The notes below the pieces were generated by a model that saw nothing but the letters and a program-made list of their open reading frames with translations, was not told where the DNA came from and did not search any database. DNA of 64,000 nucleotides from Klenkia brasiliensis (GTDB taxonomy: Bacteria; Actinomycetota; Actinomycetes; Mycobacteriales; Geodermatophilaceae). Numbering within the stretch: the stretch's first letter is position 1; each line of letters begins with the position of its first letter. Both the position numbers and the translations under genes were made by a program. Positions 1 through 64,000 of the stretch are shown piece by piece. The stretch spans positions 372,001 to 436,000 of the forward strand of contig NZ_FNCF01000004.1 in the NCBI RefSeq assembly GCF_900100695.1. The letters are read 5' to 3'.

Positions 1-1048
1 ACGGGCCCAGGAACGTGCCGGTGCCGGGCACCACCCGCCGCACCACCGACAGCCGGGGGAAGGGCTCGTCGGTGAGCCGCACCCACAGCACCCGCTCGGG
101 GAACCGGGAGCGGCGGTTGTACCGGGGCTTGTGCTGGGAGATCAGCCGCAGCTCCCGGACCGCGGCCTCCAGGTCGTGCGCGCAGGGCAGGGACTCCACC
201 CGCTGCGACAGGCCGACCATCTCGGTCATCCGGCTGCGCTGCTCGCCGGCGGTGAAGTAGCTGCGCACCCGGGAGCGGAGGTCGGTGGAGGTGCCGACGT
301 AGAGGGGCTCGTCGCCGGGGCCGCGGAAGACGTAGACGCCGGGGCCGTGCGGCACGTGCTCGGCGAGGTGGCGCTTGCGGCGGCGCTCGGGGTCGACCTG
401 GCGGGTCAGCCCGGTCAGCTCCTCCAGCGACGTCACCCCGAGCGGGCCCAGTCGTTCCAGCAGGCCGTGGAGCACGTCGACGGTGGCGCGCGCGTCGTCG
501 AGCGCGCGGTGGGTGGGCGTGGTGCCCGCGTTGAAGAACGGCGCCAGGGTGCCCAGCTTGCAGTTGGGCACCTCGTCGCGGGTGAGCAGCCGGCGGGCCA
601 GCACCGCGGTGTCCACGACGGCGGCCGGGGGCCAGCCGGTGCCGACGGCGGCGCAGGCGGCCTTGAGGAACCCGACGTCGAAGGGGGCGTTGTGGGCGAC
701 CAGCACGGCACCGCGGGCGAACTCCAGGAAGTGCGGCAGCACGGCGTCGATGCGGGGCGCGGCGGCCACCATCGTGGTGGTGATGCCGGTCAGCACGCTG
801 ATGAACGGGGGGATCGCCCGGCCCGGGTCGACCAGCGTGCCGAACTCGCCGAGGACCTCGCCGCCGCGGACCTTGACCGCCCCGATCTCGGTGATGGCGT
901 CGCTCTGCGCGGAGCCGCCGGTGGTCTCCAGGTCGACCACGACGAAGGTGACGCCGGTCAGCGGCGTGCCCAGGTCGTCGATGGTGGCCTGCGCGGGCCC
1001 GGCACCGTGCTGCCGACGGAGCAGGGGACCGAAGGGGGAGCCGATCAC
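1..1048 (-). CDS. DEDDh 3'-5' exonuclease / GIY-YIG nuclease fusion (partial, C-terminus off the window)
   Basis: The 349 visible codons begin at GTG 1048 and run off the left edge. The N-terminal half is an epsilon-type DEDDh exonuclease: VVVDLETTG with Asp39 and Glu41, later VLVAHNAPFDVGFL and THRALDDARAT. The second part (from about residue 225) has the GIY-YIG start GPGVYVFRGPGDEPLYVGTS and the Arg-rich RSRVRSYF, as in UvrC/Cho incision domains. This pairing is the conserved actinobacterial Rv2191 type, probably a DNA-repair nuclease. The GTG start is supported by TAGCGT seven bases upstream, a leaderless spacing. Neighbour synteny with the Rv2191-Rv2188c region supports the family call; the exact repair role is inferred. 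Confidence 0.9.
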   Translation of the reverse strand, partial: MIGSPFGPLLRRQHGAGPAQATIDDLGTPLTGVTFVVVDLETTGGSAQSDAITEIGAVKVRGGEVLGEFGTLVDPGRAIPPFISVLTGITTTMVAAAPRIDAVLPHFLEFARGAVLVAHNAPFDVGFLKAACAAVGTGWPPAAVVDTAVLARRLLTRDEVPNCKLGTLAPFFNAGTTPTHRALDDARATVDVLHGLLERLGPLGVTSLEELTGLTRQVDPERRRKRHLAEHVPHGPGVYVFRGPGDEPLYVGTSTDLRSRVRSYFTAGEQRSRMTEMVGLSQRVESLPCAHDLEAAVRELRLISQHKPRYNRRSRFPERVLWVRLTDEPFPRLSVVRRVVPGTGTFLGP

Positions 1049-1055
1049 GGCGCGG

Positions 1056-1078
1056 ACGCTAGGTGGGGGGTCCGACAC
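1056..1078 (-). promoter_or_regulatory. Leaderless -10 with weak RecA-NDp-like upstream half
   Basis: On the minus strand GTGTCGGAC (1078-1070) lies exactly 8 bases before TAGCGT (1061-1056), which is 7 bases from GTG 1048. The RecA-NDp/PafBC consensus is TTGTCRGTG-N8-TANNNT, so six of nine upstream bases match and the spacing is exact. The -10 is well supported; the damage-response reading is tentative. Confidence 0.4.
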
Positions 1079-1207
1079 TTCCGGTCCCGCCGCGCTACCC
1101 GGCCGGGTGACCGGGTGGCCACCGACGTGCACCGCCGCGTGCGGCCGGGGATCATCGCGTCGCGGCACGACGACGGGGTCGGGCGCGCGGTGTCGGGGAG
1201 GTCGGCG

Positions 1208-2923
1208 GTGCGGTCGCGGTCGTCGTCCTCGCTGGTCGCGCTGCTGGCCGCCGTCCTGGTGGGCGCGGTCGCGGGTCCCGCGGCGGCCGCCCCGAGCGAG
1301 CAGCCCGGGGGCACCACCGGCGTGCTGGACAGCGCCGAGCTGACCGCGCTGCAGGACCAGGCGGCCTCGGTCCAGGGTGACCTGCAGGAACGGCAGTCCG
1401 CCGTCACCGCCGCCCAGGACCAGCTGGCCCAGGCCCAGCAGGCCGCCGACGCCGCCGCGGCCGAGGTCGCCGACGCGCAGGCCGTGCTGGACCAGGCCCG
1501 GGTCGGGGTCTCCCGCTACGCGGCCGCGGTCTACCGCGACGGCGGCGCACCCACGGCGCTGTCCCTGCTGCTGGAGGGCGGCGACCCCGGGGACGTGGTC
1601 TCCGCGATGGGCTACCTGGAGGCCGTCGACGCGGAGAACGACGCGGTGCTGCAGGCCGCCGAGGACCGGCGGCGGCAGGCCCAGGCGCAGCAGGACGCCG
1701 CGTCGGCCGCGGTCGCCGACCGGCAGGCGCAGGCCGACGCCGTCGCCGCGCAGGTCGGGGACCTCGAGGCCGCGGCGACCGCCGTCACCGACCAGCTCGA
1801 GGGCGCGCTCGGCGCGGTCGACCGGCAGCTGGCCCAGCTGCAGGCCGAGCAGGTGCAGGTCAACCAGCAGACCGCCGCCGCCTGGCAGTCCTACGTCGAC
1901 CAGCTGACCGCCGCCGGGGTCGGCCCGCCGGCGGCCGCGGCGCTGCGCGACCCGGCGGCGGGGCTGCCCGCGGGACTGGTCCCGGTGGGCGGGTCCACCG
2001 GTGCCGCCCAGCCCGGTGCCGCGCAGCTGCCGCGCCGGCCCAGCTCGCTGCTCGTGCTCCCGGCCGAGACGGTCGCCGCGGTGAGCGCGGCGATGACCGA
2101 CCTCGGGCTGCCCTTCGCCCCGGGCACGTCGGGCCCGGAGTCCTTCGACTGCGGCTCGCTGGTGCAGGCCGCCTACGGCGCAGCCGGCATCTCCCTGCCC
2201 GCCACCCAGGGCGAGCTGTTCGCGACGACCGAGCCGGTGGCCCCGGCCGACGTCCTCCCGGGCGACCTGGTCTTCCTCGGGACGCCGGAGTCGGGGCTGT
2301 CCCACGTGGGCATCGCGCTGGACCCGCAGACGATGCTGGCCGCCGACGGGCGGGCCGGTGCGGTCGTGGTGCGCACGCTGCCCGCCGACCAGGTGCTGGG
2401 CATCGGCCGGCCCAGCCTGCCGCCGCGCGCGGCGGTCCCGGTGCCCGGTCCCACCGGCGGGGCGCTGGCCGTGGAGTGCGGCAACACCGTCTACCCGGCC
2501 AGCTACGACGGCAGCCGGCAGTGGGGCGGGTACCCCAACGGCCTGATCCCGCCCTCGGCGCTGTGCCCGCTGGGCGTGGCCGGCCACGCGCTGCGCTGCG
2601 ACGCGGCGGCTGCCTACCGGGCGATGTCGGCGGCCTACGCGAGCGCGTTCGGCTCCCCGGTGTGCATCACCGACTCCTACCGCAGCTACGCCAGCCAGGT
2701 GACGCTGTACGGGCAGAAGCCCGCCCTGGCCGCGGTGCCCGGGACCAGCAACCACGGCTGGGGCCTCGCCGTGGACCTCTGCGGGGGCATCGAGTCCTAC
2801 TCGACGGCGCAGTACGCCTGGATGGTCGCCAACGCCGGCCGGTTCGGCTTCATCCACCCGACCTGGGCCGACCAGGGCAACGGCCGCGAGGAGCCCTGGC
2901 ACTGGGAGTACGCGGGCAGCTGA
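1208..2923 (+). CDS. Secreted NlpC/P60-like + VanY-type (M15) D,D-carboxypeptidase fusion, cell-wall hydrolase
   Basis: 571 aa. The start is GTG 1208 because GGGGAGG sits 6 bases upstream and the product then opens with a signal peptide (RSRSSSSLVALLAAVLVG..., Ala-rich cleavage region). Residues about 40-230 are Ala/Gln-rich coiled coil. An NlpC/P60-like domain follows with Cys315 in FDCGSLVQ (usual form FDCSGL) and His366 in SHVGIAL. The C-terminus is a VanY/M15 peptidase: SYRSYASQ, then His516 and Asp523 in TSNHGWGLAVDL, and His565 in PWHWEY. It should cut peptidoglycan stem peptides outside the membrane. Both active sites look intact apart from the Gly-Ser swap after Cys315. A second NlpC/P60 protein lies one gene downstream. 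Confidence 0.88.
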   Translation: MRSRSSSSLVALLAAVLVGAVAGPAAAAPSEQPGGTTGVLDSAELTALQDQAASVQGDLQERQSAVTAAQDQLAQAQQAADAAAAEVADAQAVLDQARVGVSRYAAAVYRDGGAPTALSLLLEGGDPGDVVSAMGYLEAVDAENDAVLQAAEDRRRQAQAQQDAASAAVADRQAQADAVAAQVGDLEAAATAVTDQLEGALGAVDRQLAQLQAEQVQVNQQTAAAWQSYVDQLTAAGVGPPAAAALRDPAAGLPAGLVPVGGSTGAAQPGAAQLPRRPSSLLVLPAETVAAVSAAMTDLGLPFAPGTSGPESFDCGSLVQAAYGAAGISLPATQGELFATTEPVAPADVLPGDLVFLGTPESGLSHVGIALDPQTMLAADGRAGAVVVRTLPADQVLGIGRPSLPPRAAVPVPGPTGGALAVECGNTVYPASYDGSRQWGGYPNGLIPPSALCPLGVAGHALRCDAAAAYRAMSAAYASAFGSPVCITDSYRSYASQVTLYGQKPALAAVPGTSNHGWGLAVDLCGGIESYSTAQYAWMVANAGRFGFIHPTWADQGNGREEPWHWEYAGS

Positions 2924-2929
2924 GCGGAA

Positions 2930-2952
2930 TTGTCGGTGGGCGGTCCTAGCGT
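2930..2952 (+). promoter_or_regulatory. RecA-NDp (PafBC-type) DNA-damage promoter
   Basis: TTGTCGGTG (2930-2938), 8 bases, then TAGCGT (2947-2952). This matches the published actinobacterial RecA-NDp consensus TTGTCRGTG-N8-TANNNT at every defined position. It lies just behind the stop of the peptidase gene and 75 bases before the GTG of the next gene, with an AGGAGG ribosome site between. Confidence 0.75.
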
Positions 2953-3027
2953 CCGCGGTGCCGGACCGGAGAGGGGGACGGCGACGAGCTCCACCACCCG
3001 CTCCACCCAGCTGCCAGGAGGCCCCAC

Positions 3028-3363
3028 GTGCTCATCGACTGCGACACCTGCACCGTCCGCGGAGAGGGCTGCGGCGACTGCGTGGTCACCGTGCTGCTCG
3101 GCGCGCCGCCGGGCTCGCGCGGCGCCCCGGTCGTGGTGCCGCTGGGCCGCCGCCCCGCCCGCGCCGCGCAGCCGGCGCTGCCGGGCCTGGCGCCGGGGGA
3201 GCAGCTGGGCGAGGCGCTCGGCGACACCCTGGTGTCCGGTCCGTCGCGCCAGGGCCGGGTGCTCGACTTCGACGAGGTGGAGCGGCGCGCCCTGCTGGTG
3301 CTCGCCCAGGTCGGCCTCGTCCCGCCGCTGCGGCACCGGCCACCGGTCCGCGACGTGGGCTGA
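3028..3363 (+). CDS. Conserved small Cys-rich actinobacterial protein
   Basis: 111 aa from GTG 3028, with AGGAGG 7 bases upstream. The N-terminus has four close cysteines (CDTCTVRGEGCGDC), a likely metal or redox site. The rest holds a Leu/Val segment, a Pro/Arg-rich stretch and a C-terminal helix (FDEVERRALLVLAQVGLVPPL). No catalytic family is recognised. Proteins with this N-terminal signature are common beside NlpC/P60 genes in actinobacteria. The promoter at 2930-2952 looks DNA-damage responsive, so the protein may belong to the PafBC regulon; its function is unknown. Confidence 0.75.
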   Translation: MLIDCDTCTVRGEGCGDCVVTVLLGAPPGSRGAPVVVPLGRRPARAAQPALPGLAPGEQLGEALGDTLVSGPSRQGRVLDFDEVERRALLVLAQVGLVPPLRHRPPVRDVG

Positions 3364-3448
3364 GCCGACCAGGGGCGACACGCCCGGCGGGCCACGGCGC
3401 GCCCCCCGAGGTGGAGATCATGCCGAAACCACATGCGTGGAACTAGCA

Positions 3449-3463
3449 GATCGGACGCCGATC
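3449..3463. promoter_or_regulatory. GATCGG-ACG-CCGATC palindrome in the leader region of the NlpC/P60 gene
   Basis: Perfect 6-base arms around a 3-base centre, about 40 bases upstream of a possible -10 TAGGTT (3504-3509). The stretch 3420-3515 is noticeably poorer in G/C than its surroundings. A repressor or activator site is possible; no family is assigned. Confidence 0.35.
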
Positions 3464-3517
3464 ATTCCTTCTGTGACTCTTCGTTTCGACCCGATCACGC
3501 CCGTAGGTTGATCGAGG

Positions 3518-3560
3518 CCGACCGAGCCCCCACCACCCGGCCGCGGGTGGTCCCGGTCGG
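3518..3560 (+). promoter_or_regulatory. Stem-loop in the 5' leader of the NlpC/P60 gene
   Basis: Inner stem ACCACCCG/CGGGTGGT with loop GCCG (3532-3551), plus an outer CCGACC/GGTCGG pair (3518-3523 with 3555-3560). It ends 8 bases before AGGAG (3569-3573) and 24 bases before GTG 3585, so it could gate translation or mRNA stability. I looked for c-di-AMP (ydaO) riboswitch signatures, which often precede such genes, and did not find them. Confidence 0.45.
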
Positions 3561-3584
3561 TGGAACCAGGAGTGCCGCCGCCCC

Positions 3585-4625
3585 GTGCCTGTCCGCCCCC
3601 GCCCCGCCTCGTCCGCCACCCCGTCGGGGGCGCCGCGCCGCACCGGTCGCGGGCTGCTGGCCGTCGGTGCGGTCGGTCTCGCGCTGACGCTGCTGCCGGC
3701 CCCCGCGCAGGCGGCGCCCGGTCAGGCGAGCACCCCCGAGGAGGCCACGCAGCTCGTCGCCGACGCCACCCACCAGCTCGAGGTGGTCACCGAGCAGGTC
3801 AACGACGCGCAGGTCCAGCTCGCCGAGCAGCAGGCCGCCGCCGCTGCCGCCCAGCAGTCGGTGGCCGACGCGCAGGCCCAGCTGCAGAGCCTCGGCGCCC
3901 AGATGGACGAGGTCGCGGTCAGCGCCTACACCGGCAACCCGTCGGGCTTCGCCGCGCTGCTCACCAGCGCCTCGCCCGAGGACTTCCTCGCCCAGGTCAG
4001 CACCCTGGACCTCATCGCCGGCCACACCGACGACCTGCTCTCCCAGGTGTCGGCCGCGGCGCAGACCGCGACCGACGCCCAGGCCGCCGCCGACGCCGCA
4101 GCCACGCAGGCGCAGCAGACACTGGACCAGGTCACCGCCCAGCAGCAGGAGCTGCAGCAGCAGATCACCACCTACCAGGCGCAGTTCGCCGCGCTCAGCG
4201 CGCCGCAGCGGGCCGCGGTCGTCGAGGCCACCAGCGGGCCGGAGGTCACCCCGCCGGCCAGCGTGGTCGCCGACAGCGCCGCGGCGCAGACCGTCGTGGA
4301 CACCGCCATGGCCCAGCGCGGCGACCCCTACGTCTGGGGCGCGGGCGGGCCGGGCAGCTTCGACTGCTCGGGCCTGACCGCCTACGCCTACGCCGCCGCG
4401 GGCATCTCGCTGCCGCACTCCAGCGCCGCGCAGGCCCGGATGGGCTCCCCGGTGTCGCGCGCTGACCTGCAGCCCGGCGACCTCGTCTACTTCTACTCGC
4501 CGGTCAGCCACATCGGTATCTACATCGGCAACGGGATGATGGTGCACGCCCCCACCTCGGGCGACGTGGTCAAGGTGTCCAGCGTCGACATGTCCGGCTA
4601 CGCCGGGGCCCGGCGCCTGCTGTAG
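3585..4625 (+). CDS. Secreted NlpC/P60 endopeptidase with N-terminal coiled coil (RipA-like)
   Basis: 346 aa. A signal peptide (RRTGRGLLAVGAVGLALTLLPAPAQAA) is followed by about 190 residues of Ala/Gln-rich coiled coil and then an NlpC/P60 domain. Catalytic Cys261 is in SFDCSGLT, His309 in SHIGIYIG, and a third polar residue is His321 in MMVHAP. The family cuts D-Glu-meso-DAP bonds in peptidoglycan and acts in cell separation. The coiled coil probably inhibits or positions the enzyme, as in RipA. It is syntenic with Rv2190c. The start GTG 3585 has AGGAG 11 bases upstream, a slightly long gap. Confidence 0.92.
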   Translation: MPVRPRPASSATPSGAPRRTGRGLLAVGAVGLALTLLPAPAQAAPGQASTPEEATQLVADATHQLEVVTEQVNDAQVQLAEQQAAAAAAQQSVADAQAQLQSLGAQMDEVAVSAYTGNPSGFAALLTSASPEDFLAQVSTLDLIAGHTDDLLSQVSAAAQTATDAQAAADAAATQAQQTLDQVTAQQQELQQQITTYQAQFAALSAPQRAAVVEATSGPEVTPPASVVADSAAAQTVVDTAMAQRGDPYVWGAGGPGSFDCSGLTAYAYAAAGISLPHSSAAQARMGSPVSRADLQPGDLVYFYSPVSHIGIYIGNGMMVHAPTSGDVVKVSSVDMSGYAGARRLL

Positions 4626-4632
4626 CGGTGGT

Positions 4633-4638
4633 TAGGGT
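4633..4638 (+). promoter_or_regulatory. -10 TAGGGT, leaderless spacing
   Basis: TAGGGT ends 6 bases before GTG 4645, and no Shine-Dalgarno precedes that start. Confidence 0.55.
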
Positions 4639-4644
4639 CCGGGG

Positions 4645-5880
4645 GTGGGTCCACGTCGCCCCGCCCTGCTGGCGGCCCTGCTCCTCGGCCTGGCCCTCGT
4701 CGTCGTCCTCTGGCTGCGCATCCCCTGGGCGGCACCGCCGCAGGTGACCGACCCGACCGCCGGGCTGACGCCCGAGCAGGTCACCCGCGCCGACGCCTTC
4801 GCCGCCGCCGTCCGCCCCGCGTCGGTGGTCAACCTGCTGCTGGGGCTCGCCGTCAGCGGCGTGCTGGGCCTGACCCGGCTCGGTGCCCGCTGGGTCACCG
4901 CGGTGGCCCGGCCGCTGGGCGGTGGCTGGTTCTGGCAGGTCGTGCTGGGCACCCTGGTGGTCACCGTCGCCGGGCGGCTGGTGACCCTGCCGCTGTCGGC
5001 CCACGGCGAGGTGGTGCGGCACCGGTACGGGCTGTCCACCCGCAGCTGGCCGCTCTTCGCGCGCGACGTCGCGGTGGACACCGGCATCACCGCCGGGCTC
5101 ACCGCGCTCGGGCTGCTCCTGCTGGTGGCGCTGGCCCGGCGCGCACCGCGCACGTGGTGGGCCTGGGCGGGCGCGGGGGCGGCCGGGCTGGTGGTCGCCG
5201 GGTCGTTCCTCTACCCGGTGGTCATCGAGCCGGCCTTCAACGACTTCACCTCGCTGCCCGCCGGCCAGCTGCGCACCGACCTGCTCGCGCTGGCCGAGGA
5301 GAACGGCACGCCGGTGCAGGACGTGCTGGTGGCCGACGCCAGCCGCCGCACGACCGCGCTGAACGCCTACGTGTCCGGGTTCGGGTCGACCCGGCGCATC
5401 GTCGTCTACGACACCCTGCTGCAGCAGCTGCCCGACGACCAGGTCGAGTCCATCGCCGCGCACGAGCTCGGCCACGTGGCCACCGACGACGTGCTCACCG
5501 GCACGCTGGTCGGCGCGCTGGGGGCCGCGGCCGGCGTCGCCCTGCTGGGCTGGCTGATCGGCTCGGGGTCGCTGCTGCGCCGGGCCGGTGCGGCAGGGCC
5601 CGGCGACCCCCGCGCGGTGCCGCTGGTGCTGCTGCTGGTCGCGGTGGGGACGCTGGTGTCCACCCCGGTGCAGAACGGGGTGTCCCGGCAGCTCGAGGCC
5701 CGGGCCGACCAGCACGCCCTGGACCTCACCGGCGACCCGGACGCCTTCGCGGCCGTCATGCGCCGCCTCGCCGCGGCCAACCTCAACCAGCCCGACCCCC
5801 CGTCGGCCTGGCAGTGGTTCTTCGGCTCCCACCCGACCACCGCCCAGCGGGTGGCCGCCGCGCAGGGGTGGTCCCGCTGA
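4645..5880 (+). CDS. M48 family (Ste24-like) membrane zinc metalloprotease
   Basis: 411 aa. The protein has several membrane helices (residues about 8-25, 58-75, 90-115, 140-185, 285-330). The zinc motif is HELGH (His273, Glu274, His277), and the third ligand is Glu351 in LEARADQHALDL, as in CAAX-protease-like M48A enzymes. It ends in HPTTAQRV, typical of the family. The likely role is turnover of membrane proteins. The gene is leaderless by spacing (TAGGGT at 4633) and its 3' end overlaps the pimB start by 13 bases, so the two are co-translated. Confidence 0.9.
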   Translation: MGPRRPALLAALLLGLALVVVLWLRIPWAAPPQVTDPTAGLTPEQVTRADAFAAAVRPASVVNLLLGLAVSGVLGLTRLGARWVTAVARPLGGGWFWQVVLGTLVVTVAGRLVTLPLSAHGEVVRHRYGLSTRSWPLFARDVAVDTGITAGLTALGLLLLVALARRAPRTWWAWAGAGAAGLVVAGSFLYPVVIEPAFNDFTSLPAGQLRTDLLALAEENGTPVQDVLVADASRRTTALNAYVSGFGSTRRIVVYDTLLQQLPDDQVESIAAHELGHVATDDVLTGTLVGALGAAAGVALLGWLIGSGSLLRRAGAAGPGDPRAVPLVLLLVAVGTLVSTPVQNGVSRQLEARADQHALDLTGDPDAFAAVMRRLAAANLNQPDPPSAWQWFFGSHPTTAQRVAAAQGWSR

Positions 5881-6998
5881 CCCGCACGCTGGTCGTCACC
5901 AACGACTTCCCGCCCCGCCAGGGCGGCATCCAGACCTTCGTCGCGGCGCTGCTCGAGCGGCTCCCGCCCGAGGACCTGGTCGTGCTGGCCTCCACCTCGC
6001 CCGGCGCCGCCGAGCACGACGCCGGTCTGCCCTACCGGGTGGTCCGCCGGCCGACCTCGATGCTGCTGCCCACCCCGGGCACCGCGCGGGCCGCCGCCGC
6101 CCTGGTCCGCGAGCACCGTGCCGAAGCCGTCGTCTTCGGGGCAGCCGCCCCGCTGGGCCTGCTCGCGCCGGGCCTGCGCCGCGCGGGGGCGGCCCGCACC
6201 CTCGGCATCACCCACGGGCACGAGACGGGGTGGGTCGCCCTCCCGGTGGGCCGCCAGCTGCTGCAGCGGATCGCCACCGGCGTCGACGTCCTCACCTGCA
6301 TCTCCGACTACACCCGGGGGAGGCTGGCCCCGGCCCTCGGCGACCGGGCGGAGCTGCGGCAGCTGTCCCCGGGGGTGGACGTCGACAGGTTCCACCCCGG
6401 CGTCGACGGCGGTCCGGTGCGGGCCCGGTACGACCTCGGCGACGCGCCGGTGGTGGTGTGCGTGTCCCGGCTGGTCCGCCGCAAGGGCCAGGACGTGCTC
6501 GTCGAGGCCTGGCCGCGGGTGCTGGCCCGGCACCCCGGCGCCCGGCTGCTGCTGGTCGGGGGAGGCCCGGACGAGGCCCGGCTGCGCCGCCGGGTCCGGA
6601 CCGCCGGCCTGGGGGGCTCCGTCGTCCTCACCGGCCCGGTCGCGCCGGCGTCGCTGCCCGAGCACTACGCCGCCGGGGACGTGTTCGCGATGCCCTGCCG
6701 CACCCGTCGGGGCGGGCTGGACGTCGAGGGCCTCGGGATGGTCTACCTGGAGGCGGCCGCGTGCGGGTTGCCGGTCGTCGCCGGCACGTCCGGCGGTGCC
6801 CCCGAGGCGGTGCGCGACGGCGTGACCGGCCACGTGGTGGACCCGCGCTCGCCGGCGGCCGTGGCCGACGCGGTCACCGGCCTGCTGGACGACCGCGCCC
6901 GGTCGGCCGCCCTGGGGGCGGCCGGCCGGGCGTGGGTGGAGCAGCGCTGGTCGTGGGCGACGATCGGCGCGACCTTCGCCGACCTGCTGGCGGGCTAG
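5868..6998 (+). CDS. pimB: GT4 alpha-mannosyltransferase PimB' (PIM2-forming)
   Basis: 376 aa, GT-B fold of CAZy family GT4. Motifs: N-terminal TLVVTNDFPPRQGGIQTF, acceptor-side GITHGHETGW, LSPGVDVDRFHP, the donor loop VSRLVRRKGQD, and the EX7E pair Glu287/Glu295 in VEGLGMVYLEAAACG. These match GDP-mannose-dependent phosphatidylinositol monomannoside mannosyltransferase (Rv2188c), which acts on the inner face of the membrane. The start GTG 5868 lies inside the M48 gene behind AGGG. The gene meets fadD15 head-on with one base between the stops. Confidence 0.9.
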   Translation: MVPLTRTLVVTNDFPPRQGGIQTFVAALLERLPPEDLVVLASTSPGAAEHDAGLPYRVVRRPTSMLLPTPGTARAAAALVREHRAEAVVFGAAAPLGLLAPGLRRAGAARTLGITHGHETGWVALPVGRQLLQRIATGVDVLTCISDYTRGRLAPALGDRAELRQLSPGVDVDRFHPGVDGGPVRARYDLGDAPVVVCVSRLVRRKGQDVLVEAWPRVLARHPGARLLLVGGGPDEARLRRRVRTAGLGGSVVLTGPVAPASLPEHYAAGDVFAMPCRTRRGGLDVEGLGMVYLEAAACGLPVVAGTSGGAPEAVRDGVTGHVVDPRSPAAVADAVTGLLDDRARSAALGAAGRAWVEQRWSWATIGATFADLLAG

Positions 6999-6999
6999 G

Positions 7000-8814
7000 T
7001 CAGGAGCGGCCGGCCGGGGCCTTGGCGTAGAGCGCCTCGACCTCGTCGCCGTACTCCTTCAGGACCACGTTCCGCTTGAGCTTCATGCTCGGGGTGAGCG
7101 TGCCGTTGGCCTCGGTGAAGTCGATCGGCAGCACCCGGAACTTGCGGATGCTCTCGGCGTGGGAGACCGCCTTGTTCGCCTCGGCCACCGCGCCCTCCAT
7201 CTCGGCCTGCAGGTCGGCGTCGTCGACCAGGTCGGCGGCGGTCAGCGACGTGTCCTTGCCCTTGAGCTTCAGCCAGGCCGGCAGCGCCTCCTCGTCGAGG
7301 GTGATCAGCGCGCCGATGAAGGGCTTCCCGTCACCCACGACGATGGTCTGGCTGACCAGCGCGTGCGCGCGGAGGCGGTCCTCGAGCACCGCGGGGGCGA
7401 CGTTCTTGCCGCCGGCGGTCACCAGGATCTCCTTCTTCCGACCGGTGATCTTGAGGAAGCCCTGGCTGTCGAGCTCGCCGATGTCGCCGGTGTGGAACCA
7501 GCCCTCGGCGTCGATGGCCTCGGCGGTGGCCTTCTCGTTCCGCCAGTAGCCGCGCATGACGATGCCGCCGCGCAGCAGCACCTCGCCGTCGTCGGCGATC
7601 GCCGCGTCGGTGCCCGGCAGCGGCCGGCCGACGGTGCCCATCCGGAAGGCCGTGTCGTGGTTGACCGCCGCGGCGGCGGTGGTCTCGGTCAGGCCGTAGC
7701 CCTCGTAGACGACCACGCCGACGCCGCGGAAGAAGTGGCCCAGCCGCTCACCCAGCGGGGCACCCCCGGACACCGCGCCGATGCAGCGCCCGCCGAGGGC
7801 GGCGCGCAGCTTGCGGTAGACCAGCAGGTCGAAGACCTTGTGCGCGGCGGTCAGGCCGAGCCCGGCGCCGCCGGTGTCCTGCGCCCGCGACCAGTTGATC
7901 GCGACCTGGGCGGCCTTGTCGAACACCTTGCCCTTGCCGCCCTCGTCGGCGGTGGCCTTGCCCTGGTTGTAGACCTTCTCGAACACCCGCGGGACGGCGA
8001 GCACGAAGGTGGGCTTGAAGGTGCCCAGGTCGGCGACCAGGTCCTTGATGTCGGAGGTGTGCCCGATGACGGTCTGGGTGCGGAACGCGCCGACCTGCAG
8101 GACGCGGGCCAGCACGTGGGCCAGCGGGATGAACAGCAGCAGCGAGCCGTCGACGTTGAGGAAGCGGCCCAGCAGCGACATGCCGTTGTTGATCTCGAAC
8201 AGGAAGTTGCCGTGGGTGAGCTCGCAACCCTTGGGCCGGCCGGTGGTGCCGCTGGTGTAGATCAGCGTGGCCAGGCTGTCGGCGCCGAGGGTGGCGCGGC
8301 GGGCCTCGAGCTCGCTGTCGGGCACGTCGGCGCCGGCCGAGGCGAGGGTGCCCAGGACGTCGTCCTCGATGACCCACACCGGGCCCAGGTCGGGGGCCTG
8401 CCCGCGCACGGACTCGACGACGTCGGCGTGCTCCTGCTTCTCCACGAACGCCGCGGTGGCGCCGCTGTCGGACAGGATCCAGGCCACCTGGTCGGCGCTG
8501 GAGGTCTCGTAGACGGGGACGACGACGCAGCCGGCGGCCCAGATGCCGAAGTCCAGCACGGTCCACTCGTAGCGGGTGCGGGCCTGCAGGGCCACCCGGT
8601 CACCGGCCTTGATGCCGCTGGCGACCAGGCCCTTCGCGACGCCGGCGACCTGCTCGCCGAACTCGCGGTAGGTGACGTCGGTCCACTGACCCGGTGACCG
8701 CTGGACCCGCAGCCCGACCGTGTCGGGGAACTCCGCGAGGTTCCTGGCCAGCAGGTCGGGGATCGCCTCGTCGGGTCCCACGGTGTAGGTGGGGGGAACG
8801 CTCAGCTCGCGCAC
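7000..8814 (-). CDS. fadD15: Long-chain fatty-acid-CoA ligase FadD15-type
   Basis: 604 aa AMP-forming ligase. The P-loop YTSGTTGRPKG is at residues 186-196, followed by the A5 motif VYEGYGLTETTAAA, A7 WFHTGDIGEL and A8 ITGRKKEILVTAGGKNVAP. The catalytic Lys is in LTPSMKLKRN near the end. It activates long-chain fatty acids to acyl-CoA for lipid synthesis or degradation. GTG 8814 has AGAGGA 6 bases upstream. The open frame continues far upstream to 10623, but that extension lies antisense to conserved genes and is rejected. A -10 TAGATT at 8891-8886 would give a leader of about 65 bases. Confidence 0.93.
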   Translation of the reverse strand: MRELSVPPTYTVGPDEAIPDLLARNLAEFPDTVGLRVQRSPGQWTDVTYREFGEQVAGVAKGLVASGIKAGDRVALQARTRYEWTVLDFGIWAAGCVVVPVYETSSADQVAWILSDSGATAAFVEKQEHADVVESVRGQAPDLGPVWVIEDDVLGTLASAGADVPDSELEARRATLGADSLATLIYTSGTTGRPKGCELTHGNFLFEINNGMSLLGRFLNVDGSLLLFIPLAHVLARVLQVGAFRTQTVIGHTSDIKDLVADLGTFKPTFVLAVPRVFEKVYNQGKATADEGGKGKVFDKAAQVAINWSRAQDTGGAGLGLTAAHKVFDLLVYRKLRAALGGRCIGAVSGGAPLGERLGHFFRGVGVVVYEGYGLTETTAAAAVNHDTAFRMGTVGRPLPGTDAAIADDGEVLLRGGIVMRGYWRNEKATAEAIDAEGWFHTGDIGELDSQGFLKITGRKKEILVTAGGKNVAPAVLEDRLRAHALVSQTIVVGDGKPFIGALITLDEEALPAWLKLKGKDTSLTAADLVDDADLQAEMEGAVAEANKAVSHAESIRKFRVLPIDFTEANGTLTPSMKLKRNVVLKEYGDEVEALYAKAPAGRS

Positions 8815-8885
8815 GCCGGTCCTCTCATCCCCGCGCGGAGCACCAGCCTCGTCGCCGGCCTGCGGACGCGGGATCGTGGACGCCC

Positions 8886-8917
8886 AATCTACCGGGCCAT
8901 CCCTACTGGGGAGTAGG
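8886..8917. promoter_or_regulatory. fadD15 -10 and palindrome in the fadD15/SRPBCC divergent promoter
   Basis: Minus-strand TAGATT (8891-8886) is a likely fadD15 -10. Next to it CCTACT-GGGG-AGTAGG (8902-8917) is a perfect palindrome placed where a regulator could control both directions. The binding protein is unknown. Confidence 0.45.
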
Positions 8918-8955
8918 TGACCTGCACCGGAGCACGTGGGACGGGGCCCGGCGAC

Positions 8956-8961
8956 TACCCT
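8956..8961 (+). promoter_or_regulatory. -10 TACCCT, leaderless spacing
   Basis: TACCCT ends 6 bases before ATG 8968, which supports that start over the in-frame upstream ATG. Confidence 0.6.
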
Positions 8962-8967
8962 GCGCGC

Positions 8968-9399
8968 ATGGCCGACCAGTCCACCCAGTCCATCGTGATC
9001 GATGCGCCGGCCTCCGCCGTGATGGCCGTGGTGGCCGACTTCCCGGCCTACCCGGAGTGGGTGGCGGCGGCCAAGACCGTCGAGGTGCTGGAGACCGGGG
9101 CCGACGGGCGGGCGTCCCGCGTGCACTTCGTGCTCGACGCCGGGGCGGTCAAGGACGACTACGTGCTGGCCTACACCTGGGACGGCGACCGGCAGGTCAG
9201 CTGGCACCTGGTGCAGGGCCAGATGCAGAAGCGGCAGGACGGCAGCTACACCCTGGTCGAGACCGGCGGGCGGACCGAGGTCACGTACACGATCAGCATC
9301 GACCTCTCGATCCCGATGCTCGGGATGATCAAGCGCAAGGCGGAGAAGGTCATCCTGGACACCGCGCTCAAGGAGCTCAAGAAGCGCGTCGAGGCCTGA
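8968..9399 (+). CDS. SRPBCC (polyketide cyclase/START-like) lipid-binding family protein
   Basis: 143 aa, starting MADQSTQSIVIDAPASAVMAV, the usual beginning of a SRPBCC helix-grip domain, then DFPAYPEWV and a C-terminal long helix (KRKAEKVILDTALKELKKRV). It matches Rv2185c in length and position. Members bind hydrophobic ligands; a role in lipid handling beside fadD15 is inferred. An in-frame ATG at 8917 is rejected because the family and the TACCCT spacing favour 8968. The next gene starts 8 bases after the stop. Confidence 0.88.
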   Translation: MADQSTQSIVIDAPASAVMAVVADFPAYPEWVAAAKTVEVLETGADGRASRVHFVLDAGAVKDDYVLAYTWDGDRQVSWHLVQGQMQKRQDGSYTLVETGGRTEVTYTISIDLSIPMLGMIKRKAEKVILDTALKELKKRVEA

Positions 9400-9406
9400 C
9401 CGGCCG

Positions 9407-10534
9407 GTGCGCACCCTCCTCGTCACCGGCCCGGGCGGGGCCGGTTCCTCCACCGTCGCGGCGGCCACCGCCCTCGCGCTCGCCGCGACGGGGCAGCGGG
9501 TGGTCCTGCTGGGTGCGTCCGCGCCGGCCATCGACGGCCTGGCGGACGCCGTCGACGTCCGGGTGGTGCAGGCGGGCCCCGCGCTGGAGGCCGCCTGGGC
9601 CGGCCACGCCGACGCGCTGGCCGCGCTGGTGCCGGTGCTGACCCTGCCGCCGGCCTCGAGCACGGTGCCGCCGCCGGGCGCGGGCCAGGTCGCCCTGCTG
9701 ACCGAGCTCGGGCGCGCGGCCGGCACCGCCGACGTCGTCGTGGTCGACGCCGGGCCGCTGCCGCAGGCGCTGGAGCTGCTGGCGCTGCCCGGTGCGACCC
9801 GGTGGTGGCTGGCCCAGCTCGCGCCGCCGCGGCTGCGGGTGCTCGCCTCGGTCCGCGCGCTGACCGGCAAGGGGCGTGGGGGAGCGGTCGACGCCGCCCT
9901 GGCCGCCGTCGGTGCGCTGGAGACCGCGCTGGACCGGGTCCCCGACCGGGTCGAGGTGCACCTGGTCGTGGCCCCCGACGACCGGGCGGTGCCCGCGGTG
10001 CGCCGGGCGGCGGCCGCGGCGGGGCTGCTCGGCCAGCCGCTGGGCACGGTCACGCTGGCCCGGGTACTGCCCGCCGGCACGGGGGAGTGGGCCGAGGCCC
10101 GCGCCGCCGCGCAGGACCGGGTCCGGGCCGGGCTGGCCGGCACCGGGTTCGCCGTCCGCGAGCTCGCCGAGGCGCCGGTGCCGCCGTCCGACGTCGCCGC
10201 GCTGGGGGCCCTGGGCGCCGCGCCGGCCGACGAGGTGCCCGAGCCCGTGCCGGTCCCGACGGCCCGGCGGGAGGGCGCCGGGTGGGTGCTGCCCGTCCCG
10301 CTGCCCGGCGCCGGCCGCGGCGAGGTCGAGCTGACCCGGTGGGGCGACGAGCTGGTCGTCGGCCTGGCCGGGCTGCGCCGCTCGCTGCCGCTGGACGCCC
10401 TGCTGCGCCGCTGCACGGTCACCGGGGCGAGCGTGCAGCACCCGGGGACGCCGGACGCCGTCCTGGCCGTCGCCTTCGCACCCGACCCGGCGCAGTGGCC
10501 GGCGGACCTGCTGGCCGCGGAGGCCGCCCGGTGA
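9407..10534 (+). CDS. ArsA/MinD-like P-loop protein with degenerate Walker A
   Basis: 375 aa. It begins RTLLVTGPGGAGSSTVAAATALA, where an ArsA/MinD-type P-loop would read GKGGVGKT/ST. Here the signature Lys is Pro9 and the P-loop Lys is Ser14. The B-motif-like VVVVDAGP (about residues 107-114) and an ArsA-like C-terminal beta segment (VLPVPLPGAGRGEVELTRWGDELVV) are kept. The position matches Rv2184c. Without either Lys, ATP hydrolysis is doubtful; it may act as a pseudo-ATPase partner. It is translated with the SRPBCC gene and overlaps the next start. Confidence 0.8.
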   Translation: MRTLLVTGPGGAGSSTVAAATALALAATGQRVVLLGASAPAIDGLADAVDVRVVQAGPALEAAWAGHADALAALVPVLTLPPASSTVPPPGAGQVALLTELGRAAGTADVVVVDAGPLPQALELLALPGATRWWLAQLAPPRLRVLASVRALTGKGRGGAVDAALAAVGALETALDRVPDRVEVHLVVAPDDRAVPAVRRAAAAAGLLGQPLGTVTLARVLPAGTGEWAEARAAAQDRVRAGLAGTGFAVRELAEAPVPPSDVAALGALGAAPADEVPEPVPVPTARREGAGWVLPVPLPGAGRGEVELTRWGDELVVGLAGLRRSLPLDALLRRCTVTGASVQHPGTPDAVLAVAFAPDPAQWPADLLAAEAAR

Positions 10535-10869
10535 CCGGCACCCCGCCGCTGGGTGACCAGCTGCGCGGCCTGGCCGAGGCGCTGACCGGTGCCCTCGGCG
10601 GGTCCGCCGCCGGGGAGGACCACTCCGCGGAGTGCCGCACCTGCCCGGTGTGCACCGCGCTGGCGGTGCTACGCGGCCAGCGGCCCGACCTGTCCGAGGC
10701 GCTGGCCGACCTGCTGACCACCGCGGCCGCCGCGCTGCGCGGTCTGGCCCGCCCCGAGAGCCCGACCGCGGACCCGACCGCCGACCCGGTCCACGACGCG
10801 GCCGTCGACCAGCCCGACCCCGGACCGGCGCCCGTGCCGGTCCCTGTGCAACGCATCGAGGTGGCATGA
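10531..10869 (+). CDS. Small conserved Cys-motif protein (Rv2183c-like)
   Basis: 112 aa from GTG 10531, overlapping the ATPase stop (GTGA). A helical N-terminus is followed by ECRTCPVCTALAVLRGQRPDLSEALADLL, in which CxxCxxC may bind metal. The C-terminus is a Pro/Asp-rich tail. The function is unknown. Position and size fit the Rv2183c slot next to the ArsA-like protein, which suggests the two work together. Confidence 0.7.
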   Translation: MTGTPPLGDQLRGLAEALTGALGGSAAGEDHSAECRTCPVCTALAVLRGQRPDLSEALADLLTTAAAALRGLARPESPTADPTADPVHDAAVDQPDPGPAPVPVPVQRIEVA

Positions 10870-11849
10870 ACGCCCCGCAGGACCTGCCGGCCCTGGGCAT
10901 CGACATCGGCGGCACCAAGGTGGCCGGCGGCGTGGTGGCCCCCGACGGCACGATCACCGACACCGCGCGCCGTGCCACGCCGGGCACCTCCGTGCGGGCC
11001 ACCGAGGACGCGATCGCCGCGGTGGTCGAGGAGCTGGCCGAGCGGCACGGCGGCCCCCTGGTCGGGGTCGGCGTGGGCGCGGCCGGCTGGTTCGACCGCA
11101 CCGGCGACACGGTGCTGTTCTCCCCGCACCTGGCGTGGCGGAACCAGCCGCTGCGGCAGGACCTCGCGCAGCGGCTGCAGCGGCCGCTGTGGGTGGGCAA
11201 CGACGCCGACGCCGCCGCGTGGGCCGAGTACCGCTACGGCGCCGCCCGGGGCTCGGACCTGGCCGTGATGATCACCCTGGGCACCGGCATCGGCGGCGGG
11301 ATGGTCATCGACGGCCGGCTGCAGCGCGGCGCCCACGGCGTGGCCGGCGAGTGGGGCCACATGCGGGTGGTCCCCGACGGCCGGCTGTGCGCCTGCGGCA
11401 ACCGCGGGTGCTGGGAGCAGTACGCGTCGGGCAACGCCCTCGGGCTCACCGCCCGCGAGGTGGCCACCAGCTCCCCGGCCGCCGCGGCGCTGCTGCTGGA
11501 GCGGGTGGGCGGCCGGGCCGAGCGGCTCACCGGGGAGGACGTCGCCACCGCGGCCAAGGCCGGGGACCCGCTGGCGCTGGAGCTGCTGGCCGAGGTCGGC
11601 CACTGGCTGGGCCAGGGCATCGCCGACATGGCCGCGATCCTCGACCCCGACGTCGTCGTCATCGGCGGTGGCGTGAGCGTGCTGGGCGAGATGGTGCTCG
11701 GCCCGGCCCGCGAGCGCCTGGAGCGCAAGCTCCCCGGCCGCGGGTTCCGGCCCGGGCCGACCGTCGTGGCCGCCCAGCTCGGCGCGCAGGCCGGCCTCGT
11801 CGGCGCCGCCGACCTGGTCCGCCGGGCCGTGGCCGAGGGCACCGCCTAG
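10866..11849 (+). CDS. glcK: ROK-family glucokinase
   Basis: 327 aa. ATP-binding GIDIGGTKVAGG opens the protein. The substrate region has VGNDADAAAWAE with the catalytic Asp, then GAHGVAGEWGHM. The zinc cluster CACGNRGC uses Cys175, Cys177 and Cys182, and the phosphate-2 loop is LGTGIGGGMV. This is the bacterial ATP-dependent glucokinase type that makes glucose-6-phosphate; other ROK hexokinases cannot be excluded. The ATGA overlap at 10866 chains it to the upstream small protein. It ends 4 bases from a convergent gene. Confidence 0.87.
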   Translation: MNAPQDLPALGIDIGGTKVAGGVVAPDGTITDTARRATPGTSVRATEDAIAAVVEELAERHGGPLVGVGVGAAGWFDRTGDTVLFSPHLAWRNQPLRQDLAQRLQRPLWVGNDADAAAWAEYRYGAARGSDLAVMITLGTGIGGGMVIDGRLQRGAHGVAGEWGHMRVVPDGRLCACGNRGCWEQYASGNALGLTAREVATSSPAAAALLLERVGGRAERLTGEDVATAAKAGDPLALELLAEVGHWLGQGIADMAAILDPDVVVIGGGVSVLGEMVLGPARERLERKLPGRGFRPGPTVVAAQLGAQAGLVGAADLVRRAVAEGTA

Positions 11850-11853
11850 GCGG

Positions 11854-12558
11854 TCAGACGACGGCGCCGTCGTCGCCGTCGTCGGGGCGGTCGCGCATCC
11901 GCGACACCAGGACGGCGACGCCGCCCACCACGGCCAGCACCCCGATGATGATCCCGACGTCCAGGCTCAGCCCGATGGCGCCGGGGGCGATGATGCACAC
12001 CGCGCCGGCGGCGATGAGCAGCAGCGCGTAGAGCGACGCCGGGGCCGGCACGGGCAGCGGCGGGGGCGGCGGCGGCTCGAAGTGCTCGTCGGGCCGGTCG
12101 AGCACCGGCACCTCGGCGGGCGGGGGCGGGGGGTCCTCGCGGGGCTGCTCGGGCGGGGCCGGCGGGGCGGGCGTGCCGGCGGCGGCCTCCTCGGCCTCCC
12201 AGGCGGCGACGATGCGGGCGAACTCGGCGTCGGTGGCGGCGGCGTCCTCGGCGCGGTCGGTCCGCCGGCGGCGCGGGGTGGGCTCGGCCGCGGGGTGCTC
12301 GTCGGCGTGGGTGTCGACCAGCGTGCGGGCGTCGGCGCGGCGGGCCCGGTCGACGAAGAGCCGGTCGGTGGGCGGCGAGGGCAGGAACTGGGTGCGGGTG
12401 TAGGGCCCGGTGTCGGTGGAGGGCGCCAGGTAGGCCGCGATGCCCTCCTCGCGCAGCACGTCGAGCAGGTGCTCGCCGACCCGCGGGTCGACGTCGCGCA
12501 GCGGGTGCCACAAGGAGGCGTCCAGGCCGTTGTCCCGACGGCCGCGCGAAGCGCTCAT
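11854..12558 (-). CDS. Actinobacterial hypothetical membrane protein with Pro-rich linker
   Basis: 234 aa. The N-terminal soluble part (about residues 1-70) holds HPLRDVDPRVGEHLLDVLREEGIAAYLAPS, which resembles DUF308-type proteins next to plsC. A charged and Pro-rich linker follows (residues about 95-175). The C-terminus has two membrane helices (LLLIAAGAVCIIAPGAI and VGIIIGVLAVVGGVAVLV). The function is unknown. It is transcribed divergently from plsC. Confidence 0.7.
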   Translation of the reverse strand: MSASRGRRDNGLDASLWHPLRDVDPRVGEHLLDVLREEGIAAYLAPSTDTGPYTRTQFLPSPPTDRLFVDRARRADARTLVDTHADEHPAAEPTPRRRRTDRAEDAAATDAEFARIVAAWEAEEAAAGTPAPPAPPEQPREDPPPPPAEVPVLDRPDEHFEPPPPPPLPVPAPASLYALLLIAAGAVCIIAPGAIGLSLDVGIIIGVLAVVGGVAVLVSRMRDRPDDGDDGAVV

Positions 12559-12635
12559 GCTGCCCTCCCGTGCACGGTTCGAAGCGTTCCCGGCGGTTCG
12601 CCCGTTGTCCAGGGGCGAGCAGACCGGACCCGCGA

Positions 12636-12664
12636 TTGTGACCCACGCCGGTGCTCCCTAGTCT
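12636..12664 (+). promoter_or_regulatory. Promoter of plsC
   Basis: TTGTGA (12636-12641), 17 bases, TAGTCT (12659-12664): a near-consensus housekeeping promoter with correct spacing. It is followed by GAGGGAGG (12675-12682) and the TTG start. Confidence 0.65.
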
Positions 12665-12686
12665 GGCAGTCGCTGAGGGAGGCGCG

Positions 12687-13445
12687 TTGTTCTACTGGTT
12701 CCTCAAGTTCGTGGCCATCGGGCCGGTCGTGCGGCTGGTGTTCCGGCCGCAGGCGACCGGCCTGGAGCACGTGCCCGCCCGGGGGGCCGCCGTGCTGGCG
12801 AGCAACCACCTGGCCGCCTCCGACTGGATCTTCATGCCGCTGGTGCTCAAGCGGCGGGTGACCTTCCTGGCCAAGGCCGAGTACTTCACCGCACCCGGGC
12901 TCAAGGGCTTCCTGCAGCGGATCTTCTTCGGCGGCAGCGGCCAGGTGCCGATCGACCGCACCAGCGCCGACGCCGCCGAGAACGCGCTCACCACCGGGAT
13001 CCGCATCCTGCGCGAGGGCAAGCTGCTCGGCATCTACCCCGAGGGCACCCGCTCGCCCGACGGCCGGCTGTTCCGCGGCAAGACCGGGGTCGCCCGGATG
13101 ACGCTGGAGACCGGCTGCCCGGTCGTCCCGGTGGCGATGGTGCCCGGCCGGTCCTTCCGGCTGCTGGGCAGGACGCTGACCCGGGTGGACGTCGTGTTCG
13201 GCGAGCCGCTGGACTTCTCCCGCTACGCCGGGCTCTCGGGTGACCGCTTCGTCGAGCGGTCCATCACCGACGAGATCATGTACGAGATCATGCTGCTGTC
13301 GGGCCAGGAGTACGTCGACCTCTACGGCGCCAAGGTGAAGAAGTCCATGGACACCACCGGCGCCAGCGCGGTCGAGGTGGTCGGCAAGCTGCAGCCCCCG
13401 CCGCACGAGGCCGCCGACCGGCTGCCGAGCTCGCTGGCCGGCTGA
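12687..13445 (+). CDS. plsC: 1-acyl-sn-glycerol-3-phosphate acyltransferase (PlsC family)
   Basis: 252 aa. The catalytic HX4D motif is NHLAASD (His41, Asp46). FGGSGQVPIDR, the acceptor motif YPEGTRSPDGRLFRGKTG and the late VPVAMV complete the PlsC pattern. It acylates lysophosphatidate in phospholipid synthesis at the membrane. TTG 12687 is chosen because GAGGGAGG lies 4 bases before it and homologues begin with xFYWxLK. The position equals Rv2182c. It ends 12 bases from the convergent TetR gene. Confidence 0.88.
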   Translation: MFYWFLKFVAIGPVVRLVFRPQATGLEHVPARGAAVLASNHLAASDWIFMPLVLKRRVTFLAKAEYFTAPGLKGFLQRIFFGGSGQVPIDRTSADAAENALTTGIRILREGKLLGIYPEGTRSPDGRLFRGKTGVARMTLETGCPVVPVAMVPGRSFRLLGRTLTRVDVVFGEPLDFSRYAGLSGDRFVERSITDEIMYEIMLLSGQEYVDLYGAKVKKSMDTTGASAVEVVGKLQPPPHEAADRLPSSLAG

Positions 13446-13457
13446 CCCGCGCCGCCC

Positions 13458-14006
13458 TCAGCGGGCGGTGATGCGGGCCAGCACGTCGGTGGCCAGCCCC
13501 AGCACCTCGTCGCGGGTCATCGTGGGGTCGGCGGTCCACCCGATCACCAGGTCCTCGGTGAAGGCGAACCAGGACCGCACGAGCTGGCGGTGCCGCGGGT
13601 CGTCGGGCAGGCCGACGGCCTCCAGCGTGCCGTCGACCAGCCGCTCGCGGGCCCGGGTGTAGACGTCGGCGACCGCGGGGTCGCCGGCCACGGCGCCACG
13701 GACGAAGGCGACGTAGCTGTCCCGGTAGGTCTCCACCCAGCCGACGAACCGGTCGAGCATGCCGGCCTGCGCGCCGGGACCGCCCAGCACGTGGCTGCAC
13801 AGCAGGTCGGCGGCCGCCGTCGTCACCGCGTCGATGTAGTCGGTCTTGGTGGCGAAGTAGTGGAAGAGCAGGCTGCGGCTGATGCCCGCCCGCCGGGCCA
13901 CCTCGTCGACCGTCAGCTCCGGCACCGGGGTGGTGGGCAGCAGCTCGAGACCGATCTCGACCAGCTGGGCCCGCCGGTCGGCGGCCGTGCGCCGGGCGGC
14001 CGTCAC
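13458..14006 (-). CDS. TetR-family regulator of the monooxygenase divergon
   Basis: 182 aa. The N-terminal HTH TVDEVARRAGISRSLLFHYFATKTDYIDAV is typical of TetR. The C-terminal ligand domain includes WVETYRDSYVAFVRGA and a TetR_C-like SWFAFTEDLVIGW. GTG 14006 overlaps the stop of the hydrolase gene (GTGA), making it the last gene of a three-gene operon. It is the obvious candidate to bind the twin palindromes at 16474-16522 and so control its own operon and the divergent SDR; this link is inferred from position. Confidence 0.88.
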   Translation of the reverse strand: MTAARRTAADRRAQLVEIGLELLPTTPVPELTVDEVARRAGISRSLLFHYFATKTDYIDAVTTAAADLLCSHVLGGPGAQAGMLDRFVGWVETYRDSYVAFVRGAVAGDPAVADVYTRARERLVDGTLEAVGLPDDPRHRQLVRSWFAFTEDLVIGWTADPTMTRDEVLGLATDVLARITAR

Positions 14007-14926
14007 GGGCGCGGCAGCAACCGGCGGATCGCGTCGGTCACCAGGTCGGGGCGCTCCTGGGGCAGCATGTGCCCGCAGCCGGGCACGATCTGCAGGTGCG
14101 CGGTCGGGATGGCCTCGGCGAGCCTCCCGGAGTGCTTCACGGGGGTCAGCTTGTCGGAGTCGCCGACCAGGATCTCCACCGGCACCGTGCCGAGCTCGGC
14201 CAGGGCCGCGGCCTTGTCGTGCGCACCGAGCGCGGGGTAGAAGGCGACGAACGCCCGCACCGACGACCCGGCCATGATCTCGGCGCCGCGGGCCACCATC
14301 TCGTCGGTGGCGTCGGTGCCGTAGAGGATGCCGCGCACGACCCGGCGGTGGTGCGGGCTGGTCGGCGGGACCCGCCGGCGCCAGCCCTCGACCCGGCGGG
14401 CGTGCGCCACGGCCCAGGCGCCGACGGCGGGCAGCAGCTTCTCCTGCACCCGCTCGACGGCGTTCCGCGGCGGGTGCGACAGCCCCCCGGCCGAGGTGTC
14501 CACCAGCGCCACGCCGCGGACCCGGTCGCCGATGACCTCGGGGTGCGCCGCGGCCAGCGCCATGATCGTCATGCCGCCCATCGAGTGGCCGCCCAGCACG
14601 ACCGGACCGGACGGCGCCAGGGCCGCCAGGACCGCGGCCAGGTCCTCGCCGAGCAGGTCGATCGACACGGGGTCGGCCTCGCCCCAGGTGGACCGGCCGT
14701 GCCCGCGCTGGTCGTAGCGGACCAGCCGCAGCGCGCCGGCCGCGACGTCCGGGGCGAGCAGGGCGGCGACGTCGTCCCAGGCCGCCTGGGCCAGGGTCCA
14801 GCCGTGCGCCAGGACGACGGTGACCGGTGCGGTGGCGTCGCCGTCGACGGTGGCGTGCAGGAGGGCGCCGTCCGGGGTGGCGACGGCGTGCACCTCGTGG
14901 CGGGTCGTCGCGGTCGCGGTGCTCAT
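14003..14926 (-). CDS. Alpha/beta-hydrolase (esterase-like)
   Basis: 307 aa alpha/beta-hydrolase. It has an oxyanion HGW motif (VLAHGWTLAQAAW), RYDQRGHGRST, and the nucleophile elbow GGHSMGG with Ser at about residue 117. Acid residues are in LVGDSDKLTP and the catalytic His is in PGCGHMLPQE. In this operon it is well placed to hydrolyse the ester or lactone formed by the Baeyer-Villiger enzyme. Epoxide hydrolase or haloperoxidase activity is an alternative. ATG 14926 overlaps the upstream stop by 4 bases. Confidence 0.85.
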   Translation of the reverse strand: MSTATATTRHEVHAVATPDGALLHATVDGDATAPVTVVLAHGWTLAQAAWDDVAALLAPDVAAGALRLVRYDQRGHGRSTWGEADPVSIDLLGEDLAAVLAALAPSGPVVLGGHSMGGMTIMALAAAHPEVIGDRVRGVALVDTSAGGLSHPPRNAVERVQEKLLPAVGAWAVAHARRVEGWRRRVPPTSPHHRRVVRGILYGTDATDEMVARGAEIMAGSSVRAFVAFYPALGAHDKAAALAELGTVPVEILVGDSDKLTPVKHSGRLAEAIPTAHLQIVPGCGHMLPQERPDLVTDAIRRLLPRP

Positions 14927-16449
14927 GCTGCCACCCCGGCGGTCTCGCGCTCCGGCGTCCCGGTGTAGTTCTCCCGGTCCAGCTCACGGGTGAGCCGGCG
15001 GAACAGGAAGGTGAAGTCCGGCCACAGCGTCGTGTTGTGCCCGTGCCTGTCCAGGTACCAGGAGCCGCAGCCCCCGCCCAGCCACACGGTGCCCGCCGAG
15101 CGCTGCGCGATGAGCTCCCGGTAGGCCTCCTGCGCCGCGGGGGTGGTCTCCAGGGTGGCCAGGCCCTCGACGGCCATCGCGCGCAGCGCCTCGCCGACGT
15201 AGGCCACCTGCGACTCGATCATGTAGACCATCGAGGTGTGCCCGACGCCGACGTTGGGCCCGACCAGCAGGAACAGGTTGGGGAAGCCGGCGACGGCGGA
15301 ACCGCGGTTGGTGACCATGCCCTCGTCCCACACCTGCGCCAGGGTGCGGCCGTCGCGGCCGGTGATCCGGTGCGCGATCGGCAGGTCGGTGACGTGGAAG
15401 CCGGTGGCCAGCACCAGGGTGTCGGTGGGCCGCTCGACGCCGTCGCGGGTGACCACCGAGTGCGGGCGGATCTCCGCGATGCCGGCGGTGACCACCTCGG
15501 CGTTGGGTGCGGAGACGGCCGGGTACCAGTCGTTGCTGATCAGGATGCGCTTGCAGCCGATCGTGTAGTCCGGGGTGACCGCGGCGCGCAGCTGCGGGTC
15601 GCGGACCTGCCGCTCCAGGTGGGTGCGGGCCAGCTTCTGCACCGGGGCCAGCAGCCGCCGGTTCTTGGCCATGCCGAGCACCAGGAACTCCCGGCCGGCG
15701 TACAGCGCGCCGCGCACGGCCTTCTGGACGGCGGGGAACCGGCGGTACAGCGCGCGCTCGAAGGGGGTGGTGGGCCGGTCGCCGCGGGGGATGACCCACG
15801 GGGGAGTGCGCTGGTAGACCGCGATCGACCCGACACGGGGCTGGATGGCCGGCACGACCTGGATGGCCGAGGCGCCGGTGCCGATCACCGCCACCCGCTC
15901 GCCGGCGAGGTCGTGCTCGTGGTCCCAGCGGGCGGTGTGCATGACCGTGCCGGCGAAGGTCTCGATGCCCGGGATGTCGGGGTAGGAGGGGTCGGCCAGC
16001 GCGCCCGCGCCGGAGACCAGGACCTTGGCGCGGAAGGCGCCGGCGGTGGTCTCGACGTCCCAGCGGCGGGCGGCGTCGTCCCAGGTGGCGGCGGTGACCT
16101 CGGCGCCGAACACGTGCTTGTCGCGCAGCTCGTAGCGGTCGGCGATGCCGCGCAGGTAGGCGAAGATCTCCGGCTGCTCGGAGTAGGTGCGCGGCCAGTC
16201 GGGGTTGGGCGCGAAGGAGAACGAGTAGAGGTTGGACTGCACGTCGCAGGCCGCGCCCGGGTAGCTGTTGTCGCGCCAGGTGCCGCCGACGTCGTCGCCG
16301 CGCTCGAGCACCACGAAGTCCTCGATGCCCTGCTTGCGCAGCTGGATGGCCATGCCGAGGCCGGCGAACCCGGACCCGATCACGGCCACGTGGACCTCGC
16401 GGGTGGCGCCGGACTGCTCGGCGCGGGTGTTCTCCATCGTGCTGGTCAC
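14923..16449 (-). CDS. Baeyer-Villiger-type flavin monooxygenase
   Basis: 508 aa. There are two Rossmann motifs: FAD-binding VIGSGFAGLGMA near the N-terminus and NADPH-binding VIGTGASAIQ. Between them lies the BVMO fingerprint FAGTVMHTARWDHE (FxGxxxHxxxW). The enzyme converts ketones or aldehydes to esters or lactones with NADPH and O2. GTG 16449 is preferred to ATG 16437 because AGGAG lies 7 bases before it. It heads the operon with the hydrolase and TetR genes, divergent from the SDR. The substrate is unknown; steroid, cyclic or long-chain ketones are possible. Confidence 0.9.
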   Translation of the reverse strand: MTSTMENTRAEQSGATREVHVAVIGSGFAGLGMAIQLRKQGIEDFVVLERGDDVGGTWRDNSYPGAACDVQSNLYSFSFAPNPDWPRTYSEQPEIFAYLRGIADRYELRDKHVFGAEVTAATWDDAARRWDVETTAGAFRAKVLVSGAGALADPSYPDIPGIETFAGTVMHTARWDHEHDLAGERVAVIGTGASAIQVVPAIQPRVGSIAVYQRTPPWVIPRGDRPTTPFERALYRRFPAVQKAVRGALYAGREFLVLGMAKNRRLLAPVQKLARTHLERQVRDPQLRAAVTPDYTIGCKRILISNDWYPAVSAPNAEVVTAGIAEIRPHSVVTRDGVERPTDTLVLATGFHVTDLPIAHRITGRDGRTLAQVWDEGMVTNRGSAVAGFPNLFLLVGPNVGVGHTSMVYMIESQVAYVGEALRAMAVEGLATLETTPAAQEAYRELIAQRSAGTVWLGGGCGSWYLDRHGHNTTLWPDFTFLFRRLTRELDRENYTGTPERETAGVAA

Positions 16450-16473
16450 CGGTCGGCTCCTCTGCTGACGGCT

Positions 16474-16492
16474 TGCTGAGCAACGCTCAACA
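16474..16492. promoter_or_regulatory. Operator copy 1 of the monooxygenase/SDR divergon
   Basis: TGCTGAGCA-A-CGCTCAACA, a near-perfect palindrome of the same form as the copy at 16504, with centres 30 bases apart. It overlaps a minus-strand -10-like TACCTT (16497-16492) for the monooxygenase operon. Confidence 0.75.
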
Positions 16493-16503
16493 AGGTACAC
16501 ATC

Positions 16504-16522
16504 TGTTGAGCAGTGCTCAACA
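16504..16522. promoter_or_regulatory. Operator copy 2 of the monooxygenase/SDR divergon
   Basis: TGTTGAGCA-G-TGCTCAACA, a perfect palindrome with 9-base arms, 25 bases upstream of ATG 16547 and next to a plus-strand -10-like TACACA (16496-16501). Two copies three helical turns apart suggest cooperative binding, most likely by the TetR protein encoded at 13458-14006. Confidence 0.8.
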
Positions 16523-16546
16523 GCAACTCGACGAGGAGGAGCCCCG

Positions 16547-17455
16547 ATGGCCCGCAGGACCCGGAACACCCGCTCGCTGGCCGGCCAGGCCGTGCTCATC
16601 ACCGGGGCCGCCCGGGGGATCGGTGCCGAGCTCGCCCGCAAGGCCGCCGCCCGGGGCGCCCGCGTGGCGCTGGTCGGTCTCGAGCCCGAGCTGCTGGCCC
16701 AGGTGGCCGCCGAGCTCGGCCCCGAGCACCTGTGGGTCGAGGCCGACGTCACCGACGCCGACGCGATGGCCGCCGCGGTCGCCCGCGCGGTGGACGTCTT
16801 CGGCGGCCTGGACGTCGTCGTGGCCAACGCCGGCATCGCGCCGATGAACACGGTGGCCACGGCGTCGGCGCGGGCGCTGGCCCGCACGATCGAGGTCAAC
16901 CTGACCGGCGCCATGCTCACCGCGCACGCCGCCCTCCCCGCGATCAGCGAGCGGCGGGGCCACATCCTGCTGATCTCCTCGGCCGCCGCGTTCTCCGTGC
17001 TGCCCGGCCTCTCGGCCTACTGCGCGGCCAAGGCCGGCCTGGAGCGGTTCGGCGACGTGCTGCGGCTGGAGGTCGCCCACCGCGGTGTGACCGTGGCCAG
17101 CGCCCACCCGGTGTGGATCGACACCGACATGGTGCGCGACACCAAGGCCGCGCTGCCCACCTTCAAGGCCACCCTCGACCGGCTCCCCGGGCCGCTGGGC
17201 TCCTACACCTCGGTGTCCGACTGCGCCGACGCGCTGCTGCGCAACCTGGAGAACCGGGGCCGCCGGGTCTTCGTCCCCCGTTCGGTGGGTGTGGTCGCGG
17301 CCTGGCGCCAGGCCATCATCGGCGCCGTCGGCGAGAAGCTCGTGCTGACCCAGGCGAGGACCGCGGTGCCGCAGCTGGAGCAGGAGATCGCCGCCCTGGG
17401 CGGCGAGGAGTTCGGCGCCAACTCCGTCGAGCGGGGCCGCCGCACCGCCGGCTGA
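16547..17455 (+). CDS. Short-chain dehydrogenase/reductase
   Basis: 302 aa classical SDR. It has TGAARGIG for the cofactor, VANAGI (NNAG-like), the Ser in LISSAAAFS and YCAAK as the catalytic Tyr-Lys pair. The extended C-terminus (LENRGRRVFVPRSVGVVAAWRQAI) resembles mycobacterial SDRs that act on lipophilic alcohols. ATG 16547 has AGGAGGAG 6-8 bases upstream. Divergent pairing with the monooxygenase suggests it oxidises an alcohol to the ketone used by that enzyme. Confidence 0.88.
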   Translation: MARRTRNTRSLAGQAVLITGAARGIGAELARKAAARGARVALVGLEPELLAQVAAELGPEHLWVEADVTDADAMAAAVARAVDVFGGLDVVVANAGIAPMNTVATASARALARTIEVNLTGAMLTAHAALPAISERRGHILLISSAAAFSVLPGLSAYCAAKAGLERFGDVLRLEVAHRGVTVASAHPVWIDTDMVRDTKAALPTFKATLDRLPGPLGSYTSVSDCADALLRNLENRGRRVFVPRSVGVVAAWRQAIIGAVGEKLVLTQARTAVPQLEQEIAALGGEEFGANSVERGRRTAG

Positions 17456-17468
17456 CCTCCTCGACCGG

Positions 17469-17987
17469 TCACCAGATCCAGCGGACCACCGTCACCGCCC
17501 CGATGACCACCAGGGCCCCGACGGCGGCGAGGGTCAGGAAGCACCCGGCGGCGAAGGCGGCGTCCGCCACGCGGGACGAGGCCGGCGCGGGACCGGGGGC
17601 CGACCGTGGGCGGGCCGTGGACCAGGTGACGGGGCCGCCGGTGGCCTCCTCGGCCGCCGTCCGCAGCTCGACCAGCCGGGCCTGCACCACCGGTCCGGCG
17701 AGGTCCTCGGGTCCGGCCCACCGCATCGCCCGCACCCGTTGGTGCGCACCCGGGTAGGCGGCGAGGAAGGCGGCGACCTCCATAGGGTTCCGCGCGGCGG
17801 AGAGGTAGGACCACCGGCCGGCCTGGACCTGGTCGCCGTCGGCGCGGTGGGCCTCCGCGAGCGCCTCGCGCACGTCCAGCCGGTGCGGGTAGGTCGAGAC
17901 CAGCCCGTGCAGGCGCGACCGCGCCCGGTCCGCCCGGCCGGCGGCGAGCTCGGCGCGGGCCCGGGCGAGGGTCTGGTCGGCGGGCAC
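17469..17987 (-). CDS. DUF6584-like membrane-anchored protein
   Basis: 172 aa. The N-terminus has a TPR-like pair of helices (ARARAELAAGRADRARSRLHGLVSTYPHRLDVREALAEAH) typical of DUF6584 proteins. A single C-terminal membrane helix is at about 145-170. No enzyme motif is visible and the function is unknown. The gene is divergent from the RNase AS gene. Confidence 0.65.
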   Translation of the reverse strand: MPADQTLARARAELAAGRADRARSRLHGLVSTYPHRLDVREALAEAHRADGDQVQAGRWSYLSAARNPMEVAAFLAAYPGAHQRVRAMRWAGPEDLAGPVVQARLVELRTAAEEATGGPVTWSTARPRSAPGPAPASSRVADAAFAAGCFLTLAAVGALVVIGAVTVVRWIW

Positions 17988-18042
17988 CGGGGGAGCGTGC
18001 CGGAGCGGCGGCCCCGCGACCAGCCCTTTTCCGGCACCCGCC

Positions 18043-18048
18043 TACCGT
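18043..18048 (+). promoter_or_regulatory. -10 TACCGT, leaderless spacing
   Basis: TACCGT ends 7 bases before GTG 18056, supporting that start over GTG 18047, which would lie within the promoter. Confidence 0.55.
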
Positions 18049-18055
18049 GGCCGGC

Positions 18056-18535
18056 GTGCGGCGCTACTTCTACGACACCGAGTTCATCGAGGACGGCACC
18101 ACCATCGACCTGGTGTCGATCGGCGTCGTCGACGAGACCGGCCGGGAGTTCTACGCCGTCTCCACGGAGTTCGACCCCGACCGGGCCATCCCCTGGGTGC
18201 GCCGCAACGTGCTGGACAAGCTGCCCCCGCCCTCGGACCGGGCGTGGCGGAGCCGGGCACGGATCAAGGAGTCGCTGCTGGACTTCCTGACCGGCCCCGG
18301 CGAGGACGTGCAGCTGTGGGCCTGGATCGCCGCCTACGACCACGTCGCGCTGTGCCAGCTGTGGGGCGCGATGCCCGCGCTGCCGCGCCAGGTGCCGCGG
18401 TTCACCCGCGAGCTCAAGCAGTTCTGGGAGGACGCCGGGTCCCCGCCGATCCCGCGCAAGCCCGAGGGCGCCCACGACGCCCTGGTCGACGCCCGGCACG
18501 GCCTCGCCATCTGGCGGGCGGTCACCGGGGCGTGA
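18056..18535 (+). CDS. RNase AS, 3'-5' exoribonuclease (Rv2179c type)
   Basis: 159 aa DEDDh exoribonuclease. It begins RRYFYDTEFIEDGTTIDLVSIGVV with the first Asp/Glu pair; YDHVALCQLWG and HDALVDARHGL supply the other acidic and His ligands. The M. tuberculosis homologue prefers adenylate-containing RNA. GTG 18056 is chosen because homologues start at this Arg-Tyr-Phe and a -10 sits 7 bases upstream. It ends 3 bases before a convergent chemoreceptor gene. Confidence 0.9.
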   Translation: MRRYFYDTEFIEDGTTIDLVSIGVVDETGREFYAVSTEFDPDRAIPWVRRNVLDKLPPPSDRAWRSRARIKESLLDFLTGPGEDVQLWAWIAAYDHVALCQLWGAMPALPRQVPRFTRELKQFWEDAGSPPIPRKPEGAHDALVDARHGLAIWRAVTGA

Positions 18536-18538
18536 CGC

Positions 18539-20644
18539 TCAGACGGTGAAGACGGCGAGCAGCCGGGTCAGCTCCCCCGAGAGGTCGGCCAGCTCGCCGG
18601 CCGCCGTCCGGGCCGTGTCCACGTCGGCGGCGGTGCGCTCCGCGTCGCTGCTGACCGCCGCCATGGTGGCCGACACCGCCCCCGCCCCGGTCGCCACCGC
18701 GGCCACGCTGCGGCCCAGCTCGCCGGTGGTGGCGGTCTGCTCCTCGACGGCGGCGGCGATGGTCGCCTGGTGCGCCTCGATCGCCCGGATGACCTCGGTG
18801 ATGCGGGTGATGGAGCCGACCGCCGCCTCGGTGTCGGCCTGGATGGCGCTGACCCGCCGGGTGATCTCCTCGCTGGCCCGCGACGCCTCCTGGGCCAGGT
18901 CCTTGACCTCGGTGGCCACGACGGCGAACCCGCGCCCGGCCTCCCCGGCCCGCGCGGCCTCGATGGTGGCGTTGAGCGCCAGCAGGTTGGTCTGCGCGGC
19001 CACCGCCGAGATCACCGAGACGACCTCGTTGACCTCCGCCGAGGAGGTGCCCAGCGCCGACACGGTCGCCTCGGTGGCCGCGGCGAGCTCGACGGCCTCC
19101 CGGCCCACCCGGGCGGCCTCGGTGGCCGAGCGGGACACCTCGGCGATCGAGGCGCCCATCTGCTCGGTCCCGGCCGCCGCGGCGGACACGCCCTGGCTGA
19201 TGCCGGTCGTCGCCCGGCTCGCCTCGCCGGCCTGGTCCCGGCTGCGGCCGGCCTGCTGGGCGAGCCCGTCGGCGACCTCCGACACCCCGCTGGCCGCGCG
19301 GGCCAGCGCGGTCGCGCAGCTGCCGATGTCGCGCACCGTGCCGGCCACCTTCTCCACGAAGCGGTTGAACGCCCGCGCGAGCTCGCCCACCTCGCCGCCG
19401 CCGCTGTCGGCCACCCGCTGGGTGAGGTCGCCCTCCCCGTCGGCGATCTCCTCCATCCGGCGCTGCAGCCGGCGCAGCGGTGCGGTCAGCCGCCGGCCGA
19501 GCAGCCAGGCGACGACACCGCCGAGCACGGTGACCGCCGCGGCCGCCAGCACCAGCGCGACGAGCATCGTGCGGCGGCCGTCCTCGAGCCGGGTCACCGG
19601 CCCGGCGGCGTCGGAGTCCCGGGCGTCGACGGCGATCACCCAGTCCCACGGCGCGTAGTAGGCGACCTGGACGGTGTGCGTGCCGGAGTCGGCGTCGCGG
19701 TAGCGCACGGTGGCCTGCTCGCCGTCGGCCAGCCCCACCGCGGTGTCCACCACCTCGGCGACCCAGGCGGCGCCGTCGGCGTCGGTGCGCTCCAGGGCGG
19801 ACTCGCCCTCGCCCGTGCCGTCCTGGGTCATGAGCACGGTGCCGCGCCGCGCACCGGTGCCGCCGAGGACGGTCACCGAGCCGTGCTCGCCGACCCGGGT
19901 GGCCTGCAGCGCCTGCCGCAGGGTGGGCAGCGCCTCCTGCTGCTCACCGACGTAGAGCATGCCGATGACCGCGCCGGAGGGGTCGGTGATCGGGCTGTAG
20001 GCGGTGACGTACCAGGAGTCGACGACGAAGGCGGTGCCGCGGTAGGTCTGGCCCGCCGTCACCGCGGCCACCACCGGGTTCGGGGTGCCGTCGGCGCCGA
20101 CCGCGGGGATGTAGGTGCCGATCGCCCGCGCGCCGGTGGTGCCCACGACGTTGGTCGCCACCCGCAGCATGTCGCCAGAAGGCATGAGCTGGAACACCGT
20201 CGCCGTCCCGCCCACCAGGTCGCGGACCTGGTCGACGACCGGGGTGGGGACGGCGGGGTCGGCGTTCTGGCCCAGCCACGCACCGCCGACCAGCAGCTGC
20301 GGCAGGGTGGTGTCCACGACGTCCCCGCTGACCTGGTCCTTGGCCGTCCAGGGCACCTGGCGGGTGCCGACCGACACCCCGCCGGCGCCGGCCAGCACGA
20401 ACTGGGCGACCGCCAGGTCGTCGTCCACCTTCGCGGCGGTCGAGGCCCCCTGGGTGGAGACGACGTCGAAGACCCCGGTCGTGGTGCGCGCCAGGCCGGC
20501 GTCGGTGAGCGCCTGCACGTCGGTGCGGGCCTCGCCGGCGAAGCGGTCGCTGCGCCAGGCGCTCACGCCGGCCATCGCGGCGCCGGTCACGACGGTGCTG
20601 GTCAGCGCGAGCGCGACCACCTTGCTGCGGATGCTGGACAGCAC
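18539..20644 (-). CDS. Methyl-accepting chemotaxis protein with Cache sensor
   Basis: 701 aa. The first TM helix is at about residues 7-30. A periplasmic double-Cache-like sensor follows to about residue 350 ([24 protein letters not shown] is typical). A second TM helix, a HAMP segment ([24 protein letters not shown]) and a long signalling coiled coil come next. The tip is the highly conserved [19 protein letters not shown]. It senses a small molecule outside the cell and controls CheA, implying a motile organism. No chemotaxis or flagellar genes lie in the window. Confidence 0.93.
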
Positions 20645-20721
20645 CTGGTCCTCCGGGGTTCCGGCCGGAGCAGTTCCCCGGCCGTCCTCCCCATCGGCGG
20701 TTGCGGGCCCGATGTGGACCG

Positions 20722-24024
<3,303 letters not shown>

Positions 24025-24044
24025 GCGCCACTTCCCGCGCAGAA

Positions 24045-24084
24045 GTCCGTCCCCCTGCACCAGATCTGGCGCAGGGGGACGGAC
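24045..24084. terminator. Strong bidirectional terminator hairpin
   Basis: Perfect 14-base arms GTCCGTCCCCCTGC/GCAGGGGGACGGAC (24045-24058 and 24071-24084). The 12-base loop itself contains CCAGATCTGG. It separates ltaE from the convergent protease gene, the only convergent pair in the window with real spacing. Confidence 0.8.
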
Positions 24085-24107
24085 GTCGATCAACCTCCCT
24101 GATCGAC
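24085..24107. terminator. Second hairpin abutting the terminator
   Basis: GTCGATCA/TGATCGAC perfect 8-base arms around a 7-base loop, starting at the base after the first hairpin. It probably serves the protease transcript. Confidence 0.6.
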
Positions 24108-24128
24108 GCTGCGGGAGGCGAGGGGCGG

Positions 24129-25301
24129 TCAGTAGTTGCTGAAGAGCAGGTCGCCGCCCGCGGTGCTGCTGGCGACCGCGCCCCGGCTGGAGCCCGACTT
24201 CAGCGCCGAGGCCACGGCGGAGGGGCTGGCACCCGGGTTCCGCTGCAGGTACAGCGCGGCGACGCCGGCCACGTGGGGGGTGGCCATCGAGGTGCCGCTG
24301 ATGGTGTTGGTCGCGGTGGCGGACCCGATCCAGGCGCTGGTGATGCTCACCCCGGGGCCGAAGAGGTCCACGCACGAGCCCGTGTTGCTGAACGACGCCG
24401 GCCGGTCGTTGCGGTCGGAGGCGCCGACGGTGATCGCCGCGGAGACGCGGGCCGGGGACTGGGTGCAGGCGTCGACCGGCTGGCCGAGGGCGTTGCCGTT
24501 GCCGGCCGCGATCGCGTAGGTGACGCCGTCGGAGATGGAGCGCTGCACGGCCTGGTCCAGGGCGGTGGAGGTGCCCCCACCCAGGCTCATGTTGGCCACC
24601 GCGGCCTCGCCGGCCTGGTGGTCGGCGGTCACCCAGTCCACGCCGGCGATGACGCCGGAGGTGCTGCCCGAGCCGTTGCAGTCCAGCACCCGGACGGCGA
24701 CCAGGCTGGTCTGCTTGGCGATGCCGTAGGCGGAGCCGCCCACGGTGCCGGCGACGTGCGTGCCGTGGCCCTGGCAGTCGTCGGCCGACCCGCCGTCGAT
24801 CGCGTCGTACCCGGTGACCGCCCGGCCGCCGAAGTCCTGGTGCCCGAAGTTGATGCCCGTGTCGATGATGTAGCTGGTCACGCCCGCGCCGGTGGCGGTG
24901 TAGCTGTAGGTGCCCGACAGCGGCAGGGACCGCTGGTCGGTGCGGTCCAGGCCCCACGTGGCACCCGACTGGGTGGCCGACACCTGCACGACCTGGTCGG
25001 GCTCCACCGCGACGACGCCGGGCAGGGACGACAGCTGGCCCGCCAGCGCGGTGGGCAGGGTGATGGCGAACCCGTCGAGCGCGTGCTCGTAGACGTGGGT
25101 GATGTCGCCGAGGGCGTCGGCGAGGCCGACGGCCTGGGTGGTGATGCTGTCCGGGTCGAGCGTGACGATGTAGCTGCCGAGCGCCGACGAGGAGACGGTG
25201 TCGTCGGCGGCGGCGGTGCCGGCGGTGGCGGCGAAGCCGGCGGTGGCCAGCACGGCGATCGCGGCGACGGCGACCGGGCGGACCGGGGGACGTGCGTGCA
25301 C
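24129..25301 (-). CDS. Secreted subtilisin-like serine protease (S8, proteinase K type)
   Basis: 390 aa. GTG 25301 is chosen because AGGAG lies 8 bases upstream and a signal peptide follows ([22 protein letters not shown]). An I9 propeptide covers about residues 40-110 ([21 protein letters not shown]). The catalytic triad is Asp in [12 protein letters not shown], His in [10 protein letters not shown] and Ser in [17 protein letters not shown] is the oxyanion region. Several Cys suggest disulfides. It is an extracellular scavenging protease. A longer N-terminal reading is possible but lacks a ribosome site. Confidence 0.93.
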
Positions 25302-25328
25302 GGGCGTCACTCCTGTACGAGACGGGCG

Positions 25329-25352
25329 CCCCGGCTGCTCGCACAGCCGGGG
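25329..25352 (-). promoter_or_regulatory. Hairpin in the protease leader
   Basis: CCCCGGCTG/CAGCCGGGG perfect 9-base arms with a 6-base loop, 27 bases upstream of the protease start on the transcribed strand. It may stabilise the mRNA, attenuate, or end upstream transcription from nfo. The rest of 25302-25500 shows no gene. Confidence 0.45.
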
Positions 25353-25500
25353 CTCAAGGTGCGCACAACTGAACACGGCTAGTGACCACTGCGAAAGATC
25401 CGGGACGATGAGATCGATCCCGCAACATCCTGTTCACGCTGGTCAGAAGCGTGCCGGAACCGTCCGGTCGGGACGGGTCGGGCCCGAACGGGCGCCAGGA

Positions 25501-26394
25501 TCAGACGGTGGCCGCCGCCCGGTCGCGCAGCGAGCGCAGCACCGCGATGTCCCGGGCGTGCCCGTCGCGGGGCCCGCTGCCGGCAGCCATCGGGGTCTCC
25601 ACCACCACGGGGACGCCGGTCAGCGCGGGGTGTGCGAGCAGCTCGGCGAACGGCGCCAGGCCCAGGGAGCCCTCGCCGATGGTGGCGTGCCGGTCCCGCC
25701 GGGACCCGCAGCCGTCCAGGGAGTCGTTGGCGTGCACGAGCCCGAGTCGGCCCGGTCCGACCGCCCGCTCCAGCGCGTCGAGGGTGGCCGCGGTGCCGCC
25801 CGGCGTGACCAGGTCGTGACCTGCCGCCCAGGCGTGGCAGGTGTCCAGGCAGATGCCCAGCCGGGGGTGGTGCTCCAGCGCCGCGACGTAGGGCGCCAGG
25901 TCCTCGACGGTCGCGGCCAGGGCCCGGCCGCCGCCGGCGGTCGGCTCGACCAGCAGCCGGGGACCGTCGTCGGGCAGCGCGTCCAGCAGCGGCAGCAGCC
26001 GCTCGTGCAGCTGGCGCAGCGCCGCGTCGTACCGGTCGGCGCCGACCGCCGACCCGGCGTGCACCACGACGCCCGCGCAGCCCAGCTGCCCGGCGCGGGC
26101 GAGGTCCGCGGCCAGCGCGGCGACGGAGGCGTCGACGGTCGCCGGGTCCGGCGAGCCCAGGTTGACCAGGTAGGGGGCGTGCACGAACGAGGGGATGCCG
26201 CGCTCGGCGCAGCCCGCGGTGAAGGCGGCGTCCTGCGCCGGGTCACCGGGGGAGCGCCGCCAGCCGCGCGGGTTGCCCACGAACACCTGCACGGCCTCCG
26301 CGCCCACCGCGTCCGCGTAGGCCAGCCCGCCGGTGGCCAGCCCGCGCGCCACCGCCACGTGCGCCCCGACCGGGGTGCGCAGAGCACCGACCAC
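25501..26394 (-). CDS. nfo: Endonuclease IV (AP endonuclease family 2)
   Basis: 297 aa TIM-barrel zinc enzyme. Metal-site motifs are VHAPYLVNLGSP, VVVHAGSAVG, LLVEPTAGGG, ICLDTCHAWAAGHD, GLVHANDSLDGCGSRRDRHATIGEG and VVVETP. It cleaves DNA at abasic sites in base-excision repair. GTG 26394 lies 5 bases after the kinase stop, so the gene is transcribed with the kinase. In M. tuberculosis the nfo homologue (Rv0670) sits elsewhere, so this placement is lineage-specific. Confidence 0.92.
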   Translation of the reverse strand: MVGALRTPVGAHVAVARGLATGGLAYADAVGAEAVQVFVGNPRGWRRSPGDPAQDAAFTAGCAERGIPSFVHAPYLVNLGSPDPATVDASVAALAADLARAGQLGCAGVVVHAGSAVGADRYDAALRQLHERLLPLLDALPDDGPRLLVEPTAGGGRALAATVEDLAPYVAALEHHPRLGICLDTCHAWAAGHDLVTPGGTAATLDALERAVGPGRLGLVHANDSLDGCGSRRDRHATIGEGSLGLAPFAELLAHPALTGVPVVVETPMAAGSGPRDGHARDIAVLRSLRDRAAATV

Positions 26395-26399
26395 CGGGA

Positions 26400-28373
<1,974 letters not shown>

Positions 28374-28380
28374 GGCGGCG

Positions 28381-28386
28381 AGTCTA
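28381..28386 (-). promoter_or_regulatory. -10 TAGACT of the kinase gene, leaderless spacing
   Basis: On the minus strand TAGACT ends 7 bases before GTG 28373. Confidence 0.55.
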
Positions 28387-28437
28387 CGAGCGCGGGCCAG
28401 CACCCGAGGTCAGCGACGCGGGGGGTGCTCGTCACCG

Positions 28438-29583
28438 TCACCGGGTGGTCCAGCCGTACCGGGTCACCAGGTCGGGGGTGGCCCCGGCCGGGGTCGCGAC
28501 GCCGCACAGGGTCATGGTGTGCGCGAGCTCCCCGGTCAGCCCGGCGAGCACCGCGGTCACGCCGTCGGCCCCACCGCAGGTCAGCCCCCACACGGTCGGC
28601 CGGCCGAGGAACACCGCCCGGGCGCCGAGCGCCAGGGCGACCAGGGCGTCGGAGCCGGTGCGCACCCCGCCGTCGGCGTACACCTCGACGTCCCCGCCGT
28701 CCGGCCCGGTCTCGCCGCGGACGGCGTCGACCACCTCCGGCAGCGCGTGCGCGCTGGGCACCACCAGGTCGACCTGCCGCCCGCCGTGCGCCGACACCCA
28801 CACCGCCGAGGCGCCGGCCTGCACGCACGCCACCGCGTCGTCGCCGCGCAGCACGCCCTTGACCACGACCGGCAGCCCGCTGAGCTCGGCGAACCGGCCG
28901 ACGTCGGCGAGCACCCAGCCGGGGTCGTCGTCCGCCGCCGGCGGCGGACGGTCGTCGGGGGCGGGGTGGTTGGCCATCCGCAGCCCCGCCGGCAGCGCGA
29001 AGTCGTTGCGCAGGTCGCGGTGCCGGCGGCCCAGCACCGGCAGGTCGACGGTGAGCACGAGCGCCCGGTAGCCGGCGTCCCCGGCCCGGCGGGCCAGGTC
29101 GTCGGTGTGCGCGGGGGAGTGCTGGGCGTAGAGCTGGAACCACGCCGGCGCCCCGCCGGTCGCCGCGGCCACCTCCTCGACGGAGTGGTTGGCGCTGGTG
29201 GACACGCACATGAGCGCGCCCGCGGCCGCCGCACCCCGCGCGGTCGCCAGCTCGCCCCCGGGGTGCGCCATCGCCTGGTAGGCCCACGGGGCGACACCGA
29301 CCGGGGTGGCCACCGCGCTGCCCAGCAGCGTGGTCGCCGTCGTCGCGGTCACCCCGCGCAGCACCCGGGGCCGCAGCCGCCAGGTCCGCCACGCCACCGG
29401 CGCCTCGGCCAGCGAGGTCTCCGTGCCGGCCCCGCCGGCGTAGTAGTCGACGACCGCCGGGTCGAGCACGGCGCGGGCCCGCCGCTCCAGGTCGTCGAGG
29501 TCCAGGAACGGCGGCGGCGCGGTCGGGTCGGCCGCACGGGGTACCTCGCCCGGGGCGCGGCGGCGCTGGGTCTGACCGGTCAT
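28438..29583 (-). CDS. FMN-dependent alpha-hydroxy-acid oxidase/dehydrogenase
   Basis: 381 aa TIM-barrel flavoprotein of the lactate/glycolate oxidase family. Motifs are DYYAGGAGTETSLAEAP, VAPWAYQAMAHPGGE, LYAQHSP, VVKGVLRGDDA with the FMN Lys, the catalytic His region VSAHGGRQVD, and VYADGGVRTGSDALVALALGA with FLGRP. The usual SNHGG is SAHGG here, but the His and following Arg remain. It oxidises an L-2-hydroxy acid such as lactate or mandelate. It is divergent from the Rv2175c-like gene. Confidence 0.88.
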   Translation of the reverse strand: MTGQTQRRRAPGEVPRAADPTAPPPFLDLDDLERRARAVLDPAVVDYYAGGAGTETSLAEAPVAWRTWRLRPRVLRGVTATTATTLLGSAVATPVGVAPWAYQAMAHPGGELATARGAAAAGALMCVSTSANHSVEEVAAATGGAPAWFQLYAQHSPAHTDDLARRAGDAGYRALVLTVDLPVLGRRHRDLRNDFALPAGLRMANHPAPDDRPPPAADDDPGWVLADVGRFAELSGLPVVVKGVLRGDDAVACVQAGASAVWVSAHGGRQVDLVVPSAHALPEVVDAVRGETGPDGGDVEVYADGGVRTGSDALVALALGARAVFLGRPTVWGLTCGGADGVTAVLAGLTGELAHTMTLCGVATPAGATPDLVTRYGWTTR

Positions 29584-29593
29584 GCACCAGACC

Positions 29594-29599
29594 TAAACT
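29594..29599 (+). promoter_or_regulatory. -10 TAAACT, leaderless spacing
   Basis: TAAACT ends 6 bases before GTG 29606. CTGACC (29572-29577) 16 bases upstream is a plausible -35. Confidence 0.65.
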
Positions 29600-29605
29600 G
29601 ATCCC

Positions 29606-29929
29606 GTGGAGTTCTACACCCCCCAGGACGTCGCGAAGCTGATCGGTGTGTCGCCCAACCGCGTGCGCCAGCTGGTCAACGACGGCAAGCTCCTCGCCCT
29701 CCCGGGCAGCGGCCGCAGCAAGATCCCCGTCGACGTCATCCAGGACGGCGAGGTGCTGCGCCACCTGCCGGGCCTGCTGACCCTGCTGCACGACGGCGGG
29801 TTCTCCGAGCAGGAGGCCTTCGACTGGCTCTTCCGCGAGGACGAGTCGCTGCCGGGCACCCCGATCCAGGCGCTGCGCGACGACCGGCACACCGAGGTCA
29901 CCCGCCGCGCCCAGGCGCTGGCGTTCTGA
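29606..29929 (+). CDS. Rv2175c-like DNA-binding regulator, probable kinase substrate
   Basis: 107 aa winged-helix protein. The HTH YTPQDVAKLIGVSPNRVRQLVNDGKLLALPGSGRSKIP is followed by a compact C-terminal domain (HDGGFSEQEAFDWLFREDESL). It matches Rv2175c, a DNA-binding protein phosphorylated by PknL in M. tuberculosis, and the kinase gene is 1.2 kb away here too. It is leaderless by spacing. Its stop overlaps a possible CTG start of the lycopene cyclase gene, linking it to carotenoid genes. Confidence 0.9.
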   Translation: MEFYTPQDVAKLIGVSPNRVRQLVNDGKLLALPGSGRSKIPVDVIQDGEVLRHLPGLLTLLHDGGFSEQEAFDWLFREDESLPGTPIQALRDDRHTEVTRRAQALAF

Positions 29930-29961
29930 GCCACGTCACGTACCTCGGCCTGCTCGCCGGG

Positions 29962-30288
29962 GTGCTGGTGGTGACCGCCCCGCTGGAGCTGGTGCTGCAC
30001 GTGCGGGTCTACCCGCGGTGGCGCCGGCTGCTGGTGGCGGTCGCCCCGGAGTTCGTGGTCTTCGTGACCTGGGTGCTCTACGCCATCCACCAGGGCCACT
30101 GGGACTACAGCCCCGTCTACACCACCGGCGTGCGGCTGCCCGGCGGCATCCCGGTGGAGGAGGTGCTCTTCTTCCTCGTCGTCCCGCTGGCCTCGGTGCT
30201 GGCGCTGGAGGCGGTGCGGAAGGTCACCGGCTGGGACGCCGGCTACCCCGCCGAGGAAGCAGAGGCACCGGGGAGGGCGGCGCGGTGA
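29962..30288 (+). CDS. crtYc: Lycopene cyclase subunit CrtYc-type
   Basis: 108 aa from GTG 29962. Membrane helices include LELVLHVRVY, VAPEFVVFVTWVLYAIH and the conserved PVEEVLFFLVVPLASVLALEAVRKV, with family signature PGGIPVEEVLFF. Starting at GTG removes half of the first helix. An in-frame CTG at 29926 overlapping the regulator stop (CTGA) would restore SHVTYLGLLAG and fits homologues better. Works with CrtYd to cyclise lycopene or its derivatives. Its stop overlaps the crtYd start (GTGA). Confidence 0.85.
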   Translation: MLVVTAPLELVLHVRVYPRWRRLLVAVAPEFVVFVTWVLYAIHQGHWDYSPVYTTGVRLPGGIPVEEVLFFLVVPLASVLALEAVRKVTGWDAGYPAEEAEAPGRAAR

Positions 30289-30632
30289 GCTACAGCGCGC
30301 TGGCCGTCACCGCCGTCGTCGTCGTCCTGGTGCTGGACCTGGCCGTCTACCGCACCCGGATGGTGCTCCGGAAGGCGTACTGGACCGCCTACGCGATCAT
30401 CGTGTTCTTCCAGCTGCTGATGAACGGCGTGCTGACCGGCCTGGGCGTGGTCACCTACGACCCGGGCACGATCTGGGGCCCGCGGATCGCCTACGCCCCG
30501 GTCGAGGACCTGCTCTTCGGCTGGGCGATGGTCACCCTCACCCTGGCCAGCTGGGCGGCGGTCAACCGGCGGGCGAACACCGCCAGGCGGCGCGGCTTGC
30601 CCACCGACACCCGGCCGTCGAGCACCCGGTAG
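30285..30632 (+). CDS. crtYd: Lycopene cyclase subunit CrtYd-type
   Basis: 115 aa with three membrane helices (YSALAVTAVVVVLVLDLAVY, AYAIIVFFQLLMNGVL, DLLFGWAMVTLTLASWAAV). The cyclase motif is IAYAPVEDLLFG. It starts at GTG 30285 inside the crtYc stop. The C-terminal tail after NRRANTARRRG is not conserved in the family and is encoded opposite the end of crtB; the two genes overlap by 142 bases tail to tail. Confidence 0.85.
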   Translation: MSYSALAVTAVVVVLVLDLAVYRTRMVLRKAYWTAYAIIVFFQLLMNGVLTGLGVVTYDPGTIWGPRIAYAPVEDLLFGWAMVTLTLASWAAVNRRANTARRRGLPTDTRPSSTR

Positions 30633-31420
30633 TCGACCTTCTCGATCTCCCGCAGGATGCCGCCGTAGAGGTCGGTGGCCGCGCGCACGCAGTCGCGCGA
30701 CTCCGGGGCGAGCATCGGGGTGCCGGGCGCGGCGTCGTCGTACCGGCGCCGGACGAGGTCGACCATCTCCCGCATCAGCGCGGTGAAGCCCGGGGTGTGC
30801 CGGCGCTGCGCCAGCTGCTCGCGGGTGACCCCGTGCGCGGCCATCATGTCCGCCGGCAGGTACACCCGGCCGCGGTCGACGTCCTCGGCGACGTCGCGCA
30901 GGAAGTTGGTCAGCTGGAAGGCCTCGCCCAGCGCGATGGCGTGCGGGGCGGCCTCCTCGCGGGCCACGCCCGCAGCCGTCCCGAGCACGGGCAGGACCTG
31001 CAGCCCGATGACCGAGGCCGAGCCCCACATGTACCGGTCCAGCGCGGCGAGGTCGGCGTACCCGGTGACGTCGAGGTCGCTGGTCATCGCGGCGAGGAAG
31101 TCGACCAGGTGCTCGCGCGGGATGTCGTAGCGGCGCACGGTGTCGGCCAGCGCCAGCCGCACGGGGTCGTCGGAGTGCCCGGTCTCCACGGCGTCCAGCG
31201 CGTCCCGCGACCAGGCCAGCAGCTCGGCCTCGGGGTCGCGGCCGGGCTCGTCGGCGCCGACGTCGACGATGTCGTCGGCCACCCGGGCCGCGGCGTAGAG
31301 GGCGTGGATGGCCTGCCGGCGGTCGGGGGTGAGCAGCCGGGTGGCCAGGAAGTAGGACTTGCCGTGCTCGGCCGCGATCGCCCGGCACCGGGCGTAGGCG
31401 GCCTCCAGCTGCGGGGTCAT
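30491..31420 (-). CDS. crtB: Phytoene synthase
   Basis: 309 aa trans-isoprenyl diphosphate synthase. The first Asp-rich motif is AARVADDIVDVG and the second is TNFLRDVAEDVDRGRVYLP. YMWGSASVIGLQ and GEAFQLTNF are also family marks. It condenses two geranylgeranyl diphosphates to phytoene. ATG 31420 overlaps the crtI stop (ATGA), so it is the last gene of the idsA2-crtI-crtB operon. Its C-terminal 47 codons lie opposite crtYd. Confidence 0.93.
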   Translation of the reverse strand: MTPQLEAAYARCRAIAAEHGKSYFLATRLLTPDRRQAIHALYAAARVADDIVDVGADEPGRDPEAELLAWSRDALDAVETGHSDDPVRLALADTVRRYDIPREHLVDFLAAMTSDLDVTGYADLAALDRYMWGSASVIGLQVLPVLGTAAGVAREEAAPHAIALGEAFQLTNFLRDVAEDVDRGRVYLPADMMAAHGVTREQLAQRRHTPGFTALMREMVDLVRRRYDDAAPGTPMLAPESRDCVRAATDLYGGILREIEKVDYRVLDGRVSVGKPRRLAVFARRLTAAQLARVRVTIAQPKSRSSTGA

Positions 31421-32883
31421 CCGGTGATCCGCTGCGCGGCCAGCCGGCCGCTGACCAGCACCATCGGGACGCCGACACCCGGCTGCACGCCCGAGCCGGC
31501 CAGGACCACGTTCTCCGGCCCGCCCCGGGGGTAGGTCGAGGGCCGGAACGGACCGGTCTGCCCGAAGGTGTGCGCGAGCGCGAACGGGGTGCCCGCGGCC
31601 ATGCCCTGGGCGGCCCAGTCGGCGGGGGTGATGAGCTCCTCGACCTCGATCGCGCCGGACAGGCCGGTCCAGCCCCGCCGCTCCATGGCCTGCAGCACCT
31701 CCTCGCGGTAGCGCGGGGCCAGCGTGGGCCAGTCGATGTCCGGCGCCAGGTCCAGGTTCGGGGTCGGCGCCACGATGCTCAGCACCTGGCCGCCCTCGGG
31801 GGCCAGCGTGCGGTCGGTGCGGCTGGGCATCGACACCAGCAGGCTGGGGTCGCTCATCGGCCGGCCGGTGACGGTCAGCTCCTCGAACACCTGCTCCCAC
31901 GCCGCGCCGAAGGTGATGGTGTGGTGCGCCTGGCCGGCCATCTCGTCGCGCACGCCGACGTGGATGGCCACGCAGCTGGGCGAGTACGTCGGCTTCCGGC
32001 GCCGGCGCAGCGGCACCAGCAGGTCGGCCTGGTCGGCGGTGACGACGACGGCGTCGGCGGGCAGCAGCTCGCCGTCGGCCAGCCGGACGCCGTGCGCCCG
32101 GCCGCCGCGCAGGTCCAGCGAGGCGACCGCGGTGCCGTAGCGGAACACCACGCCGGCGTCGGCGGCGGCCGCGGCCAGCGCGGCGGGGACGGCGTGGATG
32201 CCGCCGACCGGGTGCCAGACGCCCTTGCCGATGTCGAGCTCGGCGATCACGGCGTAGGCGGCGATGGCCCGGAACGGGGAGACCCCGGCGTAGAGGGCCT
32301 GGAAGCTGAACAGCCGGCGCAGCCGCTCGTCGGTGAAGAACCTGTCCACGTGCGGGGCGAGCCGGCCGAACCCGCCCTTGCGGGCCAGCTCCAGCAGGGG
32401 GCGGCCGAGCAGGTCCAGCGGGGTGTCCAGGTTGCGGTCGATGAAGACGTCCCACTGCAGGGCGTCCAGCTCGCGCAGGTGGGCCAGGTAGCGGGTGACC
32501 TCCGCGCCGGCACCGGGTCCGCAGACGCGCTCGGCCTCGGCGGCGAAGGCGGCGGGGTCGGCGTGCACGTCGATGGTCGAGCCGTCGGCGTACTGCGCGC
32601 GGTAGGTGGTCTCCAAGGGCAGCAGCTCGAGGCGGTCCTCCAGCGTCTCCCCGACGCAGGCCAGCGCGTCGCGGACCAGTCCGGGGGCGGTGAGCACCGA
32701 GGGGCCGGTGTCCAGCGCGTAGCCCGAGCGCTCGACCCGGCCGGCGCGGCCGCCGGGGTCGGGGCCGCGCTCCACGACGGTCACCTCGCGGCCGGCGCCG
32801 CGCAGCCGCAGCGCGGCCGACAGCCCGGCCAGGCCGGCGCCGACCACCACGACCCGGTCGGTGGGTCCGGGGACGGTCCTCAC
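31417..32883 (-). CDS. crtI: Phytoene desaturase (CrtI)
   Basis: 488 aa FAD-dependent desaturase. The dinucleotide motif VVVVGAGLAGLSAALRL is followed by ERGPDPGGRAGRVERSGYALDTGPS. The C-terminal FAD signature is VLAGSGVQPGVGVPMVLVSG, with FRPSTYPRGG before it. It converts phytoene towards lycopene. GTG 32883 overlaps the idsA2 stop and its own stop overlaps crtB, a fully coupled three-gene operon. Confidence 0.92.
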   Translation of the reverse strand: MRTVPGPTDRVVVVGAGLAGLSAALRLRGAGREVTVVERGPDPGGRAGRVERSGYALDTGPSVLTAPGLVRDALACVGETLEDRLELLPLETTYRAQYADGSTIDVHADPAAFAAEAERVCGPGAGAEVTRYLAHLRELDALQWDVFIDRNLDTPLDLLGRPLLELARKGGFGRLAPHVDRFFTDERLRRLFSFQALYAGVSPFRAIAAYAVIAELDIGKGVWHPVGGIHAVPAALAAAAADAGVVFRYGTAVASLDLRGGRAHGVRLADGELLPADAVVVTADQADLLVPLRRRRKPTYSPSCVAIHVGVRDEMAGQAHHTITFGAAWEQVFEELTVTGRPMSDPSLLVSMPSRTDRTLAPEGGQVLSIVAPTPNLDLAPDIDWPTLAPRYREEVLQAMERRGWTGLSGAIEVEELITPADWAAQGMAAGTPFALAHTFGQTGPFRPSTYPRGGPENVVLAGSGVQPGVGVPMVLVSGRLAAQRITG

Positions 32884-34013
32884 GTGGTGCGGGTGGTGGC
32901 GGCGACGGCGAGGGCGTCCAGCGCCGTGCGGGCCTCGTCGGTGACCGGGGCCTCGGCGATGGCCTCGCGCGCGGCCGTGGTCTGCGTGCTGATCCGGTCC
33001 TCGACCTGCTGCAGGGCGCCGGTGCCGCGCATCAGGTCGCGCACGGCGTCCAGCTGGTCGGGGGTGGAGCCCGGGTCGCCGAGCACGTCGCGCAGCAGGG
33101 CCCGGCCGGCGTCGTCGGCGGCCTGCTCGGCGAGGGCGACGAGCAGGGTCTGCTTGCCCTCGCGGAGGTCCTCGTCGGCGGACTTGCCGGTGACGGCGGG
33201 GTCGCCGAACACGCCGAGGACGTCGTCGCGCAGCTGGAAGGCCTCGCCCAGCGGCAGCGCGATGCCGGTGTAGGCCTCGAGGACCTCGGGGCCGGCGTCG
33301 GCGATGGCCGCGCCCAGGTGCAGCGGGCGCTGCACGGTGTAGCCGGCGCTCTTGTACCGGGCGACCTTGAGGGCGCCGTCGGGGCCGGGCAGGCCGCCGG
33401 CGGCCCGCAGCAGGTCCAGGTACTGCCCGGCGGTGACCTCGGTGCGCATGGTGTCCCAGACCGGGCGGGCGCGACCCAGGGCCTCGGCGGAGATGCCCGA
33501 GCGGCGCAGCAGCTCGTCGGACCAGACCAGGGCCAGGTCGCCGACCAGGATGGCCGCGCCGGTGCCGAACAGGGCGGGGTCGCCCGTCAGCCCGCGGTCG
33601 CCGTGCCGACCGGCGAAGCCGACGTGGGTGGCGGGCCGGCTGCGCCGGGTGGTGGCGGCGTCCATGACGTCGTCGTGGACCAGGGCGGACCCGTGCACGA
33701 ACTCCAGCGCGGCCACGGCGCGCAGCACGGCGGCCTCGTCCTCGGGGTGCGCGGTGGCGACCGCGCGCCAGCCCCAGTACGCGAAGGCGGGGCGCAGCCG
33801 CTTGCCGCCCTCGGCCACCGCGGCCACCTCGTCGACGACCGGGACCAGCTCGTCGTCCATGCCCGAGAGCACGCCGCGCTTCTCGGCGAGGAAGGCGTCC
33901 AGGGCCTCGCTCACCGCCCCGCGGAGCCGCTCGAGGTGGGCCACATCGGTGGAAACCGCCTGGTCAGCGCTGTTTGCGCTGGTGGGGTCGGCTGATCGGG
34001 TCCCTGCGGTCAC
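32880..34013 (-). CDS. idsA2: Polyprenyl (probably geranylgeranyl) diphosphate synthase
   Basis: 377 aa. The first Asp-rich motif is [15 protein letters not shown] and the second is [20 protein letters not shown] binds isopentenyl diphosphate. It provides C20 diphosphate to the downstream crtI-crtB, so a CrtE role is likely. The position matches IdsA2 (Rv2173) in M. tuberculosis. GTG 34013 lies 6 bases from CATACT. It is divergent from metF. Confidence 0.9.
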
Positions 34014-34019
34014 GGACCG

Positions 34020-34025
34020 AGTATG
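34020..34025 (-). promoter_or_regulatory. -10 CATACT of the idsA2-crtI-crtB operon
   Basis: On the minus strand CATACT (34025-34020) ends 6 bases before GTG 34013, leaderless spacing. Confidence 0.5.
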
Positions 34026-34103
34026 CCCGCCCCCCTGGACACGGGCACGCCAAGATCGCGACGGGGTGCCGCAGGTCGCACCCGCGGGGGCGGCGCGGTT
34101 CCG

Positions 34104-34109
34104 TACCGT
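34104..34109 (+). promoter_or_regulatory. -10 TACCGT of metF
   Basis: TACCGT ends 8 bases before GTG 34118; no Shine-Dalgarno is visible. Confidence 0.45.
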
Positions 34110-34117
34110 GTGCGGTC

Positions 34118-35017
34118 GTGACCGGCACCGTGCGCGAGCTGCTCCAGCAGGGGCAGCCCACCTGGTCCTTCGAGTTCTTCCCGCCCAAGAGCCCGGCCGG
34201 CGAGGAGCAGCTGTGGACGGCGCTGCGCGAGCTGGAGCGGCTCGCGCCCTCCTTCGTGTCGGTGACCTACGGCGCGGGCGGGTCGACCCGCGAGGGCACC
34301 CTCGCGGTCACCGAGCGGATCGCCACCGACACCACGATGCTGCCGCTGGCCCACCTCACCGCGGTCGACCACTCCGTCGCCGAGCTGCGCAACGTGGTCG
34401 CCCGGCTGGCCGCCGCGGGGGTCACCAACGTCATGGCGCTGCGCGGCGACCCGCCGGGCGCGGACCCGCAGGCCGACTGGACCGCGCACCCCGAGGGGCT
34501 GTCCTACGCCGCGGAGCTGGTGGAGCTCGTCCGGGGCATGGGTGAGTTCTGCGTGGGCGTCGCCGCGTTCCCCGAGACCCACCCCCGGTCGCCGGACCCG
34601 GAGACCGACGCCGACATGTTCGTGGCCAAGTGCCGGGCGGGTGCGGACTTCGCCATCACCCAGATGTTCTTCCAGGTCGAGGACTACCTCCGGCTGCGCG
34701 ACCGGGTGTCCGCCCGTGGCTGCGACGTCCCGCTGCTGGCCGGGGTCATGCCGGTGACCAGCCCCCGGCAGATCGCCCGCATCGTCCAGCTCTCCGGCCA
34801 GGCGTTCCCGGCCCCGCTCGCCGAGCGCTTCGAGGCCGTCGTCGACGCCTCGCCCGAGGTGCAGCGGGAACTGGGGGTGGACGTGGCCACGGAGATGTGC
34901 GCGCAGCTGCTGGCCGAGGGCGTCCCCGGCATCCACTTCATCACCATGAACAGGTCCACGGCGACCCGCGAGGTCTACGGGCGGCTGTCCCCGGTCAGCG
35001 CCGCGTCGGCCTCCTGA
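34118..35017 (+). CDS. metF: 5,10-Methylenetetrahydrofolate reductase
   Basis: 299 aa TIM-barrel flavoprotein. Motifs are [33 protein letters not shown], the FAD-site [10 protein letters not shown], and [16 protein letters not shown] with [11 protein letters not shown]. It makes 5-methyl-THF for methionine synthesis. The position is that of Rv2172c. GTG 34118 is preferred to the upstream in-frame reading from 33974 for its -10 spacing and family start. The 3' end overlaps the next gene by 43 bases tail to tail. Confidence 0.93.
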
Positions 35018-35610
35018 GCCGCGCGGCGCAGGGCCACCCGCTCGGCCCGGTAGCCGCCGAGCACGCCGACCACCGGGAGGTTCGACAGCGCCCGCGCACC
35101 CAGGTTCCCCTTCGGCCGGGCGTCGAGGGCGTCGTCGATGCGGGCGAGGGTGCGGGCCACCCGCCACAGGGTGCGGGCCGCGCCGGCCGCACCGCGCCGC
35201 CGGTCCTTCTCGCCGAGGACCTCGTCGGCGTAGGCGCCGCGCTGCCGCTGCAGCAGCGGGGTGACCTGCTCGGGGGTCAACGGGCGGTCCAGCAGCACCC
35301 GGGCCAGCAGCGCCACCCGGCGGGCCGGGTCGTCGACGCCGTGCTCGGCGGCCACGCCCAGCACGACGAGTGACTGGATGCCGGCGCCGACGGCGTTCTG
35401 CAGCGGCAGCAGGTCGGCGAGCTTCCCGGCGAAGCGGGGGGCGGCCGAGCCGACCGCGACCACCCGGCCCGCCGTCTCGGCCCACCACTGCGCCCGCTCC
35501 GCGCGGGGGAGCGCCGGGGGCCGGTCGAACCGGGTGACCACGGGCGACCACAGCCGGTCGACCCGGCGGAGGACGTCGACCACGACGGCGTCGGAGACGG
35601 GGGGCGCCAT
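34975..35610 (-). CDS. Conserved hypothetical protein
   Basis: 211 aa from ATG 35610. A Trp-containing N-terminus ([24 protein letters not shown]) is followed by an amphipathic helical core with a Gly/Ala/Val-rich segment ([26 protein letters not shown]) and a basic C-terminus ending [22 protein letters not shown] recognise no domain. The helical Gly-rich core vaguely recalls EcsC-like proteins, which is not a firm assignment. The last 43 bases overlap the metF 3' end. Confidence 0.65.
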
Positions 35611-35662
35611 GCCCCGGGACAGTAGGGGCGGAGCTGTGCGCCCGCTCTGCGACGATCCGTGC

Positions 35663-36139
35663 GTGAGCGACGACGTGCAGGCCCTGATCACCCGGGTGCA
35701 GGAGCAGGAGCGCCGCCTGGTGCTGCCCGGCTTCACCCACGACGACGCCTGGGCGCTGGGCACCCTGCTGGTCGGGATGGCCCGGGAGCGCGGGCTGCCG
35801 GTCACCGTGGACATCACCCGCGGCCAGCAGCAGCTCTTCCACGCCGCGCTCGAGGGCACCGCCGCGCACAACGACGTGTGGATCGCCCGCAAGGTGGCCA
35901 CCGTCCGCGAGCTGGGGACGTCGTCCTTCCTCGCCGGGCTGCAGGCCCGCGCCCGCGGTGAGGTCTTCGAGGACGCGCCCTGGATCGACGCCGCCCGGAT
36001 GGCCGGGCACGGCGGCGCGTTCCCGATCACCGTGGCCGGCGCGGGCGTCGTCGGCACCCTCACCGTGTCCGGCCTGCCGCAGGCCGAGGACCACGCGCTG
36101 GCCGTCGAGGCGCTGGAGGCGTTCCTCGCCCAGCTGTGA
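35663..36139 (+). CDS. Heme-degrading-domain / UPF0303-like protein
   Basis: 158 aa from GTG 35663. Residues VQEQERRLVLPGFTHDDAWALGTLLVGMARERG and the body IARKVATVRELGTSSFLAGLQARARG match the UPF0303 (HbpS/GlcG-like) fold. The C-terminus ends ITVAGAGVVGTLTVSGLPQAEDHALAVEAL. Members bind small ligands such as heme; the role here is unknown. Confidence 0.8.
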   Translation: MSDDVQALITRVQEQERRLVLPGFTHDDAWALGTLLVGMARERGLPVTVDITRGQQQLFHAALEGTAAHNDVWIARKVATVRELGTSSFLAGLQARARGEVFEDAPWIDAARMAGHGGAFPITVAGAGVVGTLTVSGLPQAEDHALAVEALEAFLAQL

Positions 36140-36177
36140 GGAGTGTTTGAAAAGGGCAGCACCGGCGTGCACGCACG

Positions 36178-36183
36178 TACGGT
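36178..36183 (+). promoter_or_regulatory. -10 TACGGT, leaderless spacing
   Basis: TACGGT ends 6 bases before ATG 36190, which has no Shine-Dalgarno. Confidence 0.6.
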
Positions 36184-36189
36184 GGGCCG

Positions 36190-37287
36190 ATGCTCCGACG
36201 ACGCTGGCGCTGGGCCGTGGTGGCCCTCGGCCTCGCCGTCCTGGTCTCCCTCCCCGCGCTGGTCGAGGCACTGCCGGCCGCCGACCGCGACGTCTCCGCG
36301 GGTGAGCTGCGCGAGCGGGTGCTCGCCAGCGACGACGTCGCCTTCTCCGGCTACGCCATCTCCACCGGCGGGCTGACCCTGCCGGTGTCCGACGCGCTGA
36401 CCGGGGTGGCCGACCTGCTGTCGGACCAGACCTCGCTGCGCGCCTGGTACCGCGGCGCAGACGACTGGCGCGTCGACGTGGTCACCGCGACCGGCGAGAC
36501 CGGCACGCACCGCGACGCCACCGGCACCTGGACCTGGGACTACGCCGACCAGGCCGCCAGCCGCGGCACGCTGCCCCCGCTGGCCCTGCCCACCGCGCCC
36601 GACCTGCTGCCCAGCGCGCTGGGCCGTCGGCTGCTGTCGGAGGCCACCGACGACGAGCTGTCCCGGATCGCGCCGGCCCGGGTGGCCGGCGTCGACGCCC
36701 CGGGCCTGCGCTACACCCCGGCCGACACCGCCGCGTCGGTCTCGGCCGTCGACGTCTGGGTGGACCCGGGCACCGGGCTGCCGCTGCGGGTCGTCGTCCG
36801 GGGCGGGGACACGACCACCCCGGCGCTGGACACCCGCTTCCTGGACCTGTCCCTGGCCACCCCGGATGCGTCGACCACCGACTTCCGGCCGCCGCCCGGG
36901 GCCGACATCCGCTCCGACCAGGACCTCACCGACGTCGACCTGGGCCGCCAGGAGCGCGCCGACCTGCCCGCGACCCTGGCCGACCTGGGGCGGCGCGGGT
37001 TCGACGGCGTGCCCGAGCAGATCGGCGTCTACGGGTCGGGCATCACCGTGCTCGCTGTCAGCGCGCTGCCCGGCCGCGCCGCCGCCGCGCTGCGCGACCA
37101 GCTCGCCGCCACCCCCGGCGCGGTCACCGACGACCTCGGCGTCCGGATCGCGGCCGGCCCGCTGGCCCTGATGGTGGCCGGCACCAGCACCCGGGACGGC
37201 GGCACCGGCACCTACCTGCTCGCCGGCACGGTCACCCTCGACGCGCTGGCCACCGCCGCGCGCCAGATCCAGGAGGCAGCCTCGTGA
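36190..37287 (+). CDS. Membrane-anchored RseB/LolA-like protein
   Basis: 365 aa. One N-terminal helix (RWAVVALGLAVLVSLPALVEAL) is a signal anchor. The extracytoplasmic body resembles the RseB/LolA fold of actinobacterial proteins: LASDDVAFSGYAIS, DWRVDVVTATGETGTHRD, TWTWDYADQ and VWVDPGTGLPLRVVVRG. It may bind a lipid or report envelope stress. Its stop overlaps the ABC ATPase start, so it likely serves as the extracytoplasmic partner of that exporter. Confidence 0.75.
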   Translation: MLRRRWRWAVVALGLAVLVSLPALVEALPAADRDVSAGELRERVLASDDVAFSGYAISTGGLTLPVSDALTGVADLLSDQTSLRAWYRGADDWRVDVVTATGETGTHRDATGTWTWDYADQAASRGTLPPLALPTAPDLLPSALGRRLLSEATDDELSRIAPARVAGVDAPGLRYTPADTAASVSAVDVWVDPGTGLPLRVVVRGGDTTTPALDTRFLDLSLATPDASTTDFRPPPGADIRSDQDLTDVDLGRQERADLPATLADLGRRGFDGVPEQIGVYGSGITVLAVSALPGRAAAALRDQLAATPGAVTDDLGVRIAAGPLALMVAGTSTRDGGTGTYLLAGTVTLDALATAARQIQEAAS

Positions 37288-38228
37288 ACGGGACCGTCAT
37301 CGCCACCGCGGGGTTGCGCAAGGCCTACGGGGCGGTGCGGGCCGTCGACGGCATCGACCTCGACGTCCGGGCCGGTGACGTCTACGGCTTCCTCGGCGCC
37401 AACGGGTCGGGCAAGACGACCACGGTGCGGATGCTGCTGGGCCTGGTGCTGCCCACCTCGGGCACCGTCGAGGTGCTCGGCCGCCCCATCCCCAAGGCGG
37501 GCCGGGAGGTGCTGCCCCGGGTGGGCGCGCTCATCGAGGGCCCCGCGGCGTACCCGCACCTGTCGGCGTCGGCGAACCTGTCGCTGATGGACGCCGCCGG
37601 GCCGGGCGGTGCCCGCCGCGGGCGCCGGCAGCGGATCGCCGAGGTGCTGGACCAGGTCGGCCTGGGCGGGGTCGGCAAGCGGCAGGTCCGCGGGTTCTCC
37701 CTGGGCATGCGGCAGCGGCTGGGCCTGGCCGGGGCGCTGCTGCGCCGGCCCGACCTGCTCATCCTGGACGAGCCGACCAACGGCCTGGACCCGCAGGGCA
37801 TCCACGAGATCCGCACCCTGCTGCTGGACCTCAACCGCACGGGGACGACGGTCTTCCTCTCCAGCCACCTGCTCGCCGAGATCGAGCAGCTGGCCACCCG
37901 GGTCGGCGTGCTGGACCGCGGCCGGATGGTGCTGCAGGACGACCTGGCCACCCTCACCGCGCCCACCGGCGCCACGGTGGTGCGCACGCCCGACCCGGCG
38001 CGGGCGGTCCGCGAGCTCGGCGACCGGGTGCTGTCCGCCGACGGGGAGCGGCTCGTGGTGCGGGGCAGCGAGCCGGCCGAGGTCAACGCCGTCCTGGTGG
38101 GGGCCGGGGTGCCCGTCTCGGGCCTGGCGCTGGACCGGCCCACGCTGGAGGACGTCGTCCTCGCCGCCGCGGCCGGCTCCGGGGACCGGGTGCCGGTCGG
38201 CACGACCGTGTCGGGTGCCGCCGCGTGA
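37284..38228 (+). CDS. ABC-2 transporter ATP-binding protein
   Basis: 314 aa. Walker A is GANGSGKTTT, the signature is FSLGMRQRL, Walker B is LLILDEPTNGLD and the H-loop is SSHLLAEI. The C-terminal region (VVRTPDPARAVRELG...) is the DUF4162-like tail common in drug or polymer exporters. It energises the permease encoded next. GTG 37284 overlaps the upstream stop and its own stop overlaps the permease start. Confidence 0.93.
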   Translation: MNGTVIATAGLRKAYGAVRAVDGIDLDVRAGDVYGFLGANGSGKTTTVRMLLGLVLPTSGTVEVLGRPIPKAGREVLPRVGALIEGPAAYPHLSASANLSLMDAAGPGGARRGRRQRIAEVLDQVGLGGVGKRQVRGFSLGMRQRLGLAGALLRRPDLLILDEPTNGLDPQGIHEIRTLLLDLNRTGTTVFLSSHLLAEIEQLATRVGVLDRGRMVLQDDLATLTAPTGATVVRTPDPARAVRELGDRVLSADGERLVVRGSEPAEVNAVLVGAGVPVSGLALDRPTLEDVVLAAAAGSGDRVPVGTTVSGAAA

Positions 38229-39037
38229 TCGGCGTCGAGCTCCGCAAGCTGTTCCGCCGTCCGCGCACCTGGATCACCATCGCGCTGCTGAACGCGCTGC
38301 CGGTGCTGGTCGCCGTGCTGCTGAAGGTCACCGACCTGGCGCCGCGGCCGGGGGAGGGGCCGGCGTTCCTGTCCGCCGTCCTCACCAACGGCACGCTGTA
38401 CCCGCTGGCCGCGCTGGCCATCGTGCTGCCGCTGTTCCTGCCCATCGCGGTCGCCGTCGTGGCCGGCGACGCCGTGGCCGGCGAGGCGCAGGGCGGCACG
38501 CTGCGCTACCTGCTGGCCCGCCCGGCCGGCCGCACCCGGCTGCTGGTGGCCAAGCTGGTCGCGGTGATCGCGTTCGTGCTGGTCACGGTGGTGATCGTGG
38601 CCGCGGTCGGCTACGTCGTGGGGACGGCGCTGTTCGAGGTGCAGTCCCTGGGCGCCACCACCGGCATCTCGGGGACGTCGCTGACCCCGGAGCAGGTGGC
38701 CGGCCGCACGCTGCTCTCGATCGGCTACATCACGGTCTCGATGCTGGGCGTGGCGGCGTTCGCGCTGTTCTTCTCCACCCTCACCGACTCCCCGCAGCTG
38801 GCCACCCTCGGCGCGCTGGCGGTGCTCATCGGCTCCTCGCTGCTGTTCACCCTGGACGCGGCCTCGGACATCGCGCCCTACCTGCCCACCCGGTACTGGC
38901 TGAGCTTCGTCGACTTCTTCCGCGAGCCGATCCTGTGGCGCAACATCACCCGCGGGCTGGGCCTGCAGGCGGTGTACGTCGTCGTCCTGCTGGGGGCGGC
39001 GTGGGCGAACTTCACCACCAAGGACGTCACCTCCTGA
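38225..39037 (+). CDS. ABC-2 transporter permease
   Basis: 270 aa with six predicted membrane helices, the first at TWITIALLNALPVLVAVLL and the last at AVYVVVLLGAAWANF. VVAGDAVAGEAQGGTLRYLLARPAGRTRLL is the typical coupling region of ABC-2 permeases. The three-gene operon (RseB/LolA-like, ATPase, permease) probably exports a lipid or resistance substrate; the substrate is unknown. Confidence 0.9.
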   Translation: MIGVELRKLFRRPRTWITIALLNALPVLVAVLLKVTDLAPRPGEGPAFLSAVLTNGTLYPLAALAIVLPLFLPIAVAVVAGDAVAGEAQGGTLRYLLARPAGRTRLLVAKLVAVIAFVLVTVVIVAAVGYVVGTALFEVQSLGATTGISGTSLTPEQVAGRTLLSIGYITVSMLGVAAFALFFSTLTDSPQLATLGALAVLIGSSLLFTLDAASDIAPYLPTRYWLSFVDFFREPILWRNITRGLGLQAVYVVVLLGAAWANFTTKDVTS

Positions 39038-39039
39038 TC

Positions 39040-39045
39040 TAGCGT
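39040..39045 (+). promoter_or_regulatory. -10 TAGCGT, leaderless spacing
   Basis: TAGCGT ends 6 bases before GTG 39052. Confidence 0.55.
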
Positions 39046-39051
39046 GACCGG

Positions 39052-39834
39052 GTGCGGATCAGCCCGGCGGAGCTCGACGCGGTGGTGGCCGGGACGGTCG
39101 ACCTGGCCTTCCGGCGGTGGGACCGGCCGCGGGTGCTGCCCGGTACCCGGATGCGCACCCGGGTGGGCCTGGTGGAGGTCACGTCCGTGGACGTGGTGGA
39201 CCCGCAGGGCCTGACCGAGGACGACGCCCGCCGGGCCGGCGCCCGCGACCTGGCCGCCCTGCAGCGGGGGCTGGCTCTGCACGCGGACCGCCCGGTGCAC
39301 CGGGTCGGCATCCGGTTCGCCGGCGAGGACCCCCGCGCGGTGCTGCGCCGCACCGTGCCCACCGACGACGAGGTCGCCGCGCTGCAGGCCCGCCTGGACC
39401 GGCTGGACCGCGCGTCGTCGACCGGCCCCTGGACGGCGGCCGCGCTGGCGATCATCGACGCGCACCCCGAGCGCCGGGCACCGGAGCTCGCCGAGGAGCT
39501 GGGCCGGCCGACGCCGGAGTTCAAGCGCGACGTCCGCAAGCTCAAGGAGCTCGGGCTGACCGAGTCCCTGGACATCGGCTACCGGCTCTCCGCGCGCGGC
39601 GGGGCCGTGGTGGACGCCGCCCTGCGCGCCGCGGGCCGGCCGGTGCCCGAGCGCACTCCGCCGCCCGCGGGCACGCCGTTGCCCAGCCTGGGCGCCCCAG
39701 CCACCCGGGCGCTGCGGGCCGCCGGGCTGACCACCCTGGAAGCCGTCGCCGCCGTCCCGGAGGAGGAGCTGCTGGCGCTGCACGGCGTCGGCCCGATCGC
39801 CCTCGCCAGGCTCCGGACCGCGCTGGGTCGCTGA
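39052..39834 (+). CDS. ASCH-like domain protein with helix-hairpin-helix tail
   Basis: 260 aa. The N-terminal 90 residues (ELDAVVAGTVDLAFRRWDRPRVLPGTRMRTRVGLVEVTSVDVV) resemble an ASCH/PUA-like fold that binds nucleic acid. A helical linker with a winged-helix-like stretch follows (APELAEELGRPTPEFKRDVRKLKELGLTES). The end is a helix-hairpin-helix (LRAAGLTTLEAVAAVPEEELLALHGVGPIALARLRTAL). RNA or DNA binding is likely; no enzymatic motif is seen. Confidence 0.65.
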   Translation: MRISPAELDAVVAGTVDLAFRRWDRPRVLPGTRMRTRVGLVEVTSVDVVDPQGLTEDDARRAGARDLAALQRGLALHADRPVHRVGIRFAGEDPRAVLRRTVPTDDEVAALQARLDRLDRASSTGPWTAAALAIIDAHPERRAPELAEELGRPTPEFKRDVRKLKELGLTESLDIGYRLSARGGAVVDAALRAAGRPVPERTPPPAGTPLPSLGAPATRALRAAGLTTLEAVAAVPEEELLALHGVGPIALARLRTALGR

Positions 39835-39841
39835 CCCCGGG

Positions 39842-40648
39842 TCAGGAGGACAAGCGGGCGCAGTCGGCCGGGCCGAGCTCGACCGGCTGCCCCGACGCCA
39901 GCTCGGCCACCACGATGCCCTGCACCAGCGGGTCGGTGGGCAGCTGGCCGTGGCCCACGGTGCTGTCGGCGCACACCGACTGCACCGTGAGGTTCAGCGC
40001 GCCGTCCAGGCGGGCGGAGTCCGGCGGGGTGACCGTCTGGTCGTCCTGGGTCCAGACCGACACCCAGGTCGGCCCGGTGGGGGTCTCGTCGCCGGCGTTG
40101 AGCCGCCGCAGCAGGTCGCTGCTCGTCTCCAGCTGCTGGCACGCCGTCGGGCACTGGTCAGGCGCCAGCGAGCCGGCGAGGTCGGCGACGGTCGTGCCGT
40201 GGTGCGGCGAGCCCAGGGTGAGGATGCGCCGGGCCTGCGCGGCGCCGCCGTCGGCGGCCCACAGCCGGGCGACGACGCCGCCGGCCGAGTAGCCCACCAC
40301 GTCGACGGTGGAGGCACCGGTGCGGGCGAGCGCGGCATCCACCGCCTGGCCCAGCACCTCCGCCGAGGCCTCGAGGTCACCGGTGCCGTCCCCGGGGACC
40401 GGCACCACGGTGGCGTCCCGGCCGGCCGCGGTCAGCACGTCGGCCAGCGCCTGCAGGCCCGTCGTCGACCCGCCGTAGCCGGGCACCAGCAGGACCGGGC
40501 CGGGGTCGGCCTGGCTGACCGGCACGGGCGCGTCGGTCGTCAGCCGGGGCACCAGGACCGCCGCCGCCACGGCCAGTGCGCCCACGAGCAGTGCGGCGAG
40601 CAGGCCGAGGACCAGGCGGCGGCGAGCGGGGGACAGTCCGGCGAGCAC
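39842..40648 (-). CDS. Secreted or anchored lipase (class 2 triacylglycerol lipase-like)
   Basis: 268 aa. An N-terminal membrane segment (RRLVLGLLAALLVGALAVAAAVLV) precedes an alpha/beta-hydrolase domain. The oxyanion region is VLLVPGYGGSTTGL, the nucleophile Ser is in VVGYSAGGVV, and a His is in TLGSPHHGT. The C-terminal His candidate is GHGQLPTDPLV. Paired Cys suggest disulfides outside the membrane. It is likely an esterase or lipase; the substrate is unknown. Confidence 0.82.
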   Translation of the reverse strand: MLAGLSPARRRLVLGLLAALLVGALAVAAAVLVPRLTTDAPVPVSQADPGPVLLVPGYGGSTTGLQALADVLTAAGRDATVVPVPGDGTGDLEASAEVLGQAVDAALARTGASTVDVVGYSAGGVVARLWAADGGAAQARRILTLGSPHHGTTVADLAGSLAPDQCPTACQQLETSSDLLRRLNAGDETPTGPTWVSVWTQDDQTVTPPDSARLDGALNLTVQSVCADSTVGHGQLPTDPLVQGIVVAELASGQPVELGPADCARLSS

Positions 40649-40677
40649 GCCTCCACTGTCCCTGGTGGACTGGGGTC

Positions 40678-41340
40678 GTGTCGCCGTACCTGACCCGGGA
40701 GGAGTACTTCGACGCCTGGGCCCGCTGGCACGGGGGCACCGACCCCCGCGCCTCGCCCGTCGTGCGCGGGTGGCTGACCCTCGCGCACACCCTCGCCCGC
40801 CCCCTCGCCGGGCTGTCCCCGACGGTGGTGACGGTCGTCGGCCTGCTGGTGGCCTGCGCCGCCGTCGGCCCGGCCGCGGCGGGTGGCTGGTGGCTGGTCC
40901 CGGCGGGGTTGCTGGTGGGCCTGTCCGGCCTGCTGGACTCCCTCGACGGTGCGCTGGCCATCGCCGGTGGCCGGGCCACCCGCCGCGGCTACGTGCTGGA
41001 CTCCGCGGTCGACCGGCTCACCGAGGTCGGGTACGCCCTCGCGCTGTGGCTGGCGGGCGCGCCGGGGTGGCTGGCGGTGGCCTTCGGTGCGCTGTGCTGG
41101 TTCCCCGACTACCTGCGCGCGCGGGCCGGGCAGGCCGGCGTCGACGAGACCGGCGCGATCTCGGTCTGGGAGCGGCCGACCCGGGTGGCGATGACCGGGA
41201 TGACCCTCGGCGGGGCAGGTGTGGTGTCCGGCCTGGACCTCGACGTGGTGGTCGTGGTGGCCGGGACGGCGGTCGGTGCCCTCCTCGGGCTGGTCGGCTC
41301 GGCGCAGCTGGCCCGCCAGCTCCGCCGGGCACTGGGGTGA
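40678..41340 (+). CDS. CDP-alcohol phosphatidyltransferase family protein with altered motif
   Basis: 220 aa membrane enzyme with about five helices. The family motif DxxDGxxAR(x8)GxxxDxxxD appears as DSLDGALAIAGGRATRRGYVLDSAVD; every Asp and the Gly are present but the Arg after Ala is Ile. The family joins CDP-activated lipids to alcohols such as inositol or glycerol phosphate. The GTG 40678 start gives the shorter form; activity with the changed Arg is uncertain. Confidence 0.82.
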   Translation: MSPYLTREEYFDAWARWHGGTDPRASPVVRGWLTLAHTLARPLAGLSPTVVTVVGLLVACAAVGPAAAGGWWLVPAGLLVGLSGLLDSLDGALAIAGGRATRRGYVLDSAVDRLTEVGYALALWLAGAPGWLAVAFGALCWFPDYLRARAGQAGVDETGAISVWERPTRVAMTGMTLGGAGVVSGLDLDVVVVVAGTAVGALLGLVGSAQLARQLRRALG

Positions 41341-41426
41341 GCAGCGCCGTTACGCTCGGGTGAACCCCGGGTGGCCTCCGTGCCGAACACCGGGTCCTGC
41401 TCGTCGAAGCCCCCTGGAGCGCCACC

Positions 41427-42419
41427 GTGTCCGTCGCCGTGACCGGTTCGATCGCCACCGACCACCTGATGACCTTCCCCGGCTCGTTCAGCGAGCAGTT
41501 CGTCGAGGGCCAGATGGAGAACGTCTCGCTGTCCTTCCTGGTCGACGACCTGGTGCAGCACCGGGGCGGGGCCGGGGCGAACATGGCCTACGGCATGGGC
41601 CTGCTGGGGCTCACCCCGGTCCTGGTCGGGTCGGTCGGCAGCGACTTCGACGACTACGACGCCTGGCTGCAGCGCCACGGCGTGGACACCAAGTCCGTCC
41701 GGTGGTCCGACGTCAAGCACACCGCCCGGTTCACCTGCACCACCGACGTCGGCGGCAAACAGATCGCGTCGTTCTACTCCGGCGCGATGGCCGAGGCCTC
41801 GATGATCGAGCTCGCCCCGGTGGCCGCGCGGGTCGGGTCGCTGGACCTGGTGATCATCGGCCCGAACGACCCCACCGCGATGGTCCGGCACACCGAGGAG
41901 TGCCGGGAGCGCGGCTACCGGTTCATGGCCGACCCCTCCCAGCAGCTGGCCTGGGCCGACGGCGAGATGATCCGCAGCCTGGTCGACGGCGCGGACCTGC
42001 TGTTCACCAACGAGTACGAGGCCGCACTGCTCAAGCAGAAGACCGGCTGGACCCACGAGGAGGTCCTCGGCCGGGTCGGCACCTGGGTGACCACCCGCGC
42101 GGCCAACGGCGTCCGGGTCGAGCAGACCGGGGCCGAGACCATCGAGGTCATCGCCGTCCCGGAGACCAAGCCGGTCGAGCCCACCGGCGGTGGCGACGCG
42201 CTGCGCGCGGGGTTCGTCGCCGCCCGCCAGTGGGGCCTGGGCCTGGAGCGGGCCACCCAGGTGGGCTCGGCGGTGGCCACCGCCGCCGTCGAGGTGGTCG
42301 GCACCCAGGAGTACGACCTGCCCCGGGAGTCGTTCCTGGAGCGGTTCGCGCTGGCCTTCGGTGCCGACGCCGCCGACGAGGTGGCCCCGCACCTGCCTCA
42401 GTCGCCGCGCAGCGCCTGA
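41427..42419 (+). CDS. cbhK: PfkB-family carbohydrate/adenosine kinase
   Basis: 330 aa ribokinase-fold enzyme. It begins VAVTGSIATDHLMTFPG, then VQHRGGAGANMAYGMGLLG for the sugar site, and the catalytic EPTGGGDALRAGF carries the Asp of the usual GAGD. The sequence is close to the mycobacterial Rv2202c (CbhK/AdoK) type, which phosphorylates adenosine or sugars. Its end overlaps the convergent flavin-reductase gene by 22 bases. Confidence 0.87.
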   Translation: MSVAVTGSIATDHLMTFPGSFSEQFVEGQMENVSLSFLVDDLVQHRGGAGANMAYGMGLLGLTPVLVGSVGSDFDDYDAWLQRHGVDTKSVRWSDVKHTARFTCTTDVGGKQIASFYSGAMAEASMIELAPVAARVGSLDLVIIGPNDPTAMVRHTEECRERGYRFMADPSQQLAWADGEMIRSLVDGADLLFTNEYEAALLKQKTGWTHEEVLGRVGTWVTTRAANGVRVEQTGAETIEVIAVPETKPVEPTGGGDALRAGFVAARQWGLGLERATQVGSAVATAAVEVVGTQEYDLPRESFLERFALAFGADAADEVAPHLPQSPRSA

Positions 42420-43045
42420 CCGATCGAGGGGTCGGCCTGCCAGTCGCTGTAGGGGATCCGGCGGATCTCCTTCAGCTCGCCGATGGTCGACCACTCGTTG
42501 CCGCCCAGCCGCGCCAGCGGCCGCAGCGCCTCGATGCGCGGCCGGCCGTCGCGCACCGCGTCGGCGTGCGCGCTGACGTGCACCACCCGGCCGAACACCA
42601 CGGTGGAGTCGCCGAGGGACAGCGTGCCGTGCAGCCGGCACTCCAGGGTGACCGGGCTGGCGGCGACCCGCTTGACCCCCACCACGTCGCTGTCCTCCAG
42701 CACGACGCCGGTGTGCTCGGCCTCGTCCTCCTCCGGCGGGAAGTCGGTGCTGGTGGCGTTGACCTGCTCGAACAGCTCCTCCGGCGTGACGCTGATGGTG
42801 AACTCACCCGTGGCCTCGACGTTGGTCAGGCTGTCCTTGCGCCCCACGCTGGTGAACTGCACGACGGGCGGGTCGACGCACGCCACCGTGTAGAAGGAGT
42901 GCGGGGCCAGGTTGTGCACGCCGTCGGCCGAGCGGGTGCAGACCCAGGCGATCGGCCGCGGGACGACGACGGAGTTCATCACCCGGTAGAAGGCCGAGGG
43001 GTCCATCTCGGCGGGGTCGAAGGAGGTGCGCTCGTGTGCGGTCAC
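42398..43045 (-). CDS. Flavin reductase-like (FMN-binding split barrel) protein
   Basis: 215 aa. DPSAFYRVMNSVVVPRPIAWV and APHSFYTVACVDPPVVQFTSVGRKDSLTNVEATGEFTIS form the split-barrel FMN-binding core. TLECRLHGTLSLGDSTVVFGRVVHV follows. Members supply reduced flavin or modify small molecules. GTG 43045 overlaps the stop of the glycosyltransferase gene (GTGA), so it is the last gene of the carotenoid-tailoring operon. Confidence 0.83.
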   Translation of the reverse strand: MTAHERTSFDPAEMDPSAFYRVMNSVVVPRPIAWVCTRSADGVHNLAPHSFYTVACVDPPVVQFTSVGRKDSLTNVEATGEFTISVTPEELFEQVNATSTDFPPEEDEAEHTGVVLEDSDVVGVKRVAASPVTLECRLHGTLSLGDSTVVFGRVVHVSAHADAVRDGRPRIEALRPLARLGGNEWSTIGELKEIRRIPYSDWQADPSIGQALRGD

Positions 43046-44112
43046 CGGGTCAGTGTGCGGCCCCGCCAGTGCAGCGTCCCGCGGGCGTGGCCCAGCACCG
43101 AGCGCACCAGCAGCAGGTCCAGCGCGAGCACGCCGAGCGGGTGGGCCAGGGCGTCGGGCCACACCCGGCCACCGGTGCGCGCCGCGGTGACCGCCCGCCC
43201 GGCGACCCCGGCGGCGTAGCCCACCAGCCCGGCCCGGCCCCCGGCCAGCGGCGGCAGCACCCACACCGCGGCCAGCGCCGCGCCGGCGGCCAGGCTCCCG
43301 GCCGGGGAACCACCCAGCGCCGACCAGAGCGACTTCTCGTACCCGGCGGCCAGCTCACCCCACCCGGCGTACATCCGGGTGTCCGCCAGCTGCGACCCGT
43401 CGGCGACCACGCCGCGCCCACCGGACCGTTTGACCGCCCGCAGCAGCGCGATGTCCTCCAGCACCTCACCGCGCACCGCGCCGTGCCCGCCGGCCCGCTC
43501 GTAGCCGGCCCGCCGCAGGGCGAGGAACTGCCCGTTGGCGGCCGCCATCGACGGCCGGCCGGGTCGCTCGGCCAGCCGCAGCGGCAGGGTGGTGGCCCAC
43601 AGCCACTGCTGCAGCGGCTGCACCAGGCGCTCGCCCCGGGTGAGCGCGAGCTGGCGGGGCCAGGGCGAGACCAGGTCGAGGTCGTGCTGCTCGAGCAGCG
43701 CGACGGCGGCGGCCACCGCGTGCGGGGCGAGCCGGACGTCGGCGTCCACGAACACCAGCACGTCGACGTCCGCGGCGTCGGCGGCGCCCTGCGCGCAGGC
43801 GTTCGGCTTGCCCAGCCAGCCCGGGCCGGGCGGGTCGGCGGTGAGCACCCGGGCGCCGTGCGCGGCGGCGACCGCGGCGGTGCCGTCGCCGGAGCCGTCG
43901 TCCACGACCACGACCTCGAGCCGGGGGACGCCGGTCTGCGCAGCCAGTGCGTCCAGGCACCCGCCGAGCTGGTGCGCCTCGTCCCGCGCGGGGACGACGA
44001 CCCGCACCCGCGCGGAGGTGGCGGGCGGGTGGGCCGGCGGGGTGCGCAGCAGGACGGCGTTGAGCGCGGCGTGGGCGGCGAGCGCGACGGAGGTGCCGGC
44101 CAGCACCCGCAC
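43042..44112 (-). CDS. GT2 glycosyltransferase, carotenoid-tailoring candidate
   Basis: 356 aa from GTG 44112. A membrane helix (VALAAHAALNAVLL) is followed by a GT-A domain: VVVPARDEAHQLGGCLDAL, VVVDDGSGDGTA, the DxD-like FVDADVRL, and EVLEDIALLRAVKRSG with the ED base. Two or three C-terminal helices anchor it. Longer starts exist (GTG 44163, ATG 44202), but both lie in the 64-base palindrome and encode an Arg-rich tail. Next to cruF, a carotenoid glycosyltransferase (CruG-like) role is likely. Confidence 0.82.
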   Translation of the reverse strand: MRVLAGTSVALAAHAALNAVLLRTPPAHPPATSARVRVVVPARDEAHQLGGCLDALAAQTGVPRLEVVVVDDGSGDGTAAVAAAHGARVLTADPPGPGWLGKPNACAQGAADAADVDVLVFVDADVRLAPHAVAAAVALLEQHDLDLVSPWPRQLALTRGERLVQPLQQWLWATTLPLRLAERPGRPSMAAANGQFLALRRAGYERAGGHGAVRGEVLEDIALLRAVKRSGGRGVVADGSQLADTRMYAGWGELAAGYEKSLWSALGGSPAGSLAAGAALAAVWVLPPLAGGRAGLVGYAAGVAGRAVTAARTGGRVWPDALAHPLGVLALDLLLVRSVLGHARGTLHWRGRTLTR

Positions 44113-44155
44113 CGCCGTCCGCCCCCGCTGCCGCCGTTGCCGCCGCTGTCCGTCG

Positions 44156-44219
44156 GGCGTCACCTGACGGCCATGGCCCGCTCCGCGGCGGTTCCGGGCC
44201 ATCACCGTCAGGTGACGCC
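44156..44219. repeat. 64-base imperfect palindrome at the cruF/glycosyltransferase junction
   Basis: Outer arms GGCGTCACCTGACGG/CCGTCAGGTGACGCC (44156-44170, 44205-44219) are perfect over 15 bases. Inner arms ATGGCCCG/CGGGCCAT (44173-44180, 44195-44202) are perfect over 8, with two unpaired bases between and a 14-base loop. The right arm contains the last two codons and stop of cruF. It could be a mobile REP-like element or an intra-operon hairpin. Confidence 0.75.
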
Positions 44220-44981
44220 GGCGGGACGGCGGGCGGCGCGGGCGCGGAGCGCGCGGCGGACGAGCACGACGAGCACCGGGGCGCTGAGCAGCACCCCCCA
44301 CACGGCCGAGCCGGGCAGGCCCAGCCAGCCGGCGTGGGCCAGCGCGCCGCCCAGCACCATCCAGGCCAGCGCGACGAGCGGGGCGGAGTCGGGCAGCGCC
44401 GCGGGCCGGCCGGCGACCAGCAGGTCCAGCAGCGTCATCAGCACCAGCCCCGCGACCAGCCAGCCGCCCAGGTTGGTCAGCGGGACCGTGTCGATGCCGG
44501 GCAGGCCGGGGGTGGGGTGCGCCCAGGTCCAGTACCCGGCCTGCACCAGCTGGGGGTCCAGCACGACGTCCCAGGCCGCGAAGACGTAGGCGGCCACCGC
44601 GATGCGGCCACCCCGGTGCGCGGGCACGAGCCGGCGGGCCAGCAGCCAGCTGGGCCAGACCATCATCAGCCAGGCCAGCGGCACCAGGGACGGCACACCC
44701 AGCAGGGTGGGGCCCAGCGCGTCGGAGTAGCGGTAGCTCCCGTAGGGGAACCCGGTGGCCAGCCCGACGGACTCGAACACCACCGAGACGAGCACCGTCA
44801 GGCCCGCGACGGACAGCCCGGTGCGCCACCCGCGGGAGAGCCCGGCGTGCACCACGGTGAGCGCCGAGCCCAGCAGCACGATGGTCCAGCTGACCGCGTC
44901 GCGGGCGCCGCCGGCGGTGAGCGGGTAGGCGATCGCGGTGGCCAGCAGCGCCGCGGTGAGCACCCAGGGTGCGCGGGTCAC
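44208..44981 (-). CDS. cruF: CruF-type carotenoid hydratase (DUF422)
   Basis: 257 aa integral membrane protein with about seven helices. Family marks are ESVGLATGFPYGSYRYSD, PSLVPLAWLMMVWPSWLL and AWDVVLDPQLVQAGYWTWAHP. CruF proteins hydrate the 1',2' double bond of acyclic or C50 carotenoid ends, giving hydroxyls that can be glycosylated. GTG 44981 overlaps the stop of the flavoprotein gene (GTGA) and the glycosyltransferase follows, so the three are likely one pathway. Confidence 0.87.
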   Translation of the reverse strand: MTRAPWVLTAALLATAIAYPLTAGGARDAVSWTIVLLGSALTVVHAGLSRGWRTGLSVAGLTVLVSVVFESVGLATGFPYGSYRYSDALGPTLLGVPSLVPLAWLMMVWPSWLLARRLVPAHRGGRIAVAAYVFAAWDVVLDPQLVQAGYWTWAHPTPGLPGIDTVPLTNLGGWLVAGLVLMTLLDLLVAGRPAALPDSAPLVALAWMVLGGALAHAGWLGLPGSAVWGVLLSAPVLVVLVRRALRARAARRPAGVT

Positions 44982-46579
44982 CGGCGCAGCAGGCGGCGCA
45001 GGGCGGCGGTCCGGCCACCGCGGTCGGCCAGCACCACCCGGGCCGCCGTCCGGCCGCTGTTGCCGCTGACCCCGCCGCCCGGGTGGGTGGACGCACCGGT
45101 GAGGTACAGCCCGGGCAGGCCCGGCACGCGGTGGCCCGACAGCGCCGGGGTGGGCCGGAAGGCGAACATCGAGGCCAGCGACATCTCGACGTGCATGACG
45201 TTGCCGCGCGGCAGCCGCAGCTCCTGCTCCAGCTTCAGGGGCGTCTGGATGTACAGCGACTGCACCGAGTCGGCGAAACCGGGGGCGAACCGGTCGACGG
45301 CGGCGACCAGCCGGCCGGCCTCGGACTCGGCGATCGCGTCCCAGTTGCGGCCGTCGCCGAGCCGGTAGGGGTACCACTGGCCCCAGATCGTCACCACGTG
45401 CTGCCCGGGCGGGGCGAGGGTGTCGTCGCTGGCCGAGAAGCTCATCGCCAGCGGGACCGGCTCGCGCGGAAGATCGCCGGCCTGCCAGTCGCCGTGTGCC
45501 CGGGCGAGCACGGCGCGGTCGGTGCACAGCAGTTGCAGTCCCTGCAACGAGTCGGCCGGGTCGACGCCGGGGTAGGCCGGCAGCGCGTCGGTGAGGCAGC
45601 GGACGACCAGGCCGAACCCGTTGCCCAGCGGCGGGTCGGCGTCGCGCAGCGCGGGCGGGGCGTGCTCCCCGGCGATCGCCCGGGTGGCCCCGACGTGGCA
45701 GGCGGCGACCACGGTGGAGGCGGTGATCCGGCGTCCGGACTCCAGGACGACGCCGGCCGTGCGGCCGTCCTCGACCAGCAGCGAGGCGGCGCCGTCGCCG
45801 AGGGTGACCCGACCGCCGTGCGCCTCGAGCTTGCGGCGCAGCGCCGCGGTCAGCCCGCCCGAGCCCCCGACCGGGTGCCCGGGCGGGGTGGTGTGCAGCA
45901 GCGCCGCCCAGCCGACCATCGCCGCGGTGCCCGGCTCGGACATCGGGGGTCCCGACTGCGCGCCGAACCAGGCCAGGGCCGCCTTGAGCCGCTCGCTGGT
46001 GAACCAGCGGTCCAGCAGTGCGTCGCCCGAACCCAGGAAGTCGGTGGCCAGGTCGCCCCCGGACACCCGGGGCCGGCCCTTGGCCGGGGCGCCCAGCGGC
46101 CACAGGTGGCGGGCGAGACGACCGGGGCTCGGCCGGTCGCCGAAGGCCTGCACCACCCGTGCGCTGCGGGGGCCCCACACCTCGACGAACCGGCGGTAGG
46201 CGGCGGCGTCGGCCGGGCCGCAGGCCGCCTCGATCGAGGCGCAGGTGGCGTCGAGGTCGACGGAGAAGACCAGCGGCCGGCCGTCGGGCCCGTCGCTGCC
46301 CGGGTCGGGGGCGGGTGCGAAGCCCCACGGGTCGCAGTCGACGTAGCGCAGGCCGTGCGCGGCGAGGTCGAGCTCCTCGACGACGCCCGAGTGCCGGACG
46401 ATGACGTGCGCGCTGGAGCCGCGGTCGACCCGCACGCCGGGCCAACGCTCGACGGTGGACACCGCGCCGCCGAGCACGTCGTCGGCCTCCACGACCTCGA
46501 CGTCCAGCCCGGCGACCGCCAGGTGGCAGGCGGCGACCAGGCCGTTGTGCCCGGAGCCGACGACGACGACGTCGGCCAC
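44978..46579 (-). CDS. CrtO/PYROXD2-like flavoprotein, probable carotenoid ketolase
   Basis: 533 aa FAD enzyme of the phytoene desaturase superfamily. It begins VADVVVVGSGHNGLVAACHLA, then EADDVLGGAVST. The C-terminal signature is LYLTGASTHPGGGVSGNSGRTAARVVLAD, as in CrtO-type beta-carotene ketolases and PYROXD2 proteins. Substrate assignment rests on its operon with cruF; a desaturase role is possible. GTG 46579 shares one base with the stop of the acetyltransferase gene. Confidence 0.8.
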   Translation of the reverse strand: MADVVVVGSGHNGLVAACHLAVAGLDVEVVEADDVLGGAVSTVERWPGVRVDRGSSAHVIVRHSGVVEELDLAAHGLRYVDCDPWGFAPAPDPGSDGPDGRPLVFSVDLDATCASIEAACGPADAAAYRRFVEVWGPRSARVVQAFGDRPSPGRLARHLWPLGAPAKGRPRVSGGDLATDFLGSGDALLDRWFTSERLKAALAWFGAQSGPPMSEPGTAAMVGWAALLHTTPPGHPVGGSGGLTAALRRKLEAHGGRVTLGDGAASLLVEDGRTAGVVLESGRRITASTVVAACHVGATRAIAGEHAPPALRDADPPLGNGFGLVVRCLTDALPAYPGVDPADSLQGLQLLCTDRAVLARAHGDWQAGDLPREPVPLAMSFSASDDTLAPPGQHVVTIWGQWYPYRLGDGRNWDAIAESEAGRLVAAVDRFAPGFADSVQSLYIQTPLKLEQELRLPRGNVMHVEMSLASMFAFRPTPALSGHRVPGLPGLYLTGASTHPGGGVSGNSGRTAARVVLADRGGRTAALRRLLRR

Positions 46580-47142
46580 TAGGCCGGGGTCCCGAGCGGC
46601 AGGCGGGCGCCGAGGATGGCGAAGGGGCGGGCGTCGCCCGGGAAGTGGTGGTTGCGCGCCAGGTCGACGAACCCGTCGGCCCGGTAGAGCCGGAAGGCCT
46701 TGGTGTCGGAGTCCGGGGTCGACAGCAGCGCCGCCGGGTAGGGCAGGTCGCGGACGAGGGCGTGCAGCAGCTGCCGGCCCAGGCCCTGGCTCTGGTGGTC
46801 GGGGTCGACGTGCAGCTCGCACACCTCGAAGCCGCCGGGCAGCCAGCGCTTGGCGGTGCGCCGGTCGAGGGCGTGCCGGACCTGGTCGTGCCACCACTGG
46901 CCGGGCGCGACCAGGTACCCGTAGCCGAAGCCGACCAGGTGCTCGCCGTCCGGACCGGAGGCGAAGGCGCCCACGGCGCGGAAGCCCTGCCGCTCGGTGT
47001 GCTGCACCGCGTACCCGTACCGGCCGGCGACGACGGAGTCGCCGTAGCCCATGGCCCGGCCGTAGATGGCCAGCGCCTCGTGCAGGTGCTCGCGCATCCA
47101 CGCGGTGGGCAGCTCGGTCACCCGGGTCGTCGGTGCGGTCAT
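46579..47142 (-). CDS. GNAT-family acetyltransferase
   Basis: 187 aa. The acetyl-CoA site is VCELHVDPDHQSQGLGRQLLHALV (Q/RxxGxG/A form), followed by ALLSTPDSDTKAFRLYRADGFVDL. It is close in context to the GNAT of the Rv2170 locus in M. tuberculosis. The substrate is unknown. ATG 47142 has GGAG 9 bases upstream. It lies first in the run leading to the carotenoid-tailoring genes. Confidence 0.85.
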   Translation of the reverse strand: MTAPTTRVTELPTAWMREHLHEALAIYGRAMGYGDSVVAGRYGYAVQHTERQGFRAVGAFASGPDGEHLVGFGYGYLVAPGQWWHDQVRHALDRRTAKRWLPGGFEVCELHVDPDHQSQGLGRQLLHALVRDLPYPAALLSTPDSDTKAFRLYRADGFVDLARNHHFPGDARPFAILGARLPLGTPA

Positions 47143-47197
47143 GCTGCGGGCTCCGGCATGGACCGATCCTCCCACTGACGCGCCTGCGGCGGGTCCC

Positions 47198-47680
47198 TCA
47201 GCCGGCGTCGACCTCGGCGGCCGTGCCGGCGGTGATCCGCAGCAGCTCGTCGTAGGTGGTGGGGAAGACCGCGTGGGGGTGCCCGGCGGCGGCCCAGACC
47301 TGCGGGAAGCGGGCCAGGGTGATGTCGACCAGGGTGCCGACCGGCTCGGGGTGGCCCACCGGCGCCACCCCGCCGATGGCCTGGCCGGTGTGCTCGCGGA
47401 CGAAGGCGGCGGTGGCCTTGCGCAGCTCGGGGACGCCGAGCAGCCCGGCCACCTTGGCGGTGTCCACCCGGTGCGCACCGCTGGTGAGCACCAGCACGGG
47501 GTTGCCCGCGACCTCGAAGACCAGGCTGCTGGCGATCGCGCCGACCTCGACGCCGAGGGCGTCCGCGGCCTCCCGGGCGGTGCGCGCGCTCTCGGCCAGG
47601 TGCACCACCTCGCCGGTCACCCCGGCGTCCCGCAGGACCTGCTGCACGTGGGCCACCATCGGGTGCTCGGTCGAGGTCAC
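47198..47680 (-). CDS. YbaK/EbsC-family aminoacyl-tRNA deacylase
   Basis: 160 aa. The fold is shown by SARTAREAADALGVEVGAIASSLVFEVAGNPVLVLTSGAHRVD, with the catalytic-type Lys in RKATAAFVREHTGQAIGGVAPVGHPEP, the typical GxxPxGH motif. Members remove wrongly attached amino acids from tRNA, often Cys or Ala from tRNAPro. GTG 47680 is divergent from the Fic gene, and the 25-base palindrome is between them. Confidence 0.87.
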   Translation of the reverse strand: MTSTEHPMVAHVQQVLRDAGVTGEVVHLAESARTAREAADALGVEVGAIASSLVFEVAGNPVLVLTSGAHRVDTAKVAGLLGVPELRKATAAFVREHTGQAIGGVAPVGHPEPVGTLVDITLARFPQVWAAAGHPHAVFPTTYDELLRITAGTAAEVDAG

Positions 47681-47723
47681 GTGCCCGATCGTCGCACCCG
47701 GGTGAGAACCTCCCCGAGCATCG

Positions 47724-47754
47724 TTCGCACTTGTGCCACAAGTGCGAATAAGAT
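47724..47754 (+). promoter_or_regulatory. Perfect 25-base palindrome and leaderless -10 of the Fic gene
   Basis: TTCGCACTTGTG-C-CACAAGTGCGAA (47724-47748) has perfect 12-base arms. It is followed at once by TAAGAT (47749-47754), which ends 6 bases before GTG 47761. The palindrome covers where the -35 would be, so a bound protein would block the promoter. Confidence 0.8.
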
Positions 47755-47760
47755 CGACGT

Positions 47761-48954
47761 GTGTTCGCGGATGATGCCGGCTGGCCCGCCATCGGCAGTC
47801 GGGAGGTGCCGTGGCGGCCCGGGCTGCCCGACGACGTCGTACCCCGCGCGGTCCGGCTGCGGCACGCCGGCCCCTACCGGGCTGCGGTCGTGCCCACGAT
47901 CGCAGCCCGGGTCCCGGCCGTCCGGGCCGGTGTGCTCCGCGCCGCGGAGGACGCGGCCGCCGAGGTAGCCCGCTTCGACACCCGGATGGGGGCGGAGGTC
48001 GCCCCCTTCGCCGCCGTCCTGCTGCGCACCGAGTCGGCGTCGTCCTCGCGCATCGAGCAGCTGACCTCCGGGGCACGAGCGATCGCCGTCGCCGAGATCG
48101 GGTCGCCGTCCACGCGCAACGCCGAGGCCGTGGTGGGCAACGTCGCCGCCATGCGTGCGGCCCTCGACCTCTCCGACGAGCCGACGCCCGGCGCCGTGCT
48201 CGCGATGCACGAGGCCCTGCTGCGGGACACCGAACCCGCGATCGCCGGGCGCTGGCGGGACGAGCAGGTGTGGGTGGGGGGCACGTCCTACGGTCCCCAC
48301 GAGGCCGAGTACGTCGCGCCGGTCGCGGACGACGTGCCGGGGCTGGTGGCCGACCTCCTCCGGTTCGCGGTCCGCACGGACGTCGCACCGCTGGTGCTGG
48401 CAGCCGTGGCGCACGCGCAGTTCGAGACCATCCACCCCTTCCCGGACGGCAACGGCCGCACGGGCCGGGCCCTGGTGCACTCGCTCCTGCGCCACCACGG
48501 GGTCACCCGGGCGGTCACCGTGCCCGTGTCGGCCGGGCTGCTGGTGGACGTGGAGGGGTACTTCGACGCGCTGACCGCCTACCGCCTCGGCGAGCTCGAA
48601 CCCGTCGTCGAGGCGTTCACCGCCGGCACGCTCGCCGCGATCACCAACGCCACGCAGCTCGTGGAGCAGCTCAGGGCGGTGCGGGCCGGGTGGACGGGGA
48701 CCGTCCGCGCACGGTCCGACGCCGCTGCGTGGCGGCTGGCGGACCTGCTCGTCCGCCAGCCGGTGGTGGACGCCGGCGTCGTCGCGCGCGAGCTCGGCAT
48801 CCCGGCCCAGAACGTGCCGCGCGCCCTGGCGCCGCTGGAGGCCGCCGGGGTGGTCACCGAGTTCACCGGCCGGCGCCGCAACCGCATGTGGCAGGCCGGG
48901 GAGGTGCTCGAGGCCCTGGACGCCTTCGCGGCCCGGGCCGGCCGGCGACGCTGA
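47761..48954 (+). CDS. Fic-domain protein (AMP transferase type) with C-terminal winged HTH
   Basis: 397 aa. A Fic_N domain holds RTESASSSRIEQLTS, where the inhibitory (S/T)xxxE(G/N) form ends in EQ. The active motif HPFPDGNGRTGR is at residues 225-236 with catalytic His225. The C-terminal 90 residues are a winged helix (LADLLVRQPVVDAGVVARELGIPAQNVPRALAPLEAAGVV). It probably transfers AMP to a target protein. It may bind the palindrome before its own promoter through the HTH. Neither target nor toxin-antitoxin partner is visible; the YbaK gene is divergent. Confidence 0.9.
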   Translation: MFADDAGWPAIGSREVPWRPGLPDDVVPRAVRLRHAGPYRAAVVPTIAARVPAVRAGVLRAAEDAAAEVARFDTRMGAEVAPFAAVLLRTESASSSRIEQLTSGARAIAVAEIGSPSTRNAEAVVGNVAAMRAALDLSDEPTPGAVLAMHEALLRDTEPAIAGRWRDEQVWVGGTSYGPHEAEYVAPVADDVPGLVADLLRFAVRTDVAPLVLAAVAHAQFETIHPFPDGNGRTGRALVHSLLRHHGVTRAVTVPVSAGLLVDVEGYFDALTAYRLGELEPVVEAFTAGTLAAITNATQLVEQLRAVRAGWTGTVRARSDAAAWRLADLLVRQPVVDAGVVARELGIPAQNVPRALAPLEAAGVVTEFTGRRRNRMWQAGEVLEALDAFAARAGRRR

Positions 48955-48963
48955 CCACGCCGG

Positions 48964-49530
48964 TCAGGTGCGCCGGACCCGGTACCGGGTGAGGACGACG
49001 CCGCCGCGGAACCGCCGCTCCTCCAGCAGCCCCAGTCGCAGGTCGACGCCCTCGGGGAACAGTCGGCGGCCCCGGCCCAGCACCACCGGGTAGGTGAACA
49101 GCCGCAGCTCGTCGACCAGGCCCTGCCGCAGCAGGTCGTGCCCCAGCGCGATGCTGCCGGTGAGCACGACGTCGGCACCGTCGGCCTCCTGCAGGCGCCG
49201 GATCTCCCCGGCCAGGCGGTCGCCGCCGCGCAGCACGGTGGTGCCGGCCCAGCCCGGGTCGGTGAGCGTCGTGGACACCACGTACTTCTGCACCCGCTCC
49301 AGGTGTGCGGTCACGCCCGTGCGGTCGTCGCGCTGGTGCGGCCAGAAGCCACGCATCTCCTCGAAGGTGGTCCGGCCGCACAGGAAGGTGTCCGACCCGG
49401 CGGCGAGCTCGGCGGTGGCCGCGGCCAGCTCCCGGCCCTCGGCGGTCTCGGCGGTGACGTCGAACCAGCTCTGCTCGTTGTCCACCACGCCGTCCAGGGT
49501 GATGTTCTGGGTGATCACGATTGGTCGCAC
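48964..49530 (-). CDS. Dihydrofolate-reductase-fold (RibD C-terminal) protein
   Basis: 188 aa. It begins RPIVITQNITLDGVVDNEQSWFDV, then GSDTFLCGRTTFEEMRGFWP and TGSIALGHDLLRQGLVDELRLFTYPVVLGRGRRLF, the standard DHFR-like/RibD_C pattern. An NADPH-dependent reductase activity is expected; the substrate is unknown. GTG 49530 follows GGAGG at 4 bases. It is divergent from an alpha/beta-hydrolase. Confidence 0.87.
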   Translation of the reverse strand: MRPIVITQNITLDGVVDNEQSWFDVTAETAEGRELAAATAELAAGSDTFLCGRTTFEEMRGFWPHQRDDRTGVTAHLERVQKYVVSTTLTDPGWAGTTVLRGGDRLAGEIRRLQEADGADVVLTGSIALGHDLLRQGLVDELRLFTYPVVLGRGRRLFPEGVDLRLGLLEERRFRGGVVLTRYRVRRT

Positions 49531-49666
49531 GGGTCCTCCTCGTCGTCGTCCCTGGGAGGACCGGCGGGGCCGGTCGGACTCATCGCTCGCGCACGGCCGG
49601 GTCGTGTGCGAGGTTCCGTGTGCGCCGGGTCACCTCCCGGCGCCCGAACCCATCCCGGGAGTTGCC

Positions 49667-50359
49667 GTGCCCCAGCCCGTCGTCCTCGTCCACGGAGCGT
49701 TCCTCGGTGCCTGGGCCTGGGACGCCGTCGTCGCCGAGCTCGCCGACCGCGGCATCACCGCGACCGCGGTGGACCTGGCCAGCCGGGGCCAGTCCGGTGA
49801 CCTCGCCGCCGACGCCGAGGTGGTGCGCACCGCCGTCCGCGCGGCCGGGACCGGCGTCGTGCTGGTCGGGCAGTCCTACGGCGGGATGGTGATCACCGAG
49901 GCGTCGGCCGGGCTCGCCGAGGTCGGCCACCTGGTCTACGTCTGCGCGGCGCTGCCCGACGACGGCGACTCGGTGTCCTCGCTGATGGCCACCGACCCGC
50001 ACCCGACCACGCTCGGTGAGGGGATCCGGCCCGACGTCGACGGCACCCTGGCCACCCTGGACCCCGACACGGCCCGCGCCCTGCCCGGCCACGACGTGCC
50101 CCAGGACGTGTGGGACGCCGCGGTGCCCCGGATGGGCCGGCACCAGATGGGCACCTTCGGCGAGGCGGCCACCGCGCTCGGTTGGCGCGAGCACCCCAGC
50201 ACCTACGTGGTCACCACGCAGGACACGGTCTTCAGCCCCGACCTGCAGCGCACCATGGCCGCCCGCGCGGGCTCGGTCGTGGAGGTCGAGAGCTCGCACT
50301 TCCCGATGCTGTCCCGCCCGGCCGAGCTCGCCGAGGCCATCGCCCGCGTGGCGGGCTGA
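49667..50359 (+). CDS. Alpha/beta-hydrolase (EstC-like)
   Basis: 230 aa. It begins PVVLVHGAFLGAWAWDAVVAEL with the oxyanion HGAF, then the nucleophile in VLVGQSYGGMV (Ser at about 68). TTQDTVFSPDLQ carries an acid and the catalytic His is in VESSHFPMLSRP. It resembles methylesterase/salicylate-binding-protein-like EstC enzymes. GTG 49667 has GGGAG 5 bases upstream. Confidence 0.85.
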   Translation: MPQPVVLVHGAFLGAWAWDAVVAELADRGITATAVDLASRGQSGDLAADAEVVRTAVRAAGTGVVLVGQSYGGMVITEASAGLAEVGHLVYVCAALPDDGDSVSSLMATDPHPTTLGEGIRPDVDGTLATLDPDTARALPGHDVPQDVWDAAVPRMGRHQMGTFGEAATALGWREHPSTYVVTTQDTVFSPDLQRTMAARAGSVVEVESSHFPMLSRPAELAEAIARVAG

Positions 50360-50405
50360 GCAACCCGGTGGACGCACCCGGCCGCGCTGCGGCAGGGTGC
50401 GCCGC

Positions 50406-50984
50406 ATGTGGTCGCAGGCCTTCGGCGCCGAGGAGGACGGGCAGCGCCCGGTCTGGCAGCCGCCGGACAACGAGGTCCCGGTCGGGGTGCCGCTGGCCGC
50501 GCTGCTCGCCCGCACCGACGACGTCGCCGTGGCGCTGACCGGGGCGCAGGTCTACTCCACGGGCGTCGCCCTCGACCTCGTCGTCACGACCCGGTCGGCG
50601 GCCGAGGAGCTGCACGAGCACGTCTTCGGCGGTCGGCGCGGCCGGGGCCCGCTGCTGGGGGTCCAGTTCGCCGACGGCCGGCGCGGGAGCCTGCACGGGG
50701 AGGGCGGCGACGTGCTGCTCACCAGCCGCGGCGGGGGCGGCGGCGGGCGGAGCGTGCAGCAGGGCCTCTGGCTGCACCCGGTCCCGCCGGCCGGTCCGCT
50801 GTCCGTCGTCGTCCTGGCGCCGGGGCTCGGGATCGACGAGACCCGCACCGGGCTGGACGGCGGGCCGTTAGCCGCCGCGGTGCGCGACGTGGTCGAGCTC
50901 TGGCCGTGGGAGCCCGAGGACGCCGCGCCGGGCCTGGTCGAGCCCGATCTCGACCTGCCCGAGGGCAGCTGGTTCCGGGCCTGA
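50406..50984 (+). CDS. Hypothetical protein, unrecognised
   Basis: 192 aa from ATG 50406. The N-terminal strand-rich part (LARTDDVAVALTGAQVYSTGVALDLVVTTR) is followed by a Gly-rich loop, LTSRGGGGGGRSVQQGLWLHPVPPAGPLSVVVLAPGLGIDETR, and an acidic Trp-containing C-terminus (ELWPWEPEDAAPGLVEPD). No motif is recognised. It ends 3 bases from the convergent peptide-transporter gene. Confidence 0.6.
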   Translation: MWSQAFGAEEDGQRPVWQPPDNEVPVGVPLAALLARTDDVAVALTGAQVYSTGVALDLVVTTRSAAEELHEHVFGGRRGRGPLLGVQFADGRRGSLHGEGGDVLLTSRGGGGGGRSVQQGLWLHPVPPAGPLSVVVLAPGLGIDETRTGLDGGPLAAAVRDVVELWPWEPEDAAPGLVEPDLDLPEGSWFRA

Positions 50985-50987
50985 GGG

Positions 50988-52457
50988 TCAGCGGACCCCG
51001 GACATCAGCCGCCGGATCGCCGGGGTCGCCAGCGCCAGGACCACCCCGAGGACGACGGCGACGCCGCCGAGGGTGCCGAAGTAGGCGGTCTGCGTCGAGG
51101 GGTCGTACTCCCCGGCGAAGACCCCGGCCAGCGAGGTGCCGATGGCGGTGGAGAGGAACCACAGCGCGACCATCTGGGTGCGGTAGGCCGCGGGCGCGAG
51201 CTTGGTGGACAGCGACAGCCCCACCGGTGACAGCAGCAGCTCGGCGACGGTGAACACCAGCAGGATGCCGACCAGGCCCAGCAGCGGCGCCCCGCCCGGG
51301 CCGTCGCCGGCCATCGGCAGGAACAGCAGGAACGCCACACCCATGATCGCGGTGCCCGCGGCGAACTTGACCGGCGTCGAGGGTTGGCGGGGCCCCAGGC
51401 GGGTCCACAGCGCGGCGAACGCACCGGACAGCAGGATGATGAAGACTGGGTTGATCGACTGCACCCAGGACGCGGGCACCGTCCAGCCGAACAGGTCGCG
51501 GTCGAGCTGGGAGTCCGCGTACAGCGCCACCACCGTGGACTGCTGCTGGTACAGCGACCAGAACGCGACACTGGCGACGAACATCGGGATGAAGGCCAGC
51601 ACCCGCCGGCGCTCGGTCCGGTCGACCCGCGCGCTGCGCAGCAGCTGCACGAAGTAGCCGGCCGAGACCACCACGCAGACCCACACCACGACGGTGGCCA
51701 GCCGGTCGGCGCGCAGCACCCCGGTGAGCGCGAGGGCGAGGAGGAGCAGGACGCCGACGACGGCACCGGCCACCCACCGCGGGCGCTGGTCCGCAGGCAG
51801 CGGCGAGGGCACCTCGCGGCCGGTCCCGGCCAGCCCCCGGCGGCCCCAGGCGTACTGGGCCAGGCCCGCGGCCATGCCGACGGCGGCCAGCCCGAACCCG
51901 AGGTGGAAGCCCACGGCGGACTGCGCCAGCCCGGTCAGGAGCGGGCCGACGAGGGCGCCGACGTTGATGCCGAGGTAGAAGACGGAGAAGCCCGCGTCCC
52001 GACGGTCGTCGCCGTCGGCGTAGAGCAGCCCGACCAGGGTGGTGGCGGTGGCCTTGACCCCGCCGCTGCCCAGCGCGATGAGCACCAGACCGACCCCGAC
52101 GCCGAGCAGACCGGGCAGCAGGGACAGCGCGACGTGGCCGGCCATGACGACGACGGCCGACCAGAACAGCACCCGCTCCGGCCCGGCCAGCCGGTCGGAG
52201 ACCCAGCCGCCGACGATGGTGGACAGGTAGACCGTGCCGCCGTAGGCGCCCACGATGCTGGCCGCGGTGGAGGTGCTGATGGCCAGGCCGCCGTCGGCCG
52301 CCGAGTAGGAGAGGTAGTACAGCAGGATCGCCTGCATGCCGTAGAAGCTGAACCGCTCCCACATCTCGACGCCGAACAGGTGCGCCAGGCCGCGGGGCTG
52401 GCCGAGGAAGGTCGCCTCGGGTGCGCGGGTGCCGGGAGATGCGGTTGCCACGCCCAA
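50988..52457 (-). CDS. POT-family proton-coupled oligopeptide transporter
   Basis: 489 aa with 14 predicted helices. The first has the proton-coupling ExxER motif in VEMWERFSFYGMQAILLYYL. The PTR2 signature is FSVFYLGINVGALVGPLLTG. It imports di- and tripeptides with protons. A short N-terminal cytosolic tail precedes helix 1. It lies alone between unrelated genes. Confidence 0.92.
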   Translation of the reverse strand: MGVATASPGTRAPEATFLGQPRGLAHLFGVEMWERFSFYGMQAILLYYLSYSAADGGLAISTSTAASIVGAYGGTVYLSTIVGGWVSDRLAGPERVLFWSAVVVMAGHVALSLLPGLLGVGVGLVLIALGSGGVKATATTLVGLLYADGDDRRDAGFSVFYLGINVGALVGPLLTGLAQSAVGFHLGFGLAAVGMAAGLAQYAWGRRGLAGTGREVPSPLPADQRPRWVAGAVVGVLLLLALALTGVLRADRLATVVVWVCVVVSAGYFVQLLRSARVDRTERRRVLAFIPMFVASVAFWSLYQQQSTVVALYADSQLDRDLFGWTVPASWVQSINPVFIILLSGAFAALWTRLGPRQPSTPVKFAAGTAIMGVAFLLFLPMAGDGPGGAPLLGLVGILLVFTVAELLLSPVGLSLSTKLAPAAYRTQMVALWFLSTAIGTSLAGVFAGEYDPSTQTAYFGTLGGVAVVLGVVLALATPAIRRLMSGVR

Positions 52458-52500
52458 CCATCCTGCACCTGGACGGTCGGCCGTGCACGTCCGACCGGGC

Positions 52501-53232
52501 TCAGGGCGTGAGCGGCCGGTCCAGCAGCTCGCGGACGGCGGTGGTGTCGCCGGTGACCTCCAGGCGGAGGTCGTCGACGCCGATCCGTCGCCACAGCAGC
52601 AGGAGCAGCCCCTCGGCCGGCGCGGTCACCGCACCGACCTGTCCGCCGGGCCCGTCGCCGGTGGCCAGCACCCGGGGGCGGCCGTCCTCGGCCGCCACCA
52701 GCCCGACCCGGCCCGGGGCGTCGGGGCAGCGACCCAGCCGGACCTGGCGGGGGAGGAAGACGGTGAGCACCTCGTCGACGCCGTCCAGTGCGGTGGCCGC
52801 GTCGATCCGGGGCCCGGCCGTGCCGCGCGGGTGCAGCGCGCTCTCCGCGTCCCAGCGGTGCAGCGCCGCCTCGTGGGCCTGGCGGCGGCGCCAGAACCCC
52901 GCGGTGCCGTCGGTGCGGTCGAAGGTCCAGCACGGGGTGCCCGGCGGGGTCGACCGGAGCGCGGTGCGCAGCTGCCCGGCGCCCTCGGCGTACCACCCGG
53001 GGACCAGCTCGTCCTCGACCGGGCCGGTGGGCTCGGCCGGCGGCCGGTCGGTGACCAGCGCCGCGGCGGCCCAGCGGTGCACCCCACCGGTGTGCCGGCC
53101 CAGGTCGGCGACCGACCAGCCGGGGCAGCCGGGGACAGGTGCGCCCAGCCGGCCGTCGTCCCGGGCCGCCACGAGGGCGGCGGCCAGGGCCGTGGTCTCC
53201 CGGTCCAGCACCTGCAGCGCGTCGAGGGGCAC
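52501..53232 (-). CDS. Maleylpyruvate isomerase / mycothiol-dependent family protein
   Basis: 243 aa. The MDMPI_N/TIGR03083 signature is PVPGCPGWSVADLGRHTGGVHRWAAAAL with the metal-binding His. The middle includes RRRQAHEAALHRWDAESAL with HExxxHR. Mycothiol-dependent maleylpyruvate isomerases and related metal enzymes share these marks; the substrate is not known. GTG 53232 lies 6 bases from TACGGT. It is divergent from the DNA-damage module, with LexA boxes between. Confidence 0.84.
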   Translation of the reverse strand: MPLDALQVLDRETTALAAALVAARDDGRLGAPVPGCPGWSVADLGRHTGGVHRWAAAALVTDRPPAEPTGPVEDELVPGWYAEGAGQLRTALRSTPPGTPCWTFDRTDGTAGFWRRRQAHEAALHRWDAESALHPRGTAGPRIDAATALDGVDEVLTVFLPRQVRLGRCPDAPGRVGLVAAEDGRPRVLATGDGPGGQVGAVTAPAEGLLLLLWRRIGVDDLRLEVTGDTTAVRELLDRPLTP

Positions 53233-53238
53233 GACGGC

Positions 53239-53244
53239 ACCGTA
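53239..53244 (-). promoter_or_regulatory. -10 TACGGT, leaderless spacing
   Basis: Minus-strand TACGGT ends 6 bases before GTG 53232. Confidence 0.55.
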
Positions 53245-53293
53245 GGACCCACCGCCGCCCGGACGCCGCACCCCGGGCCCGGCCGGCCCGGAA

Positions 53294-53316
53294 CTGTCGG
53301 TGGTCCGTGCTCTGCT
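53294..53316 (+). promoter_or_regulatory. RecA-NDp-like element upstream of the DUF6504-HEPN pair
   Basis: CTGTCGGTG (53294-53302), 8 bases, TCTGCT (53311-53316). It differs from TTGTCRGTG-N8-TANNNT at two positions, the first base and the A of the hexamer. It lies just upstream of two LexA boxes. Confidence 0.5.
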
Positions 53317-53329
53317 CCGTGCATGCAGA

Positions 53330-53343
53330 CGAACACGTGTTCG
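53330..53343. promoter_or_regulatory. LexA (SOS) box 1
   Basis: CGAAC-ACGT-GTTCG, matching the actinobacterial LexA core CGAAC-N4-GTTCG, 100 bases before the DUF6504 start. Confidence 0.8.
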
Positions 53344-53388
53344 ACTCCCCGGTTGACGGCCCCCGGCGGGCATGGTGTCCTGGTCGTG

Positions 53389-53406
53389 TTCGAACGCGCG
53401 TTCGAA
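53389..53406. promoter_or_regulatory. LexA (SOS) box 2
   Basis: TTCGAACGCGCGTTCGAA, a perfect palindrome containing the full TCGAAC-N4-GTTCGA box, 37 bases before ATG 53443. Two boxes in tandem suggest tight SOS control. Confidence 0.85.
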
Positions 53407-53442
53407 CAGCGGGTGGGGTCCCGGGGCGAGGGGGAGGCGGCG

Positions 53443-53709
53443 ATGGTCCAGGTGCTGGCGGGGGAGCGGGTGCAGGTGGAGCGCGGGCCGTCCGGTCCGC
53501 TCCGGTTCTGGCGGGGCGAGGGCCTCGGCCGGGGCCGGTACGAGGTCGGGCAGCTGGTCGAGCACCGGGTCGAGGCCGGGCCGGGCCGGCAGGTGTGGCG
53601 GGTCGAGGCGGTGCGCTCCGGCCGGTCGCGCACCAGCTTCGCCGGGGTCTTCGACCTGACCTGGGAGCCGGCGGACGACCGCTGGTCGCTCGTGCGGGTG
53701 CACGACTGA
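53443..53709 (+). CDS. DUF6504-like small protein
   Basis: 88 aa from ATG 53443 with GGGGGAGG 5 bases upstream. A compact beta-rich protein: VQVERGPSGPLRFWRGEG, YEVGQLVEHRVEAGPGRQVWRVEAV, then FAGVFDLTWEPADDRWSLVRVHD. It matches the small protein found next to dinB/imuB and HEPN genes in actinobacteria. Its role is unknown but the two SOS boxes tie it to DNA damage. Its stop overlaps the HEPN start (TGATG). Confidence 0.8.
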   Translation: MVQVLAGERVQVERGPSGPLRFWRGEGLGRGRYEVGQLVEHRVEAGPGRQVWRVEAVRSGRSRTSFAGVFDLTWEPADDRWSLVRVHD

Positions 53710-54194
53710 TGGGCGCGGCCCGGGCGCTCTCGCCCGCCCAGCTGGAGCTCACCCCACCGCTGCCGCCGGCGGCCTCGCAGCTGCTCGGTCAGGCCCACCG
53801 CGGGCTGGCCGAGGCGGCCGGGTGCCGTGATGCCGGGTGGCGCTACGCCACCGCGCACCTGGCCGCCCTGCGGGGCGCGGCGGCGGTGCTGGCCGCCCGC
53901 ACGCGGCCCGAGTCGGGTCGGCGCCGCCCGCGCAGCGCCTGGGTCCTCATCGGCCAGGTCGCCCCGGAGCTGGGGGAGTGGGCGGCGTTCTTCGCCGCCG
54001 GCGCGGCCAAGCGGGCGGCGGCCGAGGCGGGGCTCAGCTCGGCGGTCACCGAGCGCGAGGCCGACGACCTGGTCCGCGACGCCGGTGCGTTCCTGGCCGT
54101 CGTCGAGACCACGCTGGGCCGGCCGGTGTCCGCCGCGGCCGCCGAGCCCGCACCGCCCGGCCAGCCGGAGGTGCGCCGGCTGCGCCCGGCCTGA
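53709..54194 (+). CDS. SAV_6107-like HEPN-domain protein
   Basis: 161 aa, mostly helical: QLLGQAHRGLAEAAGCRDAGWRYATAHLAALRGAAAVLAARTRP, WVLIGQVAPELGEWAAFFAAGAAKRAAAEAG and READDLVRDAGAFLAVVE. This matches the SAV_6107 HEPN family that accompanies SOS polymerase genes. Canonical HEPN RNases have RxxxxH, which I do not see clearly, so catalysis is doubtful. It is translationally coupled to the DUF6504 gene. Confidence 0.75.
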   Translation: MGAARALSPAQLELTPPLPPAASQLLGQAHRGLAEAAGCRDAGWRYATAHLAALRGAAAVLAARTRPESGRRRPRSAWVLIGQVAPELGEWAAFFAAGAAKRAAAEAGLSSAVTEREADDLVRDAGAFLAVVETTLGRPVSAAAAEPAPPGQPEVRRLRPA

Positions 54195-54197
54195 TCC

Positions 54198-54230
54198 GCC
54201 CACCGCGTCGGGCGGCCCACCGCGTCGGGC
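54198..54230. repeat. Two 16-base direct repeats, period 17
   Basis: GCCCACCGCGTCGGGC occurs at 54198-54213 and again at 54215-54230. Each copy is semi-palindromic (GCCC...GGGC). They lie just after the HEPN stop and may aid termination or bind a regulator. Confidence 0.5.
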
Positions 54231-54300
54231 CCGCCGACCGGAACTTGCCGGAACGGCACGGTTCCTTGCGGTGGCGGCCGGGGAGCTCGAGGGTCGGGGC

Positions 54301-55056
54301 ATGGCTCCCGCGCACCCCCACGACCACGCACCCGACGACCACCACGGCGACCACGGGCACGACCACGAGCACCACGACCACGGCTCGGCGGAGCAGATGG
54401 CGGCGTGGCGGGACACCGACCCGTCGCTGTGGTTCACCGAGGCGTTCTGGGACGACCGCTACCGCGAGCGGCCGATCTGGTCGGGCAACGCGAACCAGCG
54501 GCTGGTCGAGACCGCCACCGAGCTGGCACCCGGCCGTGCGCTCGACGTCGGCTGCGGCGAGGGCGGCGACGCGATCTGGCTGGCCGCCCGGGGCTGGCAG
54601 GTCACCGCCACCGACGTCTCGCCGGTCGCCCTCGAGCGCGCCCGCGAGGCCGCCCGCGCGGCCGGCGTCGCGGACGCGATCACCTTCGAGCACTCCGACG
54701 GCCGCAGCGACTGGGCCCCGCCGGCCGGCGCCCACGACCTGGTCACCGTCTCCTTCGTGCAGTTCCCGCGTGCCGAGCTCACCGGTTTCCACCGCAAGCT
54801 CGCCGCCGCGGTCGCCCCCGGCGGCACCCTGCTCATCACCGCGCACCACGCCGACTCCCACGGTGGCGGCGAGACCCCGTTCAGCGCCGAGCTGTTCGCC
54901 ACCGCCGCCGAGATGGCCGCCGGGCTCGACCTGGGCCCCGACTGGCAGGTGTCGGCGACCGACCCCACCCGCGAGGCGGTCGTCCCGCCCGGGCCCGGGG
55001 GGCGTCCCACGACGGTCCGGGACGCGGTGCTGCGGGCGGTGCGCGCCCCCGTCTAG
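54301..55056 (+). CDS. SAM-dependent methyltransferase with His-rich N-terminus
   Basis: 251 aa. Residues 5-28 are His/Asp-rich (HPHDHAPDDHHG, then further His), a likely metal-binding tail. The class I methyltransferase follows: RALDVGCGEGGDAIWLAARGWQVTATDVS, then HDLVTVSFVQFP and APGGTLLITAHH. The core resembles TehB/thiopurine-type enzymes that act on metalloids or toxic small molecules. An in-frame GTG at 54271 is a possible longer start. Confidence 0.82.
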   Translation: MAPAHPHDHAPDDHHGDHGHDHEHHDHGSAEQMAAWRDTDPSLWFTEAFWDDRYRERPIWSGNANQRLVETATELAPGRALDVGCGEGGDAIWLAARGWQVTATDVSPVALERAREAARAAGVADAITFEHSDGRSDWAPPAGAHDLVTVSFVQFPRAELTGFHRKLAAAVAPGGTLLITAHHADSHGGGETPFSAELFATAAEMAAGLDLGPDWQVSATDPTREAVVPPGPGGRPTTVRDAVLRAVRAPV

Positions 55057-55059
55057 GGT
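55054..55059 (+). promoter_or_regulatory. -10 TAGGGT, leaderless spacing
   Basis: TAGGGT ends 7 bases before GTG 55067; its first three bases are the stop codon of the upstream methyltransferase. Confidence 0.5.
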
Positions 55060-55066
55060 CGCCAGG

Positions 55067-55819
55067 GTGCCGCAGCCGCAGACCCCGCCCGCCGGCCCCG
55101 CCGAGCCCCCGGTCCGCGCTGCCGCGGTGTGGGCGGCGCTGGACCCGCTGGTCGGCGGTGCGCCGCTGCAGGTGCTCGACGTCGGCGGCGGCGCCGGGGT
55201 GTTCGCGGTGCCGCTGGCCCAGCGCGGCCACTCCGTCACCGTCGTGGACACCTCCGCCGACGCGCTGGCCACCCTGCGGCGCCGCGCCGACCTCGCCGGG
55301 GTGGGCGGCCTGGTCCGCGGCGTGCAGGGCGACGCCGACGCGCTCGGCGCCGTCGCCGGCCTGGACGGCGGCTACGACCTGGCCCTGGTGCACGCCGTCC
55401 TCGAGGTGGTCGACGACCCCGCCGCCACCCTGGCCGGCATCGCGGCGGCGCTGCGCCCCGGCGGCCGGCTGAGCCTGACCGCCGCCAACCGGGCCGGGGC
55501 CGTCCTCGCCCGGGCCCTGGGCGGCCACCCGGTGGAGGCCCACGCCCTGCTCGGAGACCGCGACCCCGCCCCCGACCGGGCCCGCACCCGGCTCGCCCGG
55601 CGCCGGTTCAGCCCCGACGAGCTGCTGACCCTGGTGCACGACGCGGGCCTGCAGGCGGGGGAGTGGCGCGGGGTGTCCGTGGTCGCCGACCTGCTGGAGT
55701 CGACCTCCGGCGCCGACCCCGACGCGCTGCGCCGGCTGGAGCTGGAGCTCGCCGGCCTGTCGCCCTACCGCGACGTCGCCACCGCTCTGCACGTCGTCGC
55801 CACCCGCGACACGTTGTGA
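55067..55819 (+). CDS. SAM-dependent methyltransferase
   Basis: 250 aa. Motif I is LQVLDVGGGAGVFAVPLAQRGHSVTVVDTS; DLALVHAVLEVVDDPAATLAGIAAALRPGGRLSL and the C-terminal RRFSPDELLTLVHDAGL complete the pattern. It is SmtA/CmoM-like in outline. The substrate is unknown. The GTG 55067 start fits the -10 spacing. Its stop overlaps the next start (GTGA). Confidence 0.83.
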   Translation: MPQPQTPPAGPAEPPVRAAAVWAALDPLVGGAPLQVLDVGGGAGVFAVPLAQRGHSVTVVDTSADALATLRRRADLAGVGGLVRGVQGDADALGAVAGLDGGYDLALVHAVLEVVDDPAATLAGIAAALRPGGRLSLTAANRAGAVLARALGGHPVEAHALLGDRDPAPDRARTRLARRRFSPDELLTLVHDAGLQAGEWRGVSVVADLLESTSGADPDALRRLELELAGLSPYRDVATALHVVATRDTL

Positions 55820-56964
55820 CGCTCCCCGCCGACCTGCACCGCCCGGCCTACGGCTCGGCGACGCTGGCCGACGTGCTGCCCTCGGTCTCGGCCGCGCTCG
55901 GCGTCGGCGACGCCGACCGCCTCGGCCTGGCCGAGCACCTGCACGGCGCCCGCCGGGTCGCCGTCCTGCTGGTCGACGGCCTGGGCGCGGACCTGCTGCG
56001 CGCGCACGCCGACCTCGCGCCCACCCTCGCCGGGCTGGCGCACCCCCTCGGCGACCTGCAGGCCCCCTGCCCCAGCACCACCCCGGTCAGCCTGACCAGC
56101 CTGGGCACCGGGGTGCCGCCGGGCGCGCACGGGGTGCTCGGGTTCGTCACCGACGTCCCCGGGGAGGACCGGCCGCTGACCCACACGCAGTGGACCGACG
56201 ACCCCGACCCGGCCCGCTGGCAGGCGCGCCCCACCGTCTTCGCCGGGCTCGCCGCCGCCGACGTGCCCTCCACCGTGGTCGGCCCCTACGCCTACGCCGG
56301 CTCCGGTCTGACCGACGCCGCCTACCGCGGTGCCCGGTACGCCCCGGCGGTCAGCCCCGGCGACCTGGCCGGGGTGCTCACGCGCTCGCTGGCCGCCGCC
56401 GACCGCACCCTGGTCTACGGCTACCACGCCGAGCTCGACCTGACCGGGCACGTGCGCGGGGTGGACTCCCCGTCCTGGCGCCAGCAGCTGGCCCACGTGG
56501 ACCTCGTGGTGGCCCAGGTGCTCGACGGACTGCCCGACGACGCCGCCCTCCTGGTGACCGCCGACCACGGCATGCTCGACGTCCCGGCCACCACCCGGCT
56601 CGACGTCGACGCCACGCCGTCGCTCACCGAGGGCGTCCGGCTGCTGGCCGGCGAGCCGCGGGCCCGCTACGTGCACGCCGTGCCCGGGGCCGCCGACGAC
56701 GTCCTCGCCGCCTGGCGGGACGAGCTCGGTGACCGCGCCTGGGTGGTGGGCCGCGACGAGGCGGTCGCCAGCGGGGTGTTCGGCCCGGTCGAGGACGACC
56801 TGGTCGCCCGGATCGGCGACGTCGTGGCCCTGGCCCGCGGCACCTGGGCGGTCACCGCCACCCGGCGCGAGCCGGTGCCCTCGGTGCTGGCGGCCTACCA
56901 CGGCTCGCTGACTGCGACCGAGCTGGCGATCCCGCTGCTGGTGGGCCGGGGGGCCGCGCTGTGA
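55816..56964 (+). CDS. Alkaline-phosphatase-superfamily nucleotide pyrophosphatase/phosphodiesterase-like protein
   Basis: 382 aa. RVAVLLVDGLGADLLRAH gives the first metal Asp. CPSTTPVSLTSLGTG contains the Thr nucleophile, and HTQW and GYHAELDLTGHVRGVDS lead to LLVTADHGMLDV, the second metal site. It fits type I phosphodiesterases/nucleotide pyrophosphatases. It is probably cytosolic, since no signal is seen. It is coupled at both ends by 4-base overlaps. Confidence 0.85.
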   Translation: MTLPADLHRPAYGSATLADVLPSVSAALGVGDADRLGLAEHLHGARRVAVLLVDGLGADLLRAHADLAPTLAGLAHPLGDLQAPCPSTTPVSLTSLGTGVPPGAHGVLGFVTDVPGEDRPLTHTQWTDDPDPARWQARPTVFAGLAAADVPSTVVGPYAYAGSGLTDAAYRGARYAPAVSPGDLAGVLTRSLAAADRTLVYGYHAELDLTGHVRGVDSPSWRQQLAHVDLVVAQVLDGLPDDAALLVTADHGMLDVPATTRLDVDATPSLTEGVRLLAGEPRARYVHAVPGAADDVLAAWRDELGDRAWVVGRDEAVASGVFGPVEDDLVARIGDVVALARGTWAVTATRREPVPSVLAAYHGSLTATELAIPLLVGRGAAL

Positions 56965-57320
56965 GCGGCCCGCTGCTGACCGTGTGCCGCGGCTGCTGCT
57001 GCGGCCGCGCCGAGAAGCACCCCGGCACCGACCACCGCGCGCAGCTGGACGCCTTCCGGGCCGGCGGGGCGACGGTGCGGGTGGTCGACTGCCTGGACGC
57101 CTGCGAGCGGTCCAACGTCGTGGTGGTCAGCCCCAGCCCCGCCGGGCGGGCCGCCGGCGCCCGGCCGCAGTGGGTGGGCGGTGTCCTGGAGGAGGAGATC
57201 ACCCAGGACGTGCTGCAGTGGGTGGCCGACGGCGGGCCCGGCGTCGCCGACCCGCCGGACTTCCTCGACCTGTCGTTCTTCCAGCCCTCGCGCCGGGTGC
57301 GCGGGGAGGCCGGCCTCTAG
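56961..57320 (+). CDS. Thioredoxin-like [2Fe-2S] ferredoxin-type protein
   Basis: 119 aa. The Cys pattern is VCRGCCCGRAEKHPG and, 35 residues on, DCLDACERSNVVVV, the layout of thioredoxin-fold (2Fe-2S) ferredoxins. GTG 56961 overlaps the phosphodiesterase stop. It meets the sucrase-ferredoxin gene tail to tail with a 4-base overlap, so two related redox proteins face each other. Confidence 0.82.
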   Translation: MSGPLLTVCRGCCCGRAEKHPGTDHRAQLDAFRAGGATVRVVDCLDACERSNVVVVSPSPAGRAAGARPQWVGGVLEEEITQDVLQWVADGGPGVADPPDFLDLSFFQPSRRVRGEAGL

Positions 57321-58267
57321 CCGACCGAGACCGGGTGCCAGGTCCGCCAGCGCCCCGGCTTGAGCGCAGCGCAGGTCAGCAGCCGGGCGTCGGCCGACAG
57401 CCGGCTGTCCAGCACCACCGCGACGTCGCCGTCGGGCCCGCGCAGGTCGACCTCCCACCGCTCCGTGCCGTCGTCGGCCGCGCCTCCCGACCGCACCGAG
57501 AGCACCGGCAGGTCGGCCACGCCCAGCAGGCCCAGCTCGACCCGGGCGAACTGCTGCGCGGCCTGCGCCGGCGGCGTCAGCCCGGCCCGGCCGCGCAGAC
57601 CCTCGAGCAGCACCTCACCGCGCGCGTGCGCCTCGGCCAGCCCGCCGCCGTCCTCGGGCACCTGGCCGTAGAGGTGCCCGGTGGGCAGCACCAGCACGTT
57701 CGCGGCGAACCGGTCGCCGCCCAGGTGGCTGGTCTCCCAGACGTCCCCGGACAGCGTCCGGGCCAGCGGGCGGCCGCGCACCGCGCAGCAGGCGTCGTGC
57801 CCGCCGTGCGTGCAGACCAGGAAGGACGGCGCGTCGACCTGCACGCCGACCGAGCCGTCCAGCGGCACCTCGAGCAGCTCGGCGTCCCGGGTGCGCCGTG
57901 ACCACCGCACCCAGCCCTCGCGGACGTCGGCGACCGCCCACCGGCCCTGCGAGTCGGCCAGCTTCTCGCCGGGCCGGCGCACCATCTGGATCCGCAGGCC
58001 GGCCTCGCGGGCGCGCTGCGCCAGGCGGGGGGCGACGTCGGCGTCGAAGCGGGACTGCAGCAGGGCGTCGCGGCCCCACGGCCCGGGCTGCTCCACCAGG
58101 AGCCAGCGGCGGGCCGGGGGAGCGGTGGCCAGCGGGGAGTCACCGGCCAGCAGCGCCTGCACCGAGCAGCGGCCGGCGTCCAGCCGGCCGACGGGGCGGC
58201 GCCTCGGGTCGGGGTGCTGGCAGTACGGGTCCTCCGGCGCCCCGTCGGGCAGCTGTTCCGCGGTCAT
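57317..58267 (-). CDS. Sucraseferredoxin-like protein
   Basis: 316 aa. PF06999-type marks: VEQPGPWGRDALLQSRFD, SFLVCTHGGHDACCAVRGRPLARTL with Cys in CTHG and CC, and TSHLGGDRFAANVLVLPTGHLYG. A C-terminal region follows (VELGLLGVADLPVLSV). Members carry a thioredoxin-like [2Fe-2S] fold; their reaction is mostly unknown. ATG 58267 overlaps the cupin-4 stop (ATGA), so the two are an operon. Confidence 0.83.
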   Translation of the reverse strand: MTAEQLPDGAPEDPYCQHPDPRRRPVGRLDAGRCSVQALLAGDSPLATAPPARRWLLVEQPGPWGRDALLQSRFDADVAPRLAQRAREAGLRIQMVRRPGEKLADSQGRWAVADVREGWVRWSRRTRDAELLEVPLDGSVGVQVDAPSFLVCTHGGHDACCAVRGRPLARTLSGDVWETSHLGGDRFAANVLVLPTGHLYGQVPEDGGGLAEAHARGEVLLEGLRGRAGLTPPAQAAQQFARVELGLLGVADLPVLSVRSGGAADDGTERWEVDLRGPDGDVAVVLDSRLSADARLLTCAALKPGRWRTWHPVSVG

Positions 58268-59532
58268 CGGCTCCCATGGTGCACGGCTGCACCGGGCCGT
58301 GCGTCGGGGACGACGGCCACGGCCTCCACCACCAGCCGGCGGGCCAGCTCGACCTGCTCGTCGGCGCCCAGGCCGGGCAGGTCGCCCACCTTGAGCTCGC
58401 CCACGGCCAGCAGCTCGGCCAGCGCCGGGCGCTGGGCCGCGGGGAAGGTGCGGTGCTGCCGTCCGGTCACCAGCACGACCTGCTCGCCGACGGCGTCGCG
58501 CAGCTGCACCCGCAGCCGCGGGCGCACCCTTAGCACCGTGTCGGAGGACAGCGAGGCCGCGGCGGTGGACTGCGCCAGCGGGGCCACCGGCTCCGGGCGC
58601 ACCTGCGCCCAGGTCCGCGACCGCAGCCGGTCGGCCACCGCGGCCGGGTCGACCCGGTCCAGCGCGGCGTGCAGGCCCGCGATGACCGCGGCGACGTCGT
58701 CGGCGGTGCTGCGCGGGTCGGCCAGGTCGACACCCAGCGGCAGCGAGGTGCGCAGCGCGGGGTCGTCGACGGCGAGGGTGCGCACCAGGTCGAGCGCGGA
58801 CTCCACCGCGCTCCACCGGGTCACGTCGTGCACGCCGATGGTCAGGTGCGCGCTGATCTCGCCCAGGGCGCGCGCCGAGTGCAGGTAGCCCCGCGGCAGG
58901 TAGAGCGCGTCGCCGGGGCGCAGCACGGCGTCGATGACCGGTTCCTCAGCCGCACGGGCAGCCACCGCGTCGGCCCGCTCGCCCCAGGGCTGGGTGCGGA
59001 GGGGGTCGGTGAGCACCGGCTCGTGGATGGTCCAGTGCTTCTCGCCGGCGACCTGCAGGACGAAGACGTCGTGCACGTCGTAGTGCGGGGAGAAGCCCTG
59101 CGAGGACGGCGGGGTGATGTAGGCGTTGACCTGCGTGGGGTGGCCCAGCTCGGCGGCGAGCGCGTCGGCGAAGGCGATGAGCGGCGGCCAGAGGCGGTGC
59201 AGGCCCTGCAGCACCACCGTCGAGCCCTCGCTGAACAGCCGCAGGACGGCGTCGGAGGAGACCTGGTCGGCCACCTCGGCCCCCGCGCCGCCCGGGCCGG
59301 TGAAGCGCTTGGCGTCGACGACCTCGCCGTTGCGGGCGATGCGCAGGAAGGGGGTGCGCAGACCGCGGGTGCTCAGCAGCTCGTCGACGTCGGCCAGGGT
59401 GAGCAGGTCGGAGAAGTCCTGGCCCAGCTCGGCCGCGCTGGTCAGCAGCGGACGGCGGGCCCAGTACGCGACGGCGAACTCCGCCGGGTCGACGCCCACG
59501 CACCGGCGCAGGGCCGTTCCTCCGTGCTCCAC
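58264..59532 (-). CDS. JmjC/cupin-4 2-oxoglutarate oxygenase (ribosomal oxygenase-like)
   Basis: 422 aa. The metal site is HxD in FSPHYDVHDVFVLQVAGEKHW, with the second His in GDALYLPRGYLHSARA. The N-terminal VDPAEFAVAYWARRPLL and the C-terminal winged-helix-like part match the ROXA/YcfD and MINA53/NO66 families, which hydroxylate ribosomal proteins. GTG 59532 has AGGAGG 5 bases upstream. The target in actinobacteria is unknown. Confidence 0.86.
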   Translation of the reverse strand: MEHGGTALRRCVGVDPAEFAVAYWARRPLLTSAAELGQDFSDLLTLADVDELLSTRGLRTPFLRIARNGEVVDAKRFTGPGGAGAEVADQVSSDAVLRLFSEGSTVVLQGLHRLWPPLIAFADALAAELGHPTQVNAYITPPSSQGFSPHYDVHDVFVLQVAGEKHWTIHEPVLTDPLRTQPWGERADAVAARAAEEPVIDAVLRPGDALYLPRGYLHSARALGEISAHLTIGVHDVTRWSAVESALDLVRTLAVDDPALRTSLPLGVDLADPRSTADDVAAVIAGLHAALDRVDPAAVADRLRSRTWAQVRPEPVAPLAQSTAAASLSSDTVLRVRPRLRVQLRDAVGEQVVLVTGRQHRTFPAAQRPALAELLAVGELKVGDLPGLGADEQVELARRLVVEAVAVVPDARPGAAVHHGSR

Positions 59533-59621
59533 CTGTTCCTCCTCGTCCGCGGCGGGTGCCGGCCGACCCTGCCGTCCTCGTCGTGCCCGGAGCGGGCGCA
59601 CGTCGCCGCCCCGGTCGTGCC

Positions 59622-59665
59622 GAGGGCCGGGGGACCACCCGCGCTGGGATGGTGCCCCGGCCCTC
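59622..59665 (-). terminator. Hairpin downstream of the repeat protein gene
   Basis: GAGGGCCGGGG/CCCCGGCCCTC perfect 11-base arms (59622-59632, 59655-59665) with a 22-base loop, 15 bases after the stop of the minus-strand repeat-protein gene. Confidence 0.55.
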
Positions 59666-59680
59666 GCCGTGCTGCTCGGG

Positions 59681-59929
59681 TCAGGCCGAGCCGTCGGCCC
59701 CGCCGTCCTGCTGGCCCGGGGTGCCGCCACCGGCGCCGCTGTCCGCGGGGCCCTCGGCGCCGCCGTCCGCGCCGCCGTCCTGCTGGCCCGGGGTGCCCTC
59801 GCCGGCGCCGCTGTCCGCGGGGCCCTCGGCCGAGCCGTCCGCGCCGCCGTCGTGCTGACCCGGGGTGCCCTCGCCGGCACCGCTGTCGGCCGGACCCTCA
59901 ACGCTGGTCATGTCCTCGTCCTCGAACAC
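59681..59929 (-). CDS. Small acidic Gly-rich protein of three 24-residue repeats
   Basis: 82 aa. GTG 59929 is chosen because GGAGGA sits 6 bases upstream; ATG 59911 is an alternative. After VFEDEDMTSV come exactly three 24-residue units, each starting EGPADSGAG and ending DGGADG(S/G)A, with small changes at four sites. The whole is acidic, Gly/Ala-rich and probably disordered. The function is unknown. A matching 72-base repeat at 59684-59899 shows recent expansion, and a hairpin follows. Confidence 0.7.
   Translation of the reverse strand: MFEDEDMTSVEGPADSGAGEGTPGQHDGGADGSAEGPADSGAGEGTPGQQDGGADGGAEGPADSGAGGGTPGQQDGGADGSA
59684..59899. repeat. Three 72-base tandem repeats
   Basis: Three consecutive 72-base units encode the 24-residue repeats of the small protein and leave no partial unit before the stop. 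Copy differences are few (for example His/Gln at repeat position 16). Confidence 0.8.
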
Positions 59930-59956
59930 CGCGGTTCCTCCAAGAACTCGTCGTGC

Positions 59957-59974
59957 GACCGCCGGTCGGCGGTC
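59957..59974. promoter_or_regulatory. Inverted repeat in the divergent region 59930-60086
   Basis: GACCGCCG-GT-CGGCGGTC, perfect 8-base arms, between the repeat protein and the acyl-CoA dehydrogenase-like gene. The remainder of 59930-60086 holds no gene. Confidence 0.4.
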
Positions 59975-60086
59975 CCGGGGCCCTAGTACCGCGGTCCCGC
60001 CCGCGCTACACATGCCGAACGGCGTACGCGGAGGGACCTGCCCGTACCGGATTGGGATCCCCCGGTGCAGGGGTAGCGGGCGCTGC

Positions 60087-61052
60087 GTGCTCACCGAGGA
60101 CTGGTGCCCGCAGATCACCCGGACGGCTGCCGGTTTCACCGAGCTGGTCGCCTCGGGCTGGGCCCTGCCGTTGCCCGGACGAGGCTCCACCTCCCGGCGC
60201 TGGTCCGGCCTGACGGCGCTGGGGGCACGCGACCTGCCGCTGGCCCGCCTGGCCGAGGGCCACGCCGACGCGGTCGCCGTGCTGGCCGAGCTCGGCGGCC
60301 CGGACCCCGACCCCGGCGCGCGGCTGGGCGTGTGGGCCGCCGAGCCGCCCGACGGCCGGGTCACCGCCACCCGCACGGGCGGCGGCTGGACCCTGACCGG
60401 GACCAAGCGCTGGTGCTCCGGGGCGCGGGTGTGCACCGCGGCGCTGGTCACCGCGCACGCCGACGACGGCCGCCGGCTCTTCCTCGTCGACCTCGCCGAC
60501 CCGCGCGCGACCGCCGTCCCCGGTGCCTGGGCCGCGCCCGGGATGGCCGGCAGCGACACCGCCGACGTCCGGTTCGACGCCGTCCCCGCGCAGCCGGTCG
60601 GCGGCGTGCGGGGCTACCTCGACCGGCCGGGCTTCTGGCACGGCGGCATCGGCGTCGCCGCGGTCTGGGCCGGTGGCGCGCGGGCGGTGGCCGACCGGCT
60701 GGCCGCCGCCGTCGCGGCCGGGCCCGACCCGCTGCGGGACGCCGCCTGGGGCGCCGTCGACGTCGCGCTGTCCGCCCTCGACGCCGCGCTCGCGGTGGCC
60801 GCCGCCGAGGTGGACGCCGACCCGGTCGACCGGGCGGGCGCCGCTGCGGTGCGGGCGCAGCGGGTGCGCGGGCTGGCCGCCCGGACCGGGCTGGAGGTGC
60901 TGGCCACCACCGGCCGGGTGCTCGGCGCCGGCCCGGCCGCGCACGACGCGGCGCACGCCGCGCGCTGCGCCGACCTGGAGGTCTACCTGCGCCAGCACCA
61001 CGGCGAGCGGGACCTGGCCGCGCTCGCCGAGCCCCTGCGGGCCGCCCGGTGA
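60087..61052 (+). CDS. Acyl-CoA dehydrogenase-like flavoprotein (short form)
   Basis: 321 aa, shorter than the usual ACAD of about 380-400. The middle-domain region is LGVWAAEPPDGRVTATRTGGGWTLTGTKRWCSGARVCTAALVTA, and the helical C-terminus has AAWGAVDVALSALDAALAVAAAEVDADP. The N-terminal helical domain is reduced. The catalytic Glu region is not clear, so it may be an oxygenase-like or non-catalytic variant. It heads a four-gene chain with PIG-L, NodS-like and glycosyltransferase genes. GTG 60087 lacks a strong ribosome site. Confidence 0.78.
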   Translation: MLTEDWCPQITRTAAGFTELVASGWALPLPGRGSTSRRWSGLTALGARDLPLARLAEGHADAVAVLAELGGPDPDPGARLGVWAAEPPDGRVTATRTGGGWTLTGTKRWCSGARVCTAALVTAHADDGRRLFLVDLADPRATAVPGAWAAPGMAGSDTADVRFDAVPAQPVGGVRGYLDRPGFWHGGIGVAAVWAGGARAVADRLAAAVAAGPDPLRDAAWGAVDVALSALDAALAVAAAEVDADPVDRAGAAAVRAQRVRGLAARTGLEVLATTGRVLGAGPAAHDAAHAARCADLEVYLRQHHGERDLAALAEPLRAAR

Positions 61053-61783
61053 GCACCCCGGCGGCGGGTCACCGGCCCGGCGCGACGCCGGAGGAGGTCT
61101 GGGCGGCGCAGCGGCCGGCGTGGCCGGCGTGGCGGCGCGACCCGGGGTGGCGGCGGGTGGTCGTGTGCGCCGCGCACCCCGACGACGAGGTGCTCGGCGT
61201 CGGCGGCACGATGGCGCTGCTCGCCGCCGCCGGCGTGGACCTGGTGCACGTCGCGGTCACCGACGGGGAGGCCAGCCACCCCGGCAACCCGGTCCTCGGC
61301 CCGGCCGACCTCGCCGCGGCCCGGGAGCGGGAGTCCGGCGCCGCACTGGCCGCCCTCGGGGTGGCGCCGGTGGACGCCGTCCGGCTGCGGCTGCCCGACT
61401 CCGGGGTCGCCGAGCACGAGGCCGGGCTGACCGACGCCCTGGCACCCGTGCTGGCCGGGGCGGACCTGGTGCTCACCACCTGGACCGGGGACGGCCACCC
61501 CGACCACGAGGCGGTGGGCCGGGCCACCGTGGCCGCCGCGGGCGCACTCGGCGTGCCGGTCGCGCAGTACCCGGTGTGGGCCTGGCACTGGTCGCACCCC
61601 GGCGACCCCCGGTTGCCCTGGGACCGCGCCCGGGCGGTCGCGCTGCCGCCGGGGGTGCGGGACGCCAAGCGCGCCGCGGTCGCCTGCTTCACCACGCAGG
61701 TGCACCCGCTCGGGCCCGACCCGGCGGTGCTGCCCCCGGAGTTCCTGGCCCACGCCGACCGCGACCACGAGGTGCTCTGGTGA
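61049..61783 (+). CDS. PIG-L (LmbE-like) deacetylase
   Basis: 244 aa. The zinc motif is AAHPDDEVLGVGGT and the second part HPDHEAVGRATV, as in GlcNAc-PI and MshB-type N-deacetylases. The substrate is probably an N-acetylated sugar or sugar conjugate. GTG 61049 overlaps the ACAD-like stop and the methyltransferase starts inside its stop, both by 4 bases. Confidence 0.88.
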   Translation: MSTPAAGHRPGATPEEVWAAQRPAWPAWRRDPGWRRVVVCAAHPDDEVLGVGGTMALLAAAGVDLVHVAVTDGEASHPGNPVLGPADLAAARERESGAALAALGVAPVDAVRLRLPDSGVAEHEAGLTDALAPVLAGADLVLTTWTGDGHPDHEAVGRATVAAAGALGVPVAQYPVWAWHWSHPGDPRLPWDRARAVALPPGVRDAKRAAVACFTTQVHPLGPDPAVLPPEFLAHADRDHEVLW

Positions 61784-62379
61784 CCCTGCCCCCCACGTAC
61801 TTCGACGGCCTCTACGCCGACGCCGAGGACCCCTGGTCGATGCGCACCCGCTGGTACGAGCGCCGCAAGTACGCCCTCACCGCCGCCGCGCTGCCCCGGG
61901 AGCGCTACCGCGACGGGCTCGAGGTGGGCTGCTCGGTGGGGGAGCTGACCGCCGTCCTGGCCCCCCGCTGCGACCGGTTCGCCGCCTGGGACACCAGCGC
62001 CGCCGCGGTGGCCCGCGCCGCCGCACGCAACCCCGGTGTCGCCGTCGAGCAGCGGACCGCGCCGGTCGACCCGCTGCCGCCGGTGGACCTCCTGGTGCTC
62101 TCGGAGGTCCTCTACTACCTGTCACCGGCCGACCTCGCCGACCTGGTCGACCAGGTGCGGACGGCGGTCCGGCCCGGAGGCACCCTGCTCGCGGTGCACT
62201 GGCGGCACCCGGTGGCCGACTACCCGCAGACCGGCGACGCGGTGCAGGGGGCGCTGCGCGCCGGGCTGGACTGGCCGCGGGTGGCCACCCACGCCGAACC
62301 CGACCTGCTGCTGGACTGCTGGGTGCGCTCGGCCGACCCCCGTGATGCCTCGGTCGCCGCGGCGGAGGACCTCTGGTGA
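61780..62379 (+). CDS. NodS-like SAM methyltransferase
   Basis: 199 aa. YFDGLYADAEDPWSMRTRWYERRKYALTAAAL is the N-terminal pattern of NodS (N-methyltransferase of deacetylated Nod factors) and relatives. Motif I is LEVGCSVGELTAVLAPRCDRFAAWDTS, and motif II DLLVLSEVLYYLSP. It is likely to N-methylate the amine made by the PIG-L enzyme before it. It overlaps both neighbours by 4 bases. Confidence 0.86.
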   Translation: MTLPPTYFDGLYADAEDPWSMRTRWYERRKYALTAAALPRERYRDGLEVGCSVGELTAVLAPRCDRFAAWDTSAAAVARAAARNPGVAVEQRTAPVDPLPPVDLLVLSEVLYYLSPADLADLVDQVRTAVRPGGTLLAVHWRHPVADYPQTGDAVQGALRAGLDWPRVATHAEPDLLLDCWVRSADPRDASVAAAEDLW

Positions 62380-63095
62380 GCGGACCCGACCTGCTCGGGG
62401 TGGTGGTGCCCGCCCGCGACGAGGCCGCCCTGCTCCCCGGGTGCCTGGCCGCGCTGCGCCGGGCCGCCGCCCACCCCGATCTCGCCGGTGTCCCGGTGCT
62501 GCTGGTGGTGGCCACCGACCGGTGCACCGACGCCACGCCCGACCTCGCCCGCGCCGGCGGCGCGGTCGTCGTGGACTCCCGGGGCGACACCGTCGGGGAC
62601 GCCCGGCACGCCGGCGCGCTGCGGGTGCTGGCCGAGGCCGCGCACCGGGGCGTGCCGCCGCGGCGGGTCTGGCTGGCCGCCACCGACGCCGACAGCCGGG
62701 TGCGGGGGGACTGGCTGGCCCTGCACCGGGCGGCGGCGGAGTCCGGGGTGGACGCGGTGCTGGGCCTGGTCCGCGTGGCCGACTGGGCCGGGCACCCCCC
62801 GCACGTGGCCGCGGCCTTCACCCGGGCCTACGACGCGTGGCGGGCCGGCGGGCCGGGCGCGCTGCACCCGCACGTGCACGGGGCCAACCTCGGCGTGCGC
62901 GGGGACGCCTACCTCGCCGTGGGCGGGTTCCCGCCGCTGGCGGTGTCCGAGGACGCCGCGCTGGCCGGCGCGCTGGCCCTGGCCGGCCGGGTGCTGCTGC
63001 GCACCCCGCTCTCGCCGGTGACCACGTCGGCCCGCCGCCACCCCCGCGCGCCGGGCGGGTTCGGGGCGGACCTGGACCGCCTCGCGGACGGCTGA
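62376..63095 (+). CDS. GT2 family glycosyltransferase
   Basis: 239 aa. It has GVVVPARDEAALLPGCLAALRRA, VVATDRCTDATPDLARA, the DxD-type region LAATDADSRV, and HVHGANLGVRGDAYLAVGGFPPLAVSEDAAL with the ED base. No membrane helix is seen, so it is probably soluble. It ends the four-gene cassette, with GTG 62376 in the methyltransferase stop. It may build or extend the sugar modified by the other genes. Confidence 0.86.
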   Translation: MSGPDLLGVVVPARDEAALLPGCLAALRRAAAHPDLAGVPVLLVVATDRCTDATPDLARAGGAVVVDSRGDTVGDARHAGALRVLAEAAHRGVPPRRVWLAATDADSRVRGDWLALHRAAAESGVDAVLGLVRVADWAGHPPHVAAAFTRAYDAWRAGGPGALHPHVHGANLGVRGDAYLAVGGFPPLAVSEDAALAGALALAGRVLLRTPLSPVTTSARRHPRAPGGFGADLDRLADG

Positions 63096-63100
63096 GCGGC

Positions 63101-63123
63101 TAGGCTGTCGAACGCGTGTTCGA
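63101..63123 (+). promoter_or_regulatory. dinB promoter with LexA box
   Basis: TAGGCT (63101-63106) is a -10. The LexA box TCGAAC-GCGT-GTTCGA (63108-63123) follows after one base and covers the expected transcription start, an ideal position for SOS repression. Confidence 0.85.
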
Positions 63124-63136
63124 CGGGAGGAGGCCG

Positions 63137-64000
63137 GTGGAGCGGGCCGAGGGCTGCCGGGTGCTGCACGTGGACATGGACGCCTTCTTCGCCAGCGTCG
63201 AGGTCCGACGCGACCCCTCGCTGGCCGGCCGGCCGGTCATCGTGGGCGGCGCCGGCGGCCGCGGCGTGGTCACCTCGGCCACCTACGAGGCCCGGGCCTT
63301 CGGGGTGCACAGCGCGATGCCCACAGCCCGCGCGCTGCGGCTGTGCCCCGACGCGGTGGTCGTCCCCGGGGACATGGCGCTGTACTCCGAGGTCTCCCGC
63401 GGGGTGATGGCCGTGTTCCGCAGCATCACCCCGCTGGTCGAGCCGCTGTCGGTGGACGAGGCCTTCCTCGAGGTGTCCGGCGCCACCCGGCGGCTGGGCG
63501 ACGCGCTGGCCGTGGCCGAGCTGGTCAAGGCCCGCGTCTTCGACGAGCAGGGCATCACCTGCTCGGTCGGGGTGGCTCCCACCAAGTTCGTGGCCAAGCT
63601 GGCCTCCACCCGCAGCAAGCCCGACGGCCTGCTCGTCGTCCGCCCGCACGAGGTGGTCGGCTTCCTGCACCCGCTGCCGGTCGGTGCGCTGTGGGGCGTG
63701 GGCCCGCGCACCGAGGAGGCCCTGCACGCCGTGGGGCTGCGCACGGTGGGCCAGCTCGCGCACGCGCCGGTCGAGCTGCTGCAGCAGGCGGTGGGTCCGG
63801 GCAGCGGCGCGCACCTGCGCGAGCTGTCCTGGGGCCGCGACCCGCGGCACGTCGTCCCCGACGAGCGGGAGAAGTCCACCGGTGCGGAGGAGACCTTCGG
63901 CCGCGACGTCGACGACCCCCGGGTGATCCACCGCGAGCTGCTGCACCTGTCGGAGCGGGTGGCCGGGCGGCTGCGCGGCGCCGGGCACCAGGCCCGCACG
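63137..64000 (+). CDS. dinB: DNA polymerase IV (DinB), Y-family (partial, C-terminus off the window)
   Basis: 288 visible codons from GTG 63137, with GGAGG 6 bases upstream. GTG 63116 is also in frame but lies inside the LexA box. Catalytic motifs are HVDMDAFFASVE with the first Asp and LSVDEAFLEVS with the Asp-Glu pair; TSATYEARAFGVHSAMP and SVGVAPTKFVAKLASTRSKPDG are also standard. It performs error-prone translesion synthesis under SOS control. The frame is open to the right edge. Confidence 0.94.
   Translation, partial: MERAEGCRVLHVDMDAFFASVEVRRDPSLAGRPVIVGGAGGRGVVTSATYEARAFGVHSAMPTARALRLCPDAVVVPGDMALYSEVSRGVMAVFRSITPLVEPLSVDEAFLEVSGATRRLGDALAVAELVKARVFDEQGITCSVGVAPTKFVAKLASTRSKPDGLLVVRPHEVVGFLHPLPVGALWGVGPRTEEALHAVGLRTVGQLAHAPVELLQQAVGPGSGAHLRELSWGRDPRHVVPDEREKSTGAEETFGRDVDDPRVIHRELLHLSERVAGRLRGAGHQART

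Follow-up and report, generated by a model that had tools for sequence, protein, structure and literature searches.

An acyl-CoA dehydrogenase (ACAD)-like flavoprotein, a PIG-L deacetylase, a NodS-like methyltransferase and a glycosyltransferase of family 2 (GT2) are encoded by four genes of Klenkia brasiliensis that form one conserved unit, as supported by their joint presence across genomes of several phyla. Their families and neighbourhood tentatively suggest, with a likelihood a little short of even, that these genes make up a conserved biosynthetic operon, linked to stress, whose enzymes modify an amino-sugar glycoside. In the window (the whole stretch of 64,000 nucleotides analysed here), the four open reading frames (ORFs) were confirmed on the + strand at 60087-63095, where the first-pass annotation had placed them (Table 1). 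Their three junctions are 4-base GTGA overlaps, and the earlier reading of these overlaps as chaining the genes into one unit agrees with the retention of the set in other genomes described below. The four family assignments made in that annotation also hold, each protein exceeding curated Pfam cut-offs: PIG-L clearly (95.8 bits, cut-off 28.2), the methyltransferase with NodS (48.2 bits), the flavoprotein with Acyl-CoA_dh_M (39.5 bits) and GT2 only barely (Glyco_trans_2_3, 27.2 bits for a cut-off of 27; Glycos_transf_2, 24.1 bits for a cut-off of 23.3).

Table 1. Position in the window of the four cassette genes and of the promoter-like element
Feature	Position	Strand	Details and basis
ACAD-like flavoprotein	60087-61052	+	GTG start, 321 aa; Acyl-CoA_dh_M as sole Pfam family
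PIG-L/LmbE (CE14) deacetylase	61049-61783	+	244 aa; Pfam PIG-L; invariant H43, D45, D46, H150, H153
NodS-like SAM methyltransferase	61780-62379	+	199 aa; Pfam NodS, PDB profile matches
Family 2 glycosyltransferase (GT2)	62376-63095	+	239 aa; Pfam barely past cut-off, invariant motifs
Promoter-like element GGATT-N17-GGGTA, SigF/SigB-like	-35-like 60049-60053, -10-like 60071-60075	+	aligned upstream regions

A lack of conserved order in related genomes, which had been named as evidence against the unit, was not what we found: 72 of 80 loci, fetched via the methyltransferase alone, carry all four genes in one of two orders. Among the eight exceptions, a contig end cuts near the cassette in four (L009, L044, L061, and L073, the last without PIG-L between a partial ACAD and the methyltransferase), ACAD and PIG-L are each broken across two frames in L016, GT2 is missing from the cassette in L087 and L088, and the methyltransferase stands alone between full flanks in L030. 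When PIG-L served as the anchor, all four genes were present at 11 of 13 strong fetched matches and, in other orders, at three of seven weaker ones, at least three contigs of this set being equal in length to contigs of the methyltransferase-anchored set; PIG-L was alone at five of these loci (L173, L180, L183, L184, and L185). PIG-L and the methyltransferase are, moreover, fused into a single ORF at 25 of the 80 loci. The cassette occurs in Actinomycetota, Pseudomonadota, Deinococcota, and one cyanobacterium, with plasmid copies in the last three. No fifth gene conserved with the four was seen across lineages; outside the four genes, the 60 largest neighbouring-ORF clusters are lineage-specific, and an additional membrane protein in Rubrobacter, an N-terminal domain in Deinococcus, and a Sphingobium gene are mutually unrelated. 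The idea that these are chance neighbours with unrelated functions, for which the lone methyltransferase and the lone PIG-L copies could speak, is refuted and retains a negligible probability, because 72 of the 80 methyltransferase-fetched loci hold all four genes in order, to which the other orders of the same four at PIG-L-anchored loci, the fusions, and the spread over several phyla are added. A unit kept together across phyla, with fusions and a swap of deacetylase fold, usually corresponds to a real pathway.

The deacetylase has an intact metal site. Pfam PIG-L matched all 55 aligned members of the family (E up to 0.001), and the five residues listed in Table 1 are invariant in all of them; we take H43, D45, D46, and H153, by the roles known in MshB, to be the metal ligands His, Asp, and His plus the catalytic Asp. 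Missing zinc ligands, the other outcome that would have spoken against the initial proposal, were thus not observed. The HPDD...HxDH signature is found at 76 of the 77 loci with a PIG-L match, all 25 fusions included (three of the 76 were called by eye, the pattern having omitted Ala), the exception being the split L016. MshB, BshB, and diacetylchitobiose deacetylase have this metal site and fold family in common with the cassette PIG-L, whose profile matched TT1542 and diacetylchitobiose deacetylase in the PDB, whereas a YPVWxWHW stretch, nearly invariant in the actinobacterial set, and the failure of the window protein to reach the cut-off of any named NCBIfam model distinguish it from the known LmbE/PIG-L deacetylases. 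In Rubrobacter-type bacteria an unrelated CE4 deacetylase stands in place of PIG-L, together with an extra ferredoxin-reductase-like gene, the arrangement CE4-ACAD-MT-reductase-GT2 being complete at 16 of 20 chosen loci. For the CE4 protein of Rubrobacter indicoceani the best NCBIfam match is NodB, below cut-off (113.4 of 240 bits), and for the reductase of the same species the best matches are ferredoxin reductases of oxygenase systems in NCBIfam and rubredoxin/putidaredoxin reductases in the PDB; a similar reductase lies immediately upstream of one PIG-L-type cassette (L178). Because a NodB-like CE4 deacetylase of unrelated fold replaces PIG-L, there is good indirect evidence that this step is a deacetylation. 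The amine-exposing role first suggested for PIG-L is favoured, as far as deacetylation is concerned, by both the metal site and the CE4 swap.

Pfam NodS was present in all 44 aligned methyltransferases. Their profile matched most closely 4ISC, a solved protein named only methyltransferase and very close to the family (E 1.1e-61 over 164 aa), and the closest characterised solved relative is NodS itself (3OFJ, E 1.9e-26). The window enzyme does not reach the NCBIfam NodS equivalog cut-off (53.6 of 300 bits), and a mycobacterial protein listed as NodS-like performs O-methylation, according to the accessible part of one report (PMC8730385). For the cassette enzyme we tentatively propose N- rather than O-methylation. 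In GT2, the DxD and ED motifs (D104-x-D106 and E192-D193) are invariant in all 63 aligned sequences; its NCBIfam relatives include EpsD and other polysaccharide enzymes, all under cut-off, and NodC is absent from the matches of the window protein up to E 0.1. The ensemble follows the same logic as Nod-factor synthesis, in which NodB, NodS, and the GT2 NodC likewise combine a deacetylase, a NodS-type methyltransferase, and a GT2, and resembles it further in having NodS as nearest characterised structure and, in Rubrobacter-type bacteria, NodB as nearest NCBIfam deacetylase. It differs in that the window deacetylase belongs to CE14, the NodS and NodB cut-offs are not reached, an ACAD-like flavoprotein is added, and the neighbours are others; as originally pointed out, neither the NodA acyltransferase nor the NodC chitin synthase is among the four genes.

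In the pathway that we propose, GT2 would attach an N-acetylamino-sugar to an acceptor, PIG-L (or the NodB-like CE4 enzyme in Rubrobacter-type bacteria) would cleave the acyl group via a metal-activated water and free the amine, the NodS-like enzyme would then methylate this amine with SAM as donor, and the ACAD-like flavoprotein, having lost the dehydrogenase base, would oxygenate the methylated product using reduced flavin. By this route, cells in stationary phase or under stress would make an amino-sugar conjugate that is N-methylated and oxidised. We infer the substrate, the product, the order of steps, the oxygenase chemistry, and the stress role. If correct, such a molecule under general-stress control would define a bacterial protectant, or a modification of the envelope, of a new class, and proteins currently labelled acyl-CoA dehydrogenase and NodS would acquire a function. 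A more specific version, which we consider quite improbable, is that of a widespread bacterial stress protectant: a small glycoside with its glucosamine-type amine unmasked, N-methylated, and N-oxygenated by the base-less ACAD-fold flavoprotein could yield a redox-active N-methyl-hydroxylamine or nitrone sugar, acting as a radical scavenger in dry or starved cells. Rather than a small soluble protectant, the target may be an envelope glycan or glycolipid that would receive a free or methylated amine and an extra sugar, an alternative that is unlikely but carries appreciable weight. It is consistent with a Sphingobium run where the four genes are accompanied by three more annotated glycosyltransferases (one without Pfam match), with a Deinococcus AJ005 cassette followed by a glycosyltransferase family 1 gene and a UDP-galactopyranose mutase gene, and with the sub-cut-off polysaccharide relatives of GT2, whereas the lineage-specific nature of the neighbouring ORF clusters argues against it.

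The oxygenation step of the proposed pathway depends on how the ACAD-like protein is read. Acyl-CoA_dh_M is found in 66 and Acyl-CoA_dh_1 in 6 of the 69 family members, the public annotation is acyl-CoA/acyl-ACP dehydrogenase, and the window protein alone retrieved glutaryl-CoA dehydrogenases as best PDB matches (E 4e-6), with a DszC-type enzyme at 7e-4. These data would fit an acyl-CoA or acyl-ACP dehydrogenase after all, and hence a product bearing an unsaturated acyl group, but this is improbable given that the catalytic Glu position (MCAD-type site) is occupied by Gln in all 97 aligned rows, against Glu in four of the five ordinary ACADs of the same genome, and that the second, IVD-type, Glu site holds Gly in 79 rows and Asp in 18. 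Because Gln replaces the catalytic Glu throughout, the protein does not appear to be an ordinary dehydrogenase, and its suggested part in oxidising the carbon skeleton in that capacity is not supported. Rubrobacter-type ACADs might use acid-base chemistry, since Asp occupies the IVD-type position at 17 of 18 fetched loci. We propose that the protein is instead a flavin oxygenase. ACAD-fold flavin monooxygenases also lack the MCAD-type Glu; DszC, methanesulfinate monooxygenase, and nitrososynthases such as DnmZ are among the best PDB profile matches of the family, and DszC shares with it a KxxCSGA stretch. The resemblance is confined to local matches (DszC, E 1.1e-9; nitrososynthase, 8.9e-5), nearly equal scores are obtained with true dehydrogenases (cyclohexanecarboxyl-CoA dehydrogenase, 40 bits, level with DszC, 41 bits), and the protein is ~75-95 residues shorter than the 5GJ7 and DszC chains. 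The C-terminal domain Acyl-CoA_dh_2 was detected in none of the 69 members (E 0.01); it is past cut-off in the Deinococcus fusion and just under it in Bradyrhizobium and Roseomonas.

Mycothiol and bacillithiol synthesis likewise pair a glycosyltransferase with a PIG-L protein, and in NCBIfam the window PIG-L scores highest against BshB1. Even so, a mycothiol-like or other variant low-molecular-weight thiol pathway in which PIG-L would be the counterpart of MshB/BshB is highly improbable: the scores fall far short of every pathway cut-off (BshB1 51.6 of 182.5 bits, BshB2 48.1 of 195, MshB 21.6 of 224, Mca 26.3 of 277), no further gene, for instance one for a cysteine ligase, is conserved alongside the cassette, and the cassette enzyme is a family 2 glycosyltransferase, whereas MshA and BshA belong to family 4.

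We found no description of the four-gene unit in the accessible literature, searched largely outside subscription papers. The available parts of two desiccation papers (PMC12029717 and PMC13130816) mention no deacetylase, and those of an LmbE review (PMC4101496) no methyltransferase or operon. The PIG-L protein PSPTO_4989 of P. syringae, encoded in an LPS core cluster (PMC8005017, accessible part), was rejected as a cassette member, its GNAT and RfaB-type glycosyltransferase neighbours differing from the four-gene set.

Genes for catalase, trehalose, CsbD, Dps, PRC-barrel, or ferritin-like proteins lie near the cassette in 9 of 13 annotated plasmid records and are absent in the other four. On six plasmids, stress-type genes, from a list compiled after the neighbours had been inspected, account for 10 of 82 cassette neighbours versus 6 of 259 genes in control stretches (one-sided Fisher P 9e-4). 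CsbD-like ORFs named by eye beside 12 mycobacterial loci were discarded, the one tested reaching just 26 of 40 bits. In the window, the promoter-like element stands 11 bases 5' of the GTG start, and GGGTAG recurs at this position in 8 of the 10 upstream regions aligned from Geodermatophilaceae, counting that of the window; the window region matches neither the strict nor the relaxed SigF pattern because its -35-like element deviates. A SigF-like promoter may precede some actinobacterial copies: the motif occurs in 6 of 22 GT2-first loci, against a background of 1.4%, and in no more than 3 of the 47 actinobacterial loci that begin with ACAD. The relaxed motif, nearly as frequent on the reverse strand (21 vs 14 of 75), is weak evidence, and no EcfG-type site was seen before ACAD in four alphaproteobacterial loci. 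The M. smegmatis GT2 gene MSMEG_1097 is strongly SigF-dependent according to the accessible part of one study (PMC4694148) and is also named in two others (PMC5445863 and PMC7174638), the available text of all three leaving its neighbours unnamed; as a tentative lead, it might open a GT2-first cassette.

All four families of the cassette, namely the ACAD-like (acyl-CoA dehydrogenase-like) flavoprotein, the PIG-L deacetylase, the NodS-like methyltransferase and the GT2 glycosyltransferase, recur together in many genomes. The first-pass annotation had proposed that they form one unit and had named a lack of shared neighbour order as an outcome against it; this outcome did not occur. With the methyltransferase alone as query against a collection of 84,980 species, all four occurred together on one strand in 72 of the 80 loci kept (the best 80 of 84 confirmed), 44 of the complete loci having the ACAD-first order of the window and 28, from Mycobacterium, Rhodococcus and related names, a GT2-first order. 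The eight incomplete loci comprise four with a contig end near the cassette, one with split frames, two without GT2, and one lone methyltransferase. Clustering of all ORFs revealed no fifth gene common across lineages among the 60 largest clusters. A PIG-L-anchored search covered 298 genomes of the same order, and 20 of the places listed were picked; this sample overlaps the previous one, with at least three contigs equal in length to contigs of that set. Among the 13 matches above 200 bits, 11 had all four members, one lacked GT2 and had its ACAD at the contig start, and one was an additional PIG-L standing alone, its genome carrying a cassette as well; the seven matches at ~140-150 bits included three loci with all four members in other orders and four lone genes. 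PIG-L and methyltransferase form a single ORF, without intervening stop, in 25 of the 80 loci, and these fusions suggest that the two predicted enzymes act consecutively.

In the 4.45 Mb genome carrying the window, which the methyltransferase places nearest to Klenkia among named relatives, the cassette proteins exceed the curated Pfam cut-offs for Acyl-CoA_dh_M, PIG-L, NodS and GT2, the last one barely. The Y-family DNA polymerase gene downstream might be co-transcribed with them, because its ORF follows the GT2 stop so closely and 10 close loci likewise have a relative 3' of the cassette (at ~100 bases or less in nine, ~1 kb away in locus L015); unlike these, locus L018 has no such relative after its cassette.

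Features of the window in and around the four-gene cassette
Feature	Position	Strand	Remarks
JmjC_2/Cupin_8 protein	58264-59688	-	upstream of cassette, opposite strand
Tandem repeat	59684-59899		72-base unit, 3 copies, 88% matches; just upstream of cassette; adjoins or overlaps start of the JmjC/cupin gene
Four-gene cassette	60087-63095	+	genes 2-4 each start with GTG, in a 4-base overlap with the preceding stop
Y-family DNA polymerase (IMS)	63116-64000, open	+	ORF starts 20 bases past GT2 stop

Conservation of the PIG-L zinc ligands, the other point on which the earlier proposal hung, also held up: residues H43, D45, D46, H150 and H153 are invariant in all 55 aligned proteins (the alignments took in length-filtered proteins, leaving out fused PIG-Ls). 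The HPDD...HxDH signature is present in 76 of the 77 loci with a PIG-L match (73 counted by script and three more by eye), including 25/25 fusions, the exception being the split gene of L016. Likewise, D104, D106, E192 and D193 of GT2 are invariant (63/63 aligned), and Pfam NodS matched 44 of 44 methyltransferases. A PDB profile search with the methyltransferase ranked 4ISC first, followed by NodS and then phosphoethanolamine N-methyltransferases; the cassette enzyme has an HWRHP stretch that is absent from NodS. A NodS-like label is no proof of N-methylation (PMC8730385).

Many of the best NodS-family matches in the phylum showed, in short stretches, ACAD and methyltransferase without PIG-L. 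Longer stretches were fetched for 20 places, mostly chosen for the missing PIG-L, so that the counts are not frequencies; 18 belong to one family (f19), L133 to f10 and L145 to f30. Sixteen of these loci encode, on one strand, a CE4 deacetylase, the ACAD-like protein, the methyltransferase, a FAD reductase and GT2 (the Rubrobacter-type cassette); of the others, one is cut by a contig end before GT2, two are limited to CE4 and methyltransferase, and L145 is of the PIG-L type. In the Rubrobacter indicoceani plasmid copy (L095), to which L142 is equal in every score, the CE4 protein matches Pfam Polysacc_deac_1, with NodB as best NCBIfam match (113 bits vs a cut-off of 240), and the reductase matches ferredoxin reductases of oxygenase systems in NCBIfam and rubredoxin/putidaredoxin reductases in the PDB. 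The occupation of one slot by two unrelated deacetylase families is the best evidence here that this step would be a deacetylation, the substrate probably being an N-acetylated sugar, given the known activities of CE4 and CE14 enzymes. In L138 and L146, the CE4 deacetylase adjoins the NodS-like methyltransferase, with ACAD, reductase and GT2 not found nearby, possibly representing a two-gene core. Directly 5' of one PIG-L-type cassette (L178) there is also a gene resembling ferredoxin reductases, with matches in two frames (3816-4962).

The ACAD-like proteins were aligned in 97 rows (69 actinobacterial, 10 plasmid-borne and 18 from the 20 chosen loci; at most 96 distinct, as those of L095 and L142 are identical) with five ordinary ACADs of the window's genome as reference (five ORFs from 12 loci, among 30 family matches in the genome). 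Gln occupies the column of the MCAD-type catalytic Glu in each of the 97 rows. Of the five ordinary ACADs, four show Glu in this column and one shows it at the IVD-type site instead. A one-residue gap just before the MCAD-type column makes the register uncertain by one, and the next column contains one Glu and one Asp, the second next no Glu. The IVD-type site is Gly in 79 rows and Asp in 18, the Rubrobacter-type ones. Locus by locus, this Asp is seen in 17 of the 18 ACAD-like proteins from the chosen loci (L129-L137, L139-L144, L147, L148), the exception, inferred from the motif, being the PIG-L-type L145. The best PDB profile matches were 5GJ7/5Z8T (43 bits; listed as acyl-CoA dehydrogenase type 2) and DszC (41), followed by cyclohexanecarboxyl-CoA dehydrogenase (40) and methanesulfinate monooxygenase (35), nitrososynthases being weaker; the window protein as single query matched glutaryl-CoA dehydrogenase best. 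Because of the missing catalytic base, a DszC-like KxxCSGA stretch and the reductase, we predict with moderate confidence that the ACAD-like protein is a flavin oxygenase.

The cassette would most likely work in the order GT2, PIG-L, methyltransferase, ACAD-like protein: GT2 would transfer an N-acetylamino-sugar to an acceptor, PIG-L would free the amine, the NodS-like enzyme would methylate it, and the flavoprotein would oxygenate the product. The cassette would share the deacetylate-then-N-methylate logic of Nod-factor synthesis without belonging to that pathway, as the NodS and NodB cut-offs are not reached and NodA and NodC are absent from the four genes. Identity with known thiol pathways was rejected on NCBIfam cut-offs. 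We found no description of the four-gene unit in the open-access papers searched.

A tblastn search of plasmids gave 69 records with the methyltransferase and 33 with the ACAD. The 16 records fetched extend to other phyla and come from Acinetobacter (2), Deinococcus (3), Comamonas, Pandoraea, Kitasatospora, Rubrobacter, Novosphingobium, Sphingobium, Cupriavidus, Paraburkholderia, Bradyrhizobium, Nostoc and Roseomonas; the stretches of L090, L096 and L165, being unannotated, were interpreted with HMMs. Of the four genes, Paraburkholderia has just the methyltransferase and GT2, Cupriavidus has its PIG-L ~4 kb off on the opposite strand, and the Roseomonas stretch has no GT2. In D. radiodurans a helicase gene separates PIG-L from methyltransferase, and GT2 was not seen. 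Bradyrhizobium, Nostoc and two Deinococcus records have their glycosyltransferase on the opposite strand. In the three Deinococcus records (L161 3898-6258, L162 4042-6288, L091 2193-4529), the ACAD-like domain forms the C-terminal half of a fused protein, whose N-terminal half is similar to the family 1 glycosyl hydrolase adjoining the L161 cassette (phmmer E 7e-15).

At least one gene of a stress set (catalase, trehalose, CsbD, Dps, ferritin-like/DUF892, PRC-barrel and PA2169 genes) lies in the stretch in 9 of the 13 annotated plasmid records, with none in those of D. radiodurans, D. radiophilus, Bradyrhizobium and Roseomonas. Such genes make up 10 of 82 cassette neighbours vs 6 of 259 genes in control stretches (one of 49 kb for each of six of the 13 records), with a P of 9e-4 that is too good because the set was chosen after the neighbours were seen. 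Among the actinobacterial loci, seven have a Dps-like ORF (one tested reached 70 bits for Ferritin, cut-off 24.5) and 12, all mycobacterial, a CsbD-like ORF (one tested fell below the CsbD cut-off, 26 bits vs 40). The alphaproteobacterial EcfG-type stress motif was not found before ACAD in four alphaproteobacterial loci. Among loci with usable starts, 6 of the 22 with GT2 first carry a SigF-type site no more than 150 bases from the first gene (background 1.4%, P 5e-7), as do 3 of the 47 with ACAD first (background 0.6%, P 0.003). The window does not match the full SigF-type pattern; in its family, 8 of 10 aligned, mutually related sequences have GGGTAG ~10 bases ahead of the start.
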